From positions 372,001-436,000 of the forward strand of contig NZ_JBEPOO010000001.1 of the NCBI RefSeq assembly GCF_040546815.1: 64,000 bases of DNA. Reading direction: 5' to 3'. Made by a program: the position numbers and the translations under genes. Shown here one piece after another: positions 1 through 64,000 of the stretch (within the stretch, counting starts at the first letter, position 1; each line of letters starts with the position of its first letter). The notes beneath the pieces are model-generated. The model was not told the origin of the DNA, did not search any database, and saw only the letters and a program-made list of their open reading frames with translations. The stretch comes from Devosia sp. 2618 (lineage in GTDB: Bacteria > Pseudomonadota > Alphaproteobacteria > Rhizobiales > Devosiaceae).

Positions 1-1
1 G

Positions 2-241
2 GGCCTGAAGCGCGGCGAGATCCTGGTCGCTCGGCACACCGATCCCGGCTGGATCGCCATTTTCAGCAATGCGGCGGCTATCGTCGTCGAGCGCGGGAGC
101 CTGTTGTCGCACTCAGCCATCGTGGCGCGCGAACTGGGCATTCCCTGCGTTGTCGGCATCAAGGGCGCGATGGACTGGATCGAGGATGGCGAAATGATCG
201 AGGTCGATGGTGCCACAGGTGAGGTGAGGCGGCTGGCATGA
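2..241 (+). CDS. PEP-utilising enzyme, C-terminal phosphohistidine (swivelling) domain, partial
   Basis: Only the last 79 residues are in the window; the gene starts upstream. The fragment has the hallmark of the PEP-utilising mobile domain: a Ser-His motif (SLLSHSAIVARELGIP, His at fragment residue 37) followed by a Gly-rich strand and a closing IEVDGATGEV segment, as in PEP synthase, pyruvate phosphate dikinase and rifampin phosphotransferase-type enzymes. The His normally carries the phosphate between an ATP-grasp domain and a second active site; those domains are not visible, so the substrate is unknown. Its TGA overlaps the ATG of the next gene by four bases, so it is very probably translationally coupled to the DUF3419 gene. 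It could be a true PEP synthase or an antibiotic- or alcohol-phosphorylating relative. Confidence 0.8.
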   Translation, partial: GLKRGEILVARHTDPGWIAIFSNAAAIVVERGSLLSHSAIVARELGIPCVVGIKGAMDWIEDGEMIEVDGATGEVRRLA

Positions 242-1335
242 CGCAAGCCGATATTGCCGGTCGGGCGCGGTTTGACGCCATACGTTATGCCCAGCTTTGG
301 GAAGATGCCGACGTGCTGGTGGCCGCGCTCGATACCGCGCCGGGCGCAACGCTGGTGTCGATTGCCTCGGCCGGGGACAATGCGTTGGCCATGTTGCTGC
401 TCGACCCAAAACGGGTCGTGGCGATTGACCTGTCACCGGCGCAGATCGCGTGCCTGTCGATCCGCATGGCCGGCTATCGGACGCTCGACCATGGTGGATT
501 CATCGATCTGATGGGCTCGCGGCAGTCGGCTCGGCGGGGCGAACTGTTCGATGCCATCGTCAGGCAGGTCAGCGCCGAGGATCAGGCATTCTGGGCCAGC
601 CGGCGGGACGACGTTATCCGCTATGGGCTGGGTGGGGTCGGCAAGTTCGAGAACTATTTCCGGCTGTTCCGGCGCTATATCCTGCCGCTGGCGCAGAGCC
701 GGTCGACCATCGAAGAAGTATTTGTCGCCAAGCCAAGGGCTGAGCGGGCGGCGTTCTTTGACCGGCGCTGGAACAACTGGCGCTGGCGGCTGGCGCTCAA
801 GGTGTTTTTCTCCAATCTCGTGATGGGCCGTCTGGGGCGCGATCCGGCGTTTTTCGATCATGTCGAGGGCAGCCTGTCGGATCATGTTGCCCGCCAATTG
901 CGCCATGCCGGTGTCGATCTCGACCCGGCCGAAAACCCCTATCTGCACTGGATATTGAAGGGCAATCACGGCGCGGCGCTGCCGCTGGCCTGGCGGGCCG
1001 AGCATTTTGCCACCATTCGCGACCGGCTGGACCGGCTCGACCTGCGCTGCGGCGCGCTCGAAGCATTCGTCGCGACGGGGGAGAAGGCGGACGGCTTCAA
1101 TCTGTCGGACATTTTCGAATACATGGACGATGGTGTCTTCGCCTCGGTTTACAGTTCAATCCTTGACGCTGCGCGGCCCGGCGCGCGGCTGGTTTATTGG
1201 AACATGATGGTGCCGCGGCGCGTGCCGACGGCGTTGGCTGCGCGGGTCGAGCAGCTTGAGGCGGTTGAGGTCGAGGGCAAGGCAGCGGACAAGGCGTTCT
1301 TTTACTCGGACTTCGTGGTGGAGCAGGTCCGGTGA
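238..1335 (+). CDS. DUF3419 family protein, BtaA-like 3-amino-3-carboxypropyl transferase
   Basis: A 365-residue protein of the DUF3419 family, whose characterised member BtaA transfers the 3-amino-3-carboxypropyl group of S-adenosylmethionine to diacylglycerol, the first step of betaine-lipid (DGTS) synthesis. Visible signatures are RYAQLWEDADVL near residues 16-27, a SAM-binding-like segment ASAGDNAL at 43-50, AIDLSPAQI at 62-70, GKFENYFRLF near the middle, NPYLHWILKG, FNLSDIFEYM and a C-terminal LVYWNMMVPRR. It is somewhat shorter than bacterial BtaA (roughly 400 residues). No BtaB methyltransferase is adjacent, so the product may not be DGTS. It overlaps both neighbours by four bases (ATGA and GTGA junctions), placing it in a coupled operon. 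The family call is secure; the substrate is inferred. Confidence 0.85.
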   Translation: MTQADIAGRARFDAIRYAQLWEDADVLVAALDTAPGATLVSIASAGDNALAMLLLDPKRVVAIDLSPAQIACLSIRMAGYRTLDHGGFIDLMGSRQSARRGELFDAIVRQVSAEDQAFWASRRDDVIRYGLGGVGKFENYFRLFRRYILPLAQSRSTIEEVFVAKPRAERAAFFDRRWNNWRWRLALKVFFSNLVMGRLGRDPAFFDHVEGSLSDHVARQLRHAGVDLDPAENPYLHWILKGNHGAALPLAWRAEHFATIRDRLDRLDLRCGALEAFVATGEKADGFNLSDIFEYMDDGVFASVYSSILDAARPGARLVYWNMMVPRRVPTALAARVEQLEAVEVEGKAADKAFFYSDFVVEQVR

Positions 1336-2633
1336 GCTTCACGCTGGCCGATGGTTTCAAGGTTGCGCTTATTCTGGCGGCAATCCCATTGGTCATGCTG
1401 GCGGTGGGACGGCTCGGCAAGCGGTTCGGCTGGGACGCCGAGGTCAACCGCAAGCTGGTGCATGTTGCGACCGGTTGCCTCGCGCTGACCTTCCCGCTGC
1501 TGTTTTCCAATCCGCTGCCGGTGCTGATCCTGCTGGCCATCGCGATACTCTTCATGTTCGTCATCCGCAGCGGGCTGTTGGGCGGGCTGGGTAGTGCCCT
1601 GCACGGGGTCGAGCGGCAGTCCTATGGCGAAATCTACCTCGCGCTGGCGATTGCAGTCACCTTCATCCGGGCCGAAGAACACCCGATGCTCTATGTGCTG
1701 CCCATTCTCGTCATCACGCTGTCGGACACGGCAGCGGCGCTGGTGGGCACGGTTTACGGCCGTCGACGCTTTCCCGTTGAAGGCGGCGCCAAGAGCATCG
1801 AGGGTGTCGTCGTCTTCTTCATCGTGACATGGCTCGCCAGCCTCATCGTCCTGGTGCTGATGACCAGCGCCGCGCCGCTCAACCTCGTGTTGATTTCGAT
1901 GTTGATCGCGGCGTTCTGTGCGTTGGTAGAAGTGGATTCCTGGCGCGGGCTGGATAACCTCTTTGTGCCCGTGGGAGCCTTTCTGCTGCTCAGCAGTCAC
2001 CTTGATAGCAGCCCGCTGGACCTGGTATTCAGCACCGGCGTGTTTCTGGCATTTCTGGTCGTCCTGCTGTTGCTTGCGCCCACCCTCAAGCTCAGCGAAC
2101 AGGCCGCGCGCGCCAATGCGATCCTGCTGTTTTTGATCATCTCCATCGTCTCGCTGCACAATGTGATCCTGCCCACGCTGACGATCGTGGCCTATCTCGC
2201 CGCGCGCACGCTGCGCCCCTGCGACAGCAAGCGGCCCGACTATGACCTGCTGTTTGTCGCCGCCATGGTGTCGCTGCTGTGGCTGTTTGTCGGCGACGCG
2301 GGCGGCCGCTCTGTGATCAGCCTGTTCAACCTTACCTTTGCCGGCGCTCTGGTTGGCTTTCTGGCTGTGGCCATGCACAAGTATTGGCGCGTGCTGATCC
2401 TGCCTGCCATGGCCGCAGCCGGATGGGTGGCGTGGTGGGCGGCGCAGGCCAATATGCCCTATTCGCGCTGGTTCATGCCCAGTGTCCTCGAAATTGCCGC
2501 AGCGCTGATCGTCGTCGTAGTCCTGCCGCTGTTGCGACCAGAATGGTTCGCGTCACGGCGCAGCCTGCGCATTTTTGGGCTGGCGATGATCGTGCCATCG
2601 ATCCTGTTCCTGCGAGGAGTTGTGCTGCAATGA
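1332..2633 (+). CDS. Membrane CTP-dependent lipid kinase-like protein (DGK1/SEC59/VTE5 family)
   Basis: A 433-residue polytopic membrane protein starting at GTG 1332. The N-terminal half carries motifs of the dolichol kinase/diacylglycerol kinase/phytol kinase family, often annotated as phosphatidate cytidylyltransferase: NRKLVHVATG at residues 39-48, SDTAAALVGTVYG at 131-143 and GGAKSIEGV at 151-159. Family members use CTP to phosphorylate a lipid alcohol at the membrane. The protein is about twice the length of the minimal family fold: beyond residue 200 there is a further set of hydrophobic helices with no obvious catalytic motif. Placed between a BtaA-like transferase and an acyltransferase, it could phosphorylate a lipid intermediate. 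The true substrate and nucleotide preference cannot be read from the sequence. Confidence 0.8.
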   Translation: MSFTLADGFKVALILAAIPLVMLAVGRLGKRFGWDAEVNRKLVHVATGCLALTFPLLFSNPLPVLILLAIAILFMFVIRSGLLGGLGSALHGVERQSYGEIYLALAIAVTFIRAEEHPMLYVLPILVITLSDTAAALVGTVYGRRRFPVEGGAKSIEGVVVFFIVTWLASLIVLVLMTSAAPLNLVLISMLIAAFCALVEVDSWRGLDNLFVPVGAFLLLSSHLDSSPLDLVFSTGVFLAFLVVLLLLAPTLKLSEQAARANAILLFLIISIVSLHNVILPTLTIVAYLAARTLRPCDSKRPDYDLLFVAAMVSLLWLFVGDAGGRSVISLFNLTFAGALVGFLAVAMHKYWRVLILPAMAAAGWVAWWAAQANMPYSRWFMPSVLEIAAALIVVVVLPLLRPEWFASRRSLRIFGLAMIVPSILFLRGVVLQ

Positions 2634-3469
2634 CCGAAATCCAGACCCTGACCCGTTCCGGCGCTGCCCTTCGCATCTATCGCGATGCGCCGGAGTGGGA
2701 CGGGCTGCCGAGCGCAGCCATCGGCGGCCTGGCGTTTGAGGATGCGAACGCTACGGCGGCATTGCTCGATGAGGCGATCACCTTGCTGCGTAGCGAGCGC
2801 TTCGGGGGTGTCATCGGTCCGATGGACGGCGATACTTGGCACAGCTACCGCGTGGTGACCGAGAGCGATGGCTCGGCGCCGTTCGCGCTCGAACCACGCA
2901 GCGGCGCGCATGACCACGCGGTATTGGCTGGCGCCGGCTTTGCGCCGATCTCGAACTATGTGTCATCGCGCGCGCGGCTGGTGGATACGCTGGGCGAGGT
3001 GCCGGTCAGCATTGAAGGCGTGACGGTCTCAGCGTGGGATGGGACAGGGGCGGAGGGGCTGATCAGCAAGCTTTTTGCCATGTCGGGCTCGGCCTTTGCC
3101 GGCAATCACTTTTACAAGCCGATTACGCTCGACGCATTTCTCGACCTCTATCGGCCCATCCTGCCCATGCTCGATCCGCGCCACGTGCTGTTCGCGCATG
3201 GCCCGAATGAGCAACTGGTGGGCTTCCTGTTCGGCTTCCCGGATCGGTTGGCGACGGAAAAACCTGCTGCCGTGCTCAAGACCTATGCCAGTGGCTTACG
3301 CGGGGTGGGGCATTTGCTAGCCGATCAGTATCACCGCCGCGCGTTGGAGATGGGCCACGAAGAGGTCATCCACGCGCTTATGCACGAAAGCAATGTTTCC
3401 AACGAGCGCAGCCAGCGGCACAAGGCGACGGTGTTTCGCCGCTATGCCCTGATGGGGCTCCGGCTCTAG
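2630..3469 (+). CDS. GNAT family N-acyltransferase-like protein
   Basis: A 279-residue protein; ATG 2630 overlaps the preceding TGA and has GAGGAG just upstream. The C-terminal third looks like a GNAT acyl-CoA-binding fold: a strand reading VLFAHGPNEQLVGFLFGFP, a helix-rich segment, then VIHALMHESNVSNERSQ, which resembles the acceptor-side end of GNAT domains where an Asn-containing helix follows the last strand. The N-terminal half has no motif I recognise. GNAT proteins transfer acyl groups from CoA or ACP to amines; bacterial ceramide synthase is one example acting in lipid synthesis. With an adenylate-forming ligase immediately downstream, an N- or O-acylation of the product of the BtaA-like enzyme is a reasonable hypothesis, not a demonstrated role. 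Confidence 0.65.
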   Translation: MTEIQTLTRSGAALRIYRDAPEWDGLPSAAIGGLAFEDANATAALLDEAITLLRSERFGGVIGPMDGDTWHSYRVVTESDGSAPFALEPRSGAHDHAVLAGAGFAPISNYVSSRARLVDTLGEVPVSIEGVTVSAWDGTGAEGLISKLFAMSGSAFAGNHFYKPITLDAFLDLYRPILPMLDPRHVLFAHGPNEQLVGFLFGFPDRLATEKPAAVLKTYASGLRGVGHLLADQYHRRALEMGHEEVIHALMHESNVSNERSQRHKATVFRRYALMGLRL

Positions 3470-3472
3470 ACC

Positions 3473-4888
3473 ATGAACCTTATCGCCACCTCCATCGAGA
3501 CGGCGAGCAAGCGTGGCGGGCACACGGCCATCGTCGCGGGCTATGGGAGGTCGATCAGTTTTGCCGATCTGGCCCGGCGGTCGGGCGCGCTGGCGGAAGG
3601 CTGGCGGCGGCGTGGCGTAAAGGCGGGCGATCGGGTGATCCTCGCCATGCCAGTCGGCATCGACCTTTACGCCGCGATTGCGGGGCTGTGGCGCCTCGGC
3701 GCGACCATCGTCTTTCCCGAGCCCGCATTGGGGCTCGCAGGTCTGCGCCATGCCGTGCGGATGACACGGCCGCGTGCGTTGCTGACATCAGGCGCCTACG
3801 GAATGTTGCGGTTCGCCGTGCCCGAATTGTGGGGCGTCGGGCTGCATCTGCACCTCGATGACAGCGCAGCGAGCGATGCACTTGCGTACGTCACGCCCGA
3901 TCATGCCGCCCTGATCTCCTTCACCAGCGGTTCGACCGGCAAGCCCAAGGCTATCGTGCGCAGCCACGGCTTTCTGGCTGCACAGGATGCGGCGCTCGAT
4001 GCGCTGATTGCGCCGCAGCGTGACGATGAAGTGGATCTGGTGGCATTTCCGGTCTTCGTCATCGCCAATCTGGCGAGGGGTACGACGTCGGTGCTGCCGA
4101 ACTGGAAATTGCGCGATCCGGACAGCGCCGATGCCGCTGGTATCTTGCGGCTGATCAAAAGCCAGAAGATCACGCGCGCGCTAGCGCCGCCATCCATCGG
4201 CGAGGTCTTGGCAAAAGCTGATGCGGTGCCGTTGCAGACGCTATTCACCGGTGGCGGCCCGGTATTCCCCGATCTGATCGAACGGCTGCAGCGGCTCATG
4301 CCGGCACAGTCCGATATCGTCTCGGTCTATGGCTCGACCGAAGCGGAGCCGATTGCCTGGCAAAGTGCGCGCGCGATTTCAGACAGCCAGTGGCAGGCCA
4401 TGAAATCCGGTATGGGGCTGCTGGCTGGCAAGCCCATCGCCGCGATCGGGCTTAAGCTGCTTGATGACGAGATCGTCGTGACAGGCGACCACGTCAACAA
4501 AGGTTACCTCGGCGGGCAGGGGGATGCAGAGAACAAGCTGAACCTCCATGGCACCATCTGGCACCGCACCGGTGATGCTGGGCGTATCGATACTGACGGC
4601 GCCCTGTGGCTGTGCGGTCGGCTCAGTGGCCGGTGTGGCACGCTCTACCCATTCGAGGTCGAAGCGCCATCGCGGTTCTGGCCGGGCGTTCGGCGGTCGG
4701 CTTTGGTGGCTATCGACGACAAGCCCGTCCTTGCCCTGGAAGGCGATGACGCGCATCTGGCGCAATGGCAGAAGGCTGCGGCTGATATTGGCGTCGAGCG
4801 GGTCGTGTCGATTGCGAGGATGCCTATGGACCGTCGGCATCACTCCAAGGTGGATTACAACGCGCTCAAAAACACGCTGGTGCGATAG
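3473..4888 (+). CDS. AMP-dependent acyl ligase/synthetase (ANL superfamily)
   Basis: A 471-residue adenylate-forming enzyme, expected to activate a carboxylic acid as acyl-AMP and pass it to CoA or another acceptor. Motifs: P-loop TSGSTGKPKA at residues 151-160, YGSTEAEP (A5) near 283, the WHRTGDAG segment with the ribose-binding Asp (A7), CGRLSG (A8), and a C-terminal RRHHSKVDY region whose Lys459 is in the position of the catalytic lysine. It is somewhat shorter than usual for acyl-CoA synthetases (500-560 residues) and, with its HHSK ending, is reminiscent of OleC-like fatty acyl-AMP ligases. It starts three bases after the GNAT stop and is the last gene of the operon; the next gene is convergent. 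Substrate unknown, fatty acid likely. Confidence 0.8.
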   Translation: MNLIATSIETASKRGGHTAIVAGYGRSISFADLARRSGALAEGWRRRGVKAGDRVILAMPVGIDLYAAIAGLWRLGATIVFPEPALGLAGLRHAVRMTRPRALLTSGAYGMLRFAVPELWGVGLHLHLDDSAASDALAYVTPDHAALISFTSGSTGKPKAIVRSHGFLAAQDAALDALIAPQRDDEVDLVAFPVFVIANLARGTTSVLPNWKLRDPDSADAAGILRLIKSQKITRALAPPSIGEVLAKADAVPLQTLFTGGGPVFPDLIERLQRLMPAQSDIVSVYGSTEAEPIAWQSARAISDSQWQAMKSGMGLLAGKPIAAIGLKLLDDEIVVTGDHVNKGYLGGQGDAENKLNLHGTIWHRTGDAGRIDTDGALWLCGRLSGRCGTLYPFEVEAPSRFWPGVRRSALVAIDDKPVLALEGDDAHLAQWQKAAADIGVERVVSIARMPMDRRHHSKVDYNALKNTLVR

Positions 4889-4894
4889 ACCGGG

Positions 4895-5143
4895 CTACCA
4901 GGAGATCGGCTGCAGCGTCCTGGCGTCGACCAGTTGCATGGCGGTCTTGCCATCTTCGGCCGCGACATAGACGCGGATATTCTGGCCCCATTGCTCGACG
5001 CTGATCACATCAAGCCCCTGACCCCGCAAGCTCGCCTCGATGGCGCTTTCGGACCGGCCGTGAATGGTGTCGGCCATGGCAATGGAGGGCATGGCGGTCA
5101 GGCTTGCGACGGCGAGCAAGGCGGCGATGGTGAGCGGCTTCAT
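4895..5143 (-). CDS. Small periplasmic PepSY-like protein
   Basis: An 82-residue protein with a clear signal peptide (MKPLTIAALLAVASLTAMPS, cleavage probably after AMA near residue 24). The mature part, about 58 residues, has the alpha-beta-beta pattern of a single PepSY domain: a helix with SAIEASLRGQG, then VISVEQWGQNIRVYVAAEDGKTAMQLVDART. PepSY domains occur in protease inhibitors and periplasmic regulators; no partner is adjacent. The gene converges on the acyl ligase with six bases between the stops and is followed upstream by the terminator of the RND operon, so it is transcribed alone. Confidence 0.65.
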   Translation of the reverse strand: MKPLTIAALLAVASLTAMPSIAMADTIHGRSESAIEASLRGQGLDVISVEQWGQNIRVYVAAEDGKTAMQLVDARTLQPISW

Positions 5144-5217
5144 GGCGGGTCCTCTTTATCTTACCGCCACACAATCGACGCCCCAGATTGTGCCAGCATT
5201 ACGCGAATGGCTCCTGC

Positions 5218-5250
5218 AAAAAAATGGCACCCACCTTGCGATGGGTGCCA
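5218..5250 (-). terminator. Rho-independent terminator of the RND pump operon
   Basis: Nine-base perfect stem TGGCACCCA/TGGGTGCCA (5225-5233 and 5242-5250) with an eight-base loop, followed on the minus strand by seven T (5218-5224). It lies about 45 bases after the RND gene stop codon and is oriented to end that transcript. Confidence 0.9.
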
Positions 5251-5295
5251 AGCTCTCCGGCCGCCGAGGAGGTCAAAGGCGGTGGGAGATTGAGG

Positions 5296-8200
5296 TTAGT
5301 GGCTGGGCGCCGGTTCTGCCGTTTCGGCGTGGTGATGATCCGGCGACTTGGGCAGGAAGCGGCGGGCGAAACGACCCAGCGCTTCGGTATAGGTCAGCAT
5401 GACCGGCACCACGACCAGTGTCAGCAACGTCGAACTGATCAGTCCGCCGATCACCGCGTGGGCCATCGGGGCGTTCTGGCCACTGCCTTCGTGCAGGGCC
5501 AGTGCCAGCGGCAGCATGCCGAAGATCATAGCGAGCGTAGTCATGATGATCGGGCGGAAGCGGGTTTCGCCCGCTTCGATCAGGGCATCAATCAGCGATG
5601 AGCCGGCGCGAACATGCTGGTTGGCGTTGTCGACGAGCAGGATGGCGTTTTTCACCACCAGACCCATCAGCATGACGAAGCCGATCATGGAATACATGTT
5701 CAGCGTCGAACCGCCGACCAATAGGCCCAGCATCACGCCGATCAGCGATAGCGGCAGGGCCGACATGATGGCGAGCGGCTGCAGGAAGCTGCCGAACTGG
5801 CTGGCGAGCACCAGATAGATGAAGATGATCGCCAACAGGAGCGCCGAGCCGACGCTGCCCATGGTGTCGGCCAGCATTTCGGTGTCGCCGCCTTCAGACA
5901 GGACGATGCCGGGCGGCAGGTCGAGCGCCGCGACGGCCGCCTGCACATCGGCACTGACGTCGCCGAGGATGCGGCCTTCGACATTGGCCGAGACGCTGAC
6001 CTGACGGGTCAGGTTCTCGCGGTTGATCTCGCTGGGGCCAACCGTTGGGCGGACTTCAGCGACCTGATCAAGCGTGATGGCCAGTGGCGTGGCGCTGGAG
6101 CGGTTCTGCGCGATGGGTAGGCTGCCCACGGCGTCCACATCCTGGCGCATGGCCTCGGGCAGGCGAACGACCACGTCGAGACGGTCATTGCGGTCGTCGG
6201 TCCATTCCGATGCCGTTTCGCCGCCCAGCATGGCACGCAGCGCCGAGCCGGTGGCCGCGATGCCGACGCCGAGGTCGCTCGCAGCCTGTCGGTCGAGGAT
6301 GATGTCGAGCATGGGCTGGGCCTGTTGCAGGCTGACCTGCACATCGACCGCGCCATCAATGTCGCGCATCTTGTCGGCGAGAGCATTGGCGGCGGTTGCC
6401 AGATCCTCGAGGTTTTCGCCCATCAACTTGACCTGGATGGGGCTGCCGCCACCAAGGCCGCCACCGGCCGAGACTTTGAAATCGGCACCCGGAATGGTCA
6501 ACAGCGCTTCGCGGATCGGTGCGGTCATTTGCTGGGACGACAAAGCGCGCGAGGCCGGGCCCACCAGCGACACGGTGATGGTGGCGCGGTTTTCGCCAGC
6601 CGAGCGACCGGCATTGACGGTGGTATAGGTGCTCGAGACTTCCGGCATGGCGCGGAGCAGCGCTTCGGCCTGATGGGCCTTGATGGCAGTATAGTCGATG
6701 GACGAGCCGGGGCGCGTTTCGATGCTGACCTGGATTTCGCTCTGGTCGGTGGCCGGCATGAACTCGGCGCCGATCATGGGGAACAGCAGGAAGCTACCAA
6801 AGAACGACATCATGGCAACGACCATGGTGATGATGCGGTGGCGCAGCGACCACTTGAGGACCTTGGTATAGCCCTTGGCCAGCTTTTCAAAGCCACGCTC
6901 GAACAGGGCAATGGTGCGGCCTATCGGGCCGCGCTTTGCATTGGGCTCCGATGCCGGATCATACCAGACACTCGACAGCATCGGGTCGAGGGTGAAGCTG
7001 ACAAACAGCGAGATCAGCACGGCGACCGAAACGGTAACGCCGAACTGCATGAAGAACTGGCCGATAATGCCATCCATGAAGGCCAGCGGCATGAACACTG
7101 CGACGATGGAGAGCGTCGTTGCCAGCACGGCAAAGCCGATTTCCTTGGTGCCATCGAGCGCCGCCTGGAAGTGCGATTTCCCCATATGCAAATGGCGCGT
7201 GATGTTTTCGCGCACCACGATGGCGTCGTCGATCAGGATGCCGACCGACAGGGTCAGCGCCAGCATGGTCATGGTGTTGAGCGTGAAGCCGAGCATGCTG
7301 ACCACGGTCAGTGTGCCGATGATCGAGATCGGTAGCGTCAGGCCGGTTATGATGGTCGAGCGCCACGAATTGAGGAACACAAACACGATGACGACGGCGA
7401 GAATGGCGCCTTCGATCAGCGTTGCCTGCACGACTTCAAAATTGTTCTCGATGGGTTCGGCGCTGTTCTGCAAAATGTCGATGGTGACGCCGTCAGGCAG
7501 GTTGCCGCCGGAGTTGAGGCGATCAATGGCCTTTTCGATGGAATGGGCGATGCCCACGGTATTGCCGCCCTGGATCTTGACGATGTCGATGGCGAGCGCC
7601 TGCTGGCCATCGCGGAAAGCGAGGCCCTGCGTGTCGGAGGGGCCGAGCGTAATGGTGGCGACGTCTCCCAGTTTGATGGTCTCGGCGCCGTGGACGGCAA
7701 CGATGACGTCACGAAAACCCTCGAGCGAGGTAACTTCGGTATTGAGCTGAATGGTCTGCACCAGCATGCCGTTGATGACGGTGCCGGTGGGCATGGTGCG
7801 ATTGTCCTGCTGCAGCGCCGAGATCACGTCGCTGACGCCGATGCCATAGGCATTGAGCAAGGCGGGGTCGATGGCGACGTCAACCTGCTGGTCGAGACCT
7901 CCAACCACAGTGGCGCTACCGACGCCGGAAATGGCGGTGAGGGCAGGCGAAACGATGTCGTCGGCTACGCGCGTGAGGTCGACCACCGAATGGGTGGAGC
8001 TGCTCAGTGCCAGCGACATCATCGGCGACGATGTCGGATCAAAGCGCAGCACCTGTGGAGTGTCGGCGCTGGAAGGGAGCGAGCTGGCAATGGCGGCGAG
8101 ACGGTCGCGCACGTCCTGCGCGGCCGTCGAAGAATTGGTTTCCAGCGTGAACATCAGGATGACGGTCGAGTGACCGGCGCTCGAGGTCGAGGTGACGGAG

Positions 8201-8433
8201 TCTATGCCGCTCAGCGTGTTGACAGCTTCTTCGATGGGGCGGGTGATTTCGGATTCGACGGCCTCGGGCGAAGCGCCGGTATAGGGCGTCAGCACGGCGA
8301 CAACGGGGAAGTCGACGTCGGGATATTGTTCGATGGGCAGGCTCTGGTAGGCGCTGATGCCAAAGACCATGATCGCCACCATGATCATGGTAGCGAAAAC
8401 CGGATGGCGAACGCTGATGTCTGTCAAAAACAT
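5296..8433 (-). CDS. RND family (HAE1) multidrug efflux inner-membrane transporter
   Basis: A 1045-residue AcrB/MexB-type proton-driven pump, the usual family length. The two halves each have a leading transmembrane helix, a large periplasmic porter loop and a bundle of helices. The proton-relay aspartate pair is present in GILIDDAIVV and the relay lysine in VVKNAILLVDN. It exports hydrophobic drugs or detergents from the periplasm and outer leaflet. It is the second gene of an operon: ATG three bases after the stop of the adaptor gene, with a strong terminator downstream. No TolC gene is linked, so an outer-membrane partner must be encoded elsewhere (the TolC at 14668 belongs to another exporter but could serve). 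The divergent two-component system is the likely regulator. Confidence 0.95.
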   Translation of the reverse strand: MFLTDISVRHPVFATMIMVAIMVFGISAYQSLPIEQYPDVDFPVVAVLTPYTGASPEAVESEITRPIEEAVNTLSGIDSVTSTSSAGHSTVILMFTLETNSSTAAQDVRDRLAAIASSLPSSADTPQVLRFDPTSSPMMSLALSSSTHSVVDLTRVADDIVSPALTAISGVGSATVVGGLDQQVDVAIDPALLNAYGIGVSDVISALQQDNRTMPTGTVINGMLVQTIQLNTEVTSLEGFRDVIVAVHGAETIKLGDVATITLGPSDTQGLAFRDGQQALAIDIVKIQGGNTVGIAHSIEKAIDRLNSGGNLPDGVTIDILQNSAEPIENNFEVVQATLIEGAILAVVIVFVFLNSWRSTIITGLTLPISIIGTLTVVSMLGFTLNTMTMLALTLSVGILIDDAIVVRENITRHLHMGKSHFQAALDGTKEIGFAVLATTLSIVAVFMPLAFMDGIIGQFFMQFGVTVSVAVLISLFVSFTLDPMLSSVWYDPASEPNAKRGPIGRTIALFERGFEKLAKGYTKVLKWSLRHRIITMVVAMMSFFGSFLLFPMIGAEFMPATDQSEIQVSIETRPGSSIDYTAIKAHQAEALLRAMPEVSSTYTTVNAGRSAGENRATITVSLVGPASRALSSQQMTAPIREALLTIPGADFKVSAGGGLGGGSPIQVKLMGENLEDLATAANALADKMRDIDGAVDVQVSLQQAQPMLDIILDRQAASDLGVGIAATGSALRAMLGGETASEWTDDRNDRLDVVVRLPEAMRQDVDAVGSLPIAQNRSSATPLAITLDQVAEVRPTVGPSEINRENLTRQVSVSANVEGRILGDVSADVQAAVAALDLPPGIVLSEGGDTEMLADTMGSVGSALLLAIIFIYLVLASQFGSFLQPLAIMSALPLSLIGVMLGLLVGGSTLNMYSMIGFVMLMGLVVKNAILLVDNANQHVRAGSSLIDALIEAGETRFRPIIMTTLAMIFGMLPLALALHEGSGQNAPMAHAVIGGLISSTLLTLVVVPVMLTYTEALGRFARRFLPKSPDHHHAETAEPAPSH

Positions 8434-8436
8434 GGT

Positions 8437-9606
8437 TTAGTTCGCCTCGATGATGACGGATGCGCCATCGCGCAGGCCCGACAGCTTGGTGGCGACGATG
8501 GTGTCGCCGGCCGCCAGCCCTGTGCGGGCTTCGAGCATGCTGCCGCCTTCCCAGCCGGAGCCGACTTCGATGGCGCGTTCGCGCACCACGCCGTCCACCA
8601 CGGCCATGACAAAGCGCTCATCATCGCGGCTCTGCACGGCGGCGGTTGGCACGGCCAGCACGTCGTTGGCCTGCTGCACGACGATTTCGCCGGTGACGAA
8701 CATGCCGCCGCGCAGCTTGCCCTCGGCATTGTCGAGCGTGAGGTGAACCTTGATCGAGCGCGTGCCGGCTTCAGCGACTGGGCTGATGCGGTCGACCACG
8801 CCCGAGAACAGGGTGTTGGGCATGCCGGGGACGGTGAGGTTTACTGCCTGGCCGGGCTGCACCTTGCCGATGCTGCTCAGCCCGACAATGACTTCGACAC
8901 GCACCGAGGAAAGATCGACCAGCGACAGCATGGTGGTGCCGGGATTGACGATCTGGCCGGGTTCGATGCTGCGGGCCGAAACCGTGCCGGCGAACGGCGC
9001 GGCGACGCGGGCGCGGCGCAGATTGGTCTCGGCGAGCGTGACCTGCGTCTGCTGCGAGGTGATGGTGGCGGTCAGCCGATCAACCTCGGCGCGCGCATTG
9101 TCGAGCGCGGTCTGGGCGGAAAGGCCCTTGTCGGCCAGCAGTTGCGTGCGGTCGAGCAGAGCCTGTGCGGCCTGCAACTGCACCATGGTCGTCGCCATGG
9201 TGGCGCGCTGCTGGTCGAGCTGCAGCTGCAGATCGGTGGTGCCGACTTCGACCAGTAGATCGCCGGCGGCGACATGATCGCCTGGGCGGACCGCGACGGT
9301 TTCCGCAAGGCCAGAAACCTGTGACGCAATCGCAGCTTCCTGCAATGGATAGATGGTGCCGCTCACCCGGACATATTCCTGGATCTGGCGTGGCTCGACC
9401 AGAACGATCTCGACGGGATGCAGCCGCATGGCGCGCTCGACGGTAGGGGTCGATACCGTGGCAGCCAGCGGCGCGGATGGTGTTTCATTGCTGAGAAACA
9501 CCAGGCCAAGACCGACCAGAACGGCCAGACTAGCGGCGGACCAGAACCAGGCTTTCTTGCCGGACTTGGTGGGGATGCTCTCGATTTTGTCTGTAGCGTT
9601 ATCCAA
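8437..9606 (-). CDS. RND efflux periplasmic adaptor (membrane fusion protein)
   Basis: A 389-residue HlyD/AcrA-type adaptor linking the RND pump to an outer-membrane channel. It has an N-terminal membrane anchor (AWFWSAASLAVLVGLGLVF, about residues 19-37), a lipoyl/biotinyl half-motif pair (VSGLAETVAVRPGDHVAAGD and the later RVAAPFAGTVSARSIEPG), a helical hairpin between them and a beta-barrel region. The start is TTG at 9606 with GAGGT about seven bases upstream. No lipobox Cys is present, so it is membrane-anchored by the helix rather than by a lipid. First gene of the pump operon, divergent from the response regulator across about 150 bases. Confidence 0.92.
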   Translation of the reverse strand: MDNATDKIESIPTKSGKKAWFWSAASLAVLVGLGLVFLSNETPSAPLAATVSTPTVERAMRLHPVEIVLVEPRQIQEYVRVSGTIYPLQEAAIASQVSGLAETVAVRPGDHVAAGDLLVEVGTTDLQLQLDQQRATMATTMVQLQAAQALLDRTQLLADKGLSAQTALDNARAEVDRLTATITSQQTQVTLAETNLRRARVAAPFAGTVSARSIEPGQIVNPGTTMLSLVDLSSVRVEVIVGLSSIGKVQPGQAVNLTVPGMPNTLFSGVVDRISPVAEAGTRSIKVHLTLDNAEGKLRGGMFVTGEIVVQQANDVLAVPTAAVQSRDDERFVMAVVDGVVRERAIEVGSGWEGGSMLEARTGLAAGDTIVATKLSGLRDGASVIIEAN

Positions 9607-9755
9607 CGGGAGACCTCATGAATGGCATTCACCCCGTCGCGGGGCCAATTGGCAGCATCAATGATGTCAGTGGATTGCGTGAACGTTACGGGGGCGATCG
9701 CAATGCAGCGGCAATGTTGATCGCTAGAGTGCCAGTCATCGATAAGGACACTTGC

Positions 9756-10424
9756 ATGCGCATATTGCTGGTCGAAGATGAGATGGACATGGCTCGGGTG
9801 CTGACAGCGGCGCTCAGTCGGCACGATATTGTGGTCGACCATGCGCCCACGCTGGAGATCGCTGAAGAAGCGGCCCTGAGCGGAGTGCATGACGCGGTTC
9901 TATTGGATCGTAAATTGCCCGACGGCGACGGGCTGTCGCTCATTCCCATCCTGCGGCGCGGACAGGCCGGACTGCCGATCATCGTGCTCTCGGCGCTCGG
10001 CTCGCCCGACCATCGGGTGGCCGGGCTCGACAATGGTGCCGATGATTATCTCGCCAAGCCGTTTTCGACCGATGAATTGCTGGCACGGTTGCGTGCCGTG
10101 ATGCGTCGTCCAACCCAGATGGGCAATAGCACCGTCACCATCGGGAAACTGCATTTCAACCTGACCGAGCGCGCCGCAACGGTCAGCGGCGAGCCGCTTG
10201 AGTTGACGCGTCGCGAATTGCTGGCGCTGGAAATTCTCGTCCGTCGCGCCGGTCGAACCGTGTCGCGCAGCGCGCTCGAAGAGGCCGTCTATGGCTTTGA
10301 CGATGAGATCGCTTCCAATACGCTGGATGCTCACATCTCGCGGCTGCGCCGGAAACTGGCCGGGGCGGGCGTCGAAATCCACGGCATTCGCGGCCTTGGA
10401 TATCTGCTGAGGACCGCACCGTGA
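9756..10424 (+). CDS. OmpR/PhoB-family response regulator
   Basis: A 222-residue DNA-binding response regulator. I chose ATG 9756 (MRILLVEDE) because it begins the receiver domain and has ATAAGGA upstream; the reading frame is open further 5' but that extension has no domain. Receiver: acidic pair in VEDEMD, phospho-acceptor Asp51 in DAVLLDRKLP, Ser79, Lys101 in LAKPFS. The C-terminal half is a winged-helix domain ending in the usual SNTLDAHISRLRRKL and GIRGLGYLL segments. It overlaps the kinase gene by four bases and is divergent from the RND operon, which it probably controls; the inducing signal is not evident. Confidence 0.92.
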   Translation: MRILLVEDEMDMARVLTAALSRHDIVVDHAPTLEIAEEAALSGVHDAVLLDRKLPDGDGLSLIPILRRGQAGLPIIVLSALGSPDHRVAGLDNGADDYLAKPFSTDELLARLRAVMRRPTQMGNSTVTIGKLHFNLTERAATVSGEPLELTRRELLALEILVRRAGRTVSRSALEEAVYGFDDEIASNTLDAHISRLRRKLAGAGVEIHGIRGLGYLLRTAP

Positions 10425-11794
10425 AGCATCGCAAGCCAAAGTCGCTCCGCCGTACCCTGACGCGCAGCATGGTGATCATGCAGGCGCTGGTGCTGCTGAC
10501 TTTTGCATTGGTTGCGGCCGTCCAGATCATGAACCTGATCGTTGCCGAGCAGGTTCTGGATGGTTCGGTGGTCGACGACATTGCGCGCTCCGTCGAGCGC
10601 ACGCCCGATGGGGCGCTGGCGGTGGTTCCCACCAAAAAGCTGTCTGGGATTGCGGCCGACTACCCGGATTTCTGGTTCTTCGCCGCGGACGTCGATGGCA
10701 CTGCCACCGAAATGGGCAAAATCCCCGATCATATCGGGCTGATGGCCGACAATCTCTCGCGCATCAATCTGGCCAACATCGCCGATGTGGGCAATCCAAA
10801 TGCGCCTGCCGCGATCATTCGCCAGCATGTCAGCGATGCCGGACATTTGTGGATCATCACCGGTGGTGGCCCAAAGCTCGGCTTCGGCGGTATCTGGATT
10901 GCGGTGTCCAATCCGTTCTTCCTGGGCCTGCTCGGGTTCCTCACCATCGCATCCATTCTGATCATCCCCTTTATCGTGCGGCGGCAGTTGCGCGGGCTGG
11001 AGCTCATCGCTGCGGAAGCCGACACTATCAACGTCGATCAGCGCGGCGTGCGGCTGACCTCGACCAGCGTGCCGACCGAGTTGCACCCGCTGGTTAGCGC
11101 CATCAATCAGGCCTTGCAGCGGCTCGACGAAGGCATGGAGCGGCAGCATCGGTTCATGGCCGACGCTGCGCACGAATTGCGCACGCCGATTGCCATTTTG
11201 CAGACGCGGCTGGAACTCTTGCCCGAGACGGAAGAACGCCGTCTGCTGCTGCTCGATGCCGCGCGCCTCGGCAGCATGGCCAATCAGCTGCTTGATTTGC
11301 AGCGCATGGATCTGTCGCCGCAGCCTTTCGAAAAACTCGATCTAGTAGAACTGGCCTCGCAGGTCACATCAGACCTGGCGCCACTGGCCATTGCCGCAGG
11401 CGATGAGGTGTCATTTGAGGCCGAGGCCAAGTCGGTCATGGTGATGGGCGATAGCGGCGCCCTTTCGCGTGCCATCACAAACCTCATCCAGAACGCCATC
11501 GCCCACGGCGGTCAGGATATCGATATTGCGGTCAATGTCGGCAGTGACGGGCGACTGAGCGTCACCGATACCGGGCCGGGGATTGACCAGGAACACCGGG
11601 CGGAAATCTTTGAACCCTTCCACCGGGTCGCGCCACTCCAGCACGGCGCAGGGCTGGGCCTGAACCTCGTGCGAGACATCGTGCGGCGGCACAATGGCCA
11701 CGTTTCGGTCAGCGGCATCGAGGGCGGTGGCGCGGTGTTTGAGATCGCCTTGCCGCTGGCCGGCGAGCCGAGCAAGGCTCTGGCTTCAGCATGA
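10421..11794 (+). CDS. Sensor histidine kinase (QseC/TctE-like)
   Basis: A 457-residue membrane sensor kinase, GTG start at 10421 overlapping the response regulator stop. Topology: one helix at about residues 17-41, a periplasmic sensor region of about 120 residues without a recognisable fold, a second helix at about 165-187 and then a HAMP-like linker. Kinase core: H-box FMADAAHELRTP with phospho-acceptor His251, N-box AITNLIQNAIAHG near 351-363, G1 DTGPGI and G2 GAGLGLNLV. All catalytic motifs are intact. It phosphorylates the adjacent regulator; by position the pair senses envelope or drug stress and controls the RND pump. Confidence 0.92.
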   Translation: MKHRKPKSLRRTLTRSMVIMQALVLLTFALVAAVQIMNLIVAEQVLDGSVVDDIARSVERTPDGALAVVPTKKLSGIAADYPDFWFFAADVDGTATEMGKIPDHIGLMADNLSRINLANIADVGNPNAPAAIIRQHVSDAGHLWIITGGGPKLGFGGIWIAVSNPFFLGLLGFLTIASILIIPFIVRRQLRGLELIAAEADTINVDQRGVRLTSTSVPTELHPLVSAINQALQRLDEGMERQHRFMADAAHELRTPIAILQTRLELLPETEERRLLLLDAARLGSMANQLLDLQRMDLSPQPFEKLDLVELASQVTSDLAPLAIAAGDEVSFEAEAKSVMVMGDSGALSRAITNLIQNAIAHGGQDIDIAVNVGSDGRLSVTDTGPGIDQEHRAEIFEPFHRVAPLQHGAGLGLNLVRDIVRRHNGHVSVSGIEGGGAVFEIALPLAGEPSKALASA

Positions 11795-11824
11795 GCGCGA
11801 TGCATGCCATGCGCGGCGGTGCGC

Positions 11825-12298
11825 CTAGCTTTCGGCCATCTGTTTGGCAAAACCATTCATCTCGTCGAGGAACTTGGAAATCGCCCACAGGTCCCGCTCG
11901 GAGAATGTCTCGGTCAGCGCCAGATAGCTCTTTTCGAACTTTGCCAGCCGGGCCAGCGGTTCCTTGGCCTTTTCGACGTCCAGCTCGATCAGGATGCTGC
12001 GGCGATCCTCAGGGTTTGGCAGGCGGCGGGTATAGCCAACCGCTTCGAGCCGATCGAGCAGGGCGGTGCCCGAGCCGGAGGTCAGGTTGAGATGCGTACT
12101 GATCTGTTTGGGACTGATCGGCCGGCCGACCCGCTGCAAATAGGCAAGGCAAGCCATGTCGGTGGGATGCAGGTTCTGCATCTTTGCCGCCCGCCCGCGC
12201 GCCGTTTCCGTCGCGTCGACTAACTCCCGCAACGCCATCTGGATACCTCGCAAGACCTGCTCCCGCGGAGAGTATATGCTTGACGGTTGTTCTGTCAT
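11825..12298 (-). CDS. MarR family transcriptional regulator
   Basis: A 157-residue winged-helix repressor. ATG 12298 (MTEQPSS) is preferred over a TTG one codon upstream. The HTH lies in ISPKQISTHLNLTSGSGTALLDRLEAVG, followed by the wing YTRRLPNPEDRRSILIEL with the Asp-Arg-Arg typical of MarR proteins. It is divergent from the three-gene exporter at 12377-16026 with a MarR-type inverted repeat between them, so it most likely represses itself and the exporter until a phenolic or aromatic ligand binds. It converges with the sensor kinase gene, about 30 bases apart. Confidence 0.88.
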   Translation of the reverse strand: MTEQPSSIYSPREQVLRGIQMALRELVDATETARGRAAKMQNLHPTDMACLAYLQRVGRPISPKQISTHLNLTSGSGTALLDRLEAVGYTRRLPNPEDRRSILIELDVEKAKEPLARLAKFEKSYLALTETFSERDLWAISKFLDEMNGFAKQMAES

Positions 12299-12302
12299 CA
12301 AT

Positions 12303-12321
12303 TATCTCGATCATCAAGTTA
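12303..12321. promoter_or_regulatory. Putative MarR operator
   Basis: Imperfect inverted repeat TATCTCGAT-C-ATCAAGTTA, seven of nine positions paired, between the divergent marR-type gene and the exporter. It resembles the TATCTTGAT...ATCAAGATA sites bound by many MarR proteins. It lies immediately upstream of the regulator start, as expected for autorepression. Confidence 0.5.
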
Positions 12322-12376
12322 TATGGCAGTCGATGTAATATGATCCTGCCAGTTCGGCAAGTTTGGAGTTCCTTGA

Positions 12377-13606
12377 ATGACGCAGACTAAGTTGGAAACG
12401 GCAGGGGAAGCCACCCTGACGGCGCCGGTTCGTACGCTACCCGAAGTCACTGAAACTCCAGCGCCACCAGTGGCAGCCGGGCCGGGCAATGTCGAGCCGG
12501 TGATTGTGGTCGAGCAGCCGGCAGAGCAACCACAGAAGAAGCGCAAGAGCGCTGCGCGCAAGGCGGGGCTGTTCATTTTGTTCGTGCTGGGCGCGACCAT
12601 GGCCTGGCATGTGGCGACCGACCTTTTGGTGCCATCGAGCTCCACGGGCTCCGTTACGGCGCTGACCGCCTTGATCGCGCCGCGCGTCGCCGGGCAGGTT
12701 AGCCAGGTGCTCGTCGCCGACAATCAGTTCGTTGAGGCGGGCACGCCGCTGTTCACGCTCGATGCATCGCCATTCGATCTGGCCGTACGGCAGGCCGAGG
12801 CCAATCTGGCGCAGGTGACACAGACAGTCGGCGCCGGCGTCATCTCGCTGGCCTCGGTCGAAGCCAAGGTCAATCAGGCGCAGACCGCGCTCGACGGCAC
12901 GCGGGGCACCACCGAGCGCACCATCAACCTCTTCGAGCGCGGCCTCACCTCGCAGGCATCGGTCGATGCGGCCAATTCCCAGCTGGCGTCCGCTGAAGCG
13001 GGTCTTGCCTCGGCTAAGGCCGAACTTGATAGCGCTATTCTTCGCGCCGGTGCGGATGGTGTAGCCAATCCGCAGGTCGAAACGGCGCAGGTGCAGGTCG
13101 AACAGGCCCACCTCAACCGCTCGTTCGCCACCGTCGTTGCGCCCACCAGTGGCGTCGTGACCAATCTCAAGCTGGCACCGGGCCAGTTCGTCAATGCCGG
13201 CACGCCTGCGCTGACCTTTATCGAAAGCGACAGCCTATGGGTTGTCGTCGACATGCGCGAAAACCAGCTGGCCAACGTCAAGGTCGGTGATGAGGCTCGT
13301 GTGCTGTTTGACGCGGTGCCTGGCAAGACTTTTGACGGTCGCGTTCGTGGCATTGCCTGGGGCATCGATCCGGGCCGCACCGCAGCCAATGGCCTGCCAC
13401 AGAACCAGGCGATGAACCGCTGGTTCGAGCCCGCCCGCACCATTCCCGTCCATATCGAGCTGGCCGAAACGCAGCAGTGGCCGAGCAATGTCCGCGTCGG
13501 CTCGATGGCCAGCGCGCTGGTCTTTGCCGGTGATCGCAACTCGCCGATCTCGGCCGTGGCGAGCTTTATGCAGACCGTCTCGTCCTACGTCTCCTACCTC
13601 TACTGA
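12377..13606 (+). CDS. HlyD/EmrA/AaeA-type efflux adaptor
   Basis: A 409-residue membrane fusion protein. The cytoplasmic N-terminus (about 60 residues, Pro/Glu-rich then basic KKRKSAARK) leads into one membrane helix (GLFILFVLGATMAWHVA), followed by the lipoyl half-motif APRVAGQVSQVLVADNQFVEAG, a long coiled-coil hairpin rich in Ala and Gln, and the second half-motif VAPTSGVVTNLKLAPGQFVNAG. This layout is that of EmrA and AaeA, which pair with MFS or aromatic-acid exporters. GGAG precedes ATG 12377. First gene of a three-gene exporter operon divergent from the MarR regulator. Confidence 0.9.
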   Translation: MTQTKLETAGEATLTAPVRTLPEVTETPAPPVAAGPGNVEPVIVVEQPAEQPQKKRKSAARKAGLFILFVLGATMAWHVATDLLVPSSSTGSVTALTALIAPRVAGQVSQVLVADNQFVEAGTPLFTLDASPFDLAVRQAEANLAQVTQTVGAGVISLASVEAKVNQAQTALDGTRGTTERTINLFERGLTSQASVDAANSQLASAEAGLASAKAELDSAILRAGADGVANPQVETAQVQVEQAHLNRSFATVVAPTSGVVTNLKLAPGQFVNAGTPALTFIESDSLWVVVDMRENQLANVKVGDEARVLFDAVPGKTFDGRVRGIAWGIDPGRTAANGLPQNQAMNRWFEPARTIPVHIELAETQQWPSNVRVGSMASALVFAGDRNSPISAVASFMQTVSSYVSYLY

Positions 13607-13612
13607 CCGGCC

Positions 13613-14668
13613 ATGTTTATCGCGCCCCGCCCAGAGCTAGATGATGATCCGCTGTTTGCAGTGCGCGTCGGGCTGATGCCGCTGATCGGCTTCGTCATGG
13701 CGCTGTTGCTACAATCGCCGCTGCCGATGATCTATCCGACCCTGATGTTTTCGCTGCTGGCGGGCAACCGCAAGGCGTTCAATCCGGGCCGCGTGTTCGC
13801 GGCGCCGATCGTGTTCGGCGGCGCGCTTTGGATCATGTCGGGCATCGTGCTGATGCTGCAGGGCATGCCCAGCGTTTTGGTCATCGTCATGGGCGTGATC
13901 TTTTTTCTCGCCTTTTACATCATCCAGCGCACCGGCACGGCCTTCGGCATGCTGATCATTGTCGCGGGCGTGCTGATGTCGATCATGGGGCTCAGCTCCT
14001 ATCCGGCAATGGCTTATCTGCGCACCGAAATGACGAAGGCAGCGCTGTGCTCGGCTTTCGTCATCCCCATTCTCTACATGCTGTTGCCGCCCAAAACGCA
14101 GGAAACCCATGTCGATGATGCAGCGCCCGCCTTCGGCTATGGTTGGGGCACGCGCGCGGCGATCCGCACGGCGGTGATGCTGGGCTATGCGCTCTTTCTT
14201 TACACCATCCTTGATTCATCGAACCTGATGCTGGCCGTGTCCGGCATGTTCGTGTTGGTGCACTCGACGCGGCGTTCGATCTGGCAGGAGGCCGGGCAAC
14301 GCTCGTTCTCGGTGCTGCTGGGCGGCACGCTGGCCATGCTCATTCTTACCACCATGACCATTGCCGGTCATCTGGCGGTGCTGATGTGCCTGCTGTTTCT
14401 GGCCACTGTCTGGCTTGGCCACAGGATGCAGACCGGACGCCTGCCGGCCATGGCCTATCAGGATGCGGCATCGGTGATGATCTCGCTGGTGGGCAGTGCG
14501 CTCACCACATCCGAACCCGGCTTTGCCTTCCTGCAGCGCGCCGCGCTGACCATCATGGGGACCATCGCGGCGGCACTCGTCGTTTCGATCCTCGACACGC
14601 TTCTCATCAAAGAACCCAACACCATCGAAGATGCCGTTGCCGACCGCAACGCGCTGGAGAACCTGTAA
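13613..14668 (+). CDS. DUF2955/FUSC-like inner-membrane exporter subunit
   Basis: A 351-residue membrane protein with about ten hydrophobic helices in two groups separated by a hydrophilic stretch near residue 165 (PPKTQETHVDDAAP). It fits the DUF2955 family, related to the fusaric-acid resistance/AaeB transporters of aromatic carboxylic acids. The adaptor upstream (six-base gap) and the TolC gene overlapping its stop by one base make a complete AaeAB-like tripartite pump. Substrate unknown; aromatic acids are the best guess from family and from MarR control. Confidence 0.75.
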   Translation: MFIAPRPELDDDPLFAVRVGLMPLIGFVMALLLQSPLPMIYPTLMFSLLAGNRKAFNPGRVFAAPIVFGGALWIMSGIVLMLQGMPSVLVIVMGVIFFLAFYIIQRTGTAFGMLIIVAGVLMSIMGLSSYPAMAYLRTEMTKAALCSAFVIPILYMLLPPKTQETHVDDAAPAFGYGWGTRAAIRTAVMLGYALFLYTILDSSNLMLAVSGMFVLVHSTRRSIWQEAGQRSFSVLLGGTLAMLILTTMTIAGHLAVLMCLLFLATVWLGHRMQTGRLPAMAYQDAASVMISLVGSALTTSEPGFAFLQRAALTIMGTIAAALVVSILDTLLIKEPNTIEDAVADRNALENL

Positions 14669-16026
14669 TGAAACTGAGCCTTGGTTGCGCATTGAGCGTA
14701 TTTGCACTCGTCACTTTTGGTGCCGCTTCGTCTGCCAATGCGCAGTCCATTACCCAGGCTCTAACCATTGCCTATGACTACGCGCCCGACCTGCAGGCGG
14801 CATTGCTTGAGGCAAAGGCATCGGCCGAAAACGTGGCGCTGGCACAATCTGGCAAGCGCCCCACCATCGGCGCGTCGGTGGGCGGCACTTATAGCTGGAC
14901 CAATGGTGGCGGCTTCTCCACCGATACCACCGCGCTCAATGTCGGCCTCGGCTACAACCAGACCATCTTTGACAACTACAAGACCGAAGCGGAAATCGAA
15001 CAGGCCCGTGCCGGCGCCGAAGCTGCCGAATACCAGATCCGCAATACCGAGCAGAACGTTCTGCTATCGGTGGTTCAGGCCTATATGTCGGTGCTGACCG
15101 ACCGGCAGTTGGTGGCTCTCCGTCAGGACAATCTCAATTTCTTCCGCGCGCAGCTGCAGTCGGCGCGCGACCGGCTCGATGTGGGCGAGGGCACGCGCAT
15201 CGATGTGGCGCAGGCTGAAGCGCGGCTGGCGCAGGGCGATGCGGCCTATCGGGCCTCGGTCAATAGCCTCGAAATCAGCCAGGCGACGTTCCAGCGCTAT
15301 GTCGGCATGGCTCCACAAACGCTGGACGCCACCCACAACTACGGTCGGCTGATCCCGGCCAGCCTGCAGGCCGCCATCAGTGAAGCCGAAGTCCGCCATC
15401 CAGCCATCCTGATGTCCAAGGCCGCCATTCGCGCCGCCCAAGCCGGCAGCGATGCCGCGCAAGCCGCGTTCGGGCCAACCGCCACCGTCACCGGCTCGCT
15501 GGGGACCGGCATATCGAGCGGCAGCCAGTCGCCGGACGTTGTTCGCGGTAGCCTGGGCTTTCAGATTTCGGTGCCGATCTATGCCGGCGGCGCCATCGGC
15601 GCCAGCGTGCGCAAGGCCAATATCGCACAGATAAAATCGGAAGTGACGGCCATGTCGTCCTATGACCAGATCCGTCAGGCGGTCATCTCTGCCTGGGCCG
15701 GCATCCAGAGCGCTGATGCCCAGATCGCCGCCGCCAATTCGGCCGTCTCGGCCAGCCGCGTCGTCCTCGATGGCGTCATTCAGGAACGCGATCTCGGCTC
15801 CCGCACCACGCTTGATGTGCTCAATTCGCAAGCCGAACTCACCGCCGCCCGCGAAGGCTCGATCAACGCCTCCTCCAACAAAGTCATCGCCACGTTCTCC
15901 CTCCTCGCCGCCACCGGCCGCCTGACCGCCACCGAACTCGGCCTCGGCGTCGAGGTCAAATCGGCAGTGCGGTACAATCAGGTCGTCGAGGATGTGTGGC
16001 AGGATCTGCGGGTGGTCGCGGACTAA
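14668..16026 (+). CDS. TolC family outer-membrane efflux protein
   Basis: A 452-residue outer-membrane channel. ATG 14668 overlaps the preceding TAA by one base and opens a signal peptide (MKLSLGCALSVFALVTFGAA, cleavage after ANA near residue 26). The mature protein has the duplicated TolC pattern: SITQALTIAYDYAPDLQAA in repeat one and ISEAEVRHPAILMSKAAI in repeat two, each followed by long amphipathic helices and a beta-strand pair (GASVGGTYSW and ATVTGSLGTG). The ending with DVWQDLRVV is common in rhizobial TolC/BepC-like proteins. It completes the efflux pump and may also serve the orphan RND and MacAB systems in this window. Confidence 0.92.
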   Translation: MKLSLGCALSVFALVTFGAASSANAQSITQALTIAYDYAPDLQAALLEAKASAENVALAQSGKRPTIGASVGGTYSWTNGGGFSTDTTALNVGLGYNQTIFDNYKTEAEIEQARAGAEAAEYQIRNTEQNVLLSVVQAYMSVLTDRQLVALRQDNLNFFRAQLQSARDRLDVGEGTRIDVAQAEARLAQGDAAYRASVNSLEISQATFQRYVGMAPQTLDATHNYGRLIPASLQAAISEAEVRHPAILMSKAAIRAAQAGSDAAQAAFGPTATVTGSLGTGISSGSQSPDVVRGSLGFQISVPIYAGGAIGASVRKANIAQIKSEVTAMSSYDQIRQAVISAWAGIQSADAQIAAANSAVSASRVVLDGVIQERDLGSRTTLDVLNSQAELTAAREGSINASSNKVIATFSLLAATGRLTATELGLGVEVKSAVRYNQVVEDVWQDLRVVAD

Positions 16027-16046
16027 GGCAGGGGGCCATGCCGGGG

Positions 16047-16823
16047 TCACCTCCGCTCGAAGTATTTTGACGGCGTTACCCCCATCACCTTCTTGAAAGC
16101 GGTGATGAACGCTGTCGTCGACTGATAGCCGAGATCATCGGAAATTTGTTGAACGGTAGCCCCTGCTGCCAGTTGCCGGAGCGCAATGAGAAGCTTGAGT
16201 TGCGCCCGCCATTCGCCAAAACTCATGCCGGTTTCTCTGACGATCAGGCGCGCCAGCGTGCGCTCGCTCATCGCCAGATACTCTCCCCACTGCTGCACAG
16301 TTCGGCGGTCGGCCGGATTGTCCGTCAAAACGTCGACGATGCTGCGAAGTTTGGGATGCGATGGGATAGGTAGCTGAAGGTCGGCAATCGGCAGTCGCTC
16401 CAGCTCGCCAACCAGCACCTTCATGACGTCCAGCATATGCGCTTCGCTGCGGTCACTGACCTCCAGGTCATTGGCCAGCAACAGGATCAGGTCCCGCACC
16501 AGTGAGGACATTTCCAGCGTGCAGGTTTGGTTGGGAAGGTTTGCCGCGTCGGGCTTGACCAGCAGGAAGCAGACTTCGGCATTGATCGTCGCCTGACACC
16601 GATGCTCGATATTGCCCGGTATCCAAACCGCCCATCCAGGCGGCACCATCCACAGCGCGTCCGAAACCTGACACATGACCGCCCCGCGAAGCGCCAGGAT
16701 GATCTGGCCGCTTGGATGGCGATGCAGCGGGATTTCCGCCTCGGCCTCCGTCATCGTGACGTGCAGAGCAACCAAGGGCGCCTTCATCAGGTCGGGGGCA
16801 AAGACGTCAAACTGAACGGCCAT
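16047..16823 (-). CDS. nimR: AraC family regulator, NimR-like
   Basis: A 258-residue regulator with an N-terminal cupin fold (HRHPSGQIILALRGAV, then VPPGWAVWIPGNIEHRC) and a C-terminal AraC double HTH ending in DDLGYQSTTAFITAFKKVMGVTPSKYF. This arrangement, and the divergent neighbour of the CynX/NimT family, match Escherichia coli NimR (YeaM), which represses the 2-nitroimidazole exporter gene nimT. The ligand here is unknown and the symbol is by analogy. The 136-base space to the transporter gene should hold the operator. Confidence 0.7.
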   Translation of the reverse strand: MAVQFDVFAPDLMKAPLVALHVTMTEAEAEIPLHRHPSGQIILALRGAVMCQVSDALWMVPPGWAVWIPGNIEHRCQATINAEVCFLLVKPDAANLPNQTCTLEMSSLVRDLILLLANDLEVSDRSEAHMLDVMKVLVGELERLPIADLQLPIPSHPKLRSIVDVLTDNPADRRTVQQWGEYLAMSERTLARLIVRETGMSFGEWRAQLKLLIALRQLAAGATVQQISDDLGYQSTTAFITAFKKVMGVTPSKYFERR

Positions 16824-16959
16824 GGGTCGTGGTATGTCTGTTTTTGGAGATTGATTGTCCGAATACCTCGTATCCTGCCAGATTATCGAGCCCTAAGCTT
16901 GGACAATCTGCAGGCGGATGCGGTGAACAGCCGAACCGCGCCATTTTGGATCGGTCACC

Positions 16960-18141
16960 GTGAACAAGAGTACCACCCTTGCCGTTGCGTCTTCCGCGTC
17001 GGCTTTTCTGATCGTTTTGACAGCCGCGAACCTCCGCCCGGCACTCACCACAGTCGGCCCGCTTCTCGAGCAGATCCGTCAGGACGCCGGAATTACCCTC
17101 TCCGCAGCCGGGTTGCTCAACAGCCTGGCCTTGCTGGCGCTCGGTCTGTTCGCTCCCCTGGGTCATTTTGCGCGGCGCTTCGGGGCGGATAGAGTACTGT
17201 TCGCCGCGCTGCTGATGCTCGTGACCGGATTGGCCATCAGGTCACTTGGCTCGGTTGCAGCGCTATTTGGCGGCACGCTTTTGCTTGGCGCCGGGATTGC
17301 GATTGGCAACGTGCTGGTGCCGAGCATCATCAAGCGCGACTTCCCGCACCGCGTCCACGGCATGACCTCGATCTACGCAGTGTCCTTGGGCGTGACGGCA
17401 GGGATTGCATCGGGGCTTGCCATTCCGCTGGCGGGCTTTCTTCCCGGTGGCTGGCGCTCGGCCCTCGCCATCTGGGCAATTCCTGCGCTGATCGCCGCCA
17501 TAGCCTGGATGCCGCGCGCTTTTCGTGCGGTCCCCAACCACCATCACGCGGCTCATGCCGCGCCGGTTGTCCTCTGGCGCTCAAGCGTCGCATGGGCTGT
17601 GACAGGATTCATGGGGCTACAGTCGCTGCTGTTTTACGTGATCATCTCTTGGTTCCCCACCATTTTGCAGGGACAGGGTTTCACGCCCGCAGCTTCGGGA
17701 TGGATGCTGACCGCATATCAACTGGTGGCCCTGGCCGTCAGCGCCGCCGTGCCGGTCATCATCGGGCGGCTGCGAAACCAGAGCCTCTTTGCAGCTTTAG
17801 CATCGCTCGCCATCGCAGTCGGAATGCTGGGCTACCTCGCCGTCCCAAGCGCGATCTATCTCTGGATGGTTCTGCTCGGTCTGGGTGGCGGATGTTGCCT
17901 GACCCTGGCGCTCTCCTTCATCGGCCTGCGCGCGGCCGACCACCACGAAGCCGCCGTCTTGTCGATCATGGCGCAATCGCTCGGCTATATCCTCGCTGCA
18001 ACAGGCCCCTTCAGCTTCGGCCTGTTGCACGACCTATCTGGAAGCTGGACCCCATCCCTCGCGCTTCTCGCTGCCTTGGCAATTGTTCAAGCCGCTGTCG
18101 GATATTACGCCGGTCGGGCCGTGACTGCATCCGGCCGCTGA
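16960..18141 (+). CDS. nimT: MFS transporter, CynX/NimT family
   Basis: A 393-residue major facilitator with about twelve membrane helices. The N-terminus carries the CynX/NimT-type TAANLRPALTTVGPLL motif in helix 1, and the loop between helices 2 and 3 has the MFS-A-like GHFARRFGADRVL. Close relatives transport cyanate (CynX) or expel 2-nitroimidazole (NimT). GTG 16960 gives a normal start with a short N-terminus before helix 1. Pairing with the divergent NimR-like regulator favours drug export over cyanate uptake; no cyanase gene is present. Confidence 0.8.
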   Translation: MNKSTTLAVASSASAFLIVLTAANLRPALTTVGPLLEQIRQDAGITLSAAGLLNSLALLALGLFAPLGHFARRFGADRVLFAALLMLVTGLAIRSLGSVAALFGGTLLLGAGIAIGNVLVPSIIKRDFPHRVHGMTSIYAVSLGVTAGIASGLAIPLAGFLPGGWRSALAIWAIPALIAAIAWMPRAFRAVPNHHHAAHAAPVVLWRSSVAWAVTGFMGLQSLLFYVIISWFPTILQGQGFTPAASGWMLTAYQLVALAVSAAVPVIIGRLRNQSLFAALASLAIAVGMLGYLAVPSAIYLWMVLLGLGGGCCLTLALSFIGLRAADHHEAAVLSIMAQSLGYILAATGPFSFGLLHDLSGSWTPSLALLAALAIVQAAVGYYAGRAVTASGR

Positions 18142-18174
18142 GCCGAGGGAGTCAGCCTTTCGGCTCTGCGACCT

Positions 18175-18612
18175 TCACCCAAGTTCCTCCGCCAATCCAA
18201 TCAGCAGCCCACCGGGGCCGCGGATGTAGCAGAGTTTGTAGATGTCTTGGTATCGAACGACCTCGCCGACCAGTTCCGCGCCGCGAGGGGTTAGTTTGGC
18301 GAGCGTGGCGTCGATGTTGTCGATGGTGAACATGACGCGGAGATAGCCGAGGGCGTTGACGGGGGCGTTGCGGTGGTCGGAGACGATGGGCGGCGTCAGG
18401 AACCGGGAGAGTTCGAGACGGCTTTGGCCGTCCGGGGTGCGCATCATGGCGATCTCGACCTGCTGATCGCCCAGGCCCGTGACACGGCCGGCCCATTCGC
18501 CTTCGACGTTGGCGCGTCCTTCAAGCTCAAGGCCGAGGTCGCGGAAGAAGTCGATGGTCGCGTCGAGGTCGTCGACCACGATGCCAACATTGTCCATACG
18601 TTTGATCGCCAT
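18175..18612 (-). CDS. VOC family (glyoxalase/bleomycin-resistance fold) protein
   Basis: A 145-residue protein. ATG 18612 (MAIKRMDNVG) is preceded by GGGAGG; longer in-frame extensions upstream have no domain. It shows two beta-alpha-beta-beta-beta modules: NVGIVVDDLDATIDFFRDLG opening the first and LRVMFTIDNIDATLAKLTPRG opening the second, ending CYIRGPGGLLIGLAEEL. A Glu in the last strand region is compatible with a metal ligand. Such proteins act as isomerases, dioxygenases or binders; the sequence does not say which. It converges on the nimT-like gene and is divergent from chaA. Confidence 0.85.
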   Translation of the reverse strand: MAIKRMDNVGIVVDDLDATIDFFRDLGLELEGRANVEGEWAGRVTGLGDQQVEIAMMRTPDGQSRLELSRFLTPPIVSDHRNAPVNALGYLRVMFTIDNIDATLAKLTPRGAELVGEVVRYQDIYKLCYIRGPGGLLIGLAEELG

Positions 18613-18780
18613 GTATCCAACCTCCCAGTTGCCCCCAAGGTTAAATCCGGGTCGCAGGCAATGGACAAGGCAATTTATGTGTCCTATAGGCCTGCCGATC
18701 ACCGATTTGGTGACGCGCCATTGTGGACGACCGCAATGCAGGTTCATATCTTCAGGGGACGACCCCTAGAGGTTTGAACC

Positions 18781-19950
18781 GTGTCCACCCAAACTGTTGC
18801 CAAGACATCTTTGTCTCGACATCTTCCCTTCTCGACCATCATCAAGCTGATCGTCGCCTGGGGCGTTGTCGTTGCCTTTTTCATAGGCGGCCCATCCTGG
18901 CTGCACGATCCGATTGACCCCGTCATCGCCGTCATCTGCTTTGTCGTGATTTTCGGCACCATCATGGTCGCCGCTTTCGGCGTGGTGCATGAGGCCGACT
19001 ATCTGGCCCATCAACTGGGCGAGCCTTATGGCACGCTGATCCTGACGCTCGCCATTGTCTCCATCGAGGTGATCCTGATCGCGGCGGTGCTGCTTGGTCC
19101 CGGCGAGAACGCCACCATTGGCCGTGACTCGATCTTTGCGGTGATGATGATCATCCTCAATCTGGTCATGGGCATTTGTCTCATTGTCGGCGGCCGCCGG
19201 TTTGGCGAGCAGGAATACAATTCCCAGGGCACCATTGCCTATGTCGCGATGACGCTGGTACTGGCCGGCATCGGTCTGATCCTGCCAAACACGTTGAGCA
19301 CTGGCGACGGCACATTCTGGCCGGTACAGGCCGTGGCGTTTTCCATCCTGACCCTTGTGCTCTATGGCGCGTTCCTCTTGATGCAGACGCGCGGCTATCG
19401 TCGCTTTTTCGTGCAACCTGAATTGGGCTCACTGTCGATCCCGATCATCACGCGTGAAGTGGAAGTTACGGCCGAGCCGAAGACCCCGGTCGACAAGGCC
19501 GGCGTCATCATCCACTCCGTCCTGCTGGTCGCGCTGATGCTGCCCATCGTTCTGTTGGCGCACGATCTGGCGCTGGTTGTCGACTTTGGGATTTCGTCGG
19601 TCGGCGCACCGATTGCTCTGAGTGGCGTCATCATCGCGTTCATCGTCTTTACGCCAGAATCCATGACCGCCGTTCGGGCGGCCTTGGACAACCAGCTGCA
19701 GCGCTCGATCAACCTCTGCCTCGGCGCTTTCGTGTCGACGGTTGGCCTGACCATCCCGGCGGTGCTGATTGTTGGCCTCGTCACCGGCAAGACCGTCGTC
19801 ATGGGCGTCTCGCCGACCGAAACCGTCATGCTGTTGCTGACAGTGGGGCTCACCGCGCTGACCTTTATGGGGCAACGCGCCTCGGCTTTGCAGGGCACGT
19901 TGCACCTGACGCTGTTTGCGGTGTTTGGCGTGCTGTTGTTCGCCACCTGA
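18781..19950 (+). CDS. chaA: Calcium/sodium:proton antiporter ChaA
   Basis: A 389-residue cation antiporter of the CaCA superfamily with two homologous halves of membrane helices. The alpha-1 repeat shows VVHEADYLAHQLGEPYGTLILT and SIEVILIAAVLLGP, the alpha-2 repeat FTPESMTAVRAALDNQLQRSINLCLG, matching ChaA in which acidic residues in these repeats bind the cation. It exports Ca2+ or Na+/K+ in exchange for protons. GTG 18781 with GAGG upstream. A small hairpin AGGGG-ACGA-CCCCT (18754-18767) lies just before the ribosome binding site. Confidence 0.9.
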   Translation: MSTQTVAKTSLSRHLPFSTIIKLIVAWGVVVAFFIGGPSWLHDPIDPVIAVICFVVIFGTIMVAAFGVVHEADYLAHQLGEPYGTLILTLAIVSIEVILIAAVLLGPGENATIGRDSIFAVMMIILNLVMGICLIVGGRRFGEQEYNSQGTIAYVAMTLVLAGIGLILPNTLSTGDGTFWPVQAVAFSILTLVLYGAFLLMQTRGYRRFFVQPELGSLSIPIITREVEVTAEPKTPVDKAGVIIHSVLLVALMLPIVLLAHDLALVVDFGISSVGAPIALSGVIIAFIVFTPESMTAVRAALDNQLQRSINLCLGAFVSTVGLTIPAVLIVGLVTGKTVVMGVSPTETVMLLLTVGLTALTFMGQRASALQGTLHLTLFAVFGVLLFAT

Positions 19951-19962
19951 ATTATTGACGCC

Positions 19963-19986
19963 CGCTGGCAGGACGACCTGCCAGCG
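19963..19986 (+). terminator. Hairpin after chaA, probable terminator or processing site
   Basis: Perfect ten-base stem CGCTGGCAGG/CCTGCCAGCG with ACGA loop, 12 bases after the chaA stop. No T-run follows, so intrinsic termination is uncertain; it could be a stabilising 3' end or part of the atpB leader. Confidence 0.5.
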
Positions 19987-20031
19987 TTACGGGCCTTCCG
20001 AGGACGACCTCCAAACGCTTGAGGTCCTTCC

Positions 20032-20784
20032 ATGGCCAATGATCCGATTCACCAGTTTGTGGTGGAGCCCATCTTTCCGCTGCCGCCGCTCGCGGGCCAA
20101 GACGTCAGCTTCACCAATGCGTCCGCCTATATGATGTTGACCGTGGTGATCGCGGGTGGCTTCTTCGTACTGGCAGGGCGGAAGCAGGCGCTGGTGCCGG
20201 GCCGCATGCAGATGGTCGCGGAAATGCTCTATCAGGCCATCGAGAACCTCGTCATCTCCACCATAGGCCGTGAGGGGATGCGGTTTTTTCCGCTGGTCTT
20301 CTCGCTGTTCAGCTTCATCCTCGTCGCCAACTTGATCGGCATGTTCCCCTATGCCTTTACGGTCACGGCGCAGATCATCGTCACTGCCGCCTTTGCCCTG
20401 TTCGTGTTCGCGGTGGTCACCGTCTATGGCCTCTATCGGCACGGCTTTAAGTTCTTCAAGCTGTTCATGCCGAGCGGACTGCCGGGCTATCTGGCGCCCG
20501 TCATCATCCCTATCGAGATCATTTCCTATATCTCGCGACCGATCAGCCATTCGGTGCGCCTGTTTGCGGTCATGCTGGCCGGGCACATCACGCTCAAAGT
20601 GTTCGCCGGCTTCGTCGTCGACCTCAGCGCCTTGGGTCCATTGGGCATTGTCGCCTCGGTCGCGCCGCTGGCGATGGCGGTGGGCATCACGGCGCTGGAG
20701 CTCGTCATGTCGATCATCCAGGCCTATGTCTTTGCCATGCTGACCTGCATGTATCTCAACGACGCGATGCATCCCTCGCATTAG
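20032..20784 (+). CDS. atpB: ATP synthase subunit a (F0) paralogue, solitary
   Basis: A 250-residue F0 subunit a with five or six membrane helices. The half-channel helix reads [22 protein letters not shown]; essential Arg176 (E. coli Arg210) and Gln230 in [10 protein letters not shown] (E. coli Gln252) are present, but the residue four after the Arg, normally Asn (E. coli Asn214), is Val180. GAGG precedes ATG 20032. Other F0 genes (atpI, atpE, atpF) that normally accompany atpB in Alphaproteobacteria are absent; neighbours are chaA and motA. It is either a relocated sole copy or a divergent duplicate. It should sit in the inner membrane and form the proton path with the c-ring if functional. 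Confidence 0.85.
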
Positions 20785-20980
20785 CGCCCGCAGCGTTCAT
20801 CCAATTCGATTCAACTCTCCCCACCCACCTTATCGATTGGCGCATGTCCGCCGGTCATGGTGCGGTGGGGTATTGGGGTGGTTGGCCAGCGCAAAGGTGA
20901 GGTTAAACGGGCTGTTAAGGTAAACCGACTGATAATGCAGACCTCGAAACGATGTCGTCTCTAAGTGAGTTTGGGGTCTT

Positions 20981-21844
20981 ATGCGTCTTATTATCGGCAT
21001 CATCATCGTTTGCGGCTGTGTTGTGGGCGGATATCTGGGGGTGGGCGGCCACCTCTACGTGCTCTGGCAGCCCTTCGAATTCCTCATCATTCTGGGCGCG
21101 GCCATCGGCGCTTTCGTCATCGGCAATACCGGTCCGGTGATCAAGGCGACGCTGGGCGCCTTCGGCACGCTGCTCAAGGGTCCCAAATACAACAAGGCGG
21201 CCTATGTCGAACTGCTCGGCATGCAGTTTTCCATGTACAAGCTCGTGCAGGCCAAAGGCATCCTGGCGCTTGAGCAGCACATCGAAAACCCCCATGAATC
21301 GACACTGTTCAACCGCTTTCCCAAATTTGCCGCCAATCACCACGCCGTCGAGTTTGTCTGCGACTACATGCGCATGGTGACGCTGGGCTCCAACAACGTC
21401 CACGAAATGGAAGCGTTGATGGACGAAGAGCTCGAAACGCACCACCAGGAGCAGGAGCGCGTTGTCGGTGCCGTGCAGGCGCTGGCTGACGGTACGCCGG
21501 CTCTGGGCATTGTGGCCGCCGTGCTTGGCGTTATTCACACCATGGGCGCAATCAGCGAGCCGCCAGAAGTGCTCGGTCACATGATTGGTGGCGCTCTGGT
21601 GGGTACGTTCTTCGGCGTGTTCGTGGCGTACGGCTTCTTTGCGCCCTTCGCCCAGTCGCTCAAGAACATCTATGAATCGGAATCCAAGTATTTCCTGTCG
21701 CTCAAGGTTGGCCTTCTGGCCCACATTTCCGGCCAGGTGCCGGTGATGGCCATTGAGTTCGCCCGCAAGGCGCTGCTGTCGGAAGACCGTCCGACCTTTG
21801 CCGAAATCGACGAGGCCACCTCAAACCTGCAAGCGGCAAGCTGA
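20981..21844 (+). CDS. motA: Flagellar motor stator protein MotA
   Basis: A 287-residue stator subunit with four membrane helices (two N-terminal, two around residues 170-220) and a cytoplasmic loop that contacts FliG. Pro173 in ADGTPALGIVAAVLGV matches the conserved E. coli Pro173. In the FliG-facing segment Glu98 is conserved (LALEQHIENP), whereas the Arg90 position holds Gln with a Lys two residues on, a variation probably shared by rhizobial stators. Followed 21 bases later by motB. No other flagellar gene is in the window, so the flagellar regulon is elsewhere. Confidence 0.93.
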   Translation: MRLIIGIIIVCGCVVGGYLGVGGHLYVLWQPFEFLIILGAAIGAFVIGNTGPVIKATLGAFGTLLKGPKYNKAAYVELLGMQFSMYKLVQAKGILALEQHIENPHESTLFNRFPKFAANHHAVEFVCDYMRMVTLGSNNVHEMEALMDEELETHHQEQERVVGAVQALADGTPALGIVAAVLGVIHTMGAISEPPEVLGHMIGGALVGTFFGVFVAYGFFAPFAQSLKNIYESESKYFLSLKVGLLAHISGQVPVMAIEFARKALLSEDRPTFAEIDEATSNLQAAS

Positions 21845-21865
21845 GCTTGAACTAGGATAGCCAGA

Positions 21866-22789
21866 ATGGCGGACTACGACCGTCCCGTAATCATCATCAA
21901 GAAGGTGAAAAAGAACAAGCACGCCCACCATGGCGGCGCTTGGAAAATCGCCTATGCCGACTTTGTGACGGCAATGATGGCCTTTTTCCTGTTGCTCTGG
22001 CTGATCAGCATGACCACGCCCGAGCAAAAGGAGGGGCTCGCCTCCTATTTTGCGCCGCCAAACGTTGCGCCCTCGACCAGCGGCGCTGGTGGGCTGATGG
22101 GCGGCACGGCTATGGACAGCGCCGAAGCCCGCATGGCGGGCTCGGTGCCGGAAGTGTCGATGGATTCCACCGTTACCCCGACTGGTCAACAGTTTGGCAC
22201 CAAGGAAGGCGCGCTGACTGGCTCGGACCAGCGCGAAGGCAGCGAGTTCGACGTAGCCAAGGCGTCGCAATACGATCTCAAGGCCAAAGACGATCAGGCC
22301 TTCCACAGCGCCGCGGCCAGCATTCGGCAGGCGTGGCAGGCTATGCCCGACATTTCCGAGATTGCCGATAACCTCATCGTCGAAGAGACCGACGAAGGGC
22401 TCAATATCCGCATCGTCGACCAGGAAGGTCGTCCGATGTTCCCCGAGGGGTCAAAGTATCCCAACGAGATCACCCGCAAGGCGATTGCCGCCATTGCGCC
22501 GATCCTGCAGCGGCTGTCCAATCAGATCCGTATTTCGGGCCATACCGCAGCCGGCGGTGTCTACGCCAATCCGCGCTACGGCTCATGGGAGCTGACCGCC
22601 GACCGCGCCAACACGGTGCGGCAGATCCTGGGCGAATTCGGGCTCAAGGATGAGCGGATCAATTCGGTGGTTGGGCGTTCGACGGCCGATCCGTTCTTCC
22701 TTAATGACCCCTATATGGCGGCCAATGAGCGGATCGAGATCACGCTGCTGCATGAAATTCCGCCGGTGCCGTCAAACCTGTCGCCATAG
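21866..22789 (+). CDS. motB: Flagellar motor protein MotB
   Basis: A 307-residue stator protein that anchors MotA to peptidoglycan. The N-terminus is basic (KKVKKNKHAHHGG), then one membrane helix with the proton-binding Asp32 in KIAYADFVTAMMAFFLLLWL. A linker of about 120 residues leads to a C-terminal OmpA-like domain (ISGHTAAGGVYANPRYGSWE, TADRANTVRQIL, VGRSTADPF), the peptidoglycan-binding part. It forms the stator with the upstream MotA. The linker is moderately long, as in other Alphaproteobacteria. Confidence 0.93.
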   Translation: MADYDRPVIIIKKVKKNKHAHHGGAWKIAYADFVTAMMAFFLLLWLISMTTPEQKEGLASYFAPPNVAPSTSGAGGLMGGTAMDSAEARMAGSVPEVSMDSTVTPTGQQFGTKEGALTGSDQREGSEFDVAKASQYDLKAKDDQAFHSAAASIRQAWQAMPDISEIADNLIVEETDEGLNIRIVDQEGRPMFPEGSKYPNEITRKAIAAIAPILQRLSNQIRISGHTAAGGVYANPRYGSWELTADRANTVRQILGEFGLKDERINSVVGRSTADPFFLNDPYMAANERIEITLLHEIPPVPSNLSP

Positions 22790-22827
22790 CCCTATTGCTG
22801 CTGCGCGCCCTGGTCCGCAATGTTTCC

Positions 22828-22859
22828 AACCGCCTGTGGGCCGACGCTTGCAGGCGGTT
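22828..22859 (+). terminator. Hairpin downstream of motB
   Basis: Nine-base stem AACCGCCTG/CAGGCGGTT with a 14-base loop, about 40 bases after the motB stop, no clear T-run. Probably the 3' end of the motAB transcript. The rest of the 280-base gap before the ferritin-like gene shows nothing I can name. Confidence 0.4.
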
Positions 22860-23069
22860 GATGCTGTCTGGTGACGGCCGGCCTTTTAGCTTCGTCAGGG
22901 CTGGGTCTCGCGGGATTTTGCTTTGCGTTCATGGCCTTGCCGATCAAGGGTTCTGAGCCAAGACTATGACCGTCCGCGACGGTTGGTGAGACGCGTCCGT
23001 GGCAAGGGAACCATGCACAGCATGGACCGTTCATGCAGCAGCGTCGACACCACTCATCGGAGAGACATC

Positions 23070-23561
23070 ATGGCTACCGAAAAGACCCTGGACGACCTGT
23101 TCCTCGATACCCTCAAGGACATCTATTACGCCGAGCGCCAGATCGTGAAAACGCTCCCCAAAATGGCCAAGGCCGCCACTTCGCCTGAACTTCGGGCCGG
23201 GTTTGAACAGCACCATACCGAAACCGAAGGCCATATCGAGCGGCTGGAACAGATCTTTGAGCTGATGGGCAAAACCCCACGCGGCAAGACCTGCGACGCC
23301 ATCCTCGGCATTATCGAAGAGGGCAAGTCTATCATGGAAGATTTCAAGGGCAGCGTCGCGCTGGACGCCGGTCTTGTGTCGGCCGGGCAGGCGGTGGAGC
23401 ACTACGAAATCGCGCGCTACGGCACGCTCAAGAGCTGGGCGACCCAGCTGGGCATGAAGGAAGCGGCAGCGCTGCTGGATGCAACGCTCAAGGAAGAACT
23501 GGCCACGGACAAAAAGCTCAGCCAGGTGGCCATCACCAACGTCAACCAAAAAGCGGCATAG
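23070..23561 (+). CDS. Ferritin-like DUF892 (YciE/YciF-type) protein
   Basis: A 163-residue all-helical protein of the DUF892 family, a stress-linked ferritin-like fold with a dimetal site. ATG 23070 (MATEKTL) has GGAGAGAC upstream; the frame is open further 5' but that part is not protein-like. Candidate metal ligands are Glu/His pairs in LKDIYYAERQIVKTLP, FEQHHTETEGHIERLE and QAVEHYEIARYGTL, in the pattern ExxxH typical of the family. The function is linked to osmotic or oxidative stress in enterics but is poorly defined. The neighbouring DUF2934 protein is often found with such genes in rhizobia. Confidence 0.85.
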   Translation: MATEKTLDDLFLDTLKDIYYAERQIVKTLPKMAKAATSPELRAGFEQHHTETEGHIERLEQIFELMGKTPRGKTCDAILGIIEEGKSIMEDFKGSVALDAGLVSAGQAVEHYEIARYGTLKSWATQLGMKEAAALLDATLKEELATDKKLSQVAITNVNQKAA

Positions 23562-23613
23562 GATAGCGGGCGTGGTGTACGCCACCGCGCCCATTTTTGC
23601 TTCGGTAACGCGC

Positions 23614-23829
23614 ATGCAGAAAAACACTGAAGTGGCCGAACTTATTCGGCGAACCGCATATTTTCTTTGGGAGCAGGATGGTCGCCCCGAAGGGCGGGCG
23701 TTTGACTATTGGGTCAAAGCCAAGGAAATGCATTTGAGCCGGCTGGCCTATGACAAATGGCTGGCCGAAGGCACGCCTGTGGGGCGCGACACCTCGCACT
23801 GGCAAGATGCGGCAGGCGAAATCGACTGA
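23614..23829 (+). CDS. DUF2934 domain-containing small protein
   Basis: A 71-residue protein. The segment ELIRRTAYFLWEQDGRPEGRAFDYWVKAKE is the DUF2934 signature, a short helical motif frequent in Hyphomicrobiales proteins of unknown function. ATG 23614 is chosen; two in-frame GTG codons at 23572 and 23575 could extend it by 14 residues but the extension is hydrophobic and not typical. It follows the ferritin-like gene by about 50 bases, probably co-transcribed, and ends just before a strong terminator. Confidence 0.7.
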   Translation: MQKNTEVAELIRRTAYFLWEQDGRPEGRAFDYWVKAKEMHLSRLAYDKWLAEGTPVGRDTSHWQDAAGEID

Positions 23830-23834
23830 AACGA

Positions 23835-23864
23835 AAATGGGCCCCTGAGGGCCCATTTGTTTTT
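23835..23864. terminator. Bidirectional Rho-independent terminator
   Basis: Ten-base perfect stem AAATGGGCCC/GGGCCCATTT with a CTGA loop followed by GTTTTT; on the other strand the A-run before the stem gives a T-run. It separates the DUF2934 gene from the convergent efp gene and can serve both. Confidence 0.92.
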
Positions 23865-23888
23865 GGATCGCTCTGAAGCGGCCGGCGA

Positions 23889-24458
23889 TCAGTCCTTGGC
23901 GCGCTCGACATAGGAATTGTCGTCGGTCAGGATCACGATGCGGGTGCCAACGCCAATGTGCGGTGGGACCATCACCTTGAGGCCGTTGTTGAGCATGGCT
24001 GGCTTGTAGGACGACGATGCCGTCTGGCCCTTCACCACTGGCTCGGTCTCGACGATCTCGAACGTCAGGCGCTGTGGCAGTTCCATCGAGAGGGCCGTGC
24101 CTTCGAAGGTCTTGAGGTGAACCTTCATGCCGTCGGTGAGGTAAGCGCGCTGATCGGAGATCACGTCATCGGCAACGGTGATCTGCTCGTAGGTCGACGG
24201 CTCCATGAAGTGATGACCTTCGCCATCGGAATAGAGATAGTCATATTCGCGGTCATCGACGTCGGCCTTTTCGACCATTTCGACCGTGCGCCAGCGACCA
24301 ACAACCTTCACGCCATCCGAGATGCGGCGCATGTTAACGTTGGTGATGGAGTTGCCCTTGCCGGGGTGCACGTTTTCGGCCGTCAGCACGACATGGAGGG
24401 CGTTGTCCTGCTCGACGACGTTGCCCTTGCGCAGCGAAGAGGCGATGACCTTGACCAT
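23889..24458 (-). CDS. efp: Translation elongation factor P
   Basis: A 189-residue EF-P, which relieves ribosome stalling at polyproline stretches. The start is ATG 24458 (MVKVIASS) with AAGGAAG upstream. Domain I carries [10 protein letters not shown], where Lys34 is the site modified with beta-lysine by EpmA and EpmB; both enzymes are encoded divergently next door. Domains II and III follow ([21 protein letters not shown] and [25 protein letters not shown]). The C-terminal EF-P signature with GTRI is intact. Confidence 0.97.
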
Positions 24459-24596
24459 TATTCTTCCTTGTTCAGAACGTTGGCGCGTACTAGAGGCAGG
24501 GCCGAATAGCAGCCCGTCCTGGCGCCGAAATAGACTTTCGTGCGCCAACTACCCTATCTCGACGAAAATCGCCAGCCCACTGTCACACAAGGTCCC

Positions 24597-25655
24597 ATGA
24601 GCACGCTCGACGCGCATTCAGCATCGCCCTGGTGGACACCCTCGGTTCATGCCGATCGGCGGCCAATCCTGCTGGCGCGCAACCGGATCGAGGCGGGCGT
24701 CCGCAACTATCTGGCGCAGAACGATTTTCTGATCGTCGATCCGCCGGGCCTGCAACGCTCGCCGGGCAATGAAATACACCTGCATGCCTTTGGCACGACC
24801 ATGATCGGCAATGACGGGCTGGGGCAGGTGATGTATCTGCACACCTCGCCCGAATTCACCATGAAAAAGCTCCTGGCGGCCGGCGAGCAGCGTATCGCGA
24901 GTCTGCAGCACGTATGGCGCAACCGGGAGCGCAGCGCGCTGCACCATCCCGAATTCACCATGCTCGAATGGTATCGCGTCGGCGAACCCTATGATGCCGT
25001 GATCGCCGATTGCGTCGCTTTACTGCGCCTCGCAGCTGAGACAACGGGCGTTAAAAGCTTCAACTTCCGCGACCGGAGCTGCGATCCCTTCGCCGAGCCC
25101 GAACGCCTCTGCGTCGTCGACGCGTTCGAGCGCCATGCGGGCATCCGTCTGCTCGACACTATGGACAGCGATGGCGTCACCGATGGCGAAGCGCTGGCCC
25201 AGCAGATGCTGGCCCTCGGCCTCGCGGTACCGGAAGATCGCAGCTGGAGCTATCTGTTCAGCCTGATCCTTAACGAAAAGGTCGAGCCCGAACTCGGCAA
25301 TGGTCGTGTCACGGTGCTGGACCGCTATCCGGCTGCAGAAGCAGCCTTGGCGCGGCGGGTGCCCGGCGATGCGCGGATCAGCGAAAGGTTCGAGCTTTAT
25401 GCCTGCGGCGTCGAACTGGCCAATGGTTTTGGCGAGCTGACCGATGCCAGCGAGCAGCGCCGCAGATTTGCCGCGGAGATGGACGAAAAGCAGCGCATCT
25501 ATGATGAGCGCTATCCGCTGGACGAGGATTTCCTTGCGGCCCTCGCGCTCATGCCCGAAGCAAGCGGCGTGGCGCTCGGCTTTGACCGTCTGGTCATGCT
25601 TGCAACCGGCGCCCCAAGAATCGAGGCGGTGCTCTGGGCACCGGTGGCTGAGTGA
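24597..25655 (+). CDS. epmA: EF-P--(R)-beta-lysine ligase (EpmA/PoxA/GenX)
   Basis: A 352-residue class II lysyl-tRNA-synthetase-like enzyme lacking the tRNA-binding domain. It activates (R)-beta-lysine with ATP and attaches it to EF-P Lys34. Class II motifs: motif 2 in VWRNRERSALHHPEFTMLEWYR, motif 3 near the C-terminus in GVALGFDRLVML. ATG 24597 is preferred; a GTG at 24540 would add 19 residues not seen in the family. Divergent from efp across about 140 bases and overlapping epmB by four bases. Confidence 0.92.
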   Translation: MSTLDAHSASPWWTPSVHADRRPILLARNRIEAGVRNYLAQNDFLIVDPPGLQRSPGNEIHLHAFGTTMIGNDGLGQVMYLHTSPEFTMKKLLAAGEQRIASLQHVWRNRERSALHHPEFTMLEWYRVGEPYDAVIADCVALLRLAAETTGVKSFNFRDRSCDPFAEPERLCVVDAFERHAGIRLLDTMDSDGVTDGEALAQQMLALGLAVPEDRSWSYLFSLILNEKVEPELGNGRVTVLDRYPAAEAALARRVPGDARISERFELYACGVELANGFGELTDASEQRRRFAAEMDEKQRIYDERYPLDEDFLAALALMPEASGVALGFDRLVMLATGAPRIEAVLWAPVAE

Positions 25656-26689
25656 CGGCACATCGACCGATCAAAAACGTTGGCGATCTCGTCGCGAGCG
25701 GTCTGACGGACGGTACGGGCCTTGACGCCGTCGCCGCCAAATACGCCGTGGGCATCACCCCCGCCATTGCCGCGCTGATCGACCAGACCGACCCCGACGA
25801 CCCAATCGCCCGCCAATTCGTCCCGACGCTTGATGAACTCGTCACCACCCCCGACGAGCGCGCCGACCCGATTGGCGATCTCGCCCATTCACCGGTCGAG
25901 GGCATCGTGCATCGCTATCCCGACCGCGTGCTGCTCAAGGCCGTTCACGTCTGCCCGGTCTATTGCCGGTTCTGCTTCCGCCGCGAAATGGTAGGGCCGC
26001 AGGGTCTGGGCACGCTCACCGGGCCAGAGCTGGACACCGCGATCGGCTATATCGCCGAACACACCGAAATCTGGGAAGTGATCCTCACCGGCGGCGATCC
26101 TCTGGTGCTGTCGCCACGGCGGCTGCGCGAGATCATGGAACGGCTGGCGGCGATCGAGCACGTCAAGATCGTGCGTTTTCACACCCGCGTGCCGGTGGTC
26201 GAACCCGACCGCGTCGATGCGGCCATGGTCGAGGCCCTTCGCTCTAGCGGCAAGACCACCTATCTGGCGCTGCACGCCAATCATCCACGCGAGTTTTCGG
26301 TCGCGGCCAAGGCGGCGATTGGGCGTCTGGTCGATGGCGGCGTCGCCATGGTCAGCCAGTCTGTGCTGCTCAAGGGCGTCAATGATGACGTCGAAACGCT
26401 GGCCAGCCTGATGAAGGCCTTTGTCGAAAACCGCGTGAAACCCTATTACCTGCACCACCCCGATCTGGCCCCCGGCACCAGCCATTTCCGTATGACCATT
26501 GCCGAGGGGCAAAAGCTGGTCACGGCCCTCCGCGGCCGGATTTCAGGCTTGGCCCAGCCGACCTACATCCTCGATATTCCGGGCGGCTACGGCAAAGCGG
26601 ACATCGGCTCCTCCGCGATTTCCGGTGGCGACGGCTGCTTTACCGTGCGCGACTATCAGGGCGGCGAGCACCAGTACCCACCGGAATGA
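25652..26689 (+). CDS. epmB: EF-P lysine 2,3-aminomutase (EpmB/YjeK)
   Basis: A 345-residue radical SAM, PLP-dependent enzyme that converts alpha-lysine to (R)-beta-lysine for EF-P modification. The [4Fe-4S] cysteines are in HVCPVYCRFCFRRE (Cys101, Cys105, Cys108), followed by GGDPLVLSPRRLREIM. Near the C-terminus LHHPDLAPGTSHFR and DIPGGYGK are typical of the family. The start is GTG 25652, overlapping the epmA stop. It is shorter than catabolic lysine aminomutases (over 400 residues), which fits EpmB. Confidence 0.92.
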   Translation: MTAHRPIKNVGDLVASGLTDGTGLDAVAAKYAVGITPAIAALIDQTDPDDPIARQFVPTLDELVTTPDERADPIGDLAHSPVEGIVHRYPDRVLLKAVHVCPVYCRFCFRREMVGPQGLGTLTGPELDTAIGYIAEHTEIWEVILTGGDPLVLSPRRLREIMERLAAIEHVKIVRFHTRVPVVEPDRVDAAMVEALRSSGKTTYLALHANHPREFSVAAKAAIGRLVDGGVAMVSQSVLLKGVNDDVETLASLMKAFVENRVKPYYLHHPDLAPGTSHFRMTIAEGQKLVTALRGRISGLAQPTYILDIPGGYGKADIGSSAISGGDGCFTVRDYQGGEHQYPPE

Positions 26690-26690
26690 A

Positions 26691-26724
26691 CTTCTCACCT
26701 CTCCCCGAAGGGAGAGGTGAGAAG
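26691..26724. repeat. Perfect intergenic palindrome (15-base arms)
   Basis: CTTCTCACCTCTCCC (26691-26705), CGAA loop, then the exact reverse complement (26710-26724). It starts two bases after the epmB stop. It resembles the shorter CCTCCCCC/GGGGGAGG-GAGG elements at 45553 and 57550, so it may belong to the same REP-like family; it could also act as the epmB 3' hairpin. Confidence 0.75.
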
Positions 26725-26793
26725 AGAGCGATTTCTCTTTGACGCACGCCCTGTGCTAGAGGAAGGACTCCAGTCCTTGACCTGCGTCTCATC

Positions 26794-28104
26794 ATGAACA
26801 GCTTTGTTGGTATTCTGCTGATTGCGGCCCTGATCGGGATCAGCATCGTCATCTCCCTATCGGAAATTGCTTTTGCCGCCGCGCGCGAAGTGCGCATCCG
26901 TGCGCTGGCCGAGGCGGGCAATACCAAGGCACAGCGCTTTGTGGCGCTGCGGGCGGATGCGGCCAATGTGATCACGGCTCTACAGATCGCGACCAATGCG
27001 GTCTCGATCCTCGCCGGCACGCTGGGGCAGGATACGCTGGGTCCGGTCTTTGCCGCTGGCTTGCAAACGCTGGGCGTGCCGGTCGATCTGGGCCTGCCCA
27101 TTGGGTCGGTGCTTGCCTTCGTGCTGGTCACGGCCATGTTCGTGCTGTTCGCCGATCTCACCCCCAAGCGCATCGCCATGATGGTGCCTGAGGACGTCGC
27201 GCTGGGCGTCGTGTGGTTTCCCGAAATCGCGGTAAAACTGCTCAAGCCGCTGGTCTGGTTCTTCGGGCGGCTGTCCGACGTGTTGATCGGCTGGCTCAAG
27301 CTCGAACCCAAAGTGCCCGCCGATGCGGTGACGGCCGAAGATTTCCGCATGATCCTCGCCGGTGGCGCCGCTTCCGGCGTGCTGATGAAGAATGAGCATC
27401 GCCTGATCGAGAATGTGCTGGCGCTCGAATTGCGCAGCGTCACCTCGGTGATGACCATTCGTGAGGATATCGTTTATCTCGATATTTCCGATCCCGACGA
27501 TGTGCAGCAGGACAAGGTGCGCAAGCGCCCGTTCTCGCATTACCCGATCTGCGATGGCGGCATCGACGCCGTGATCGGCTGCGTGCGCGCCGAAGACGTG
27601 CTGGCGACCGCCATCGACCGCAATGAAGTGGTCGATTTCGCCAAGGCACGGCGCGACGTGCTGTCGGTGCCGGACACGCTCAATGTGTGGGAAGTGCTGG
27701 CCGAGTTCCAGGCGCAGAGCACCGGCTTTGCTCTGGTGGTCAGCGAGTATGCGCTGGTCGTGGGCGTCGTCACCTTCAAGGATTTGATGGGCGCGCTGAT
27801 GCAGGGGCTGGCCAATCCGTTCGAGGAGCAGGCGATCCTCAAGCGCGACGAGCAAAGCTGGCTGGTTGACGGGATGGCGCCGTTTGTCGATGTGACGCGC
27901 GCGCTGGGCATCAAGCATCTTGAAGCCGAGGCGGCCTACGAAACGATTGGCGGCTTTATCGTCCACCGGCTGCGCCGCGCCGCCCGCAAGGGCGACAAGG
28001 TCGAGGCAGCCGGCTACGTGTTCGAAGTGGTCGATGCCGACAAGATGCGGCTCAATCAGTTGCTCGTTAGCAAGGCCGGCAAGCCGGTCAAGGCTAGCCT
28101 TTAG
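26794..28104 (+). CDS. CNNM/CorC-HlyC family membrane protein with CBS domains
   Basis: A 436-residue protein. Residues about 1-190 form the DUF21/CNNM transmembrane domain (SLSEIAFAAAREVRIRALAEAGNTKAQ is its diagnostic helix; later VLFADLTPKRIAM). Next come paired CBS domains (SVMTIREDIVYLDISDP; VWEVLAEFQAQSTGFALVVSEYALVVGVVTFKDLMGAL) and a C-terminal CorC_HlyC domain (EAAYETIGGFIVHRLRR). Relatives are Mg2+ or Co2+ efflux or magnesium-sensing proteins, historically called hemolysins. No operon partner. The last 11 bases overlap the convergent gene at 28094. Confidence 0.88.
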   Translation: MNSFVGILLIAALIGISIVISLSEIAFAAAREVRIRALAEAGNTKAQRFVALRADAANVITALQIATNAVSILAGTLGQDTLGPVFAAGLQTLGVPVDLGLPIGSVLAFVLVTAMFVLFADLTPKRIAMMVPEDVALGVVWFPEIAVKLLKPLVWFFGRLSDVLIGWLKLEPKVPADAVTAEDFRMILAGGAASGVLMKNEHRLIENVLALELRSVTSVMTIREDIVYLDISDPDDVQQDKVRKRPFSHYPICDGGIDAVIGCVRAEDVLATAIDRNEVVDFAKARRDVLSVPDTLNVWEVLAEFQAQSTGFALVVSEYALVVGVVTFKDLMGALMQGLANPFEEQAILKRDEQSWLVDGMAPFVDVTRALGIKHLEAEAAYETIGGFIVHRLRRAARKGDKVEAAGYVFEVVDADKMRLNQLLVSKAGKPVKASL

Positions 28105-28525
28105 GCTTGACGGTTTCGACGCGGGTCAGCGTCAGCGTGCCGCCGTCATACCAGATCAGGGAAATGTCGTTTTCGTCGATCGGGCGGATAGTAGCACCGT
28201 CGCCGGGGCCCCAGCCGCCATCGCCGCAGGTGACGATGTAATTGCCATCTGTCAGGGCAAAATTGGCCGCCTGGTCACAATTATCGATGGTCGGATCGAT
28301 GGGCCGTTCGTCTGTGCCCTTGGTCCATTCGATCTTGTCGGCGGCAATCGATAGCACCGCGCCCATAAAACTCGGATCGTCGGTAACCAGTGCTGCGACC
28401 GGGGTATCATCCACGGTGACGCCGGTCACTTCCCAATTGCCGATCAGGGTTTCGGGCGGTGGCTCGATGGCCATGGCCGGGGTGGCCATGAGCAGGGCGA
28501 CGGCGAGGAACGAGGTCTTGCGCAT
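28094..28525 (-). CDS. Small secreted protein of unknown function
   Basis: A 143-residue protein with a signal peptide (MRKTSFLAVALLMATPAMA, cleavage after residue 19). The mature part is acidic, with GNWEVTGVTVDDTPVAALV near its start and a WYDGGTLTLTRV strand at its end. Two Cys (DNCDQ and VTCGDGG) could form a disulfide. The GNW...LTRV pattern suggests a small lipocalin-like or META-like beta-barrel, but I do not recognise a family. It overlaps the stop of the convergent CNNM gene by 11 bases. Confidence 0.65.
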   Translation of the reverse strand: MRKTSFLAVALLMATPAMAIEPPPETLIGNWEVTGVTVDDTPVAALVTDDPSFMGAVLSIAADKIEWTKGTDERPIDPTIDNCDQAANFALTDGNYIVTCGDGGWGPGDGATIRPIDENDISLIWYDGGTLTLTRVETVKPKG

Positions 28526-28585
28526 GCGACAATCTCCTTTGGCATTGTGCTCAGTAGGGAGGCTGAATGTGTCGCTGGTGCGTCA

Positions 28586-30436
28586 TCAGCCGTCGAGCTT
28601 TTCTTTCCACAAAAGCCGACGATAGAGCGTCGAGCGGTCAATGCCCAGTGCCCGTGCAGCAGCCGAGAGATTCCCCTTATGTAGATCGACGGCCCGCCGC
28701 ATGGCGCTCTCTGTCAAGGTGCCCAGGTCGGCATCAATGGCAAAGGGCGCGGGTGCAGCGTCCACGATTGTCGATGGCAAGGCGGTTAGGGCGATGATTT
28801 CGCCGGGATCATGCAGCGCCGCCAGCGCCCGCAAAGTGCCGGCCAGCTCACGGAAATTGCCCGGCCAGTGGTGAGCAGACAGGCGATCCAGCACCACATG
28901 CGGCAGCGGGCCGTGCGCCGTGGCCAACTGCGCCCACAGCGTTTCAACGATCTGCTGTCGCTCGGGCAGTTCGGCCAGCGACGGCAGGGTGACGGTATAT
29001 TGCGCGATGCGGAAATAGAGATCGGCGCGGAACGTCCCGGCATCGACCATGGCCTTGAGATCACGATTGGTCGCGCAGATCGGAACGAAATCGGCCTTGT
29101 GCGGCGTACCACCACCGAGCGGCGCGACTTCCTTGTCCTGCAGCACCCGCAGCAGACGCGACTGCAGCAAAAGCGGCATGTCGCCGATTTCGTCGAGAAA
29201 GAGGATGCCGCCCTCGGCCTGCTGCACCAGCCCCTTGGCGCCGGACTTGCGCGCGCCGGTAAAAGCGCCAGCCTCGTAGCCAAACAGTTCGGCTTCGATC
29301 AGGCTTTCGGGCAGGGCGGCGCAGTTGATGGCGATGAAAGGCTTGCCCGCGCGGACTGTCAGTCCGGCCAGATGACGCGCGAAGACTTCCTTGCCCGCCC
29401 CGGTTTCGCCCGCGATCAGCAGCGGGATTTCAGCATTGACCAGCCGGACGGCCTTGGCCAGATCGGCGCGCGTTTCGGCACTCAGGAATGGGCCGGATTT
29501 GACCGGTTTTGGGCTGCGCGGAATGGTGCCGGTCACGCGCAGCGGCGCCGGAGCGGGCTGCGATACGGCGGCGAAATAGCGTTCGCCATTGCGGGCGCGC
29601 AGCTCGCCGCGCTCGATCATCAGCCCCGCGCCTTCAAAGATTTCCTCGCGGGTCGATTTGCGCAGCGCCTTGCGGTCGAGGCCGACCAAAGTGAGCGCGC
29701 GGCGATTGCCCGCGATCAGGCGCTCGCCGTCAAACACCAATATGCCCTCGCGCGCGGTGCCCAACAGGTCGGCGCTGCGATGGAAGCGCACCACGGTCAT
29801 TTCGTTGAAATCGCGGGCAAAGAAGCGATGCTCGATCTGTTCCACCGCCAGCCGCACGAGCCCCATAGCATGGGTATGTTGCAGCGAGGCGTGGCCAGAC
29901 ATGTCGAGCACGCCGGCCAGTTTGCCATAGGGGTCAAAGATCGGGCTGGCGGCGCAGTGCAGAATGCCGTGCGGCTCAAAGAAATGCTCGCCGCCATGCA
30001 CTTCGATGGCGCGGCGTTCGGCCATGGCGGTGCCGATGGCATTGGTGCCCGTCGACATTTCCGACCAGGCAACGCCAGGCCGGAGCGCGACGCGTGCCGC
30101 CTGTCCGGCAAATTCGGGGCTGCCGGCCGTGTCGAGCACCAGTCCCTTGGCGTCGGTCAGGATCACCACGCTATCGGTCAGCTTGGCCTCGGTGCGCAGG
30201 CTCACCAGTTCGGGGCGGGAGAGCAGGCGGAGGGTTTCGTTGTGCTGCTGGAGTTCGCGCAATTCGGTGGATGTCATCGCCTCGGCGCGAATGGCGTCGC
30301 CGGCGTCGAGTCCCTGATCAGCGCAGCGTTGCCAGGAGCGCAGGATCGGGGCGGACACGACGCCCTCGGGCAGATCGCGACCGGAGAAGAATTTTTCGCG
30401 CGCGGCCGCAAGGGTCGCCTCAGCGGTAATGCTCAT
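28586..30436 (-). CDS. acoR: Sigma54-dependent transcriptional activator, AcoR family
   Basis: A 616-residue enhancer-binding protein. ATG 30436 has GGGAGGGG upstream. The N-terminal sensory part has ILRSWQRCADQGL, typical of AcoR-type activators, and a GAF-like region (PGVAWSEMSTGTNAIGTAMA and SPIFDPYGKLAGVLDMSGH). The central AAA+ domain has Walker A GETGAGKE (343-350) and the sigma54-contact loop GAFTGA (390-395). The C-terminus is a Fis-type HTH (GNLSAAARALGIDRSTLYRR). AcoR relatives sense acetoin, alcohols or aldehydes and activate dehydrogenases. The divergent aldehyde dehydrogenase gene carries a -24/-12 promoter, so it is the obvious target. Confidence 0.9.
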   Translation of the reverse strand: MSITAEATLAAAREKFFSGRDLPEGVVSAPILRSWQRCADQGLDAGDAIRAEAMTSTELRELQQHNETLRLLSRPELVSLRTEAKLTDSVVILTDAKGLVLDTAGSPEFAGQAARVALRPGVAWSEMSTGTNAIGTAMAERRAIEVHGGEHFFEPHGILHCAASPIFDPYGKLAGVLDMSGHASLQHTHAMGLVRLAVEQIEHRFFARDFNEMTVVRFHRSADLLGTAREGILVFDGERLIAGNRRALTLVGLDRKALRKSTREEIFEGAGLMIERGELRARNGERYFAAVSQPAPAPLRVTGTIPRSPKPVKSGPFLSAETRADLAKAVRLVNAEIPLLIAGETGAGKEVFARHLAGLTVRAGKPFIAINCAALPESLIEAELFGYEAGAFTGARKSGAKGLVQQAEGGILFLDEIGDMPLLLQSRLLRVLQDKEVAPLGGGTPHKADFVPICATNRDLKAMVDAGTFRADLYFRIAQYTVTLPSLAELPERQQIVETLWAQLATAHGPLPHVVLDRLSAHHWPGNFRELAGTLRALAALHDPGEIIALTALPSTIVDAAPAPFAIDADLGTLTESAMRRAVDLHKGNLSAAARALGIDRSTLYRRLLWKEKLDG

Positions 30437-30464
30437 GCTCCATCCCCTCCCAGTTGTGGCAGTT

Positions 30465-30515
30465 TGCAACACATGTTGCACCGGCCATCGCGTCTGGTTG
30501 TTGCAAAGTGTTGCA
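30465..30515. promoter_or_regulatory. Putative AcoR-type enhancer: two TGCAA palindromes
   Basis: TGCAACA-CA-TGTTGCA (30465-30480) and TGCAA-AGTG-TTGCA (30502-30515) lie about 85-125 bases upstream of the -24 box of the aldehyde dehydrogenase gene. Paired dyads at this distance are what a Fis-type activator needs. The similarity of the two arms makes them the best candidate binding sites for the divergent activator. Confidence 0.6.
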
Positions 30516-30590
30516 TCTGATTTCGTCAAAGGTCCAGAGAAATGGCGATCACGAATACTTCGGGTTTTGGTTCAACGGCTTAGCCAATGC

Positions 30591-30606
30591 TGGCACGGCA
30601 GTTGCA
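30591..30606 (+). promoter_or_regulatory. Sigma54 (-24/-12) promoter of the aldehyde dehydrogenase gene
   Basis: TGGCACG-GCAG-TTGCA matches the RpoN consensus TGGCACRNNNNTTGC exactly, with GG and GC in the required spacing. Transcription should start near 30616, leaving a short leader before ATG 30639. Confidence 0.9.
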
Positions 30607-30638
30607 ATAGATAGGGCATCGAAAACAGGGAGGATGCC

Positions 30639-32159
30639 ATGAACAAACCAGAATTCGTCGGCCAGCGGACTAAGTCTCCGTATAAGGCCAAGTATGGCAA
30701 TTACATCGGTGGGCAGTGGGTCGACGCCGTGGATGGCGAGACCTTTGAGAACACCTCGCCCGTCACAGGCCAGGTAATCTGTGAAGTCGCCCGTTCAAAA
30801 GCCGCCGACATCGAAAAAGCGCTCGATGCAGCGCACAAGGCGGCCCCGGCCTGGGGCAAGACCTCGGTGGCGCAGCGCGCCGTGATGCTGAACAAGATTG
30901 CCGACCGGATGGAGGAGCATCTGGACGAAATCGCGCTGGCCGAAACCTGGGACAATGGCAAGCCGATCCGCGAAACGACGGCCGCCGATATTCCCCTCGC
31001 CATCGATCACTTCCGCTATTTTGCCGGCGCGATCCGCGCGCAGGAAGGCGGCATTTCCGAGATCGACAACGACACCGTCGCCTATCACTTCCATGAACCG
31101 CTCGGCGTGGTCGGGCAGATCATTCCGTGGAACTTCCCGATCCTGATGGCGGTCTGGAAGCTGGCACCAGCATTATCAGCCGGTAACGCCGTGGTGCTCA
31201 AGCCTGCCGAGCAGACCCCGGCTTCGATCCTTTATCTGATAGAGCTGATCGAAGACATTCTGCCTCCCGGCGTGCTCAACATCGTCAATGGCTTTGGTCT
31301 TGAAGCGGGCAAGCCGCTCGCCTCGTCCAACCGCATCGCCAAGATCGCCTTTACCGGCGAGACGACGACGGGTCGCCTGATCATGCAATATGCCAGCCAG
31401 AACCTTATTCCGGTGACGCTGGAGCTGGGCGGCAAATCGCCGAACATCTTCTTTGCCGACGTGCTGGCCGAGGACGATGATTTCTTCGACAAGGCGCTCG
31501 AAGGCTTTGCCATGTTCGCCCTCAACCAGGGCGAAGTCTGTACCTGCCCAAGCCGCGCACTGATCCAGGAAAGCGTCTATGACCGCTTCATGGAGCGCGC
31601 CATCAAACGCGTGGAAGCCATCAAGGCAGGGTCGCCGTTTGAGATGTCGACGATGATCGGCGCGCAGGCCTCCTCTGAGCAGCTCGAAAAGATCCTAAGC
31701 TATCTCGATATCGGCAAGCAGGAAGGCGCTAAGGTTCTCACCGGCGGCGAGCGCAACAATCTCGAGGGCGAGCTGGCAGGCGGCTATTACGTCAAGCCAA
31801 CGGTGTTCGAGGGCAATAACAAGATGCGGATTTTCCAGGAGGAAATCTTCGGCCCAGTGGTGTCGGTGGCGACCTTCAAGGACGATGCCGAAGCGCTCGA
31901 AATCGCCAATGACACGCTCTATGGCCTCGGCGCCGGCGTGTGGACCCGCGATGCCAACCGCGCCTACCGCTTCGGTCGCGGTATTCAGGCCGGTCGCGTC
32001 TGGACCAATTGCTACCACGCCTATCCGGCCCACGCCGCGTTCGGTGGCTACAAGCAGTCCGGCATCGGCCGCGAAAACCACCGCATGATGCTCGATCACT
32101 ACCAGCAGACCAAGAACATGCTGGTCAGCTACTCCCCCAAGAAGCTGGGCTTCTTCTAA
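30639..32159 (+). CDS. NAD-dependent aldehyde dehydrogenase (acetaldehyde dehydrogenase, AldB/ExaC type)
   Basis: A 506-residue class of aldehyde dehydrogenase typical of acetaldehyde/ethanol oxidation. Catalytic Glu262 is in LELGGKSPN and nucleophilic Cys301 in [11 protein letters not shown]; the cofactor-binding [12 protein letters not shown] segment (163-174) and FTGETTTGR (238-246) are intact. GGGAGG precedes ATG 30639. Expression depends on sigma54 and, by position, the AcoR-like activator. The DUF779 gene downstream is the usual companion of this subfamily. Confidence 0.93.
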
Positions 32160-32188
32160 GACGACGACGCCTCCCGTGCACCACGCTG

Positions 32189-32209
32189 CCCTCGGACTTG
32201 TTCCGAGGG
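32189..32209. repeat. Intergenic inverted repeat, CCTCGG family
   Basis: CCCTCGGA-CTTGT-TCCGAGGG, followed by CCACT. The arm and the trailing GGCCACT are shared with the element at 45407-45429, so it is a member of a dispersed palindrome family. It lies 30 bases after the aldehyde dehydrogenase stop. Confidence 0.6.
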
Positions 32210-32342
32210 CCACTCTCAAACTTCGAATACCAGGAACACACAGTTCATTCCGGTGGGGCCGCTTGCCAAATACCCCCGATCTTCCGCGCGGCGGGTGGCC
32301 TCACCGGAATGGCCTTCGTTATCTCGGGAAAGCAGGCATCGA

Positions 32343-32717
32343 ATGACCGACTATGTCGAACGCGTCGTCGCCACCCCGGCCGCACTGGACCTGCTCGCCA
32401 GCATCGAAAAGCGGCATGGCAAGGTGATGTTTCATCAGTCCGGTGGGTGCTGCGATGGGTCGTCGCCGATGTGCTATCCGGATGGCGATTTCATCATTGG
32501 CGACCGTGATGTGAAAATGGGCGAGATTGGCGGCGCGCCGTTCTATATGTCGCCAAGCCAGTTCGAATATTGGCAACACACCCAGTTGATCATCGACGCC
32601 ATTCCCGGCCGCGGCGGCATGTTCAGCCTCGATAATGGCACCGAGCGGCGGTTCCTGACCCGCTCGCGTCTGTTCACCGATGAGGAGCATGAGCGCCGTG
32701 CGCCGATAGAGGCCTGA
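32343..32717 (+). CDS. DUF779 domain-containing protein
   Basis: A 124-residue protein of the DUF779 family. The signature HQSGGCCDGSSPMCYPDGDF contains three Cys that could bind metal; the end GRGGMFSLDNGTERRFLTRSRLF is also conserved. The gene nearly always follows an acetaldehyde-type aldehyde dehydrogenase and is co-regulated with it; the biochemical role is unknown. ATG 32343 is used; the frame is open upstream but without similarity. A 183-base space with a palindrome separates it from the dehydrogenase. Confidence 0.88.
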   Translation: MTDYVERVVATPAALDLLASIEKRHGKVMFHQSGGCCDGSSPMCYPDGDFIIGDRDVKMGEIGGAPFYMSPSQFEYWQHTQLIIDAIPGRGGMFSLDNGTERRFLTRSRLFTDEEHERRAPIEA

Positions 32718-32839
32718 GCGGGCTCAACAAAATCTGACATTTTATTATGTCCGGCGGCTTGTCCAATGGCGCGAGCGTGCGAAGATGGCATTCGCGCGTC
32801 CAGTGTTTTGGTGGGCGACACTGTCCACTGAGGTAACTG

Positions 32840-33877
32840 ATGCAGACCGACAATACGCCGCTGTTTCTCGCCGCGCTGCTCGAAGAAAAAGTCTCGGCGC
32901 GGTTACGTGAGGCTGGCGCCAGCGAAGCATCGCTACAGGCGGCGACCCGGGCCATGCTGCATGCGTCGCTGGTGGGCGTCGATAGCCACGGCGTGCGGCT
33001 GACTGAGCACTATTGCAACATGCTGGGCGGTGGTCGGCTCAACAAGAATCCCGAGCTCAAGGTCGATATCCGCGCCGCCGGCAGCGCCATGGTCAATGGC
33101 GATGACGGGCTGGGCCACTACGCAGCCTATAAGGCCGTCGAGGTCGGTATCGAGCTGGCCAAAACTTCCGGTGTCGGTGCAGTCGGCGTCACCCACTCAT
33201 CCCATCTGGGCGCGGCGGGTGCCTATGCGCTGGCCGGAGCCGAGCAGGGGTTCATCACCTTTGCCACCACAAATACCGATTCCATGGTGGCGCTGTTTGA
33301 TGGCGCGGCGCGGTTCCACGGCACCAACCCCTTGGCCTTTGCCGCGCCAGTACCGGGCAGCCAGCCATGGCTCTTGGATATGGCCACTTCATCGATCCCG
33401 ATGAACCGGGTGCTGCTGCATCGCTCACTGGGCCTGGAACTTCCCGCCGGCATCGGGGCCGACAAGCATGGCAATCCGGCCACCGACCCCAATATCGTCG
33501 ATATGCTGCTGCCGTTGGGTGGGGCCGAATACGGCTATAAGGGCGCTGCGCTTGCCGGGGTCGCGACGCTGTTCTCTGCGCTTTTGACCGGTACCACGCT
33601 CGATAGCGAATTCATCCCGATGTATGGCGGCGACGATATTTCGACGCCCCGCAATATGGGCCATTTCGTGCTGGTGGTGGACCCCGACAAGTTCGTCGGG
33701 CGGGACCTCTTTGGCGCGATGATCACGCGCTATCTGTTCAATCTGCGCTCTGCTCCGGTGCGGGCAGGGGCAGAGCGCGTGATGGCGCCGGGTGATCGCG
33801 AATGGGAAGTGATGGCCACGCGTCAGCAGGACGGCGTGCCGGTTGATCCCGACACGGTCCGCTTTCTTGGGCTGTAG
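32840..33877 (+). CDS. Ldh2/malate-lactate dehydrogenase family oxidoreductase
   Basis: A 345-residue NAD(P)-dependent oxidoreductase of the type II malate/L-lactate dehydrogenase family (also delta-1-piperideine-2-carboxylate reductase and ureidoglycolate dehydrogenase). Conserved features: VGVDSHGVRLTEHY (active-site His), GVTHSSHLGAAGAYA, FHGTNPLAFAAP and the acidic DMATSSIPMNR segment. GAGG lies before ATG 32840. Neighbours give no clue about the substrate; it could oxidise a hydroxy acid or reduce a cyclic imine. It converges on the next gene with three bases between stops. Confidence 0.85.
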   Translation: MQTDNTPLFLAALLEEKVSARLREAGASEASLQAATRAMLHASLVGVDSHGVRLTEHYCNMLGGGRLNKNPELKVDIRAAGSAMVNGDDGLGHYAAYKAVEVGIELAKTSGVGAVGVTHSSHLGAAGAYALAGAEQGFITFATTNTDSMVALFDGAARFHGTNPLAFAAPVPGSQPWLLDMATSSIPMNRVLLHRSLGLELPAGIGADKHGNPATDPNIVDMLLPLGGAEYGYKGAALAGVATLFSALLTGTTLDSEFIPMYGGDDISTPRNMGHFVLVVDPDKFVGRDLFGAMITRYLFNLRSAPVRAGAERVMAPGDREWEVMATRQQDGVPVDPDTVRFLGL

Positions 33878-33880
33878 CGG

Positions 33881-34567
33881 CTAGTTGTCTGCGTCGTCCT
33901 CGTCGGGCGGCACATAGATCACGTCCTTGACGGTCAGCACCTGATCGACGATTTCAAACACCACTTTGGCGCTGCCGCCAGTGGCGCAGCAATTGGCGTC
34001 GTCGTCCTTCCAGAGCAGGGTGTCGGCGACGATGCCGTATTCCCAGTCGTTGAAGTTGTATTTGACGCCTTTCCAGATCCCCAGGCCCTTGGGCAATCTG
34101 TCCCCGATGGTGCCTTGCCAGCTGTCGATATTGACAGGGTACCAGCCGGTTTCAGACTCGCCGGTGTTGAACAACAGGTCGGCGTTCAGGCTGGCGGTGC
34201 CGTTGCTATAGCCCTCGACATGCAGCAGGCCGCTATAGGTGATTTCCGGCACGGAATAGCGATAGGCCTCGTGGGCTTCGGCGAGTTTGACCCAGGCGCC
34301 GTCGTCATAGTGGTACAGCACTATATTGCCGATGGAACCGTCGTATTCGGTTGACCCGCCCTGCGTCTGGAAGGCGATGTCGAAGCCGCCATCATCCTTG
34401 TTCAGGTACCCGGCACTGATGACGTGGCAGTCATCCAGCACCTCGCCGATACAGGTCGCGCCAAAACCTGCGAACAGGTCGTCTTCGGCCATGGCGTCCT
34501 TGGGGAGGAACACCACGACGCCTGCCGTTGCAATCAGCGCCAGAATGATCAGCTTGGTGAATTTCAT
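33881..34567 (-). CDS. Secreted protein of unknown function
   Basis: A 228-residue protein with a signal peptide (MKFTKLIILALIATAGVVVF, cleavage after AMA near residue 27). ATG 34567 has GGAGG upstream. The mature part is acidic and rich in Gly, Tyr and Trp, with CIGEVLDDCHV near the start and NCCATGG near the end, so two disulfides are possible. It ends in a very acidic tail (PPDEDDADN). I do not recognise a family; the beta-rich composition suggests a periplasmic or surface protein. It converges on the Ldh2-type gene. Confidence 0.65.
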   Translation of the reverse strand: MKFTKLIILALIATAGVVVFLPKDAMAEDDLFAGFGATCIGEVLDDCHVISAGYLNKDDGGFDIAFQTQGGSTEYDGSIGNIVLYHYDDGAWVKLAEAHEAYRYSVPEITYSGLLHVEGYSNGTASLNADLLFNTGESETGWYPVNIDSWQGTIGDRLPKGLGIWKGVKYNFNDWEYGIVADTLLWKDDDANCCATGGSAKVVFEIVDQVLTVKDVIYVPPDEDDADN

Positions 34568-34648
34568 CGCATACCTCCGGCCCCCAATCTGCGACAGGGA
34601 ACCGATGCGGTCATCCTCCAAATGGGGGGATGGTTTATGCGCAGCCGG

Positions 34649-34692
34649 AAAAGGCCTGCAGCGGGCGGAGAGCCCCGGCGCAACAGGCCTTT
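34649..34692 (-). terminator. Probable terminator of the ydfG-like gene
   Basis: Nine-base stem AAAGGCCTG/CAGGCCTTT with a 25-base GC-rich loop, ending in TTTT on the minus strand, 11 bases after the ydfG-like stop. Confidence 0.5.
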
Positions 34693-34702
34693 GGCTTGTG
34701 GA

Positions 34703-35479
34703 TTAGTCTTCGCGGTAGATGTCGAACGGGCCAAAAGCCTGCGTCGTCGCCATCAATTGCAGGCGGTTGACGTTAACGTGAGCGGGCAGCGTCGTGGTCC
34801 AGAAGATGGATTCCGCGATATCATCGGCATTCATCGCCTTGGTGCCGGCATAAGGCTTTGATGCCTTGCCCTCATCGCCCTTGAAGCGCACCAGCGAAAA
34901 TTCGGTTTCGGTCAGGCCCGGCTCGATATTGGTGACGCGGACATTCTTGCCCTGCACGTCCGAGCGCAGGTTGAGCGCGAACTGCTTCACAAAGGCCTTG
35001 GTCGCTCCATAGACCGAGCCGCCCGGATAGGGGTAGTCGCCCGCGACCGAGCCCAGTGTCACAATATGGCCGCCGCCGCGCTCGATCAGGCCAGGCAGCA
35101 GCGCCCGCACCGTATAGGTCAGCCCGGTCACATTGGTGGAGATCATGGTCTCCCAGTCGGTGATGTCGGTTTCGGCGGCCGGCTGCAGGCCGAGCGCGAG
35201 CCCCGCATTGGCCAGCACGATATTGATCCCGGCGAACGGCGCGGGCAGGGCAGCGATGGCGTCCTCGATGGCGGCCCGGTCCTGTACGTCGAGTTCGATG
35301 ATGTGGCAGTTTTCGGCGCCCAGCTCGTTCTGCAGCTCGACCAGACGCTCCTTACGGCGGCCCGTTGCGATCACCTTGCCACCGGCAGCGACATAGCGGC
35401 GGGCGGCGGCGGCGCCGAAGCCGGAGGTGGCGCCGGTGATGAAGACAACGAAGCGGCTGGGATCAAGCAGCTGGTACAT
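34703..35479 (-). CDS. ydfG: SDR family oxidoreductase, YdfG-like (3-hydroxy acid dehydrogenase)
   Basis: A 258-residue short-chain dehydrogenase very similar in layout to E. coli YdfG, an NADP-dependent enzyme acting on L-allo-threonine, serine and 3-hydroxypropionate. The cofactor motif is TGATSGFGAAAARRY near the N-terminus with VIATGRRKERL for NADP; the catalytic Tyr and Lys are in SVYGATKAFVKQFALNLR, and the C-terminal EPGLTETEFSLVRFKGDEGKA is characteristic of YdfG. ATG 35479 has AGGA upstream. Possible role in beta-alanine/malonic semialdehyde reduction. Transcribed alone. Confidence 0.85.
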   Translation of the reverse strand: MYQLLDPSRFVVFITGATSGFGAAAARRYVAAGGKVIATGRRKERLVELQNELGAENCHIIELDVQDRAAIEDAIAALPAPFAGINIVLANAGLALGLQPAAETDITDWETMISTNVTGLTYTVRALLPGLIERGGGHIVTLGSVAGDYPYPGGSVYGATKAFVKQFALNLRSDVQGKNVRVTNIEPGLTETEFSLVRFKGDEGKASKPYAGTKAMNADDIAESIFWTTTLPAHVNVNRLQLMATTQAFGPFDIYRED

Positions 35480-35649
35480 AAGGCAAATCCTGAGCGGTAG
35501 AGCGAAGTCCAGCAACGTGGACTGCAGGGGTGGAGCCGTCAACCTCACGGGGCGGAACGATCTGCCAAACCTTACCGATTTGTAGGGCTAGCTTACCAAG
35601 TCCTAACGTGAACTTTGCCCCGCCACGCCCTATTTTGGACTGGCAATAA

Positions 35650-36885
35650 ATGGATTGGTGCAGCTTGAAGACCTTTTTGAAGTGGCTGTTGGTACTGATC
35701 GCGTTGGGCGCTGCGGCTTTTGCCGGCTGGTGGTATTTTCTGGCTGCGCCTCAGGCATCGACGGTTCCCAATACGGTCGTCGCCTCGCGGGGCGATCTCG
35801 AGCAGACGGTGCTGGCCTCCGGCGTGCTGCAGGCGAATTCTCTGGTCAGCGTCGGCGCGGAAGTGTCTGGCCGCATCGAGGCCGTGCATGTCGTGCTCGG
35901 GCAGGAGGTCAAGAAGGGGGATCTGATCGTCGAGATCGACAGCCTCAATCAGGAAAATGCCGTCAAGTCGGCCCAGGCGGTGCTCGCCGGCAATCAGGCC
36001 CAGAAAAAGAGCCAGCAAGCGTCGCTGGTGCAGGCCGAGTCAGCCCTGTCGCGCAATCAGCAGCTCAATGCCAATAGTCTGGTATCGCGTACCGACCTCG
36101 AAACGGCGCAGACCGCAGTGGATTCCATTCAGGCGCAGATCGACCAGCTCTATGCCCAGATCGCCCAGTCCGAACTCAGCGTCGAGTCGGCCGAGCTGAA
36201 CCTGTCGCGCACCAAGATTATCGCGCCCAGCGATGGCACCATCGTTGCGGTGCTGGTCGAGGCCGGCCAGACCGTCACCTCCAACCAATCCATCCCAACC
36301 ATCGTCAAGATCGCCGACCTCGATACCATGGTGATCAAGGCCGAGATTTCAGAGGCCGATGTGGTGCGGGTCACGCCAGGGCAGCGGGTCTATTTCACCA
36401 TCCTCGGTGAACCCGACAAGCAGATCGACGCCACTCTGCGCGAGATCGAACCCGCGCCCACTTCCATCAGCTCTGACACCGCGTCAACCGATACGGCCAT
36501 CTACTATAACGGGCTGTTTGACGTCCCCAATCCCGACCACAAGCTGCGCATCTCGATGACCGCCCAGGTGACCATCGTGCTCGCCGAAGTGCAGGATGCC
36601 GTGCTGCTGCCATCGGCCCTCGTCACGCGGCGCGGTCAGGATGGTGGCGTGATGGTCAATGTGTTTGATCCAAAGACCGAGGCGGTGACGCCGCGCCGGA
36701 TCGAAGTGGGTCTCAACAACAATATCAGCGCCGAGATCAAAGGCGGCCTCAATGCTGGCGAGGAAGTCGTCAGCAATAGCGGGGCCCGTCCTGCGACGGC
36801 AACCGGCGCCGGTGGCGGCGCAGGACGTGGTCCGAGCGGCTTTGGCGGCCCCGGTGGTGGCTTGGGCATGATGGGACGGCCATAA
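35650..36885 (+). CDS. macA: MacA-like periplasmic adaptor of an ABC efflux system
   Basis: A 411-residue adaptor. An N-terminal anchor (LLVLIALGAAAFAGWWYFL) is followed by lipoyl half-motif VGAEVSGRIEAVHVVLGQEVKKGD, an alpha-hairpin with many Gln and Ser, the second half-motif IIAPSDGTIVAVLVEAGQTV, and a barrel domain. The C-terminus is an unusual Gly-rich tail (about 30 residues). No clear Shine-Dalgarno precedes ATG 35650; a TTG at 35665 (starting LKTFLKW) is an alternative. It is followed two bases later by macB, giving a complete MacAB pair for macrolide or peptide/lipid export with a TolC. Confidence 0.88.
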   Translation: MDWCSLKTFLKWLLVLIALGAAAFAGWWYFLAAPQASTVPNTVVASRGDLEQTVLASGVLQANSLVSVGAEVSGRIEAVHVVLGQEVKKGDLIVEIDSLNQENAVKSAQAVLAGNQAQKKSQQASLVQAESALSRNQQLNANSLVSRTDLETAQTAVDSIQAQIDQLYAQIAQSELSVESAELNLSRTKIIAPSDGTIVAVLVEAGQTVTSNQSIPTIVKIADLDTMVIKAEISEADVVRVTPGQRVYFTILGEPDKQIDATLREIEPAPTSISSDTASTDTAIYYNGLFDVPNPDHKLRISMTAQVTIVLAEVQDAVLLPSALVTRRGQDGGVMVNVFDPKTEAVTPRRIEVGLNNNISAEIKGGLNAGEEVVSNSGARPATATGAGGGAGRGPSGFGGPGGGLGMMGRP

Positions 36886-36887
36886 AT

Positions 36888-38837
36888 ATGGCCGATCCAA
36901 TCATTTCCCTGCGCGGCCTGACCCGTCAGTTCCAGACTGGCGGCGAGGCCGTGACGGTGCTCAAGGATGTCGATCTCGACATTCACCAGGGCGAGCTGGT
37001 CGCCATTATCGGCCAGTCGGGTTCGGGCAAGTCGACGCTGATGAACATCCTAGGCTGTCTCGACCGGGCCACCAAGGGCACTTATCTGTTCGGCGGTCGC
37101 GAGGTCAGCAAGCTTGGCCCCGATGCGCTGGCCGAGTTGCGGCGCGAGCATTTCGGCTTCATCTTCCAGCGCTATCAACTGCTGCCCGATCTCGACGCGG
37201 TCGAGAATGTGGAAATCCCGGCCATTTATGCCGGTGTTGATGCCGGCGCGCGGCGGCAGCGGGCGATTGATCTGCTTACCCGGCTTGGTCTGGGCGACCG
37301 GCTCGATCATCGGCCCAATGCGCTTTCGGGCGGCCAGCAGCAGCGCGTCAGCGTAGCGCGGGCGCTGATGAATGGCGGCGACGTCATTCTGGCCGACGAG
37401 CCGACCGGCGCGCTCGACAGCAAAAGCGGCAAGGAGCTGATGGCCCTGCTGCATGAGCTGCATGGCGAAGGCCACACCATCATCATCGTCACCCACGACC
37501 CCACTATTGCGGCGCAGGCCGAGCGGGTGATCGAGATTTCCGACGGCGTCATCATCGACGACCGGCGCACCGGCGCCGATACACGGGTCGATCGCACCAA
37601 GGAAACCATCCGCAAGATCGCGCGCTGGCGCGAAGGGCTCGATCGCGGCCTTGAGGCGCTGCGCATGGCCGTGCGCGCCATGATTGCCCACAAGCTCCGC
37701 ACCTTCCTGACCATGCTCGGCATTATCATCGGCATTGCCTCGGTGGTCAGCGTCGTCGCGCTGGGGCAGGGCAGCCAGGAAACGGTGCTGCAGAACATTT
37801 CCTCGATAGGCACCAACACGATCAACGTCTATCCTGGGACCGGGTTTGGCGACCGGCGCAGCGCGCGCATCCAGACGCTGTTGCCGTCCGACGCTGACGC
37901 CATTGCCACCCAGCCCTATGCCGATAGCGTCTCGCCGCAGGTCTCGTCCAATTCCACGGTGCGCTATCGCAATACCGCGACCAATGCGTCGATCACCGGC
38001 GTTGGCGCGGGGTTCTTTCAGGTCAATGGCCGCACCTTCAATGAGGGCGTGGGCTTTAACGCCATCAGCATCCGCGACCGCACGCAGGAAGCGGTGATCG
38101 ACGAAAACGCCCGCGCGGCGTTCTTCATCAATGGCGAAGACCCCATCGGACAGGTGATCATCCTCGATAGCGTGCCGGTTCGGGTGGTCGGCGTCGTCGC
38201 CAATACCACCGGCTTTGGCCCCGGCGGCAACAGCGCCAATGTCTATGTGCCCTATACGACCGCGATGGACCGTATTCTGGGCCAGTCCTATCTGGCTTCG
38301 ATTGCCGTGCGCGTGGCGGACGGTTTCAACATGGCCGATGCCGAAGCCGAGATCATCGAGCTGGTGACCCGGCTACATGGCGGCAAGACCGATTTCTTCC
38401 TCCAGAACACAGCCACCATTCGCGACACCATCGAATCGACTTCGGCCACGCTGACGCTGCTGATCTCCACCATTGCCGTGATTTCGCTGGTCGTGGGCGG
38501 CATCGGGGTGATGAACATCATGCTGGTCAGCGTGTCCGAGCGTACCAAGGAGATCGGCATCCGCATGGCGGTGGGCGCGCGGCGCGGCGATATCCTGCGG
38601 CAGTTTTTGATCGAGGCGGTGCTGGTCTGCTTTGTCGGGGGGGCAGTGGGTGTGGCTCTCAGCTTCGGCCTCGGCACGGCGCTGACCACGCTGATCAGTG
38701 GTTCCAAGGTCAGCTATTCGGTGCAATCGATGGTGCTTGCCATTGCCTCGGCCAGCCTGATCGGGGTGATTTTCGGCTTCATGCCCGCCCGCTCGGCGGC
38801 CAGACTTGACCCCGTGGAAGCGCTGGCCCGGGAGTAA
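36888..38837 (+). CDS. macB: MacB-like ABC transporter (ATPase-permease fusion)
   Basis: A 649-residue fusion of an ABC ATPase and a MacB permease. ATPase: Walker A GQSGSGKS, Q-loop IFQRYQLLPDL, signature LSGGQQQRVSVARAL and Walker B VILADEPTGALDS within residues 1-225. After a linker comes the first membrane helix (FLTMLGIIIGIASVVSVVAL), a large periplasmic domain and three C-terminal helices with SERTKEIGIRMAVGARR between them. It drives export of substrate from the periplasm through the MacA-TolC conduit. Start and stop are those of a full-length family member. Confidence 0.93.
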   Translation: MADPIISLRGLTRQFQTGGEAVTVLKDVDLDIHQGELVAIIGQSGSGKSTLMNILGCLDRATKGTYLFGGREVSKLGPDALAELRREHFGFIFQRYQLLPDLDAVENVEIPAIYAGVDAGARRQRAIDLLTRLGLGDRLDHRPNALSGGQQQRVSVARALMNGGDVILADEPTGALDSKSGKELMALLHELHGEGHTIIIVTHDPTIAAQAERVIEISDGVIIDDRRTGADTRVDRTKETIRKIARWREGLDRGLEALRMAVRAMIAHKLRTFLTMLGIIIGIASVVSVVALGQGSQETVLQNISSIGTNTINVYPGTGFGDRRSARIQTLLPSDADAIATQPYADSVSPQVSSNSTVRYRNTATNASITGVGAGFFQVNGRTFNEGVGFNAISIRDRTQEAVIDENARAAFFINGEDPIGQVIILDSVPVRVVGVVANTTGFGPGGNSANVYVPYTTAMDRILGQSYLASIAVRVADGFNMADAEAEIIELVTRLHGGKTDFFLQNTATIRDTIESTSATLTLLISTIAVISLVVGGIGVMNIMLVSVSERTKEIGIRMAVGARRGDILRQFLIEAVLVCFVGGAVGVALSFGLGTALTTLISGSKVSYSVQSMVLAIASASLIGVIFGFMPARSAARLDPVEALARE

Positions 38838-39106
38838 TATCGGTGTGCCCGATAGGTCACGATTGTTGATCCAGTTCTAAATAAATCGTCCCAAAGGTTG
38901 TTTCCCGACGATTGCTCGCCCTAAACTGGCCACGAAATGAACGCCTGTTGGGCAGGCGTGTCGCGTCGACGCATTCGGGTTGAAGGTGCTTAACGGAATC
39001 TTCTTTTCCCAAGGGGCAATATAAGCTTCTGCCTCAAGTGGTTGAAGCGTAACGGGCGGGAACTGGTCCACTGCATATCGCGCGTTTAGTATCGAGTATT
39101 GGCGCC

Positions 39107-40990
39107 TTGTGCGTTGCCGCTGCCGGATTCGGCATGGCGACAATGCCTGCTGCTGCCTTTGAAATTTTCGGCATCAAGCTGTTTGAAGATCAGAGCGAGG
39201 CTGACGCCGAAGCTGTGATCGCCGACCCAACACCCTATTCGGTGACGGTGACCGTCAACGCCACCGGATCGCTTGAAGGCACCGTGCGCGGAGCATCCGC
39301 GCTGGTTGCCGATCAGGATACCCCGGCCTCGGGCGCAGCAGGCCTTTTGGCCAAGGCGCGCGGCGATTATCGCCGCATTGTCGCCGCGCTCTATAATGAA
39401 GGCTATTACGGTGGCGTCGCCAGTATTCGCGTTGGTGGTGTCGAAGCGGCCAATCTGCCGCCCGATGCGAAGCTCCCCAATCCGGTGGACGTCTCCATCG
39501 TCGTCGATCCCGGCCCGCTCTTTCATTTCAACAGCGTCAACATCGTCAATCAGGCGCTGCCGACGTCGGACCCCTACGATCATGTCGATCCGCCGTCGAG
39601 CCAGGGCTTTGGCACCGGTCAGGTTGCCAAGTCGTCGGTTATTCTGCGCGCCGAGCAGCTATCGCTCGAAGCCTGGCGCCAGCAGGGTCACCCCAAGGCC
39701 GTCATCTCCACCCGCGATGTGGTGGCCGATCACGCGACCAATACTGTCGATGTGACCATTACCGTCAATCCGGGTGCGCGAGCTGCCTTTGGCGATGTGA
39801 CCGTCACCGGCACCGAGGCGATGGACCCAGAATTCGTGCGGCGCCAGACCGGGCTGACGGTCGGCGAGGAATACGATCCGGACGAAATCAAGCTGGCGCA
39901 GCGGCGTCTCGACCGGCTCGAAGTGTTCCGCGCAGCGCGGCTTGAAGCGGCCGAATCCATCGGCGCCGATGGGCTGTTGCCGTACAATCTGATCGTGCAG
40001 GAACTGCCCGGCCGCCGCTTTGGCGCGGGCGCGACCTATTCAACGATTGATGGCCTTGGCCTTGAAGCCTTCCACCTGTGGCGCAACCTCTTTGGGCAGG
40101 CTGAACGGCTGCGGCTCGATGCGCGCGTCGCCAGCATTGCCTTCCCGATCGATACCGCCCAGTTCGACTATTACTTCGGCGGCACCTTCACCAAGCCGGG
40201 CATTTTCACGCCCGACACCGATCTGGTGGCGGCGGTTTCGGCCGAGCGGACGATCTATCCGACCTTCACCGAGACATCGGCGATGGGCCGGGTGGGGCTG
40301 ACCCACATCTTCTCGGACCAGATCACCTTCCGCGGTGGCGCCCAGCTTGAGCGCGCCCAGTTTGAAGACGTCAAGTTCGGCACGCGCGACTTCCTGACCG
40401 CCGGCATTTATGGCGGCGCCACGCTCGACTTCCGCAACGACAAGGTCAATGCGACCCAGGGCTGGTATCTCGATGCCGAGCTCGAGCCGTTCTACGAGTT
40501 TAAATATGGCAATGCCGCCGGGCGTGTCGTCATCGAAGGCCGGACCTATTTCGGCTTTGGCGAAAACGACGCCTATGTTCTGGCCGCAAGGCTCAAGGCC
40601 GGGGCGCTCGTTGGTCCCGACGTCAGCGAAATTCCGCCCGACAAACTGTTCTTTGCCGGCGGTGGTGGTTCGGTGCGCGGCTATGGTTTCAAGTCCATCG
40701 GCGTTGACGATGGTGCGGGCAATGTCGTGGGCGGTGCCTATCTGATCGAAGGTTCGCTCGAAGCGCGGGCCAAGGTCACCCAGGATATCGGCGTGGTCGG
40801 CTTTATCGACGGCGGCGTCGTGGCCAATAACGAGTTCCCGAACCTCGAAGATATGCGCTTCGGCGCTGGTATTGGCGCGCGCTATTACACCGGTCTTGGG
40901 CCCTTGCGGCTCGATCTGGCAGTGCCGCTCAACAAGAAGGCCGATGATCCTGATTGGGCTCTCTATGTCGGTATAGGGCAGGCATTCTGA
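39107..40990 (+). CDS. tamA: TamA-like Omp85 family outer-membrane protein
   Basis: A BamA/TamA-type protein of about 627 residues: N-terminal POTRA domains (GDYRRIVAALYNEGYYGG; VTVTGTEAMDPEFVRRQTGL) and a C-terminal 16-strand barrel with the Omp85 signature GGGGSVRGYGFKSIG, ending in Phe. It helps insert autotransporters and other proteins into the outer membrane with TamB. The first in-frame standard start is TTG 39107, which gives a signal sequence with no basic residue; reading on upstream to a CTG at 39071 would add HIARLVSSIGA and make a normal signal peptide, so the true start may be upstream. It overlaps tamB by one base. Confidence 0.9.
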   Translation: MCVAAAGFGMATMPAAAFEIFGIKLFEDQSEADAEAVIADPTPYSVTVTVNATGSLEGTVRGASALVADQDTPASGAAGLLAKARGDYRRIVAALYNEGYYGGVASIRVGGVEAANLPPDAKLPNPVDVSIVVDPGPLFHFNSVNIVNQALPTSDPYDHVDPPSSQGFGTGQVAKSSVILRAEQLSLEAWRQQGHPKAVISTRDVVADHATNTVDVTITVNPGARAAFGDVTVTGTEAMDPEFVRRQTGLTVGEEYDPDEIKLAQRRLDRLEVFRAARLEAAESIGADGLLPYNLIVQELPGRRFGAGATYSTIDGLGLEAFHLWRNLFGQAERLRLDARVASIAFPIDTAQFDYYFGGTFTKPGIFTPDTDLVAAVSAERTIYPTFTETSAMGRVGLTHIFSDQITFRGGAQLERAQFEDVKFGTRDFLTAGIYGGATLDFRNDKVNATQGWYLDAELEPFYEFKYGNAAGRVVIEGRTYFGFGENDAYVLAARLKAGALVGPDVSEIPPDKLFFAGGGGSVRGYGFKSIGVDDGAGNVVGGAYLIEGSLEARAKVTQDIGVVGFIDGGVVANNEFPNLEDMRFGAGIGARYYTGLGPLRLDLAVPLNKKADDPDWALYVGIGQAF

Positions 40991-43900
40991 TGCGCCGTTT
41001 GTTCGCAAAACCACGGCGACTGCTTGTCGCCCTGTTCGTTGTCGCTGGCCTCGCCGCGCCTGCCGTTCTTGTCGCGCAGGACGCGCAGACGATGGACAAT
41101 GAGGAACAAAAGGACTGGTTGACCAGCTTCGTGCAGGATCGCCTGTCGACGCCCGAACGCCAGATTCGTCTGTCCAATATCGATGGCATCCTTGGCTCCG
41201 ACGTCTCCATCCGCCAGATCACCATCTCCGATGAAGAGGGCGTCTGGCTGCGCATCAACAACGCGACGCTGAACTGGAACCAGGCGGCTTTGTTCCTTGG
41301 TCGGTTGGAAGTGCGCTCGCTCAAGGCCGATTCCATTGACTATCTGCGCAATGCGGTGCCGGTCGAAGGCAATATCGATCTGCCATCGGCTGAAGCTGGC
41401 GGCTTCTCGGTGCCCGAACTGCCGGTTGCGGTGGTGCTCGGCGAACTGTCGATCCCCAAGGTCACGTTCGGCGAGAACGTGTTCGGGCTCGGTTCGGAAA
41501 TCTCGCTGACCGGCGCACTGACGCTGGATGGCGGCAATCTCGATACCAATCTCGCTATCGTGCGTCTCGATGGTCCCGGCGGCACGCTGGATCTCGACGT
41601 CAATTACGGCAATGCCGAAAACAAGATCGCGCTCGATCTGTCGCTGGTCGAACCGCCAAACGGCGTGATCGCCAACCTGCTCAATATCGAAAATCGCCCC
41701 GCCGTCACGCTGACGGTCAAGGGCGACGGTGCCGTCACTGATCTGCGCACCGATCTGCAATTGCAGGCAAATGGCCAGACCGCCCTCGCGGGCGTCGCGA
41801 CGGTCAAGCAGTCAGCAGGCGACATCGCCATTGCCGCCGACCTGCGCGGTCCGTTGGCAACCCTGATCGCCGAGCCCTATCGCCCGTTCTTCGGTACCGA
41901 AACCGCGCTGACGGCCAATGCGACCATCCATGCCGCAGGCGGCATTTCTGTCAGCGGCCTGCGCCTCAGCGGCGGCCAGCTGTCGCTTGAAGCGGCGGCT
42001 GAAACGACCCCGGACAACTTCCTCAAGGCACTGACGCTCAATGCCGTTGTGGCCGATCCTGCCGGTGGCAAGGTGACCCTTCCTGTGCCGGGCAGTTCGA
42101 CGCTGGTCGGCTCGGCCCAGCTGGGCATCAATTTCGGTGGCACTGCCGGCGAAAACTGGAATTCGACGCTGGCGATTGCCGGGTTTGAAACCGATGATTT
42201 CGCCTCCAAAGACCTGACGCTGACCCTTGGTGGCGTCGCGGCAAACCTGTCCGATCCCGCCACACGTCGCGTGACCTTTAACGGCGACGGCGCTTTGTCG
42301 GGCATCGTGGCTTCCGAAGAAATCGAAGCGGCGCTTGGCGATAGCATCGGGCTTGGCATTGCCGGGCTCTGGAATGCTGGACAGCCTGTGCAACTCGCCG
42401 AATTCCGCATCGTCGGCAAGGCGTTGACGGCGGCGATGGCTGGCCAGCTCGATGGCCTCGATTTCAACGGCGACATCAACCTCAAAACGGCCAGCATTTC
42501 GCCGTTCTCGGGTCTGGCGGGCCGTGACCTCGACGGTGGGCTGGATCTTAAGGCAACAGGTTCGATCATGCCGCTCAGCGGCGGGTTTGACCTGACACTT
42601 GACGGTACGGGCACCAATCTCGCCATCGGCGACGACGTTGCGGATGGCCTGCTGGCCGGCACCGTATCGCTCAGCGGTCGGGTGGCGCGGACGGAGGCGG
42701 GCATCACCGCCGACCAGTTCCGCATCGCCAATGGGCAGGTGCAGATGGTTGCCGATGGCAGCTATTCGAGCGATCTGGCCGACTTCAAATTCAACCTCGA
42801 CCTCAGCGATCTGGCGCTCCTCTCCAACGAGGCCTCCGGCGCGCTTGCCGTCGTCGGCACCGCCAAGGGCACCGCCGAAGCGGGCATCGATCTGGTGCTC
42901 ACTGCCAAGGTTCCGCAGGGCCGCTTGTCAGGCCGCAACCTTGCCAATGCCCAGTTCGGTTTTGACGGCCGCTACGCCGATGCAGGCCTTATCGGCAAGC
43001 TGACCGGCCAAGCCGATATCGAAGGCCATCGCGCCACGCTTGGCGCTGACGTCAGTGTTGCCGGCAATACGCAGGCCCTGAGCGACCTGACCTTCCAGGC
43101 CGCCGGCACCAAGATCAGCGGCGGCGCAACGCGGGACGGCGAGAGCGGGCTGATCAATGGTCGCCTCACCTTGCAGTCGCCCGACATTGCCATCGCGGCT
43201 GCTTTGGCCTTGATCGACGCCAAGGGCGCCGCCAATCTCGACGTGGTTCTCGAACCCGTCGCATCGGGGGCGGGGGCGTCCGTGCAGGGCGCCACCGTGC
43301 GCGGCGACGTGCGCAATATCGTCGTCAACGACATCCGCGTCGGCTCGGCCGATATCAGCGCCACGGTCGGCGATCTGTTCGGCGTTCCGGCCATCAATGG
43401 TTCGGCCAATGCGCGCAATATTTCCGCTGCCGGTGTCGACGTCACCACGTTGACCGCCAAGGCCAGCCAGAGCGGTCAGACCACCAGTTTCGACGCCCAG
43501 GCATCGCTGGCGCAGGGCACCAATATCGATGTCGCGGGTTCGCTCGCGCCCGTCGAAGCGGGCTATCGCCTCGGTCTTGATCGCGCCCAGCTGACGCAGG
43601 GCCAGCTTTCGGCCCGCCTCGCGCAGCCAACTGTCATTCAGGTCAGCGGCTCGACCGTTTCGCTCAACGCCGTGCGCTTTGATGTGGGCTCGGGCTCGAT
43701 CACCGCCACCGGTTCGGCTGGCGAGACGCTCAATATCTCGCTCGATGTCACGTCCTTGCCGCTGTCGATTGCCAATACCATCGTCCCCGATCTGGGCCTT
43801 GCCGGTACGGTCAATGGCCGCGCCAGCATCACGGGTACAGGCAGCGATCCGCAGGTGAGCTTCGATGCGCGCGCCGCCGGTATCAATGCCGCCGCTATCA

Positions 43901-45348
43901 GCGAATTTGGCATTGCGCCGCTGTCGCTCGCCGCCAATGGCAGCTTCCGCAATGGTACGGTGACGCTGGCCTCGATCTCGGCCAATGGTTCCGGCGGCCT
44001 GACCGTCTCCGGTTCTGGCACGGTGCCGCTACAGGGCAATGGCCTTAATGTTTCGCTCAATGGCTCGGCGCCTCTGGCCCTTGCCAATCGCTTTGTCGCC
44101 GATCGCGGCGGGCAGCTGAGCGGCGTCGTCACCATCGATGCCCGAGCTACCGGCAGCGTCGCCAATCCGCAATTCGGCGGCCGCGTGGCTACCAGCAATG
44201 CCGGCTATATCGACCCGGAACTGAACCTGCGCCTGCAGGGCATTACGGGTTCGGCCAGCCTGACCGGCACCAGCGTCGTCATCGACAGCCTCTCGACCAC
44301 TCTGGCGACGGGCGGTTCGGTGTCCGCGTCCGGCTCCATCGGCCTGACGAATGGTTTCCCGGCTGACATCCGCGTCGCCCTTAATTCGGCGCGCTATGCT
44401 GACGGCAACCTGTTCGTCGCCACCGCGTCGGGCAATCTGAGCCTGACCGGCAACCTCACCGGTTCGCCTCTGCTGCGCGGCGATGTTCTCATCGAAGAAG
44501 CCAATATCACCATCCCCGAAAACTTCGGTGGTGGGGCAGAGCTCATCGACGTCAACCACATCCGCATTCCGCGCGCTGTCGAACAGACGCTGCAACGCGC
44601 CAAGATCGATGATCGCAGCGGCGCGCCGATCCCACAGCAGCGGCCAGCCGGTGTGGTGCTCGACCTCAATGTCAGCGCGCCCAACCAGATCTTTATTCGT
44701 GGCCGTGGCCTCGATGCGGAAGTGGGTGGCTCGGTGCGCCTGATGGGCCCCGTCAACAATATCCAGCCGGTCGGCGGGTTCTCGCTCAACCGTGGTCGCC
44801 TCGCCATTCTGGGCCAGCGCATCACCTTTGAAAGCGGCACCGTAACGCTGCTCGGCGATCTTGATCCGGTGCTCAACTTTGTGGCCCGCACCCAGGGCGA
44901 TGACATCACGGTGTTCGTGACGGTTTCCGGTCGCGCCTCCGATATCGATGTGAGCTTCACCTCGAGCCCGCAATTGCCGCAGGACGAAGTGCTGAGCCGC
45001 CTGATCTTCAAGCGCTCGATGGGCGACCTGACCCCGCTCCAGCTGGCCAAACTGGCCGGCGCAGCCGCCGAACTCGTCGGCGGTGGCAGTGGCGGTGGAC
45101 TGGTTGATAGCCTTCGCGGCGCGGCAGGTCTTGATGATCTAGACGTCGTCACCGACGATCAGGGCAATGTCGCGGTCCAGGCCGGCACCTATCTCCAGGA
45201 CAATATCTACCTGGGTGTGCAAGCTGGCGCCAACGGCCAGAGCAAGGTGACGATCAATCTCGACGTCACCAACAGCCTCAAGGTGACAGGTGCTGCCGGG
45301 CAAGACGGCAATTCGAGCCTGGGCGTATTTTACGAGCAGGATTACTAG
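40990..45348 (+). CDS. tamB: Translocation and assembly module inner-membrane component TamB
   Basis: A 1452-residue AsmA-like protein anchored by an N-terminal helix (LLVALFVVAGLAAPAVLVA) and built mainly of repeated beta-strands that form a hydrophobic groove through the periplasm, for protein assembly or lipid transport. The C-terminal DUF490/TamB domain is recognised by VSAPNQIFIRGRGLDAEVGG, GQRITFESGTVTLLGDLDPVL and SSPQLPQDEVLSRLIF, ending GVFYEQDY. ATG 40990 overlaps the tamA stop by one base. Usual length for alphaproteobacterial TamB. Confidence 0.93.
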   Translation: MRRLFAKPRRLLVALFVVAGLAAPAVLVAQDAQTMDNEEQKDWLTSFVQDRLSTPERQIRLSNIDGILGSDVSIRQITISDEEGVWLRINNATLNWNQAALFLGRLEVRSLKADSIDYLRNAVPVEGNIDLPSAEAGGFSVPELPVAVVLGELSIPKVTFGENVFGLGSEISLTGALTLDGGNLDTNLAIVRLDGPGGTLDLDVNYGNAENKIALDLSLVEPPNGVIANLLNIENRPAVTLTVKGDGAVTDLRTDLQLQANGQTALAGVATVKQSAGDIAIAADLRGPLATLIAEPYRPFFGTETALTANATIHAAGGISVSGLRLSGGQLSLEAAAETTPDNFLKALTLNAVVADPAGGKVTLPVPGSSTLVGSAQLGINFGGTAGENWNSTLAIAGFETDDFASKDLTLTLGGVAANLSDPATRRVTFNGDGALSGIVASEEIEAALGDSIGLGIAGLWNAGQPVQLAEFRIVGKALTAAMAGQLDGLDFNGDINLKTASISPFSGLAGRDLDGGLDLKATGSIMPLSGGFDLTLDGTGTNLAIGDDVADGLLAGTVSLSGRVARTEAGITADQFRIANGQVQMVADGSYSSDLADFKFNLDLSDLALLSNEASGALAVVGTAKGTAEAGIDLVLTAKVPQGRLSGRNLANAQFGFDGRYADAGLIGKLTGQADIEGHRATLGADVSVAGNTQALSDLTFQAAGTKISGGATRDGESGLINGRLTLQSPDIAIAAALALIDAKGAANLDVVLEPVASGAGASVQGATVRGDVRNIVVNDIRVGSADISATVGDLFGVPAINGSANARNISAAGVDVTTLTAKASQSGQTTSFDAQASLAQGTNIDVAGSLAPVEAGYRLGLDRAQLTQGQLSARLAQPTVIQVSGSTVSLNAVRFDVGSGSITATGSAGETLNISLDVTSLPLSIANTIVPDLGLAGTVNGRASITGTGSDPQVSFDARAAGINAAAISEFGIAPLSLAANGSFRNGTVTLASISANGSGGLTVSGSGTVPLQGNGLNVSLNGSAPLALANRFVADRGGQLSGVVTIDARATGSVANPQFGGRVATSNAGYIDPELNLRLQGITGSASLTGTSVVIDSLSTTLATGGSVSASGSIGLTNGFPADIRVALNSARYADGNLFVATASGNLSLTGNLTGSPLLRGDVLIEEANITIPENFGGGAELIDVNHIRIPRAVEQTLQRAKIDDRSGAPIPQQRPAGVVLDLNVSAPNQIFIRGRGLDAEVGGSVRLMGPVNNIQPVGGFSLNRGRLAILGQRITFESGTVTLLGDLDPVLNFVARTQGDDITVFVTVSGRASDIDVSFTSSPQLPQDEVLSRLIFKRSMGDLTPLQLAKLAGAAAELVGGGSGGGLVDSLRGAAGLDDLDVVTDDQGNVAVQAGTYLQDNIYLGVQAGANGQSKVTINLDVTNSLKVTGAAGQDGNSSLGVFYEQDY

Positions 45349-45383
45349 GGGCGGTGGCTTGAGGGCCGCGTGATCTGGGCCAT

Positions 45384-45484
45384 TGCTTCTCCACCCACCA
45401 TGCTGACCTCGGGCTCGACCCGAGGGCCACTATCCAATAGCTGCCATCGTGGCTCTTCCGCTGGCCCTCGGGTCAAGCCCGAGG
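45384..45484. repeat. Composite intergenic inverted repeat
   Basis: TGCTTCTCCACCCACCATG (45384-45402) is identical to a segment at 52611. It is followed by a 23-base arm (45407-45429) that pairs with 45462-45484 with one mismatch; each arm is itself a palindrome around GACCCGAG. It lies between the tamB stop and the yejA 3' end and is shared in part with 32189-32209. Confidence 0.75.
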
Positions 45485-45552
45485 GAAGACCGGTGAGGCA
45501 CGGGCTGCAACGCCAGTAAGTGGCACAATCTTCGACAATCACCGGCCCAATT

Positions 45553-45590
45553 CCTCCCCCTTTTCAGGGGGAGGTGAGGTGGGGGTATCC
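45553..45590. repeat. REP-like element, CCTCCCCC family (copy 1)
   Basis: CCTCCCCC-TTTTCA-GGGGGAGG, then TGAGGTGGGGGTATCC. The same stem and 3' tail recur at 57550-57587 with one difference in the tail. It lies just after the yejA stop on the minus strand. Confidence 0.75.
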
Positions 45591-45608
45591 TTGCTTTTGG
45601 GCTGCCCC

Positions 45609-47459
45609 CTACTGACTAGCCCCACCCGTCTTTGCCGCCTTTTCCGCGTCCCACCACCAGATCGTGGGGAAACCAGACGAGAACGCTGGCAGCGTTTCGG
45701 GATGGCTGAAGCGGTTCCAGTGGGCGATGCGGGTGTTTCGCAGGGTATAGCTGGGGACCATGTAATAGTGGTGCAGCAACACGCGATCGAGCGCCTTGGT
45801 GATGGCAAGCTGTGTCTCGCGATTGTCGGCGAGGATCAGCTTGTCGATCAGTGCGTCGACGCCCGGATCAGCGATGCCGGCATAGTTGCGGCTGCCCGCT
45901 TCGTTGGCAGTCGAGGAGCCGAAGAAGAAGCGCTGTTCGTTGCCGGGCGAGAAGGACTGGGTCCAGCCGGCATAGATCACGTCATAGTCAAACGAGCGGG
46001 CGCGGTTGATATATTGCGGGCTGTCGACAGTGCGGATGGTGGCCTGCACGCCGATCTGGCCCAGATTGGTGACAAGGTTTGACGCGACCGGCTCGATGGT
46101 GGGGCCATTGAGCAGGATTTCGAGCGTGAACGGGGTGCCGTTGGCATCGACCATGGCGCCGTTCTGGATGGTGTAGCCGGCCTCGCCGAACAGGCGCACA
46201 GCCTGGCCGAGATTGGCGCGCAGTTTGGCGGGCGTGCCGCTGACCGGGTTGGTATAGGGCTCGGTGAAAACCGTTGCCGGCACCAGGTCCTTGACCGAAT
46301 TGAGGATATCCAGTTCCTCGCCTTCCGGCAGGCCGGATGAGGCGAAGGGCAGGCCGAAGAAATAGCTGTCGATGCGCTGATACTGGCCAAAGAACTGGGT
46401 GTTGCTCAACTCCTCAAAGTCGAAGGCATAATTGAGCGCCTCGCGGACGCGCTCGTCCTGGAATTTGGGGCGGCGCAGATTGGTGATGAAGCCCACTGCG
46501 ACGCCGGAATTGGCGTAATCCTGCGGGAATTCCTCGCGCACGATGCGGCCATCCTTGACCGCCGGGAAATCATAGGCGGTGGCCCAGCGGCGGGCCTGAT
46601 TTTCCATCCACCAGTCGAACTGGTCGGCCTTGAAAGCCTCGAACTGCACCGTCAGATCGAGGAAATATTCGATACGATACTGGTCGAAATTGTTCTGCCC
46701 GATCTGGGTCGGATGGTCCTTGCCCCAATAGTCTTCGACGCGCTGATAGGTGATGGTGCGGCCGGCATCAAAGCTGGCCAGCTCATAGGGGCCAGAGCCC
46801 AGAGGCGGCTCGAGGGTGGATTCAGCGATGTTGCGCTGCTTGCCATTGGGGGCCGTGCCTTCCCACCAGTGTTTTGGATAGACCTGCACCTGGCCCAGAA
46901 TATTGGGCAGCTCGCGATTGCCGGTCTGGTCGAAGGTGAAGGTCACTTCGCCCGGCGCGGTCACTTCGGCCTTGGTGATGTTGACGTAATACTGCGCCAT
47001 GTTCGGATTGAGTTCGCGCGCCTTGTCGAATGACCAGACCACGTCCTCGGCCGTCACCGGCTCCCCGTCGTGCCACTTGGCCTTGGGGTTCATGCGAAAG
47101 ATCACCGAGCCATAATCGGGCGCGACCTTGAGGGCTTCGGCCAGCAGTCCATAAGAGGTGCTGAACTCGTCCGATGAGGGCGTCATCAGGGTTTCAAACA
47201 ACAGCCCTAGACCGCCCGCAGCCTCGCCCTTGGGCAGCACGGGATTGAACGTATCAAAGCCGCCCATGTCGCCGAGGCGAACGGTGCCGCCCTTGGGGGC
47301 ATCGACATTGACGTAGTCGAAATGGGCAAAGCCTTCGGGATATTTGGGGCTGTCGACCAGCGAGTCTGCATGCACCCAAACATCGGTGGGGGTTTGCGCC
47401 AGAGCGGGAGACAGCATGCCGAGCAACAGGCCGGCAGCGAGGAGGGGTGCGAACTTCAT
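45609..47459 (-). CDS. yejA: Peptide/microcin C ABC transporter substrate-binding protein, YejA-like
   Basis: A 616-residue periplasmic binding protein (SBP_bac_5 family) with signal peptide MKFAPLLAAGLLLGMLSPALA. The motif sequence HFDYVNVDAPKGGTVRLGDMGGFDTFNPV is typical of YejA, which binds oligopeptides and the microcin C precursor. The barrel core includes KAKWHDGEPVTAEDVVWSFD and PLGSGPYELASFDAG. Last gene of a B-E-F-A operon; about 50 bases separate it from yejF. Confidence 0.92.
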   Translation of the reverse strand: MKFAPLLAAGLLLGMLSPALAQTPTDVWVHADSLVDSPKYPEGFAHFDYVNVDAPKGGTVRLGDMGGFDTFNPVLPKGEAAGGLGLLFETLMTPSSDEFSTSYGLLAEALKVAPDYGSVIFRMNPKAKWHDGEPVTAEDVVWSFDKARELNPNMAQYYVNITKAEVTAPGEVTFTFDQTGNRELPNILGQVQVYPKHWWEGTAPNGKQRNIAESTLEPPLGSGPYELASFDAGRTITYQRVEDYWGKDHPTQIGQNNFDQYRIEYFLDLTVQFEAFKADQFDWWMENQARRWATAYDFPAVKDGRIVREEFPQDYANSGVAVGFITNLRRPKFQDERVREALNYAFDFEELSNTQFFGQYQRIDSYFFGLPFASSGLPEGEELDILNSVKDLVPATVFTEPYTNPVSGTPAKLRANLGQAVRLFGEAGYTIQNGAMVDANGTPFTLEILLNGPTIEPVASNLVTNLGQIGVQATIRTVDSPQYINRARSFDYDVIYAGWTQSFSPGNEQRFFFGSSTANEAGSRNYAGIADPGVDALIDKLILADNRETQLAITKALDRVLLHHYYMVPSYTLRNTRIAHWNRFSHPETLPAFSSGFPTIWWWDAEKAAKTGGASQ

Positions 47460-47509
47460 CGGACGGCTCCGGGGTTAATTCAGGTGGGAAAGATTAGGCG
47501 GAATTGGCA

Positions 47510-49120
47510 TCAGATGACAGGGCTGGTTGGCGACACCACGGCACTTTCAAAAGCGGCCGCCATCAGGGCGCGGGTGTAGTCCGACTGTGGCGCCGAGAAA
47601 ATGTCGGCGGCGTCGCCCTGTTCGACGATCTTGCCGTTGCGCATGACGATGAGCTGGTTGGCCAGTGCGCGGACAACCTTGAGATCATGGCTGATGAACA
47701 TATAGGTCAGGCCGCGCCGCTGCTGGATGTCGCGCAGCAGGTCCACCACTTGCGCCTGAATGGAGACGTCGAGCGCCGAGGTGGGCTCGTCCAGCACGAC
47801 GAATCTGGGCTCGAGCACCATGGCGCGGGCGATGGCGATGCGCTGGCGTTGGCCGCCGGAAAATTCATGCGGATAGCGGAAGCGCGATTGCGGCGGCAGG
47901 CCGACTTCCTCCAGCGCCTTGACCACGCGGGCATCGCGCTCCTGCGCCTTGATATGGGGCGCGTGGACCGACAGCCCTTCGCCAATGATCTGGTCGACCG
48001 ACAGGCGCGGGCTCAGCGAGCCATAGGGGTCCTGAAAAACGATCTGCATGTCGGCGCGCAGCGGCCGCATGGCCTTCCACGACCGACCCTGCACTTCGCT
48101 GCCGAGCACGACAACGCGGCCGACCGACGGGATGAGGCGAAGCACGGCGTAGCCGAGGGTGGATTTGCCGGAGCCGGACTCGCCCACCACGCCAAGCGTT
48201 TCGCCCTTGCGGATGGAGAGATCAACGCCATCGACAGCCTTGATATGACCCACCACCGAGCGGAACACTCCGCGCTTGATGGGGAACCACACCTTGAGAT
48301 CAGTGACATCGACGATGGACGGCGCACTCGGATCGGAGGCAGGTGGCTTGCCGCGCGGCTCGGCGGCTAGCAGATGCTTGGTATAGGCGTGTTGTGGATT
48401 GGCAAACAGCGGCGCGACCGGCCCGGTCTCCACAATCTCGCCCTTGGTCATAACACAGACGCGGTCGGCGATCTTTTTGACGATCCCCAGATCGTGGGTG
48501 ATGAACAGCATGGCCATGCCCAGCCGCTGCTGCAGGTCCTTGAGCAGCGTGAGGATCTGCGCCTGCACCGTCACATCAAGTGCTGTGGTCGGCTCATCGG
48601 CGACGAGCAGGTCAGGCTCATTGGCTAGCGCCATGGCGATCATGACGCGCTGGCGCTGGCCGCCCGAAAGCTGATGCGGGAACGAGGCCAGCCGTCCTTT
48701 GGGATCGGGAATGCCGACGGCGTCGAGCAGTTCGAGAGTGCGGGCGCGGGCGGCGTTGGGGCGCAGTCCCTGGTGGATCGCTAGAACTTCGCCGATCTGC
48801 CGCTCGATGGTGTGCACCGGATTGAGCGAGCTCATCGGCTCCTGAAAAATCATCGAAATGTCATTGCCACGCACGGCGCGCAGTTCAGACGGTGGGGCCG
48901 CAACAAGGTCCTTGCCCTTGAACAGGATTTGCCCGCTCAGGCTGGCAGACGGCGGCAGCAGCCGCAGCACGGAAAGCGCGGTCACCGACTTGCCCGAGCC
49001 GCTTTCGCCGACCAGCGCCACGGTCTCGCCGGGCGCGATATCGAAGGAGACATGGCGCGTCGCTTCATTGGCGCCGAAGGCAATGGTCAGGTCGCGAATG
49101 GAGAGGAGGGGCTCGGTCAT
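47510..49120 (-). CDS. yejF: ABC transporter ATPase YejF (two fused nucleotide-binding domains)
   Basis: A 536-residue protein with two ABC ATPase domains. Domain 1: Walker A GESGSGKS (38-45), signature [15 protein letters not shown], Walker [13 protein letters not shown]. Domain 2: Walker [10 protein letters not shown], signature [15 protein letters not shown], Walker [13 protein letters not shown]. Both sites look competent. It powers peptide uptake through YejB/YejE. ATG 49120 overlaps the yejE stop by four bases. Confidence 0.95.
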
Positions 49121-50259
49121 GCCATCGACTTTCTGGGGTCAAAAGCATCACGCACCGCCTCGCCGACAAACACCAGCAGGGTCATCATGATGGCGATGGT
49201 GAAAAAGCCGGTGAGGCCGAGCCAGGGCGCCTGCAGGTTATTTTTGCCCTGCGCCAGCAGTTCGCCCAGCGATGGCGAGCCGGGCGGCAGGCCAAAGCCG
49301 AGCAGGTCGAGCGAGGTCAACGTCACCACCGAGCCCGAGAGAATGAACGGCATGAAGGTCAGCGTCGCCACCATGGCATTGGGCAAAAGGTGGCGGAACA
49401 TGATGGTGACATTGGAGACGCCTAGCGCACGGGCGGCGGCGATATATTCAAAATTGCGGCCGCGCAGAAACTCGGCACGCACGATGCCCACCAGCGACAC
49501 CCAGGAAAACAGCAGCAATATCCCCAGCAGCACCCAGAAATTGGGCGCGATGACGCTCGATATGATCAGCAGCAGATAAAGCGCCGGGATCGAGGTCCAG
49601 ATTTCGATGAAGCGCTGGGCCAGCAGGTCGACCCAGCCGCCAAAATAGCCCTGCACGGCACCGGCGACGACGCCGATCACCGAGGAAAAAATGGTCAGGG
49701 TCAGGCCGAATAGTACCGAGAGGCGGAAGCCATAGAACAGGCGGGCCAGCACGTCGCGGCCGCGATCGTCGGTGCCGAGCCAGTGATAATTGCCCCAATT
49801 GCAGTCTGGGTCGGCGTCCTGCAGCGGATAGCGCGCGCAGTTTTCGGCGTGGCTCATGGTCCAGCTGGGGGCGACGGCGCCGGAATAGGGCAGGAAGCCA
49901 TCGACGGTTGTGTAGTTGAAGCGGACCGGCGGCCAGATCGCCCAGCCATTGGCGTCGATTTCGTCAGAGATGAAATCGTCGCGATAATTGGTGACGGCGA
50001 GGAAGCCACCGAACTGGGATTCCGGATAGTTGATCACCGAGGGGAACAGCAGTTCGCCCTTGTAGGAGACGACGATCGGGCGGTCATTGACGATGAATTC
50101 GGAGCCGAGCGTTGCCAGAAACAGCGCGAGGAAAATCCACAGGGACCAGAAGCCCCGGCGATTGGCGCGGAAATTGTCGAGACGACGACGATTGAGCGGG
50201 CTCAAAAAGCGGTTGCGCGGTGCCTCGATGACAGCCGCCTGCTGGCTCATCTCGCTCAT
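49117..50259 (-). CDS. yejE: Peptide ABC transporter permease YejE
   Basis: A 380-residue membrane permease of the DppC/OppC type. After a basic cytoplasmic N-terminus come a first membrane helix, a long periplasmic loop with HAENCARYPLQDADPDCNWGN (a feature of YejE), and five further helices with the EAA-type loop AARALGVSNVTIMFRHLLPNA. It forms the membrane channel with YejB. It overlaps yejB upstream and yejF downstream by four bases each. Confidence 0.94.
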   Translation of the reverse strand: MSEMSQQAAVIEAPRNRFLSPLNRRRLDNFRANRRGFWSLWIFLALFLATLGSEFIVNDRPIVVSYKGELLFPSVINYPESQFGGFLAVTNYRDDFISDEIDANGWAIWPPVRFNYTTVDGFLPYSGAVAPSWTMSHAENCARYPLQDADPDCNWGNYHWLGTDDRGRDVLARLFYGFRLSVLFGLTLTIFSSVIGVVAGAVQGYFGGWVDLLAQRFIEIWTSIPALYLLLIISSVIAPNFWVLLGILLLFSWVSLVGIVRAEFLRGRNFEYIAAARALGVSNVTIMFRHLLPNAMVATLTFMPFILSGSVVTLTSLDLLGFGLPPGSPSLGELLAQGKNNLQAPWLGLTGFFTIAIMMTLLVFVGEAVRDAFDPRKSMA

Positions 50260-51356
50260 ACTTCGCGGCTCTCGAAATCAAGACGCGGATCGACCCACAT
50301 ATAAGCAAGGTCCGAAATCAGCGCGACGACGAGCCCAAGCAAGCTGAAGATATAGAGAGTGGCAAACACCACCGGATAGTCGCGGTTGGACACCGAGGTG
50401 ACGCCAAGCAGGCCCAGCCCATCAAGCGAGAAAATGGTTTCGATCAGCAGCGAGCCGCCAAAGAAGGCACCAATGAACGCTGCCGGAAAGCTGGCAATGA
50501 TCAGCATCATGGCGTTGCGGAACACGTGCCGATACAGCACCTGATTTTCTGTCAGTCCCTTGGCGCGGGCAGTAGTGACATATTGCTTGCCGATTTCGTC
50601 GATGAACGAGTTCTTGGTCAGCAGCGTCGTCGTCGCGAAGGCACCCAGTCCCATGGCGGTGATGGGCAGCACCAGATGCCAGAAATAGTCGATGATCTGC
50701 CGCCACCAGGGGAAGCTGGCAAAGCCCGGCGAAGTCAGCCCGCGCATGGGGAAGATGGACAGAAAACTCCCTCCGGCAAATAGAATGACCAGCGCGATGG
50801 CGATCAAAAAGCCCGGAATGGCATAGCCGATAATGACAATGGTCGATGTCCAGACGTCAAAGCGCGAGCCATCGGAGACGGCTTTCTTGATGCCGAGCGG
50901 GATCGAAACGCCATAGGCGATCAACGTCATCCACAGGCCCAGCGAGATCGAGACCGGCATCTTTTCCTTGATCAGGTCGATCACCGAGATGTCGCGGTAA
51001 TAGCTGTCGCCGAAATCAAAGCGAAGATAGTTCCACAGCATCTGCCCGAACCGTTCTAGCGGCGGCTTGTCGAAGCCGAACTGCTTTTCGATGCGCGCTA
51101 CCAGATCGGGCGACAGGCCCTGGCTGCCGCGATAGGCGGATGATCCGCCGCCCTGACCGCCGGGTTGGGCGGCAAGATCGCCCCCTGCGCTGCCGGTAAT
51201 GCGTTCGGTGATGGAGGCGTTCTGGCCCGACAGATTGGCGAGAGCCTGCTCGACCGGTCCGCCGGGAGCAAACTGGGTGATGAGGAAGGAAATCGCCATG
51301 ATGCCGAACACGGTCGGGATCATCAAAAGCAGGCGTCGAACGATGTAGGCGCCCAT
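50256..51356 (-). CDS. yejB: Peptide ABC transporter permease YejB
   Basis: A 366-residue DppB-type permease. ATG 51356 (MGAYIVRRLLLMIPTVFG) is chosen because it begins the first membrane helix and has GGAG upstream. The periplasmic loop after helix 1 contains a Gly/Gln-rich insert (GGQGGGSSAYRGSQGLS), typical for YejB. The EAA loop reads TARAKGLTENQVLYRHVFRNAM. First gene of the yej operon; order here is B-E-F-A rather than A-B-E-F as in E. coli. Confidence 0.93.
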   Translation of the reverse strand: MGAYIVRRLLLMIPTVFGIMAISFLITQFAPGGPVEQALANLSGQNASITERITGSAGGDLAAQPGGQGGGSSAYRGSQGLSPDLVARIEKQFGFDKPPLERFGQMLWNYLRFDFGDSYYRDISVIDLIKEKMPVSISLGLWMTLIAYGVSIPLGIKKAVSDGSRFDVWTSTIVIIGYAIPGFLIAIALVILFAGGSFLSIFPMRGLTSPGFASFPWWRQIIDYFWHLVLPITAMGLGAFATTTLLTKNSFIDEIGKQYVTTARAKGLTENQVLYRHVFRNAMMLIIASFPAAFIGAFFGGSLLIETIFSLDGLGLLGVTSVSNRDYPVVFATLYIFSLLGLVVALISDLAYMWVDPRLDFESREV

Positions 51357-51579
51357 CGGTTCTCCGGGCAGGCTAGTTGGTCTTCTGGAGCTAAGCGCTG
51401 CTTGCTGGCATCCGCAAATCACCATGCGGTGAAACGGCTTAGGGGTCAGTGCAACACTTTGACGACCGCTTGGCAAGCCGCAGACGCACAAAGCTGTGCC
51501 CATGCAGCCAATCTGGCGGCTCAAGCCTTGCTCCCAAAGCCATAGCGCGTCAGGATCGGGAACAGTTGCGGAGCTGTCT

Positions 51580-51813
51580 ATGACCTATCAGATCATCGCT
51601 CAGGCGAAAAATGCCTCGCAGGCGCGTGCGCTTGCCGTGGCGCTGCGTGCCTATGGTTTTCATCCGCTGGAACAGAACGAGGGCGGCCTGCCGGGCGTGC
51701 CGAATCTGTTCGGGCCAGAGGGTGTTCCAGTGCAGGTGCCAGAAGAAGAAGCGGCCGATGCAACCGATCTGGCCGCCGAGCTGTTGAGAGAGATGGCGGG
51801 GACTGACCCCTAA
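51580..51813 (+). CDS. DUF2007-like small protein
   Basis: A 77-residue protein. ATG 51580 follows GCGGAG. It reads as one alpha-beta unit: QARALAVALRAYGFHPLEQNEGG, a Gly/Pro-rich turn, then VPVQVPEEEAADATDLAAELL, the pattern of DUF2007 proteins (putative signal-transducing proteins with a P-II-like fold). Function unknown. It is divergent from yejB and precedes the omp19-like gene by 120 bases. Confidence 0.6.
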   Translation: MTYQIIAQAKNASQARALAVALRAYGFHPLEQNEGGLPGVPNLFGPEGVPVQVPEEEAADATDLAAELLREMAGTDP

Positions 51814-51933
51814 ATGGCCACATTGCTGCCCATTAGGTCGGTTGCGGACCGGGCGGTTGTACGCGGCGTGACGTTTGGCTATAAGCGCGTCAAGCTGTTA
51901 ACCTTTTTTAAGCCTTCGGGCAGGAGCTGACCC

Positions 51934-52569
51934 ATGACGGTTTGGATGCGCGGATCGTTGTCCGCGGTAGGTATTGCGGCTATGGCCGTTTTTCTGGCAG
52001 CCTGCCAGACGACCGGTTCCAATACGGCCAACCTCAACACGATCGGCGCCCCGGCGCAGTTGCAGCCTGTTCAGGGCTCGACGGTGCAGCAGGGTACCCT
52101 GCCTGCCATCGGCGCAACTGGCACCCCGGCTCCCGGTCTTTCGGGCCAGCCAGTGCTTGGCGGCGTTCCGGCCAATCAGCAGGTTGCAGGTCTCAATTCC
52201 GGCTTCGGCCAGCCCGGCCTCGCGCCAGCGGCTCCCGGCGGTTCGTTCGTCACGCTCGATCCTCTCGCCCAGCCAGCGGCTGGCGGCGGCATGAGCAATG
52301 GCCCAGAAGGCGTCTGGAACGTCATCGCGGGTTCGGCAACCTGCCGCATCAACCTGCCGATGACCTCCAAGACCGGCACCAGCTATTACCGCGCTTCGGC
52401 ACCGGGTTGCACCGTGTCGCAGATCGCGTCGGTCACCGGTTGGCAGCAGGTCGGCAGCCAGCTGCAACTCTATGATGAAAACGGCAACATCGCCGCCTTC
52501 CTCGCCCCAAGCAGCGGCCGCTATATCGGCACCATCAGCGGTGGCCAGGCCATCTCGATGAGCCGCTAA
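51934..52569 (+). CDS. omp19: Outer-membrane lipoprotein, Omp19-like protease inhibitor
   Basis: A 211-residue lipoprotein. The lipobox is LAAC with the lipidated Cys24. Residues about 25-115 are a low-complexity Ala/Gly/Pro/Gln linker; residues about 120-211 form the Inh/AprI-like inhibitor domain (GVWNVIAGSATCRINLPM, ASAPGCTVSQIASVTGWQQ, QLQLYDENGNIAAFLAPSSG, ending GGQAISMSR). Two Cys in that domain can form the conserved disulfide. This layout matches Brucella Omp19, which inhibits host and bacterial proteases. In a non-pathogen it may protect the envelope from proteolysis. Own promoter upstream and terminator downstream. Confidence 0.85.
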   Translation: MTVWMRGSLSAVGIAAMAVFLAACQTTGSNTANLNTIGAPAQLQPVQGSTVQQGTLPAIGATGTPAPGLSGQPVLGGVPANQQVAGLNSGFGQPGLAPAAPGGSFVTLDPLAQPAAGGGMSNGPEGVWNVIAGSATCRINLPMTSKTGTSYYRASAPGCTVSQIASVTGWQQVGSQLQLYDENGNIAAFLAPSSGRYIGTISGGQAISMSR

Positions 52570-52576
52570 TCAAGAT

Positions 52577-52603
52577 GCTCCGGTGAAAATCGGGGCGTTT
52601 TTT
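52577..52603 (+). terminator. Rho-independent terminator of the omp19-like gene
   Basis: Stem GCTCCG/CGGGGC (one G-T pair) with loop GTGAAAAT, then G and six T, starting seven bases after the stop. Confidence 0.75.
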
Positions 52604-52610
52604 GCGCGAG

Positions 52611-52710
52611 TGCTTCTCCACCCACCATGTCATCCCGCGAAAGCGGGGACCTCTGTTTACAGCGCCGGCGGTTGCAACGGAGGTTCCCACTTTCGCGGGA
52701 ATGACGCGGT
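52611..52710. repeat. Dispersed inverted repeat (CCCGCGAAAGCGGG family)
   Basis: TGCTTCTCCACCCACCATG (52611-52629, identical to 45384-45402) followed by arms 52630-52653 and 52680-52704 that are imperfect reverse complements built on CCCGCGAAAGCGGGGACCTC. Related stems occur at 55195-55272. It fills the space between the omp19-like gene and zapE. Confidence 0.75.
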
Positions 52711-52736
52711 GAAATGTTGGCCGTCCCGGTTTAGCT

Positions 52737-53870
52737 ATGTCCCCCACTTCCCTCCGCCCCGTAACCGCCGCTTACGCCGCCCTCGTCGAGCGTGGCGCGT
52801 TGACGGCTGATCCGGCGCAGCGCGATGCGGCGGGGTTGCTCGACGATGTGCTGGCCGGGCTCGAAGCTGACCAGCCCAAGGGTCTGTTCGGCAAGCTCTT
52901 CGCCAAACCCGAACCGGTGCGCGGTCTCTACCTTTACGGCGAGGTCGGGCGCGGCAAGACCATGCTGATGGACCTGTTCTTTGCCGCTGCGCCGTTTCCG
53001 CAAAAGCGGCGCGTGCATTTCCATGAATTCATGGACGAGATCCATGCCGGCATGGCGGCCTTCCGCAAAAGCGCCAAGGGCAAGGACGCCGATCCGGTCG
53101 AGGCGGTGGTCAAGCCGATCGTCCGCTCCGGCCTGCGCCTGCTGTGTCTCGATGAATTTCACGTCCATGACATCACCAATGCCATGCTGCTTTATCGGCT
53201 GTTCGAAAAGCTGTTTGCGCATGGTGTGACGCTGGTGGCGACCTCTAACGTTTTGCCTGACGATCTTTACAAGGACGGGCTGAACCGGCAGCTGTTTTTG
53301 CCGTTCATCGAACTGCTCAAGCAGCAGACGACGGTCGCTTCGCTGCCGGCGGCGCAGGATTATCGCCGCATGAAGTTTGCCGGCCAGCATGTCTATGCTT
53401 TTGGCACCGGTCCAGACGTTCGCGCCGAAATGGACAGGCTCTGGTTGCGCATCACTGGCGGCGAGCCGGGCGCGCCGGGCGTGGTTGAAAGCATCGGTCG
53501 CAAGATCGATGTGCCGCTGGTGGCGATGGGCGCGGCGCGCTTTAACTTCCGCGACCTCTGCGAAAAGCCCCTTGGCTCGCGCGATTTCGTCCGCATCGCC
53601 CACCATTTTGACTCGGTGATCATCGACGACGTGCCGCAAATGGACCGCACCAAGTCCGATGCCGCCAAGCGGTTTATCCTGCTGATCGACAATCTCTACG
53701 ATCGCGGCGTCAAGCTCGGCGCCAGCTTTGCAGCGCCGCTGGAGCAGCTGGGTCTTGATGACAAGACAGCGTTCGAGTTCCAGCGCACAGTCTCGCGGCT
53801 GGTCGAGATGCAGTCCGAGGAATACCTGGCCAAGGGCCTGCGGGATGCGGCGCACGAAGTTCAGGAATAG
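52737..53870 (+). CDS. zapE: Cell division protein ZapE (AFG1-like ATPase)
   Basis: A 377-residue AFG1-family AAA+ ATPase. Walker A GEVGRGKT is at residues 68-75, Walker B in LLCLDEFHV, and sensor region in VTLVATSNVLPDDLYKDGLNR. In E. coli ZapE acts at the Z-ring under stress; mitochondrial AFG1/LACE1 acts in protein quality control. The gene is regularly just upstream of mdh in Hyphomicrobiales, as here. Confidence 0.92.
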   Translation: MSPTSLRPVTAAYAALVERGALTADPAQRDAAGLLDDVLAGLEADQPKGLFGKLFAKPEPVRGLYLYGEVGRGKTMLMDLFFAAAPFPQKRRVHFHEFMDEIHAGMAAFRKSAKGKDADPVEAVVKPIVRSGLRLLCLDEFHVHDITNAMLLYRLFEKLFAHGVTLVATSNVLPDDLYKDGLNRQLFLPFIELLKQQTTVASLPAAQDYRRMKFAGQHVYAFGTGPDVRAEMDRLWLRITGGEPGAPGVVESIGRKIDVPLVAMGAARFNFRDLCEKPLGSRDFVRIAHHFDSVIIDDVPQMDRTKSDAAKRFILLIDNLYDRGVKLGASFAAPLEQLGLDDKTAFEFQRTVSRLVEMQSEEYLAKGLRDAAHEVQE

Positions 53871-53889
53871 GTCTGCCCGACGACTGTGC

Positions 53890-54014
53890 CACGCCCTCGT
53901 GGTTCGAGGCTCGTAAGAACTCGCGCCTCACCATGAGGGCTGCTTGAGAACCGCACCAGGAACAGCCCTCATGGTGAGGTGGGAGCGAAGCGACCCTCGA
54001 ACCACGAGGGCGTG
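53890..54014. repeat. Large nested cruciform between zapE and mdh
   Basis: Outer perfect 20-base arms (53890-53909 and 53995-54014, CACGCCCTCGTGGTTCGAGG) enclose inner perfect 17-base arms (53926-53942 and 53963-53979, CCTCACCATGAGGGCTG) with a 20-base loop. This kind of element occurs in many alphaproteobacterial genomes as a dispersed repeat. The rest of the 350-base gap (to 54220) holds the mdh leader and I see nothing else. Confidence 0.85.
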
Positions 54015-54214
54015 CCACGAAGTTGCAGGTGGCGGTACTCTTCCAAGCCCCCCATCGCTCCAAAAATGACAACACAACGATGTCTTCCTTGCTCATACGG
54101 CAGGGGCCCTTCACCCATCAGCAAGGCACAAACCGCCCTTTAGACGAAGGGTTCACTTGCCCCTGTTGGCCGCTAAGGTTAAGACGTGCGCCAAATCAAC
54201 GCAGTCTGGGATGA

Positions 54215-55183
<969 letters not shown>

Positions 55184-55194
55184 CGAACACGACC

Positions 55195-55272
55195 CAATCC
55201 CCGCGCAAGCGGGGATCTCCCTATCTGGGAGATCGATTTGAGATTTCCGCTGTGGCGGGAATGATGCGGTGG
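55195..55272. repeat. Intergenic double hairpin between mdh and sucC
   Basis: ATCCCCGC-GCAA-GCGGGGAT (55197-55216) overlaps GATCTCCC-TATCT-GGGAGATC (55214-55234), followed by TTTCCGCTGTGGCGGGAATGA, which echoes the start. Same family as 52630-52704. Could affect processing of the mdh-sucC message. Confidence 0.65.
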
Positions 55273-55324
55273 GGGTCCAGGCCCCGTGACCGACACGAGA
55301 TTTGCCCATCCAAAGGGACTTGAG

Positions 55325-56524
55325 ATGAACATCCACGAACATCAGGCCAAAGAGCTGTTGAAGTCGTATGGCGCACCTGTTGCCGCCGGCGTCGCCATTT
55401 TCTCGGCTGACGAAGCAGAAGCTGCTGCAAAGTCGCTGCCGGGTCCGCTTTATGTGGTCAAGAGCCAGATCCACGCCGGTGGGCGCGGCAAGGGCAAGTT
55501 CAAGGAACTCGGCCCCGATGCCAAGGGCGGCGTGCGCCTCGCCAAGACCATCGACGATGTCGTGGCCTTCTCCAGGGAAATGCTGGGCAATACGCTGGTG
55601 ACCAAGCAGACCGGCGATGCCGGCAAGCAGGTCAACCGCCTCTATATCGAAGATGGCGCCGACATTTCACGCGAGCTCTACACTTCGCTGCTGGTCGATC
55701 GTTCCACCGGTCGCGTGTCGTTCGTTGTGTCGACCGAAGGCGGCATGGACATTGAAGCCGTTGCCGAGCACACCCCCGAAAAGATCATCACCGTCGATAT
55801 CGATCCGACCACGGGCGTGACCGAAGCTGACGTTGCCAAGATCGTTTCGGCGCTGGCGCTCGATGGCGATGCCAAGGTCGATGCGGCCAAGCTGTTCCCG
55901 ATCCTCTACAAGGCCTTCACCGACACCGACATGAGCCTGTTGGAAGTGAACCCGCTGATCGTGATGACCGATGGTCACCTGCGCGTGCTCGACGCCAAGG
56001 TGAGCTTCGACAATAACGCAGCGTTCCGTCACGAAGACCTCAAGGCCCTGCGCGATCTGTCCGAAGAAGACGCCAAGGAAATCGAAGCGTCCAAGTTCGA
56101 CCTCGCCTACGTTGCCCTCGATGGCAATATCGGCTGCATGGTCAATGGCGCCGGCCTTGCCATGTCCACCATGGACATCATCAAGCTCTACGGCGCTGAG
56201 CCAGCAAACTTCCTCGACGTTGGCGGCGGTGCTTCCAAGGAGAAGGTGACGGCAGCGTTCAAGATCATCACTGCCGATCCGGCTGTGAAGGGCATTCTGG
56301 TCAACATCTTTGGCGGCATCATGCGCTGCGACGTGATCGCCGAAGGCGTCATCGCTGCGGTCAAGGAAGTGGGCCTGCAGGTTCCGCTGGTGGTCCGTCT
56401 CGAAGGCACCAACGTCAAGGAAGGCAAGGCGATCCTCAATCAGTCCGGCCTCAACGTGATCTCGGCAGACGATCTCGACGACGCCGCCCAGAAGATCGTC
56501 GCTGCTGTCAATGCAGCTGCCTAA
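55325..56524 (+). CDS. sucC: Succinyl-CoA synthetase, beta subunit
   Basis: A 399-residue ADP-forming succinyl-CoA ligase beta subunit. ATG 55325 ([16 protein letters not shown]) is the family start and has GGGACTTGAG upstream. ATP-grasp features include [16 protein letters not shown] and [11 protein letters not shown]; the C-terminal domain has [15 protein letters not shown]. With SucD it makes succinate and ATP from succinyl-CoA. Confidence 0.97.
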
Positions 56525-56548
56525 CGCCCGCTAAGAGAGACCAAACCC

Positions 56549-57454
56549 ATGTCGATTCTCGTCAATAAAGACACCAAGGTTCTCGTACAGGGCCTCACCG
56601 GCAAGACCGGTACGTTCCACACCGAACAGGCTCTGGCCTATTACGGCACCAAGATGGTTGGTGGCGTGAACCCCAAGAAGGCCGGCGAAACCTGGTCGTC
56701 GGGTGTCGATGGCACCGAACTGCCGGTTTATGCATCGGTTGCTGAAGGCAAGGAGCGCACCGGCGCCAATGCGTCGGTGATCTATGTGCCACCTCCAGGT
56801 GCAGCCGCCGCCATCGAAGAAGCCATCGACGCGGAAATCCCGCTGATCGTCTGCATCACCGAAGGCGTGCCCGTGCTCGACATGGTTCGCGTCAAGGCAA
56901 AGCTGGCCGGCTCCAAGTCGCGCCTGATCGGGCCGAACTGCCCGGGCGTTCTGACTCCGGAAGAATGCAAGATCGGCATCATGCCCGGTTCGATCTTCTC
57001 GAAGGGTTCGGTCGGTATTGTTTCGCGTTCCGGCACGCTTACCTATGAAGCAGTGTTCCAGACCACCAATGAGGGCCTCGGCCAGACCACGGCTGTCGGC
57101 ATCGGCGGCGATCCGGTCAAGGGCACCGAGTTCATCGACATGCTCGAAATGTTCCTGGCTGATGAAGCGACCAAGTCGATCATCATGATCGGCGAAATCG
57201 GTGGTTCGGCCGAAGAAGAAGCCGCTCAGTTCCTGATCGACGAAGCCAAGCGCGGCCGCAAGAAGCCAATGGCTGGTTTCATCGCCGGTCTGACCGCACC
57301 TGCCGGTCGCACCATGGGCCATGCTGGCGCCGTAATTTCGGGCGGTAAGGGCGGCGCGGAAGACAAGATTGCTGCGATGGAAGCTGCGGGTATCCGCGTG
57401 TCGAAGTCGCCAGCCCGTATCGGTCGCACCCTGGCCGAAGTGCTCAAGGGCTGA
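56549..57454 (+). CDS. sucD: Succinyl-CoA synthetase, alpha subunit
   Basis: A 301-residue alpha subunit. CoA-binding domain: [24 protein letters not shown] N-terminus and [15 protein letters not shown]; the phosphohistidine is in [16 protein letters not shown], and [20 protein letters not shown] is typical. It follows sucC by 24 bases with a good ribosome binding site (AGAGAGACC). Confidence 0.97.
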
Positions 57455-57470
57455 GCGCCGTCCCACAGGG

Positions 57471-57495
57471 CAAATCGCTCCGGTGGAGCGATTTG
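57471..57495 (+). terminator. Strong hairpin after sucD
   Basis: Eleven-base perfect stem CAAATCGCTCC/GGAGCGATTTG with GGT loop, 17 bases after the sucD stop and without a T-run. It may stabilise the sucCD message or reduce read-through into sucA. Confidence 0.55.
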
Positions 57496-57549
57496 AGGCG
57501 AGCAGGCCATGAGAGCTACGCTCGAATGGCGCGATGTTTCAGTCGACTT

Positions 57550-57587
57550 CCTCCCCCCTATCAGGGGGAGGCGAGGTGGGGGTATCC
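57550..57587. repeat. REP-like element, CCTCCCCC family (copy 2), in the sucD-sucA gap
   Basis: CCTCCCCC-CTATCA-GGGGGAGG followed by CGAGGTGGGGGTATCC, nearly identical to 45553-45590. The rest of the 367-base gap before sucA (57588-57821) has a small stem ACCGGCTTCAGGCCGGT near 57760 and presumably the sucA promoter; I cannot assign a riboswitch. Confidence 0.75.
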
Positions 57588-57821
57588 CCTCACAAAAGCG
57601 GCCTCACGGTCGCGCTTCGGACACACAACGGTGTTACGCCGAACGTGCTCGTAGCAACCACAGGTCTACGCAGCCGCGCTCCTGCTCAGGGAGCGCTACA
57701 CTTAACAGGATACTAAGGATAAGCGGTCAGTATCCGATCTTAAACTAGGGACCGCGTGAGACCGGCTTCAGGCCGGTTCGTTGAGAAGGATGGCGGGGCG
57801 TGGGCCTCGCGACAAAAAGCG

Positions 57822-60800
57822 ATGACACGACAGGAAAAGAACGACACGTTCTTGCTGACTTCGTTCCTCTATGGTGGGAACGCCGACTACATCGAGCAGC
57901 TTTATTCCCGCTACCAAAACGATCCGGCCAGCGTGGACGAGACGTGGAAAAGTTTCTTTTCCAAGCTCGGCGATGGCGAAGGGGTTGCCCAGCAAAACGC
58001 GGACGGCCCGAGCTGGGGCCGCACCGACTGGCCGCAGACCGCGACCAGCGAGCTGGTCAGTGCCCTTGACGGCAATTGGGGCGCCGTCGCGGTAAAGACC
58101 GAGAAGGCCATCGCCAAAAAGGCTGAGGCGCTCGGCGTTGCCAAGTCCAGCGTTGCTGACGTGCTGCAGGCCACGCGTGACAGTATCCGCGCCATCATGA
58201 TGATCCGTGCCTATCGTATGCGCGGGCATCTGCATGCCGATCTTGATCCGCTCAAGATGAAGGCTGACGAGCCAGCCCCAGAGCTGGACCCCGCTAGCTA
58301 CGGTTTCACCGAGGCCGACTACAGCCGCAAGATCTTCATCGACAACTATCTGGGTCTTGAATACGCGACCCTTCCCGAGATGCTGGCGATCCTGCAGCGT
58401 ACCTATTGTGGTACGGTGGGCATCGAGTTCATGCACATCTCCGATCCTGAAGCCAAGCAGTGGATTCAGGAACGTATCGAAGGGCCGGACAAGGAAATCA
58501 CCTTCACTGCCGAAGGCAAGAAGGCCATCCTTTCCAAGCTGATCGAGGCTGAAGGCTTCGAGAAGTTCATCGACGTCAAGTATACCGGCACCAAGCGTTT
58601 CGGCCTTGATGGCGGCGAATCCACCATTCCGGCGCTTGAGCAGATCATCAAGCGCGGCGGTGCTCTTGGCATCAAGGACATCGTGCTGGGCATGGCTCAC
58701 CGCGGTCGTCTCAACGTTCTGACGCAGGTGATGCAGAAGCCGCACCGCGCCCTGTTCCACGAGTTCAAGGGTGGCGCGTTCTATCCTGACGACGTCGAAG
58801 GTTCGGGCGACGTGAAGTACCATCTGGGTGCTTCCTCGGACCGCGACTTTGACGGCAACAAGGTTCACCTGTCGCTGACGGCAAATCCATCGCACCTCGA
58901 GATCGTTGATCCCGTCGTGCTCGGCAAGTCGCGCGCCAAGCAGGACCAGCACATTTCGCCAGACGGCAAGCTCGTCAATATCGAGCTTGAGGGCAAGCCG
59001 GACCGTTCGATGGTTCTGCCGTTGCTGATCCATGGCGATGCGGCTTTTGCCGGGCAGGGTGTTATTGCCGAATGCCTGGGTCTGTCGGGTCTCAAGGGTC
59101 ACCGCACGGGTGGTTCGATCCACTTCGTGATCAACAACCAGATCGGCTTCACCACCAGCCCGATGTATTCGCGCTCTTCGCCTTATCCGACCGATGTGGC
59201 CAAGATGATCGAAGCACCGGTGTTCCATGTGAATGGTGACGATCCGGAAGCTGTGGTGTTTGCGGCCAAGGTGGCTGTCGAATACCGCCAGAAGTTCGGC
59301 AAGCCTGTCGTTATCGACATGTTCTGCTATCGCCGCTTCGGTCACAACGAAGGCGACGAACCAAGCTTCACCCAGCCGCTGATGTATTCCAAGATCCGCG
59401 CGCACAAGTCGACGCTCGAACTCTATTCGGACAAGCTGGTTGCCGAAGGCCTGCTGTCGGCTGCTGAAGTCGACAAGATGAAGGCCGATTGGCGCGCCAA
59501 GCTCGAAGCCGAGTTTGAGGCCGGTCAGGACTATCGCCCGAACAAGGCCGACTGGCTCGATGGTGCGTGGAAGGATTTCCGCCCCGCCGACCAAGAAGGT
59601 CCACGTCGTGGCGAAACCGGCGTCGGCATCGACCGTCTCGTCAAGATCGGTACCGACCTGACGCGCATCCCCGAAGGCTTTAACGTCCACAAGACGGTCA
59701 AGCGCTTCATGGACAACCGTCTGGCCGCCATTGAATCGGGCGAAGGCATCGACTGGGCAACTGCCGAGGCTCTGGCCTTTGGTACGCTGGTGACCGACGG
59801 TCATCCGGTGCGCCTATCGGGTCAGGACGTCGAACGCGGCACGTTCAGCCAGCGCCATTCGGTGCTCAATGATCAGCTCGTCGACAACAAGAGCTATACC
59901 CCGCTAAACAATCTCGACCCCGAGCAGAGCCGCTACGAAGTCATCAACTCGATGCTGTCTGAAGAGGCCGTTCTCGGCTTTGAGTACGGCTATTCGCTCG
60001 CCGAGCCAAAGGCTCTGACGATCTGGGAAGCCCAGTTCGGTGACTTCGTGAACGGCGCGCAGGTGGTGATCGACCAGTTCATCTCTTCGGGCGAACGCAA
60101 GTGGTTCCGCATGTCGGGCCTCGTGATGCTGCTGCCCCATGGCTATGAAGGCCAGGGTCCGGAGCACTCGTCGGCCCGCCCAGAGCGGTTCCTCCAGCTT
60201 TGCGCTGAAGACAATATGCAGGTTGCCAACTGCACGACGCCGGCGAACTATTTCCATTCGCTGCGCCGCCAGGTGACCCGTGACTTCCGCAAGCCACTGA
60301 TCCTGATGACCCCCAAGAGCCTGCTGCGCCACAAGCGCGCCGTCTCGGGTCTGGTCGAAATGGGTCCTGATAGCTGCTTCCACCGTCTCCTGTGGGACGA
60401 TGCCGAAGCCCCCGGCGCGCCCAAGACCACGATCAAGCTCGTGCCCGACGAAAAGATCCGTCGCGTCGTGCTGTGCACCGGCAAGGTCTATTACGACCTG
60501 CTGGAAGATCGCGAAAAGAAGGGCATCGACGATGTCTATCTGCTGCGCATCGAGCAGCTCTATCCGTTCCCGGCAAAGGCCTTGCTGGACGAGTTGAGCC
60601 GTTTCCAGAATGCCGAGATCATCTGGTGCCAGGAAGAGCCCAAGAATATGGGTGCCTGGGCGTTCATTCAGCCCTATGTTGAATGGGTGTTCGACCAGAT
60701 GGGCCGTACCGGCCAGCGCGTGCGCTATACCGGTCGTCCGGCGTCTGCCTCAACAGCCACGGGTCTGATGCGGACCCATCTCGCCCAACTGCAAGCCTTC

Positions 60801-60824
60801 CTCGATGAAGCGCTCGGAAGCTAA
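57822..60824 (+). CDS. sucA: 2-oxoglutarate dehydrogenase E1 component
   Basis: A 1000-residue thiamine-diphosphate-dependent E1. ATG 57822 (MTRQEKNDTFLLTSFLYGGN) is preferred; a longer frame adds 22 residues without similarity. N-terminal segment DYIEQLYSRYQNDPASVDETW is typical of OdhA. The ThDP region contains GMAHRGRLNVL and later GDAAFAGQGVIAE; the C-terminal half has GYEGQGPEHSSARPERFLQL. It decarboxylates 2-oxoglutarate and passes succinyl to the lipoyl group of SucB. sucB follows after about 30 bases. Confidence 0.97.
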   Translation: MTRQEKNDTFLLTSFLYGGNADYIEQLYSRYQNDPASVDETWKSFFSKLGDGEGVAQQNADGPSWGRTDWPQTATSELVSALDGNWGAVAVKTEKAIAKKAEALGVAKSSVADVLQATRDSIRAIMMIRAYRMRGHLHADLDPLKMKADEPAPELDPASYGFTEADYSRKIFIDNYLGLEYATLPEMLAILQRTYCGTVGIEFMHISDPEAKQWIQERIEGPDKEITFTAEGKKAILSKLIEAEGFEKFIDVKYTGTKRFGLDGGESTIPALEQIIKRGGALGIKDIVLGMAHRGRLNVLTQVMQKPHRALFHEFKGGAFYPDDVEGSGDVKYHLGASSDRDFDGNKVHLSLTANPSHLEIVDPVVLGKSRAKQDQHISPDGKLVNIELEGKPDRSMVLPLLIHGDAAFAGQGVIAECLGLSGLKGHRTGGSIHFVINNQIGFTTSPMYSRSSPYPTDVAKMIEAPVFHVNGDDPEAVVFAAKVAVEYRQKFGKPVVIDMFCYRRFGHNEGDEPSFTQPLMYSKIRAHKSTLELYSDKLVAEGLLSAAEVDKMKADWRAKLEAEFEAGQDYRPNKADWLDGAWKDFRPADQEGPRRGETGVGIDRLVKIGTDLTRIPEGFNVHKTVKRFMDNRLAAIESGEGIDWATAEALAFGTLVTDGHPVRLSGQDVERGTFSQRHSVLNDQLVDNKSYTPLNNLDPEQSRYEVINSMLSEEAVLGFEYGYSLAEPKALTIWEAQFGDFVNGAQVVIDQFISSGERKWFRMSGLVMLLPHGYEGQGPEHSSARPERFLQLCAEDNMQVANCTTPANYFHSLRRQVTRDFRKPLILMTPKSLLRHKRAVSGLVEMGPDSCFHRLLWDDAEAPGAPKTTIKLVPDEKIRRVVLCTGKVYYDLLEDREKKGIDDVYLLRIEQLYPFPAKALLDELSRFQNAEIIWCQEEPKNMGAWAFIQPYVEWVFDQMGRTGQRVRYTGRPASASTATGLMRTHLAQLQAFLDEALGS

Positions 60825-60853
60825 GCGCTTCACCAGAATAAGGGATAAAAAGA

Positions 60854-62140
60854 ATGTCGACTGAAATCCGCGTCCCCACTCTTGGCGAAAGCGTCACCGA
60901 GGCGACTATCGGCCAGTGGTTCAAGAAGGTTGGGGACACCGTTTCCGCCGATGAGCCGCTTGTCGAACTGGAAACCGACAAGGTCACCATCGAAGTGCCA
61001 GCGCCGGCTTCCGGCGTGCTGGAAGCCATTGCTGCCGAAGCTGGCGCCACCGTTGACGTTGGCGCCCTGCTTGGCGCCATTGGCGGGGCAGGGGCTGTCG
61101 TTACGCCAAAGCCAGCCGAAGCCAAGGCCGATGTGCCAGCCGCCAATGCTGCCGGTCCTGAGCCTGTAAAGGCCGAGGCTCCAGCTGCACCAACGACCAT
61201 GTCGCCAGCGCCATCCGCGCAGAAGCTGATCAACGAAAATGGCCTCGATAGCGCCACTATCGATGGTTCGGGCAAGCGTGGTCAGGTGCTGAAGGAAGAC
61301 GTGATCGCAGCCATTAACAAGCCAGCCGCCGCTGCGCCTGCGCCAGCTGTTGCCGCTCCGGCGGCTCCAGCTCCAGCCAAGGCGGCTGAAGCACCAAAGG
61401 CTCCGGCTGCGCCACGCGCTCCGGTCTCGGCTGACGACGCATCGCGCGAAGAGCGGGTCAAGATGACCCGTCTGCGCCAGACCATCGCCCGTCGCCTCAA
61501 GGAAGCACAGAACACCGCTGCCATGCTGACCACTTTTAACGAAGTGGACATGAAGCCAGTGATGGACCTGCGCAATTCCTACAAGGAGCTGTTCGAGAAG
61601 AAGCATGGCGTCAAGCTCGGCTTCATGGGCTTTTTCACTAAGGCTGTCGTGCACGCCCTCAAGGAAATCCCGGCCGTTAACGCCGAGATCGATGGCGATG
61701 ACCTGATCTACAAGCAGTACGCCCACGTTGGCGTGGCTGTGGGCACCGACAAGGGCCTCGTGGTTCCAGTGGTTCGCAATGCCGACCAGATGTCGATTGC
61801 CGAAATCGAAAAGGAAATCGGCAATCTCGGCAAGAAGGCCCGCGACGGTCAGCTGTCGATGGCCGACATGCAGGGCGGCACCTTCACCATCTCCAATGGT
61901 GGCGTCTATGGTTCGCTGATGTCGACGCCAATCCTGAATGCCCCACAGTCGGGCATTCTGGGCATGCACAAGATCCAGGAACGTCCAGTCGCCATCGGCG
62001 GCCAGGTCGTGATCCGTCCGATGATGTACCTGGCGCTGAGCTATGATCACCGCATCGTCGACGGCAAGGAAGCCGTGACGTTCCTCGTGCGCGTCAAGGA
62101 AAGCCTTGAAGCCCCAGAACGTCTGGTTCTCGACCTCTAA
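60854..62140 (+). CDS. sucB: 2-oxoglutarate dehydrogenase E2 (dihydrolipoyl succinyltransferase)
   Basis: A 428-residue E2. Lipoyl domain at residues 1-80 with the lipoylated Lys43 in [10 protein letters not shown]; an Ala/Pro-rich linker (about 90-115); E3-binding domain around 118-155 ([20 protein letters not shown]); a second Ala/Pro linker; catalytic domain from about 195 with the active-site His in [12 protein letters not shown]. It forms the core of the 2-oxoglutarate dehydrogenase complex. Followed by a clear terminator, so lpd is a separate transcript. Confidence 0.97.
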
Positions 62141-62162
62141 GGTTCGACACTCTCAGTTTGAA

Positions 62163-62192
62163 AAAAAGGGCGCAGGAAACTGCGCCCTTTTT
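62163..62192 (+). terminator. Rho-independent terminator after sucB
   Basis: Stem GGGCGCAG/CTGCGCCC extended by A-T pairs, GAAA tetraloop and a T-run (TTTTT), 22 bases after the sucB stop. It can also serve the convergent gene at 62206 thanks to the upstream A-run. Confidence 0.93.
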
Positions 62193-62205
62193 GTTTGCGC
62201 CGGTA

Positions 62206-62745
62206 TCAGGCCTTGATGTCGCCAGTGATCTCTATGGCAGGCACTTTGAATCCCATGGCGAGCCAGGCGACGAGCAGTCTGGCGTAAAAGCCCGCCGTGG
62301 CCATGGCGCCGGCCGGAACATCGTTGGTCAGCTGAACGTCGGGCGGCACGTTGCCAGTCTGCGTGCGCAGGTCGAGCGGGGCTAGGGGCCGTCCGGCCCA
62401 AAGCCCGGCATAAAGGCTCAGCCAGTGGCCGCTGCTGAATTCGGTGAATACGGGTGTGTTGCAGCACTTGGTCAGCACGCGCCTCGTCGGCGAGGTGGGC
62501 GTCAGGTGAAACTGGGCAAGGTTGTCGGTACCGTCGGGAAAGCGGACGCGATCCTTGCGGTAGAGGACGTAATGGGTCCCCCCGTTCGGCTCCCGCAGCG
62601 GAAAGGCTGGCGGCACGCTGGCCAGCCGCGCCCCGGCCTCGCGGCAGCTGGTGCAATGGCACTCGGCATTGATGATGGGCTCGCCGATCACGTCAAGTTG
62701 GAACTGGCCGCAGGCACATTTGAGGCGTGTGGTGGCGAGCGACAT
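62206..62745 (-). CDS. CENP-V/GFA-like zinc-binding protein
   Basis: A 179-residue protein. The N-terminus has the Cys pattern of the GFA (glutathione-dependent formaldehyde-activating) fold: KCACGQFQLDV, then AECHCTSCREAG, and a later CC in LTKCCNTPVF, enough for one or two zinc sites. The C-terminal part from residue about 110 differs from classical GFA enzymes and ends in a hydrophobic segment (AGFYARLLVAWLAMGF). Substrate unknown. It is an insertion between sucB and lpd on the opposite strand. Confidence 0.75.
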   Translation of the reverse strand: MSLATTRLKCACGQFQLDVIGEPIINAECHCTSCREAGARLASVPPAFPLREPNGGTHYVLYRKDRVRFPDGTDNLAQFHLTPTSPTRRVLTKCCNTPVFTEFSSGHWLSLYAGLWAGRPLAPLDLRTQTGNVPPDVQLTNDVPAGAMATAGFYARLLVAWLAMGFKVPAIEITGDIKA

Positions 62746-62964
62746 GGCGCATCCTTTCGGCGATCTCTGACACGGTTTTGATCGTTACCGACGGATCGCG
62801 CAATGGCGAAGCTGCAACCGATCTAGCTGACCGCTTCTGTCATTAATGTGACCGCCCATTGGGCGTTGCATCCTAGAAATGGCCGCATTGCTGTGTCAGG
62901 CAACGGACATCTGCTTAACCACCACCAAAGGTTAGCATAATCGTGATGTGGGACACGCTCGATG

Positions 62965-62980
62965 CTAACAGTGTGTTAAC
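62965..62980 (+). promoter_or_regulatory. CtrA-like box upstream of the 63043 gene
   Basis: CTAA-CAGTGTG-TTAAC matches the CtrA full site TTAA-N7-TTAAC with one mismatch, about 60 bases upstream of the next start. A TTAACC...GGTTAG dyad (62914-62934) lies just before it. The 297-base gap between 62746 and 63042 holds only these elements as far as I can see. Confidence 0.35.
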
Positions 62981-63042
62981 GCATCTGGCGCAGATGCGGT
63001 GGGGCAGATGGTCTGTTTTTTTGTCTCGGAGTTGAATGCCTC

Positions 63043-63489
63043 TTGCGCCCATTGGTTATCGCCGTCGTCTGGCTCGCAGCTTTTATTCCTACAACCAACG
63101 CACAAGAAACGGCAGACACGCGGCTGATCGGCGAACTCATGGCCTTTCACGGCACCAAGGCCATCGTCTCGGCCATGACCACCCATTGCTACGAGAACAC
63201 CGGGCTGGATAACGAGTACAAGGTCGCCAACGACAACTGGTACCTGCGCAATATCGGCTTCCTCGATCTGGCCGATCGCGTCGTCCTCCGGCTTGGGGGC
63301 GCCAGCGAAGGCCAGCAAAAAGCGGCTGAAACCTATGGCGGCACGCAGATCATGAGCGCCTTCAATCAGGCTGACGACAAGACCGTGTTCTGCCGCGCCT
63401 TCCTCGAACAGGTCGAAAGCGGCGCGCTCGACATCAACAAGTCGCTGCCCACCACCCTGTCCCGCGCCCAGGAAATCGCCTCACAGTAA
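63043..63489 (+). CDS. Small secreted protein of unknown function
   Basis: A 148-residue protein starting at TTG 63043, with CGGAG about 12 bases upstream; no ATG or GTG is in frame nearby. Signal peptide MRPLVIAVVWLAAFIPTTNA, cleavage after residue 20. The mature domain is helical, with MTTHCYENTGLDNEYKVANDNW and a second Cys in KTVFCRAFLEQVESG, probably a disulfide. I do not recognise a family. The CtrA-like box upstream hints at cell-cycle control. Confidence 0.65.
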   Translation: MRPLVIAVVWLAAFIPTTNAQETADTRLIGELMAFHGTKAIVSAMTTHCYENTGLDNEYKVANDNWYLRNIGFLDLADRVVLRLGGASEGQQKAAETYGGTQIMSAFNQADDKTVFCRAFLEQVESGALDINKSLPTTLSRAQEIASQ

Positions 63490-63672
63490 TCCCCACCCTC
63501 ACGCGGCGCTGATAATATCGGCGTGCTGCGTTGCCCGGCGGGGAATGCTGGTGTAACGGATGGACCGCAATACTGCTGCGGTGCCCTGATGAACTTCGGA
63601 TGGCTAGAGTTTGCCGGACTGATGCTGAAAACGCGTATCAACGCGTCGCGTCCGGACGCAGTCGTGACGTGA

Positions 63673-64000
<328 letters not shown>

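Follow-up and report, generated by a model that had tools for sequence, protein, structure and literature searches.

What does a bacterium make with a run of tightly packed genes whose products resemble a SAM-dependent BtaA-type transferase, a lipid kinase, an acyltransferase and an acyl ligase? The window analysed here (64,000 nucleotides of Devosia sp. 2618) opens on such a run, which the original prediction described as a five-gene operon for a new polar lipid. No description of the operon was found in the literature covered, a coverage that took in few subscription papers.

A seven-gene operon cut by the window edge

The five reading frames were confirmed on the + strand, with the predicted junctions between them.

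2..241, + strand: 3' end of gene 3, PEP-synthase-like phosphohistidine enzyme (Pfam PEP-utilizers, E 4.7e-28)
238..1335, + strand: gene 4, DUF3419 protein that branches apart from the BtaA type (Pfam DUF3419, PF11899, E 4.2e-59)
1332..2633, + strand: gene 5, 433-aa membrane protein, weakly assigned as a putative CTP-dependent lipid-alcohol kinase
2630..3469, + strand: gene 6, tandem GNAT-fold acyl-CoA transferase, 279 aa (structure comparison)
3473..4888, + strand: gene 7, PRK09274/OleC-like adenylate-forming ligase, 471 aa (Pfam AMP-binding, E 3.2e-43)

Three 4-base overlaps (238-241, 1332-1335, 2630-2633) join genes 3 to 6, and a 3-base gap (3470-3472) separates genes 6 and 7. Position 2 marks the window edge and not the start of the operon, which lies about 4.4 kb upstream and is reached through two more 4-base overlaps. 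Gene 3 as a whole occupies about G000:C1:369785-372241 (around 818 residues), most of it upstream of the window, and is preceded by an HMGR-like and a UbiA-like gene. The complete order is HMGR, UbiA, PEP-synthase-like enzyme, DUF3419, CdsA/DGK1-like membrane protein, tandem GNAT and OleC-like ligase. The five genes are indeed joined as predicted, but they are the tail of an operon with seven core genes.

The operon is conserved as a unit

Among the 80 best-scoring of at least 509 related loci, 73 have matches to all seven genes in a single order and strand (tblastn, E <= 1e-5, with short matches at some contig ends). The other seven are interrupted by contig ends, and no locus violates order or strand. 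Since the seven genes are collinear in all loci that contig ends spare, their conservation exceeds chance, and the shared neighbourhood on which the original prediction depended has held. For residue counts, orthologs below 60-70% coverage were excluded, which left, of 80, 71 for HMGR, 73 for UbiA, 75 for gene 3, 80 for DUF3419, 78 for gene 5, 77 for GNAT and 76 for the ligase. An 824-residue open frame in genome G910 was considered as a gene fusion and rejected, as separate frames exist for both genes. An Alteromonas plasmid locus, where about 3.4 kb separate an HMGR-like gene and an AMP ligase, was also set aside, the ligase being no more than a remote relative (26% over 306 residues).

Carriers are scattered alphaproteobacteria and some Halomonas; the best 80 loci include Devosia, Rhizobium, Bosea, Dongia, Hyphomicrobium, roseobacters, Paracoccus and Halomonas. 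Roseovarius nubinhibens ISM and Ruegeria halocynthiae are among the named carriers. The operon is present or absent as a unit. In 149 Ruegeria-family genomes, searched for DUF3419, UbiA and HMGR only, the operon-type DUF3419 occurs in 12 and UbiA in 11, all within those 12; the twelfth DUF3419 copy sits on a contig of 3999 bases. Two of the 149 genomes carry an HMGR homolog (42% and 37%) with neither DUF3419 nor UbiA, which counts against a distribution as a unit only. A class-wide sample yielded the operon in one of 385 genomes, and in Roseinatronobacter a copy is found on a plasmid.

An HMGR-like enzyme that is probably not an HMG-CoA reductase

The first gene belongs to the HMG-CoA reductase family (Pfam HMG-CoA_red, E 9.1e-105) and keeps E129, K260, D334 and H424, which we take to be the catalytic Glu, Lys, Asp and His of the class I enzyme, in all 72 rows. 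It departs from class I HMG-CoA reductase at the two residues presumed to bind HMG, Ser684 and Lys735 of the human enzyme. The column of Ser684 holds Glu253 in 72/72; at the column of Lys735 no row has Lys, the residue being V, I or M, or an invariant Ala304 under an alternative gap placement. The score of 318.2 bits also falls below the TIGR00533 cut-off of 441.8. HMG-CoA synthase was found in none of 25 operon carriers by a search that gave a signal in 7 of 14 controls (above the cut-off in 6), and all 25 carriers have IspF of the MEP pathway. On these grounds, we reject the operon as a segment of the mevalonate pathway. HMG-CoA could be supplied from leucine breakdown, which would count against a non-HMG substrate. 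DXR is missing from five of the 25 carriers, the window genome included; because IspF is nevertheless present in all of them, a substitute enzyme for DXR is likely. The operon offers an HMGR-type enzyme with a candidate role outside the mevalonate pathway.

An isoprenoid element and two putative phosphorylating enzymes

The second protein matches Pfam UbiA (E 1.7e-12). Its first Asp-rich motif, D76E77xxD80xxxD84, aligns on the NDxxDxxxD of digeranylgeranylglyceryl phosphate synthase (6m31). The candidate second motif is an invariant and unusual NGxVxExGRK, with no solved second motif aligned on it, and the protein could be without transferase activity. Matches to DGGGP synthase and CDP-archaeol synthase, enzymes of archaeal ether-lipid synthesis, are weak and partial and, unlike that route, the seven genes include no GGGP-synthase-type glycerol-phosphate prenyltransferase.

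Gene 5 was predicted to encode a DGK1/SEC59-like lipid kinase. The protein itself has no Pfam match and no solved relative by profile search at E <= 1, and its best Foldseek hit has an E of 0.66. VIA-align returned a CDP-DAG synthetase and 5guf with weak scores, tied with unrelated membrane pyrophosphatases. A stretch around residues 23-225 may form a CdsA/DGK1-like core. Two invariant sets, K154/E157/G158 and D208/N209/P213, resemble the phytol/dolichol kinase-type motif. None of 38 aligned orthologs matches a CTP-transferase family (Pfam, E <= 1). The motifs and the match to CDP-DAG synthetase weakly suggest a CTP-dependent lipid-alcohol kinase.

Gene 3 has PPDK_N and PEP-utilizers domains only, with no Pfam match to the PEP/pyruvate-binding C-terminal domain at E <= 0.1, and a true PEP synthase was therefore rejected. 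His777 is conserved in at least 97% of 76 rows. The closest solved chains, 5fbs and 5hv2, are titled phosphoenolpyruvate synthase; we take them to be rifampin phosphotransferases. Like rifampin phosphotransferase and the prodigiosin-type ligases, the enzyme joins an ATP-binding to a phosphohistidine domain with nothing else matched, but its best NCBIfam match is a PRK06241 subgroup (632.7 bits, below the cut-off of 883).

In plants, phytol is salvaged by VTE5 and VTE6, which add two phosphates, and VTE2 uses the resulting diphosphate. By analogy, the HMGR-like enzyme would make a prenyl alcohol that receives two phosphates, from gene 5 and from the phosphohistidine enzyme, the UbiA protein would use the diphosphate, and the DUF3419, GNAT and ligase proteins would make the acceptor. 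Such a scheme gives linked roles to both phosphorylating enzymes and UbiA, and the invariant residues of gene 5 recall the kinase type it calls for. The resemblance to the plant route is confined to a kinase-like membrane protein and a UbiA prenyltransferase; that route has no equivalents of DUF3419, GNAT, ligase or HMGR. With the CTP-kinase family unmatched in gene 5 orthologs and no quinone or aromatic enzyme among the seven genes, we regard salvage as rather improbable.

A DUF3419 protein distinct from BtaA

The prediction of a BtaA-like transferase stands as to family: gene 4 is a DUF3419 protein sharing 33 conserved residues with 14 BtaA-type rows. It does not stand as to type, as 50 columns are fixed differently and, in a tree whose BtaA-type rows include no experimentally proven BtaA, 24 (of 81) operon rows split from those 14 with support of 100/100 on a very long branch. 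No solved relative was found by a single-sequence search at E <= 1. A BtaB-like start motif lies directly downstream in eight of 14 BtaA-type loci, and the two of these eight that were checked are methyltransferases, presumably BtaB. The same motif occurs in none of 80 operon loci within the flanks examined. A further DUF3419 gene, one that scores as BtaA, is present in five of the 25 carriers, so that the operon can coexist with a BtaA-type gene, and six co-conserved genes of other kinds further set it apart from BtaA/BtaB. The earlier conclusion that this is not the DGTS pathway is upheld. A variant in which diacylglycerol is the substrate of the DUF3419 enzyme, as it is for BtaA, while the neighbours modify the head group, would suit the family membership and the shared residues; the separate clade, the missing motif and the BtaA-type paralog in five of 25 carriers make it very improbable.

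By its sequence, gene 4 is a probable SAM-dependent 3-amino-3-carboxypropyl transferase, with the donor that serves BtaA, although the protein need not transfer this group. The operon offers a candidate DUF3419 role other than that of BtaA. Within the literature covered, papers naming DUF3419 have titles on algae, on plant betaine lipids and on a smut fungus.

Acyl transfer, activation and tailoring

Gene 6 itself has no Pfam match, and the predicted GNAT protein is confirmed by structure comparison, which makes the fold firm; Acetyltransf_1 is matched by eight of 36 orthologs. The tandem GNAT is close to mycothiol synthase and a clavulanate-pathway protein. Gene 7 is an adenylate-forming ligase, as anticipated, with the TSG loop (151-153) and Lys459 conserved in at least 97% of 77 rows. 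Its best NCBIfam matches, PRK09274 (263.6 bits, cut-off 478) and OleC beta-lactone synthetase (149.1 bits, cut-off 900), both fall below cut-off, and the operon differs from the OleC system in having no OleA, OleB or OleD among its seven genes.

A P450 and sulfotransferase pair adjoins the operon at 13 of 72 loci (12 upstream, one downstream), and a second P450 type, distinguished by eye, at six (four upstream, two downstream). At most of the 72 loci neither kind of neighbour was found among flanking genes called as greedy longest frames of at least 100 residues, a procedure that may miss some; the window operon has none by eye. When one representative of each P450 type was set against solved structures, enzymes of the terpene, carotenoid, sterol and retinoid types were among the best matches. 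The first type also matches BM3-type fatty-acid hydroxylases at lower scores, which counts against an isoprenoid reading.

These neighbours, the patchy distribution, the plasmid copy and the relatives of the tandem GNAT would all fit a small compound, secreted or used in signalling, that derives from both isoprenoids and amino acids. Against such a non-membrane product, membrane-embedded substrates are indicated by the UbiA-type protein, by one further polytopic membrane protein and by the kinship of gene 4 to BtaA, and the seven genes include neither exporter nor regulator. We consider it unlikely, if the most serious competitor.

A model for the operon

We propose, with slightly better than even confidence, that the operon makes one specialised product, so far undescribed: an amino lipid with an isoprenoid part, or a lipid-like metabolite of that kind. 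That the seven-gene unit stays together from Devosia to Halomonas implies a single product that is worth retaining. The predicted operon of lipid-type enzymes is borne out, with reductive (HMGR-like) and isoprenoid (prenyltransferase) elements added upstream. From the gene content we infer the product and the steps below, in a provisional order. The UbiA protein would transfer a prenyl chain from an MEP-derived prenyl diphosphate to an acceptor in the membrane, and the DUF3419 protein, like BtaA, would use SAM as donor of a 3-amino-3-carboxypropyl group, but with an acceptor other than that of BtaA. The OleC-like ligase would activate a carboxylate, and the HMGR-like enzyme would reduce such a thioester, rather than HMG-CoA, to an alcohol. 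The GNAT protein would N-acylate the amino group, gene 5 and the phosphohistidine enzyme would phosphorylate an alcohol, and in some lineages the P450 and sulfotransferase would decorate the product.

It is a long shot that the operon encodes a ceramide-like lipid route unrelated to sphingolipid synthesis, leading to an isoprenoid homoserinol-based analogue of ceramide-1-phosphate. The DUF3419 enzyme would then place the SAM aminocarboxypropyl group on a prenylated alcohol and the ligase would activate its carboxyl. Working on this amino-acyl thioester, the HMGR-like enzyme would yield an amino alcohol (a homoserinol ether), and the invariant Glu253 in place of the HMG-binding Ser could hold the ammonium group. 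The GNAT protein would N-acylate the amino alcohol and the kinase would phosphorylate the new hydroxyl.

The similarity-based names HMGR and BtaA are probably misleading for both genes, and the BtaA name is already attached to many relatives.

Organisation and conservation of the operon

The window spans G000:C1:372001-436000, and the operon is already under way at its first base, the edge falling inside gene 3. The original prediction had described a five-gene operon, and the frames, overlaps and gap of that layout were found where it placed them; the five genes stand as described but the full unit does not, as an HMGR-like and a UbiA-like gene lie upstream in L002 (the stretch preceding the window), joined by 4-base overlaps to each other and to gene 3. 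The complete operon thus has seven genes: HMGR-like, UbiA-like, PEP-synthase-like, DUF3419, membrane protein, GNAT and OleC-like ligase.

Genes of the operon
L002, from roughly 14.6 kb to 15847: HMGR-like gene, Pfam HMG-CoA_red E 9.1e-105
L002 15844-16788: UbiA-like gene, Pfam UbiA E 1.7e-12
Window 2-241, + strand: C-terminal end of PEP-synthase-like gene 3 (complete in L002 at about 818 aa, with its stop codon ending at window 241), Pfam PPDK_N E 1.3e-39 and PEP-utilizers E 9e-27
Window 238-1335, + strand: DUF3419 gene, Pfam DUF3419 E 4.2e-59
Window 1332-2633, + strand: membrane protein gene, no Pfam match for the window protein
Window 2630-3469, + strand: GNAT gene, no Pfam match for the window protein
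Window 3473-4888, + strand: OleC-like ligase gene, Pfam AMP-binding E 3.2e-43

Within the window, successive genes overlap by 4 bases at 238-241, 1332-1335 and 2630-2633; the GNAT and ligase genes are 3 bases apart, the ligase gene beginning at 3473. The HMGR-like gene is preceded by coaBC (TIGR00521, 370.6 bits versus a cut-off of 219.7). Among the matches listed, none of the operon proteins reached an NCBIfam cut-off (best 25 matches for genes 3 and 7), and a relevant Pfam family was matched by 0 of 38 membrane-protein orthologs and 8 of 36 GNAT orthologs.

A DUF3419 protein search scored at least 7998 candidates, at least 7023 of them related at E ≤ 0.001; among the matches listed, and in the tree, the nearest relatives of the window protein are from Devosia. 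An alignment built from 12 close relatives was then scanned against genome contigs and gave at least 586 stretches; at least 509 of these encode a relative, and the 80 best were retained. The peptide patterns employed in the scan (SDIFEYM, LVYWNMM) sit at positions where the BtaA type, that of the betaine-lipid (DGTS) pathway, differs, so most of the at least 509 relatives are probably of the operon's own (cluster) type. The original prediction had suggested looking for DUF3419 and its neighbours in this order elsewhere, and they were found: all seven genes matched, in one order and strand, in 73 of the best 80 loci, the remaining seven end at a contig end, and order or strand was violated in none. 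Carriers among these 80 include Devosia, Rhizobium, Bosea, Chelativorans, Dongia, Hyphomicrobium, Paracoccus, Ruegeria, Roseovarius, Sulfitobacter and Yoonia, a Sphingomonadales MAG and two Halomonas. At four of the six junctions, most loci could have a 4-base overlap (55/74, 46/76, 68/80, 63/78); at PEP-synthase-like/DUF3419 (23/80) and GNAT/ligase (19/78) fewer could.

An even sample of 149 genomes from the family of Ruegeria halocynthiae was searched for DUF3419, UbiA and HMGR. Cluster-type DUF3419 occurs in 12 and UbiA in 11, all within those 12; the twelfth DUF3419 copy sits on a 3999-base contig. Thirteen genomes have an HMGR match (E ≤ 1e-15): the 11 with UbiA and two more, at 42% and 37% identity, in which the operon UbiA and DUF3419 were not found. 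Judged by contig, seven of the 12 copies coincide with members of the set of 80; five are additional (G776, G779, G792, G910, G913), four of them with all seven genes in order and one cut. The operon is rare in broader samples: close DUF3419 was found in 1 of 398 Pseudomonadota genomes and UbiA in 1 of 385 Alphaproteobacteria, in both cases the window's own. The Pseudomonadota sample holds nine further DUF3419 matches, at 27-33% identity. One copy lies on a Roseinatronobacter plasmid, spanning the record start. Of the HMGR-like genes at G792:C49:177191-178456 and G779:C1:2551290-2552557, one is interrupted by an internal stop and the other lies in two frames, reflecting decay or sequencing error.

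The DUF3419 protein is distinct from BtaA

Judged by its sequence, the operon DUF3419 protein is not BtaA. Cluster-type proteins score 175-205 bits against Pfam in 25 carriers, namely the window's genome plus 24 drawn from the 80 loci; five of these carriers also have another copy, which scores 345-380 bits. In a tree built from 24 of the 81 cluster rows together with 14 BtaA-type rows, none of the latter an experimentally proven BtaA, the two groups separate with 100/100 support; the branch between them, at about 10 changes per column, is saturated. The groups share 33 conserved residues and are fixed differently at 50 columns, two of them gaps. A BtaB-like start lies directly downstream at 8 of the 14 BtaA-type loci and was not found at the other six; two of the eight downstream proteins proved on checking to be class I methyltransferases. 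With a looser pattern, it was found in 0 of 80 cluster loci in the available flanks, in agreement with the original prediction that BtaB is missing beside the operon. The tree split and the second high-scoring copies likewise uphold its view that this is not simply the DGTS pathway.

The HMGR-like enzyme and isoprenoid supply

The HMGR-like protein is probably not an HMG-CoA reductase. Glu129, Lys260, Asp334 and His424 are invariant in 72 aligned rows. These four correspond to the catalytic residues of HMGR; in the human enzyme, Ser684 and Lys735 hold HMG. Glu253 occupies the Ser684 position in 72/72, and the Lys735 column holds Val, Ile or Met, or invariant Ala304 by gap placement; by eye, archaeal, plant and human HMGRs in the alignment retain Ser and Lys. 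At these sites a stand-alone homolog from Vibrio fluvialis (57% identity over 79% of the query) carries Asp and Met, so the substitution is wider than the operon. Vibrionaceae homologs in general share 54.5-57% identity with the operon protein (locus L092, 9770-11032; Vibrio and Photobacterium records). As the one that was aligned likewise lacks both HMG-binding residues, bacterial genes annotated as HMG-CoA reductase may in some cases act on another substrate. On an Alteromonas macleodii plasmid (locus L093, 2280-9041), an HMGR-like gene lies near genes for a thermostable-haemolysin-family protein, an AMP ligase, a haem-oxygenase-like protein and an SDR.

HMG-CoA synthase was found in 0 of 25 carriers (control genomes: 7/14 positive, 6/14 above cut-off). 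The MEP route is present, with IspF in 25/25 and DXR in 20/25; DXR (PF02670) was not found in G000 (the window's genome), G744, G746, G752 and G767, though IspF was, and these five likely have a DXR-like substitute.

Neighbouring genes and proposed product

Flanks were surveyed at 72 loci with HMGR and ligase matches (at least 2.5 kb upstream in 69, downstream in 63), clustering up to five upstream and six downstream frames per locus. A P450 and sulfotransferase pair occurs at 13, divergent upstream at 12 and downstream at one (a Cypionkella MAG), and this first P450 type lacks a called partner at two further loci. A second type occurs at six (four upstream, two downstream) and a third at one. 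Pfam identified three P450s and one Sulfotransfer_3 among four neighbour proteins. The same genes on either side of the operon argue for a functional link, although many carriers are closely related. Among solved chains, one first-type protein is nearest to 7wzl and 3dbg, which we take to be terpene-type P450s, LUT5, CYP46A1 and CYP175A1, then BM3-type fatty-acid hydroxylases; one second-type protein is nearest to CYP51, CYP120 and taxadiene hydroxylase. From this comparison the P450 substrate leans towards an isoprenoid.

The most economical reading is that the operon makes a lipid or lipid-like metabolite carrying both an isoprenoid and a part derived from an aminocarboxypropyl group. The HMGR-like enzyme would reduce a non-HMG thioester, and the pathway would include N-acylation and phosphorylation. 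Residues, phylogeny and co-conservation support the prenyl, aminocarboxypropyl and reductase elements; the sequence of steps and the product itself are inferences. If the invariant Glu253 hints at a cationic substrate, one might speculate that the product is a homoserinol-based ceramide analogue. We know of no pathway matching this combination of known enzyme families, and literature text searches found no published description of the operon among the matches listed.

Other features of the window

Converging on the operon's end, 5296-9606 (- strand) encodes an RND efflux permease (ACR_tran E 2.3e-268) together with its membrane-fusion partner, the latter recognised by eye. Two Guanidine-II (mini-ykkC) riboswitches match above the gathering score (39.5 and 39.9 bits), the context of the second looking odd for a guanidine riboswitch.

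Guanidine-II riboswitches
Window 18719-18767, + strand: riboswitch 1, just before a ChaA/calcium-proton-exchanger-like gene (18781-19950)
Window 19965-20012, + strand: riboswitch 2, just before an ATP synthase subunit a gene (20032-20784)
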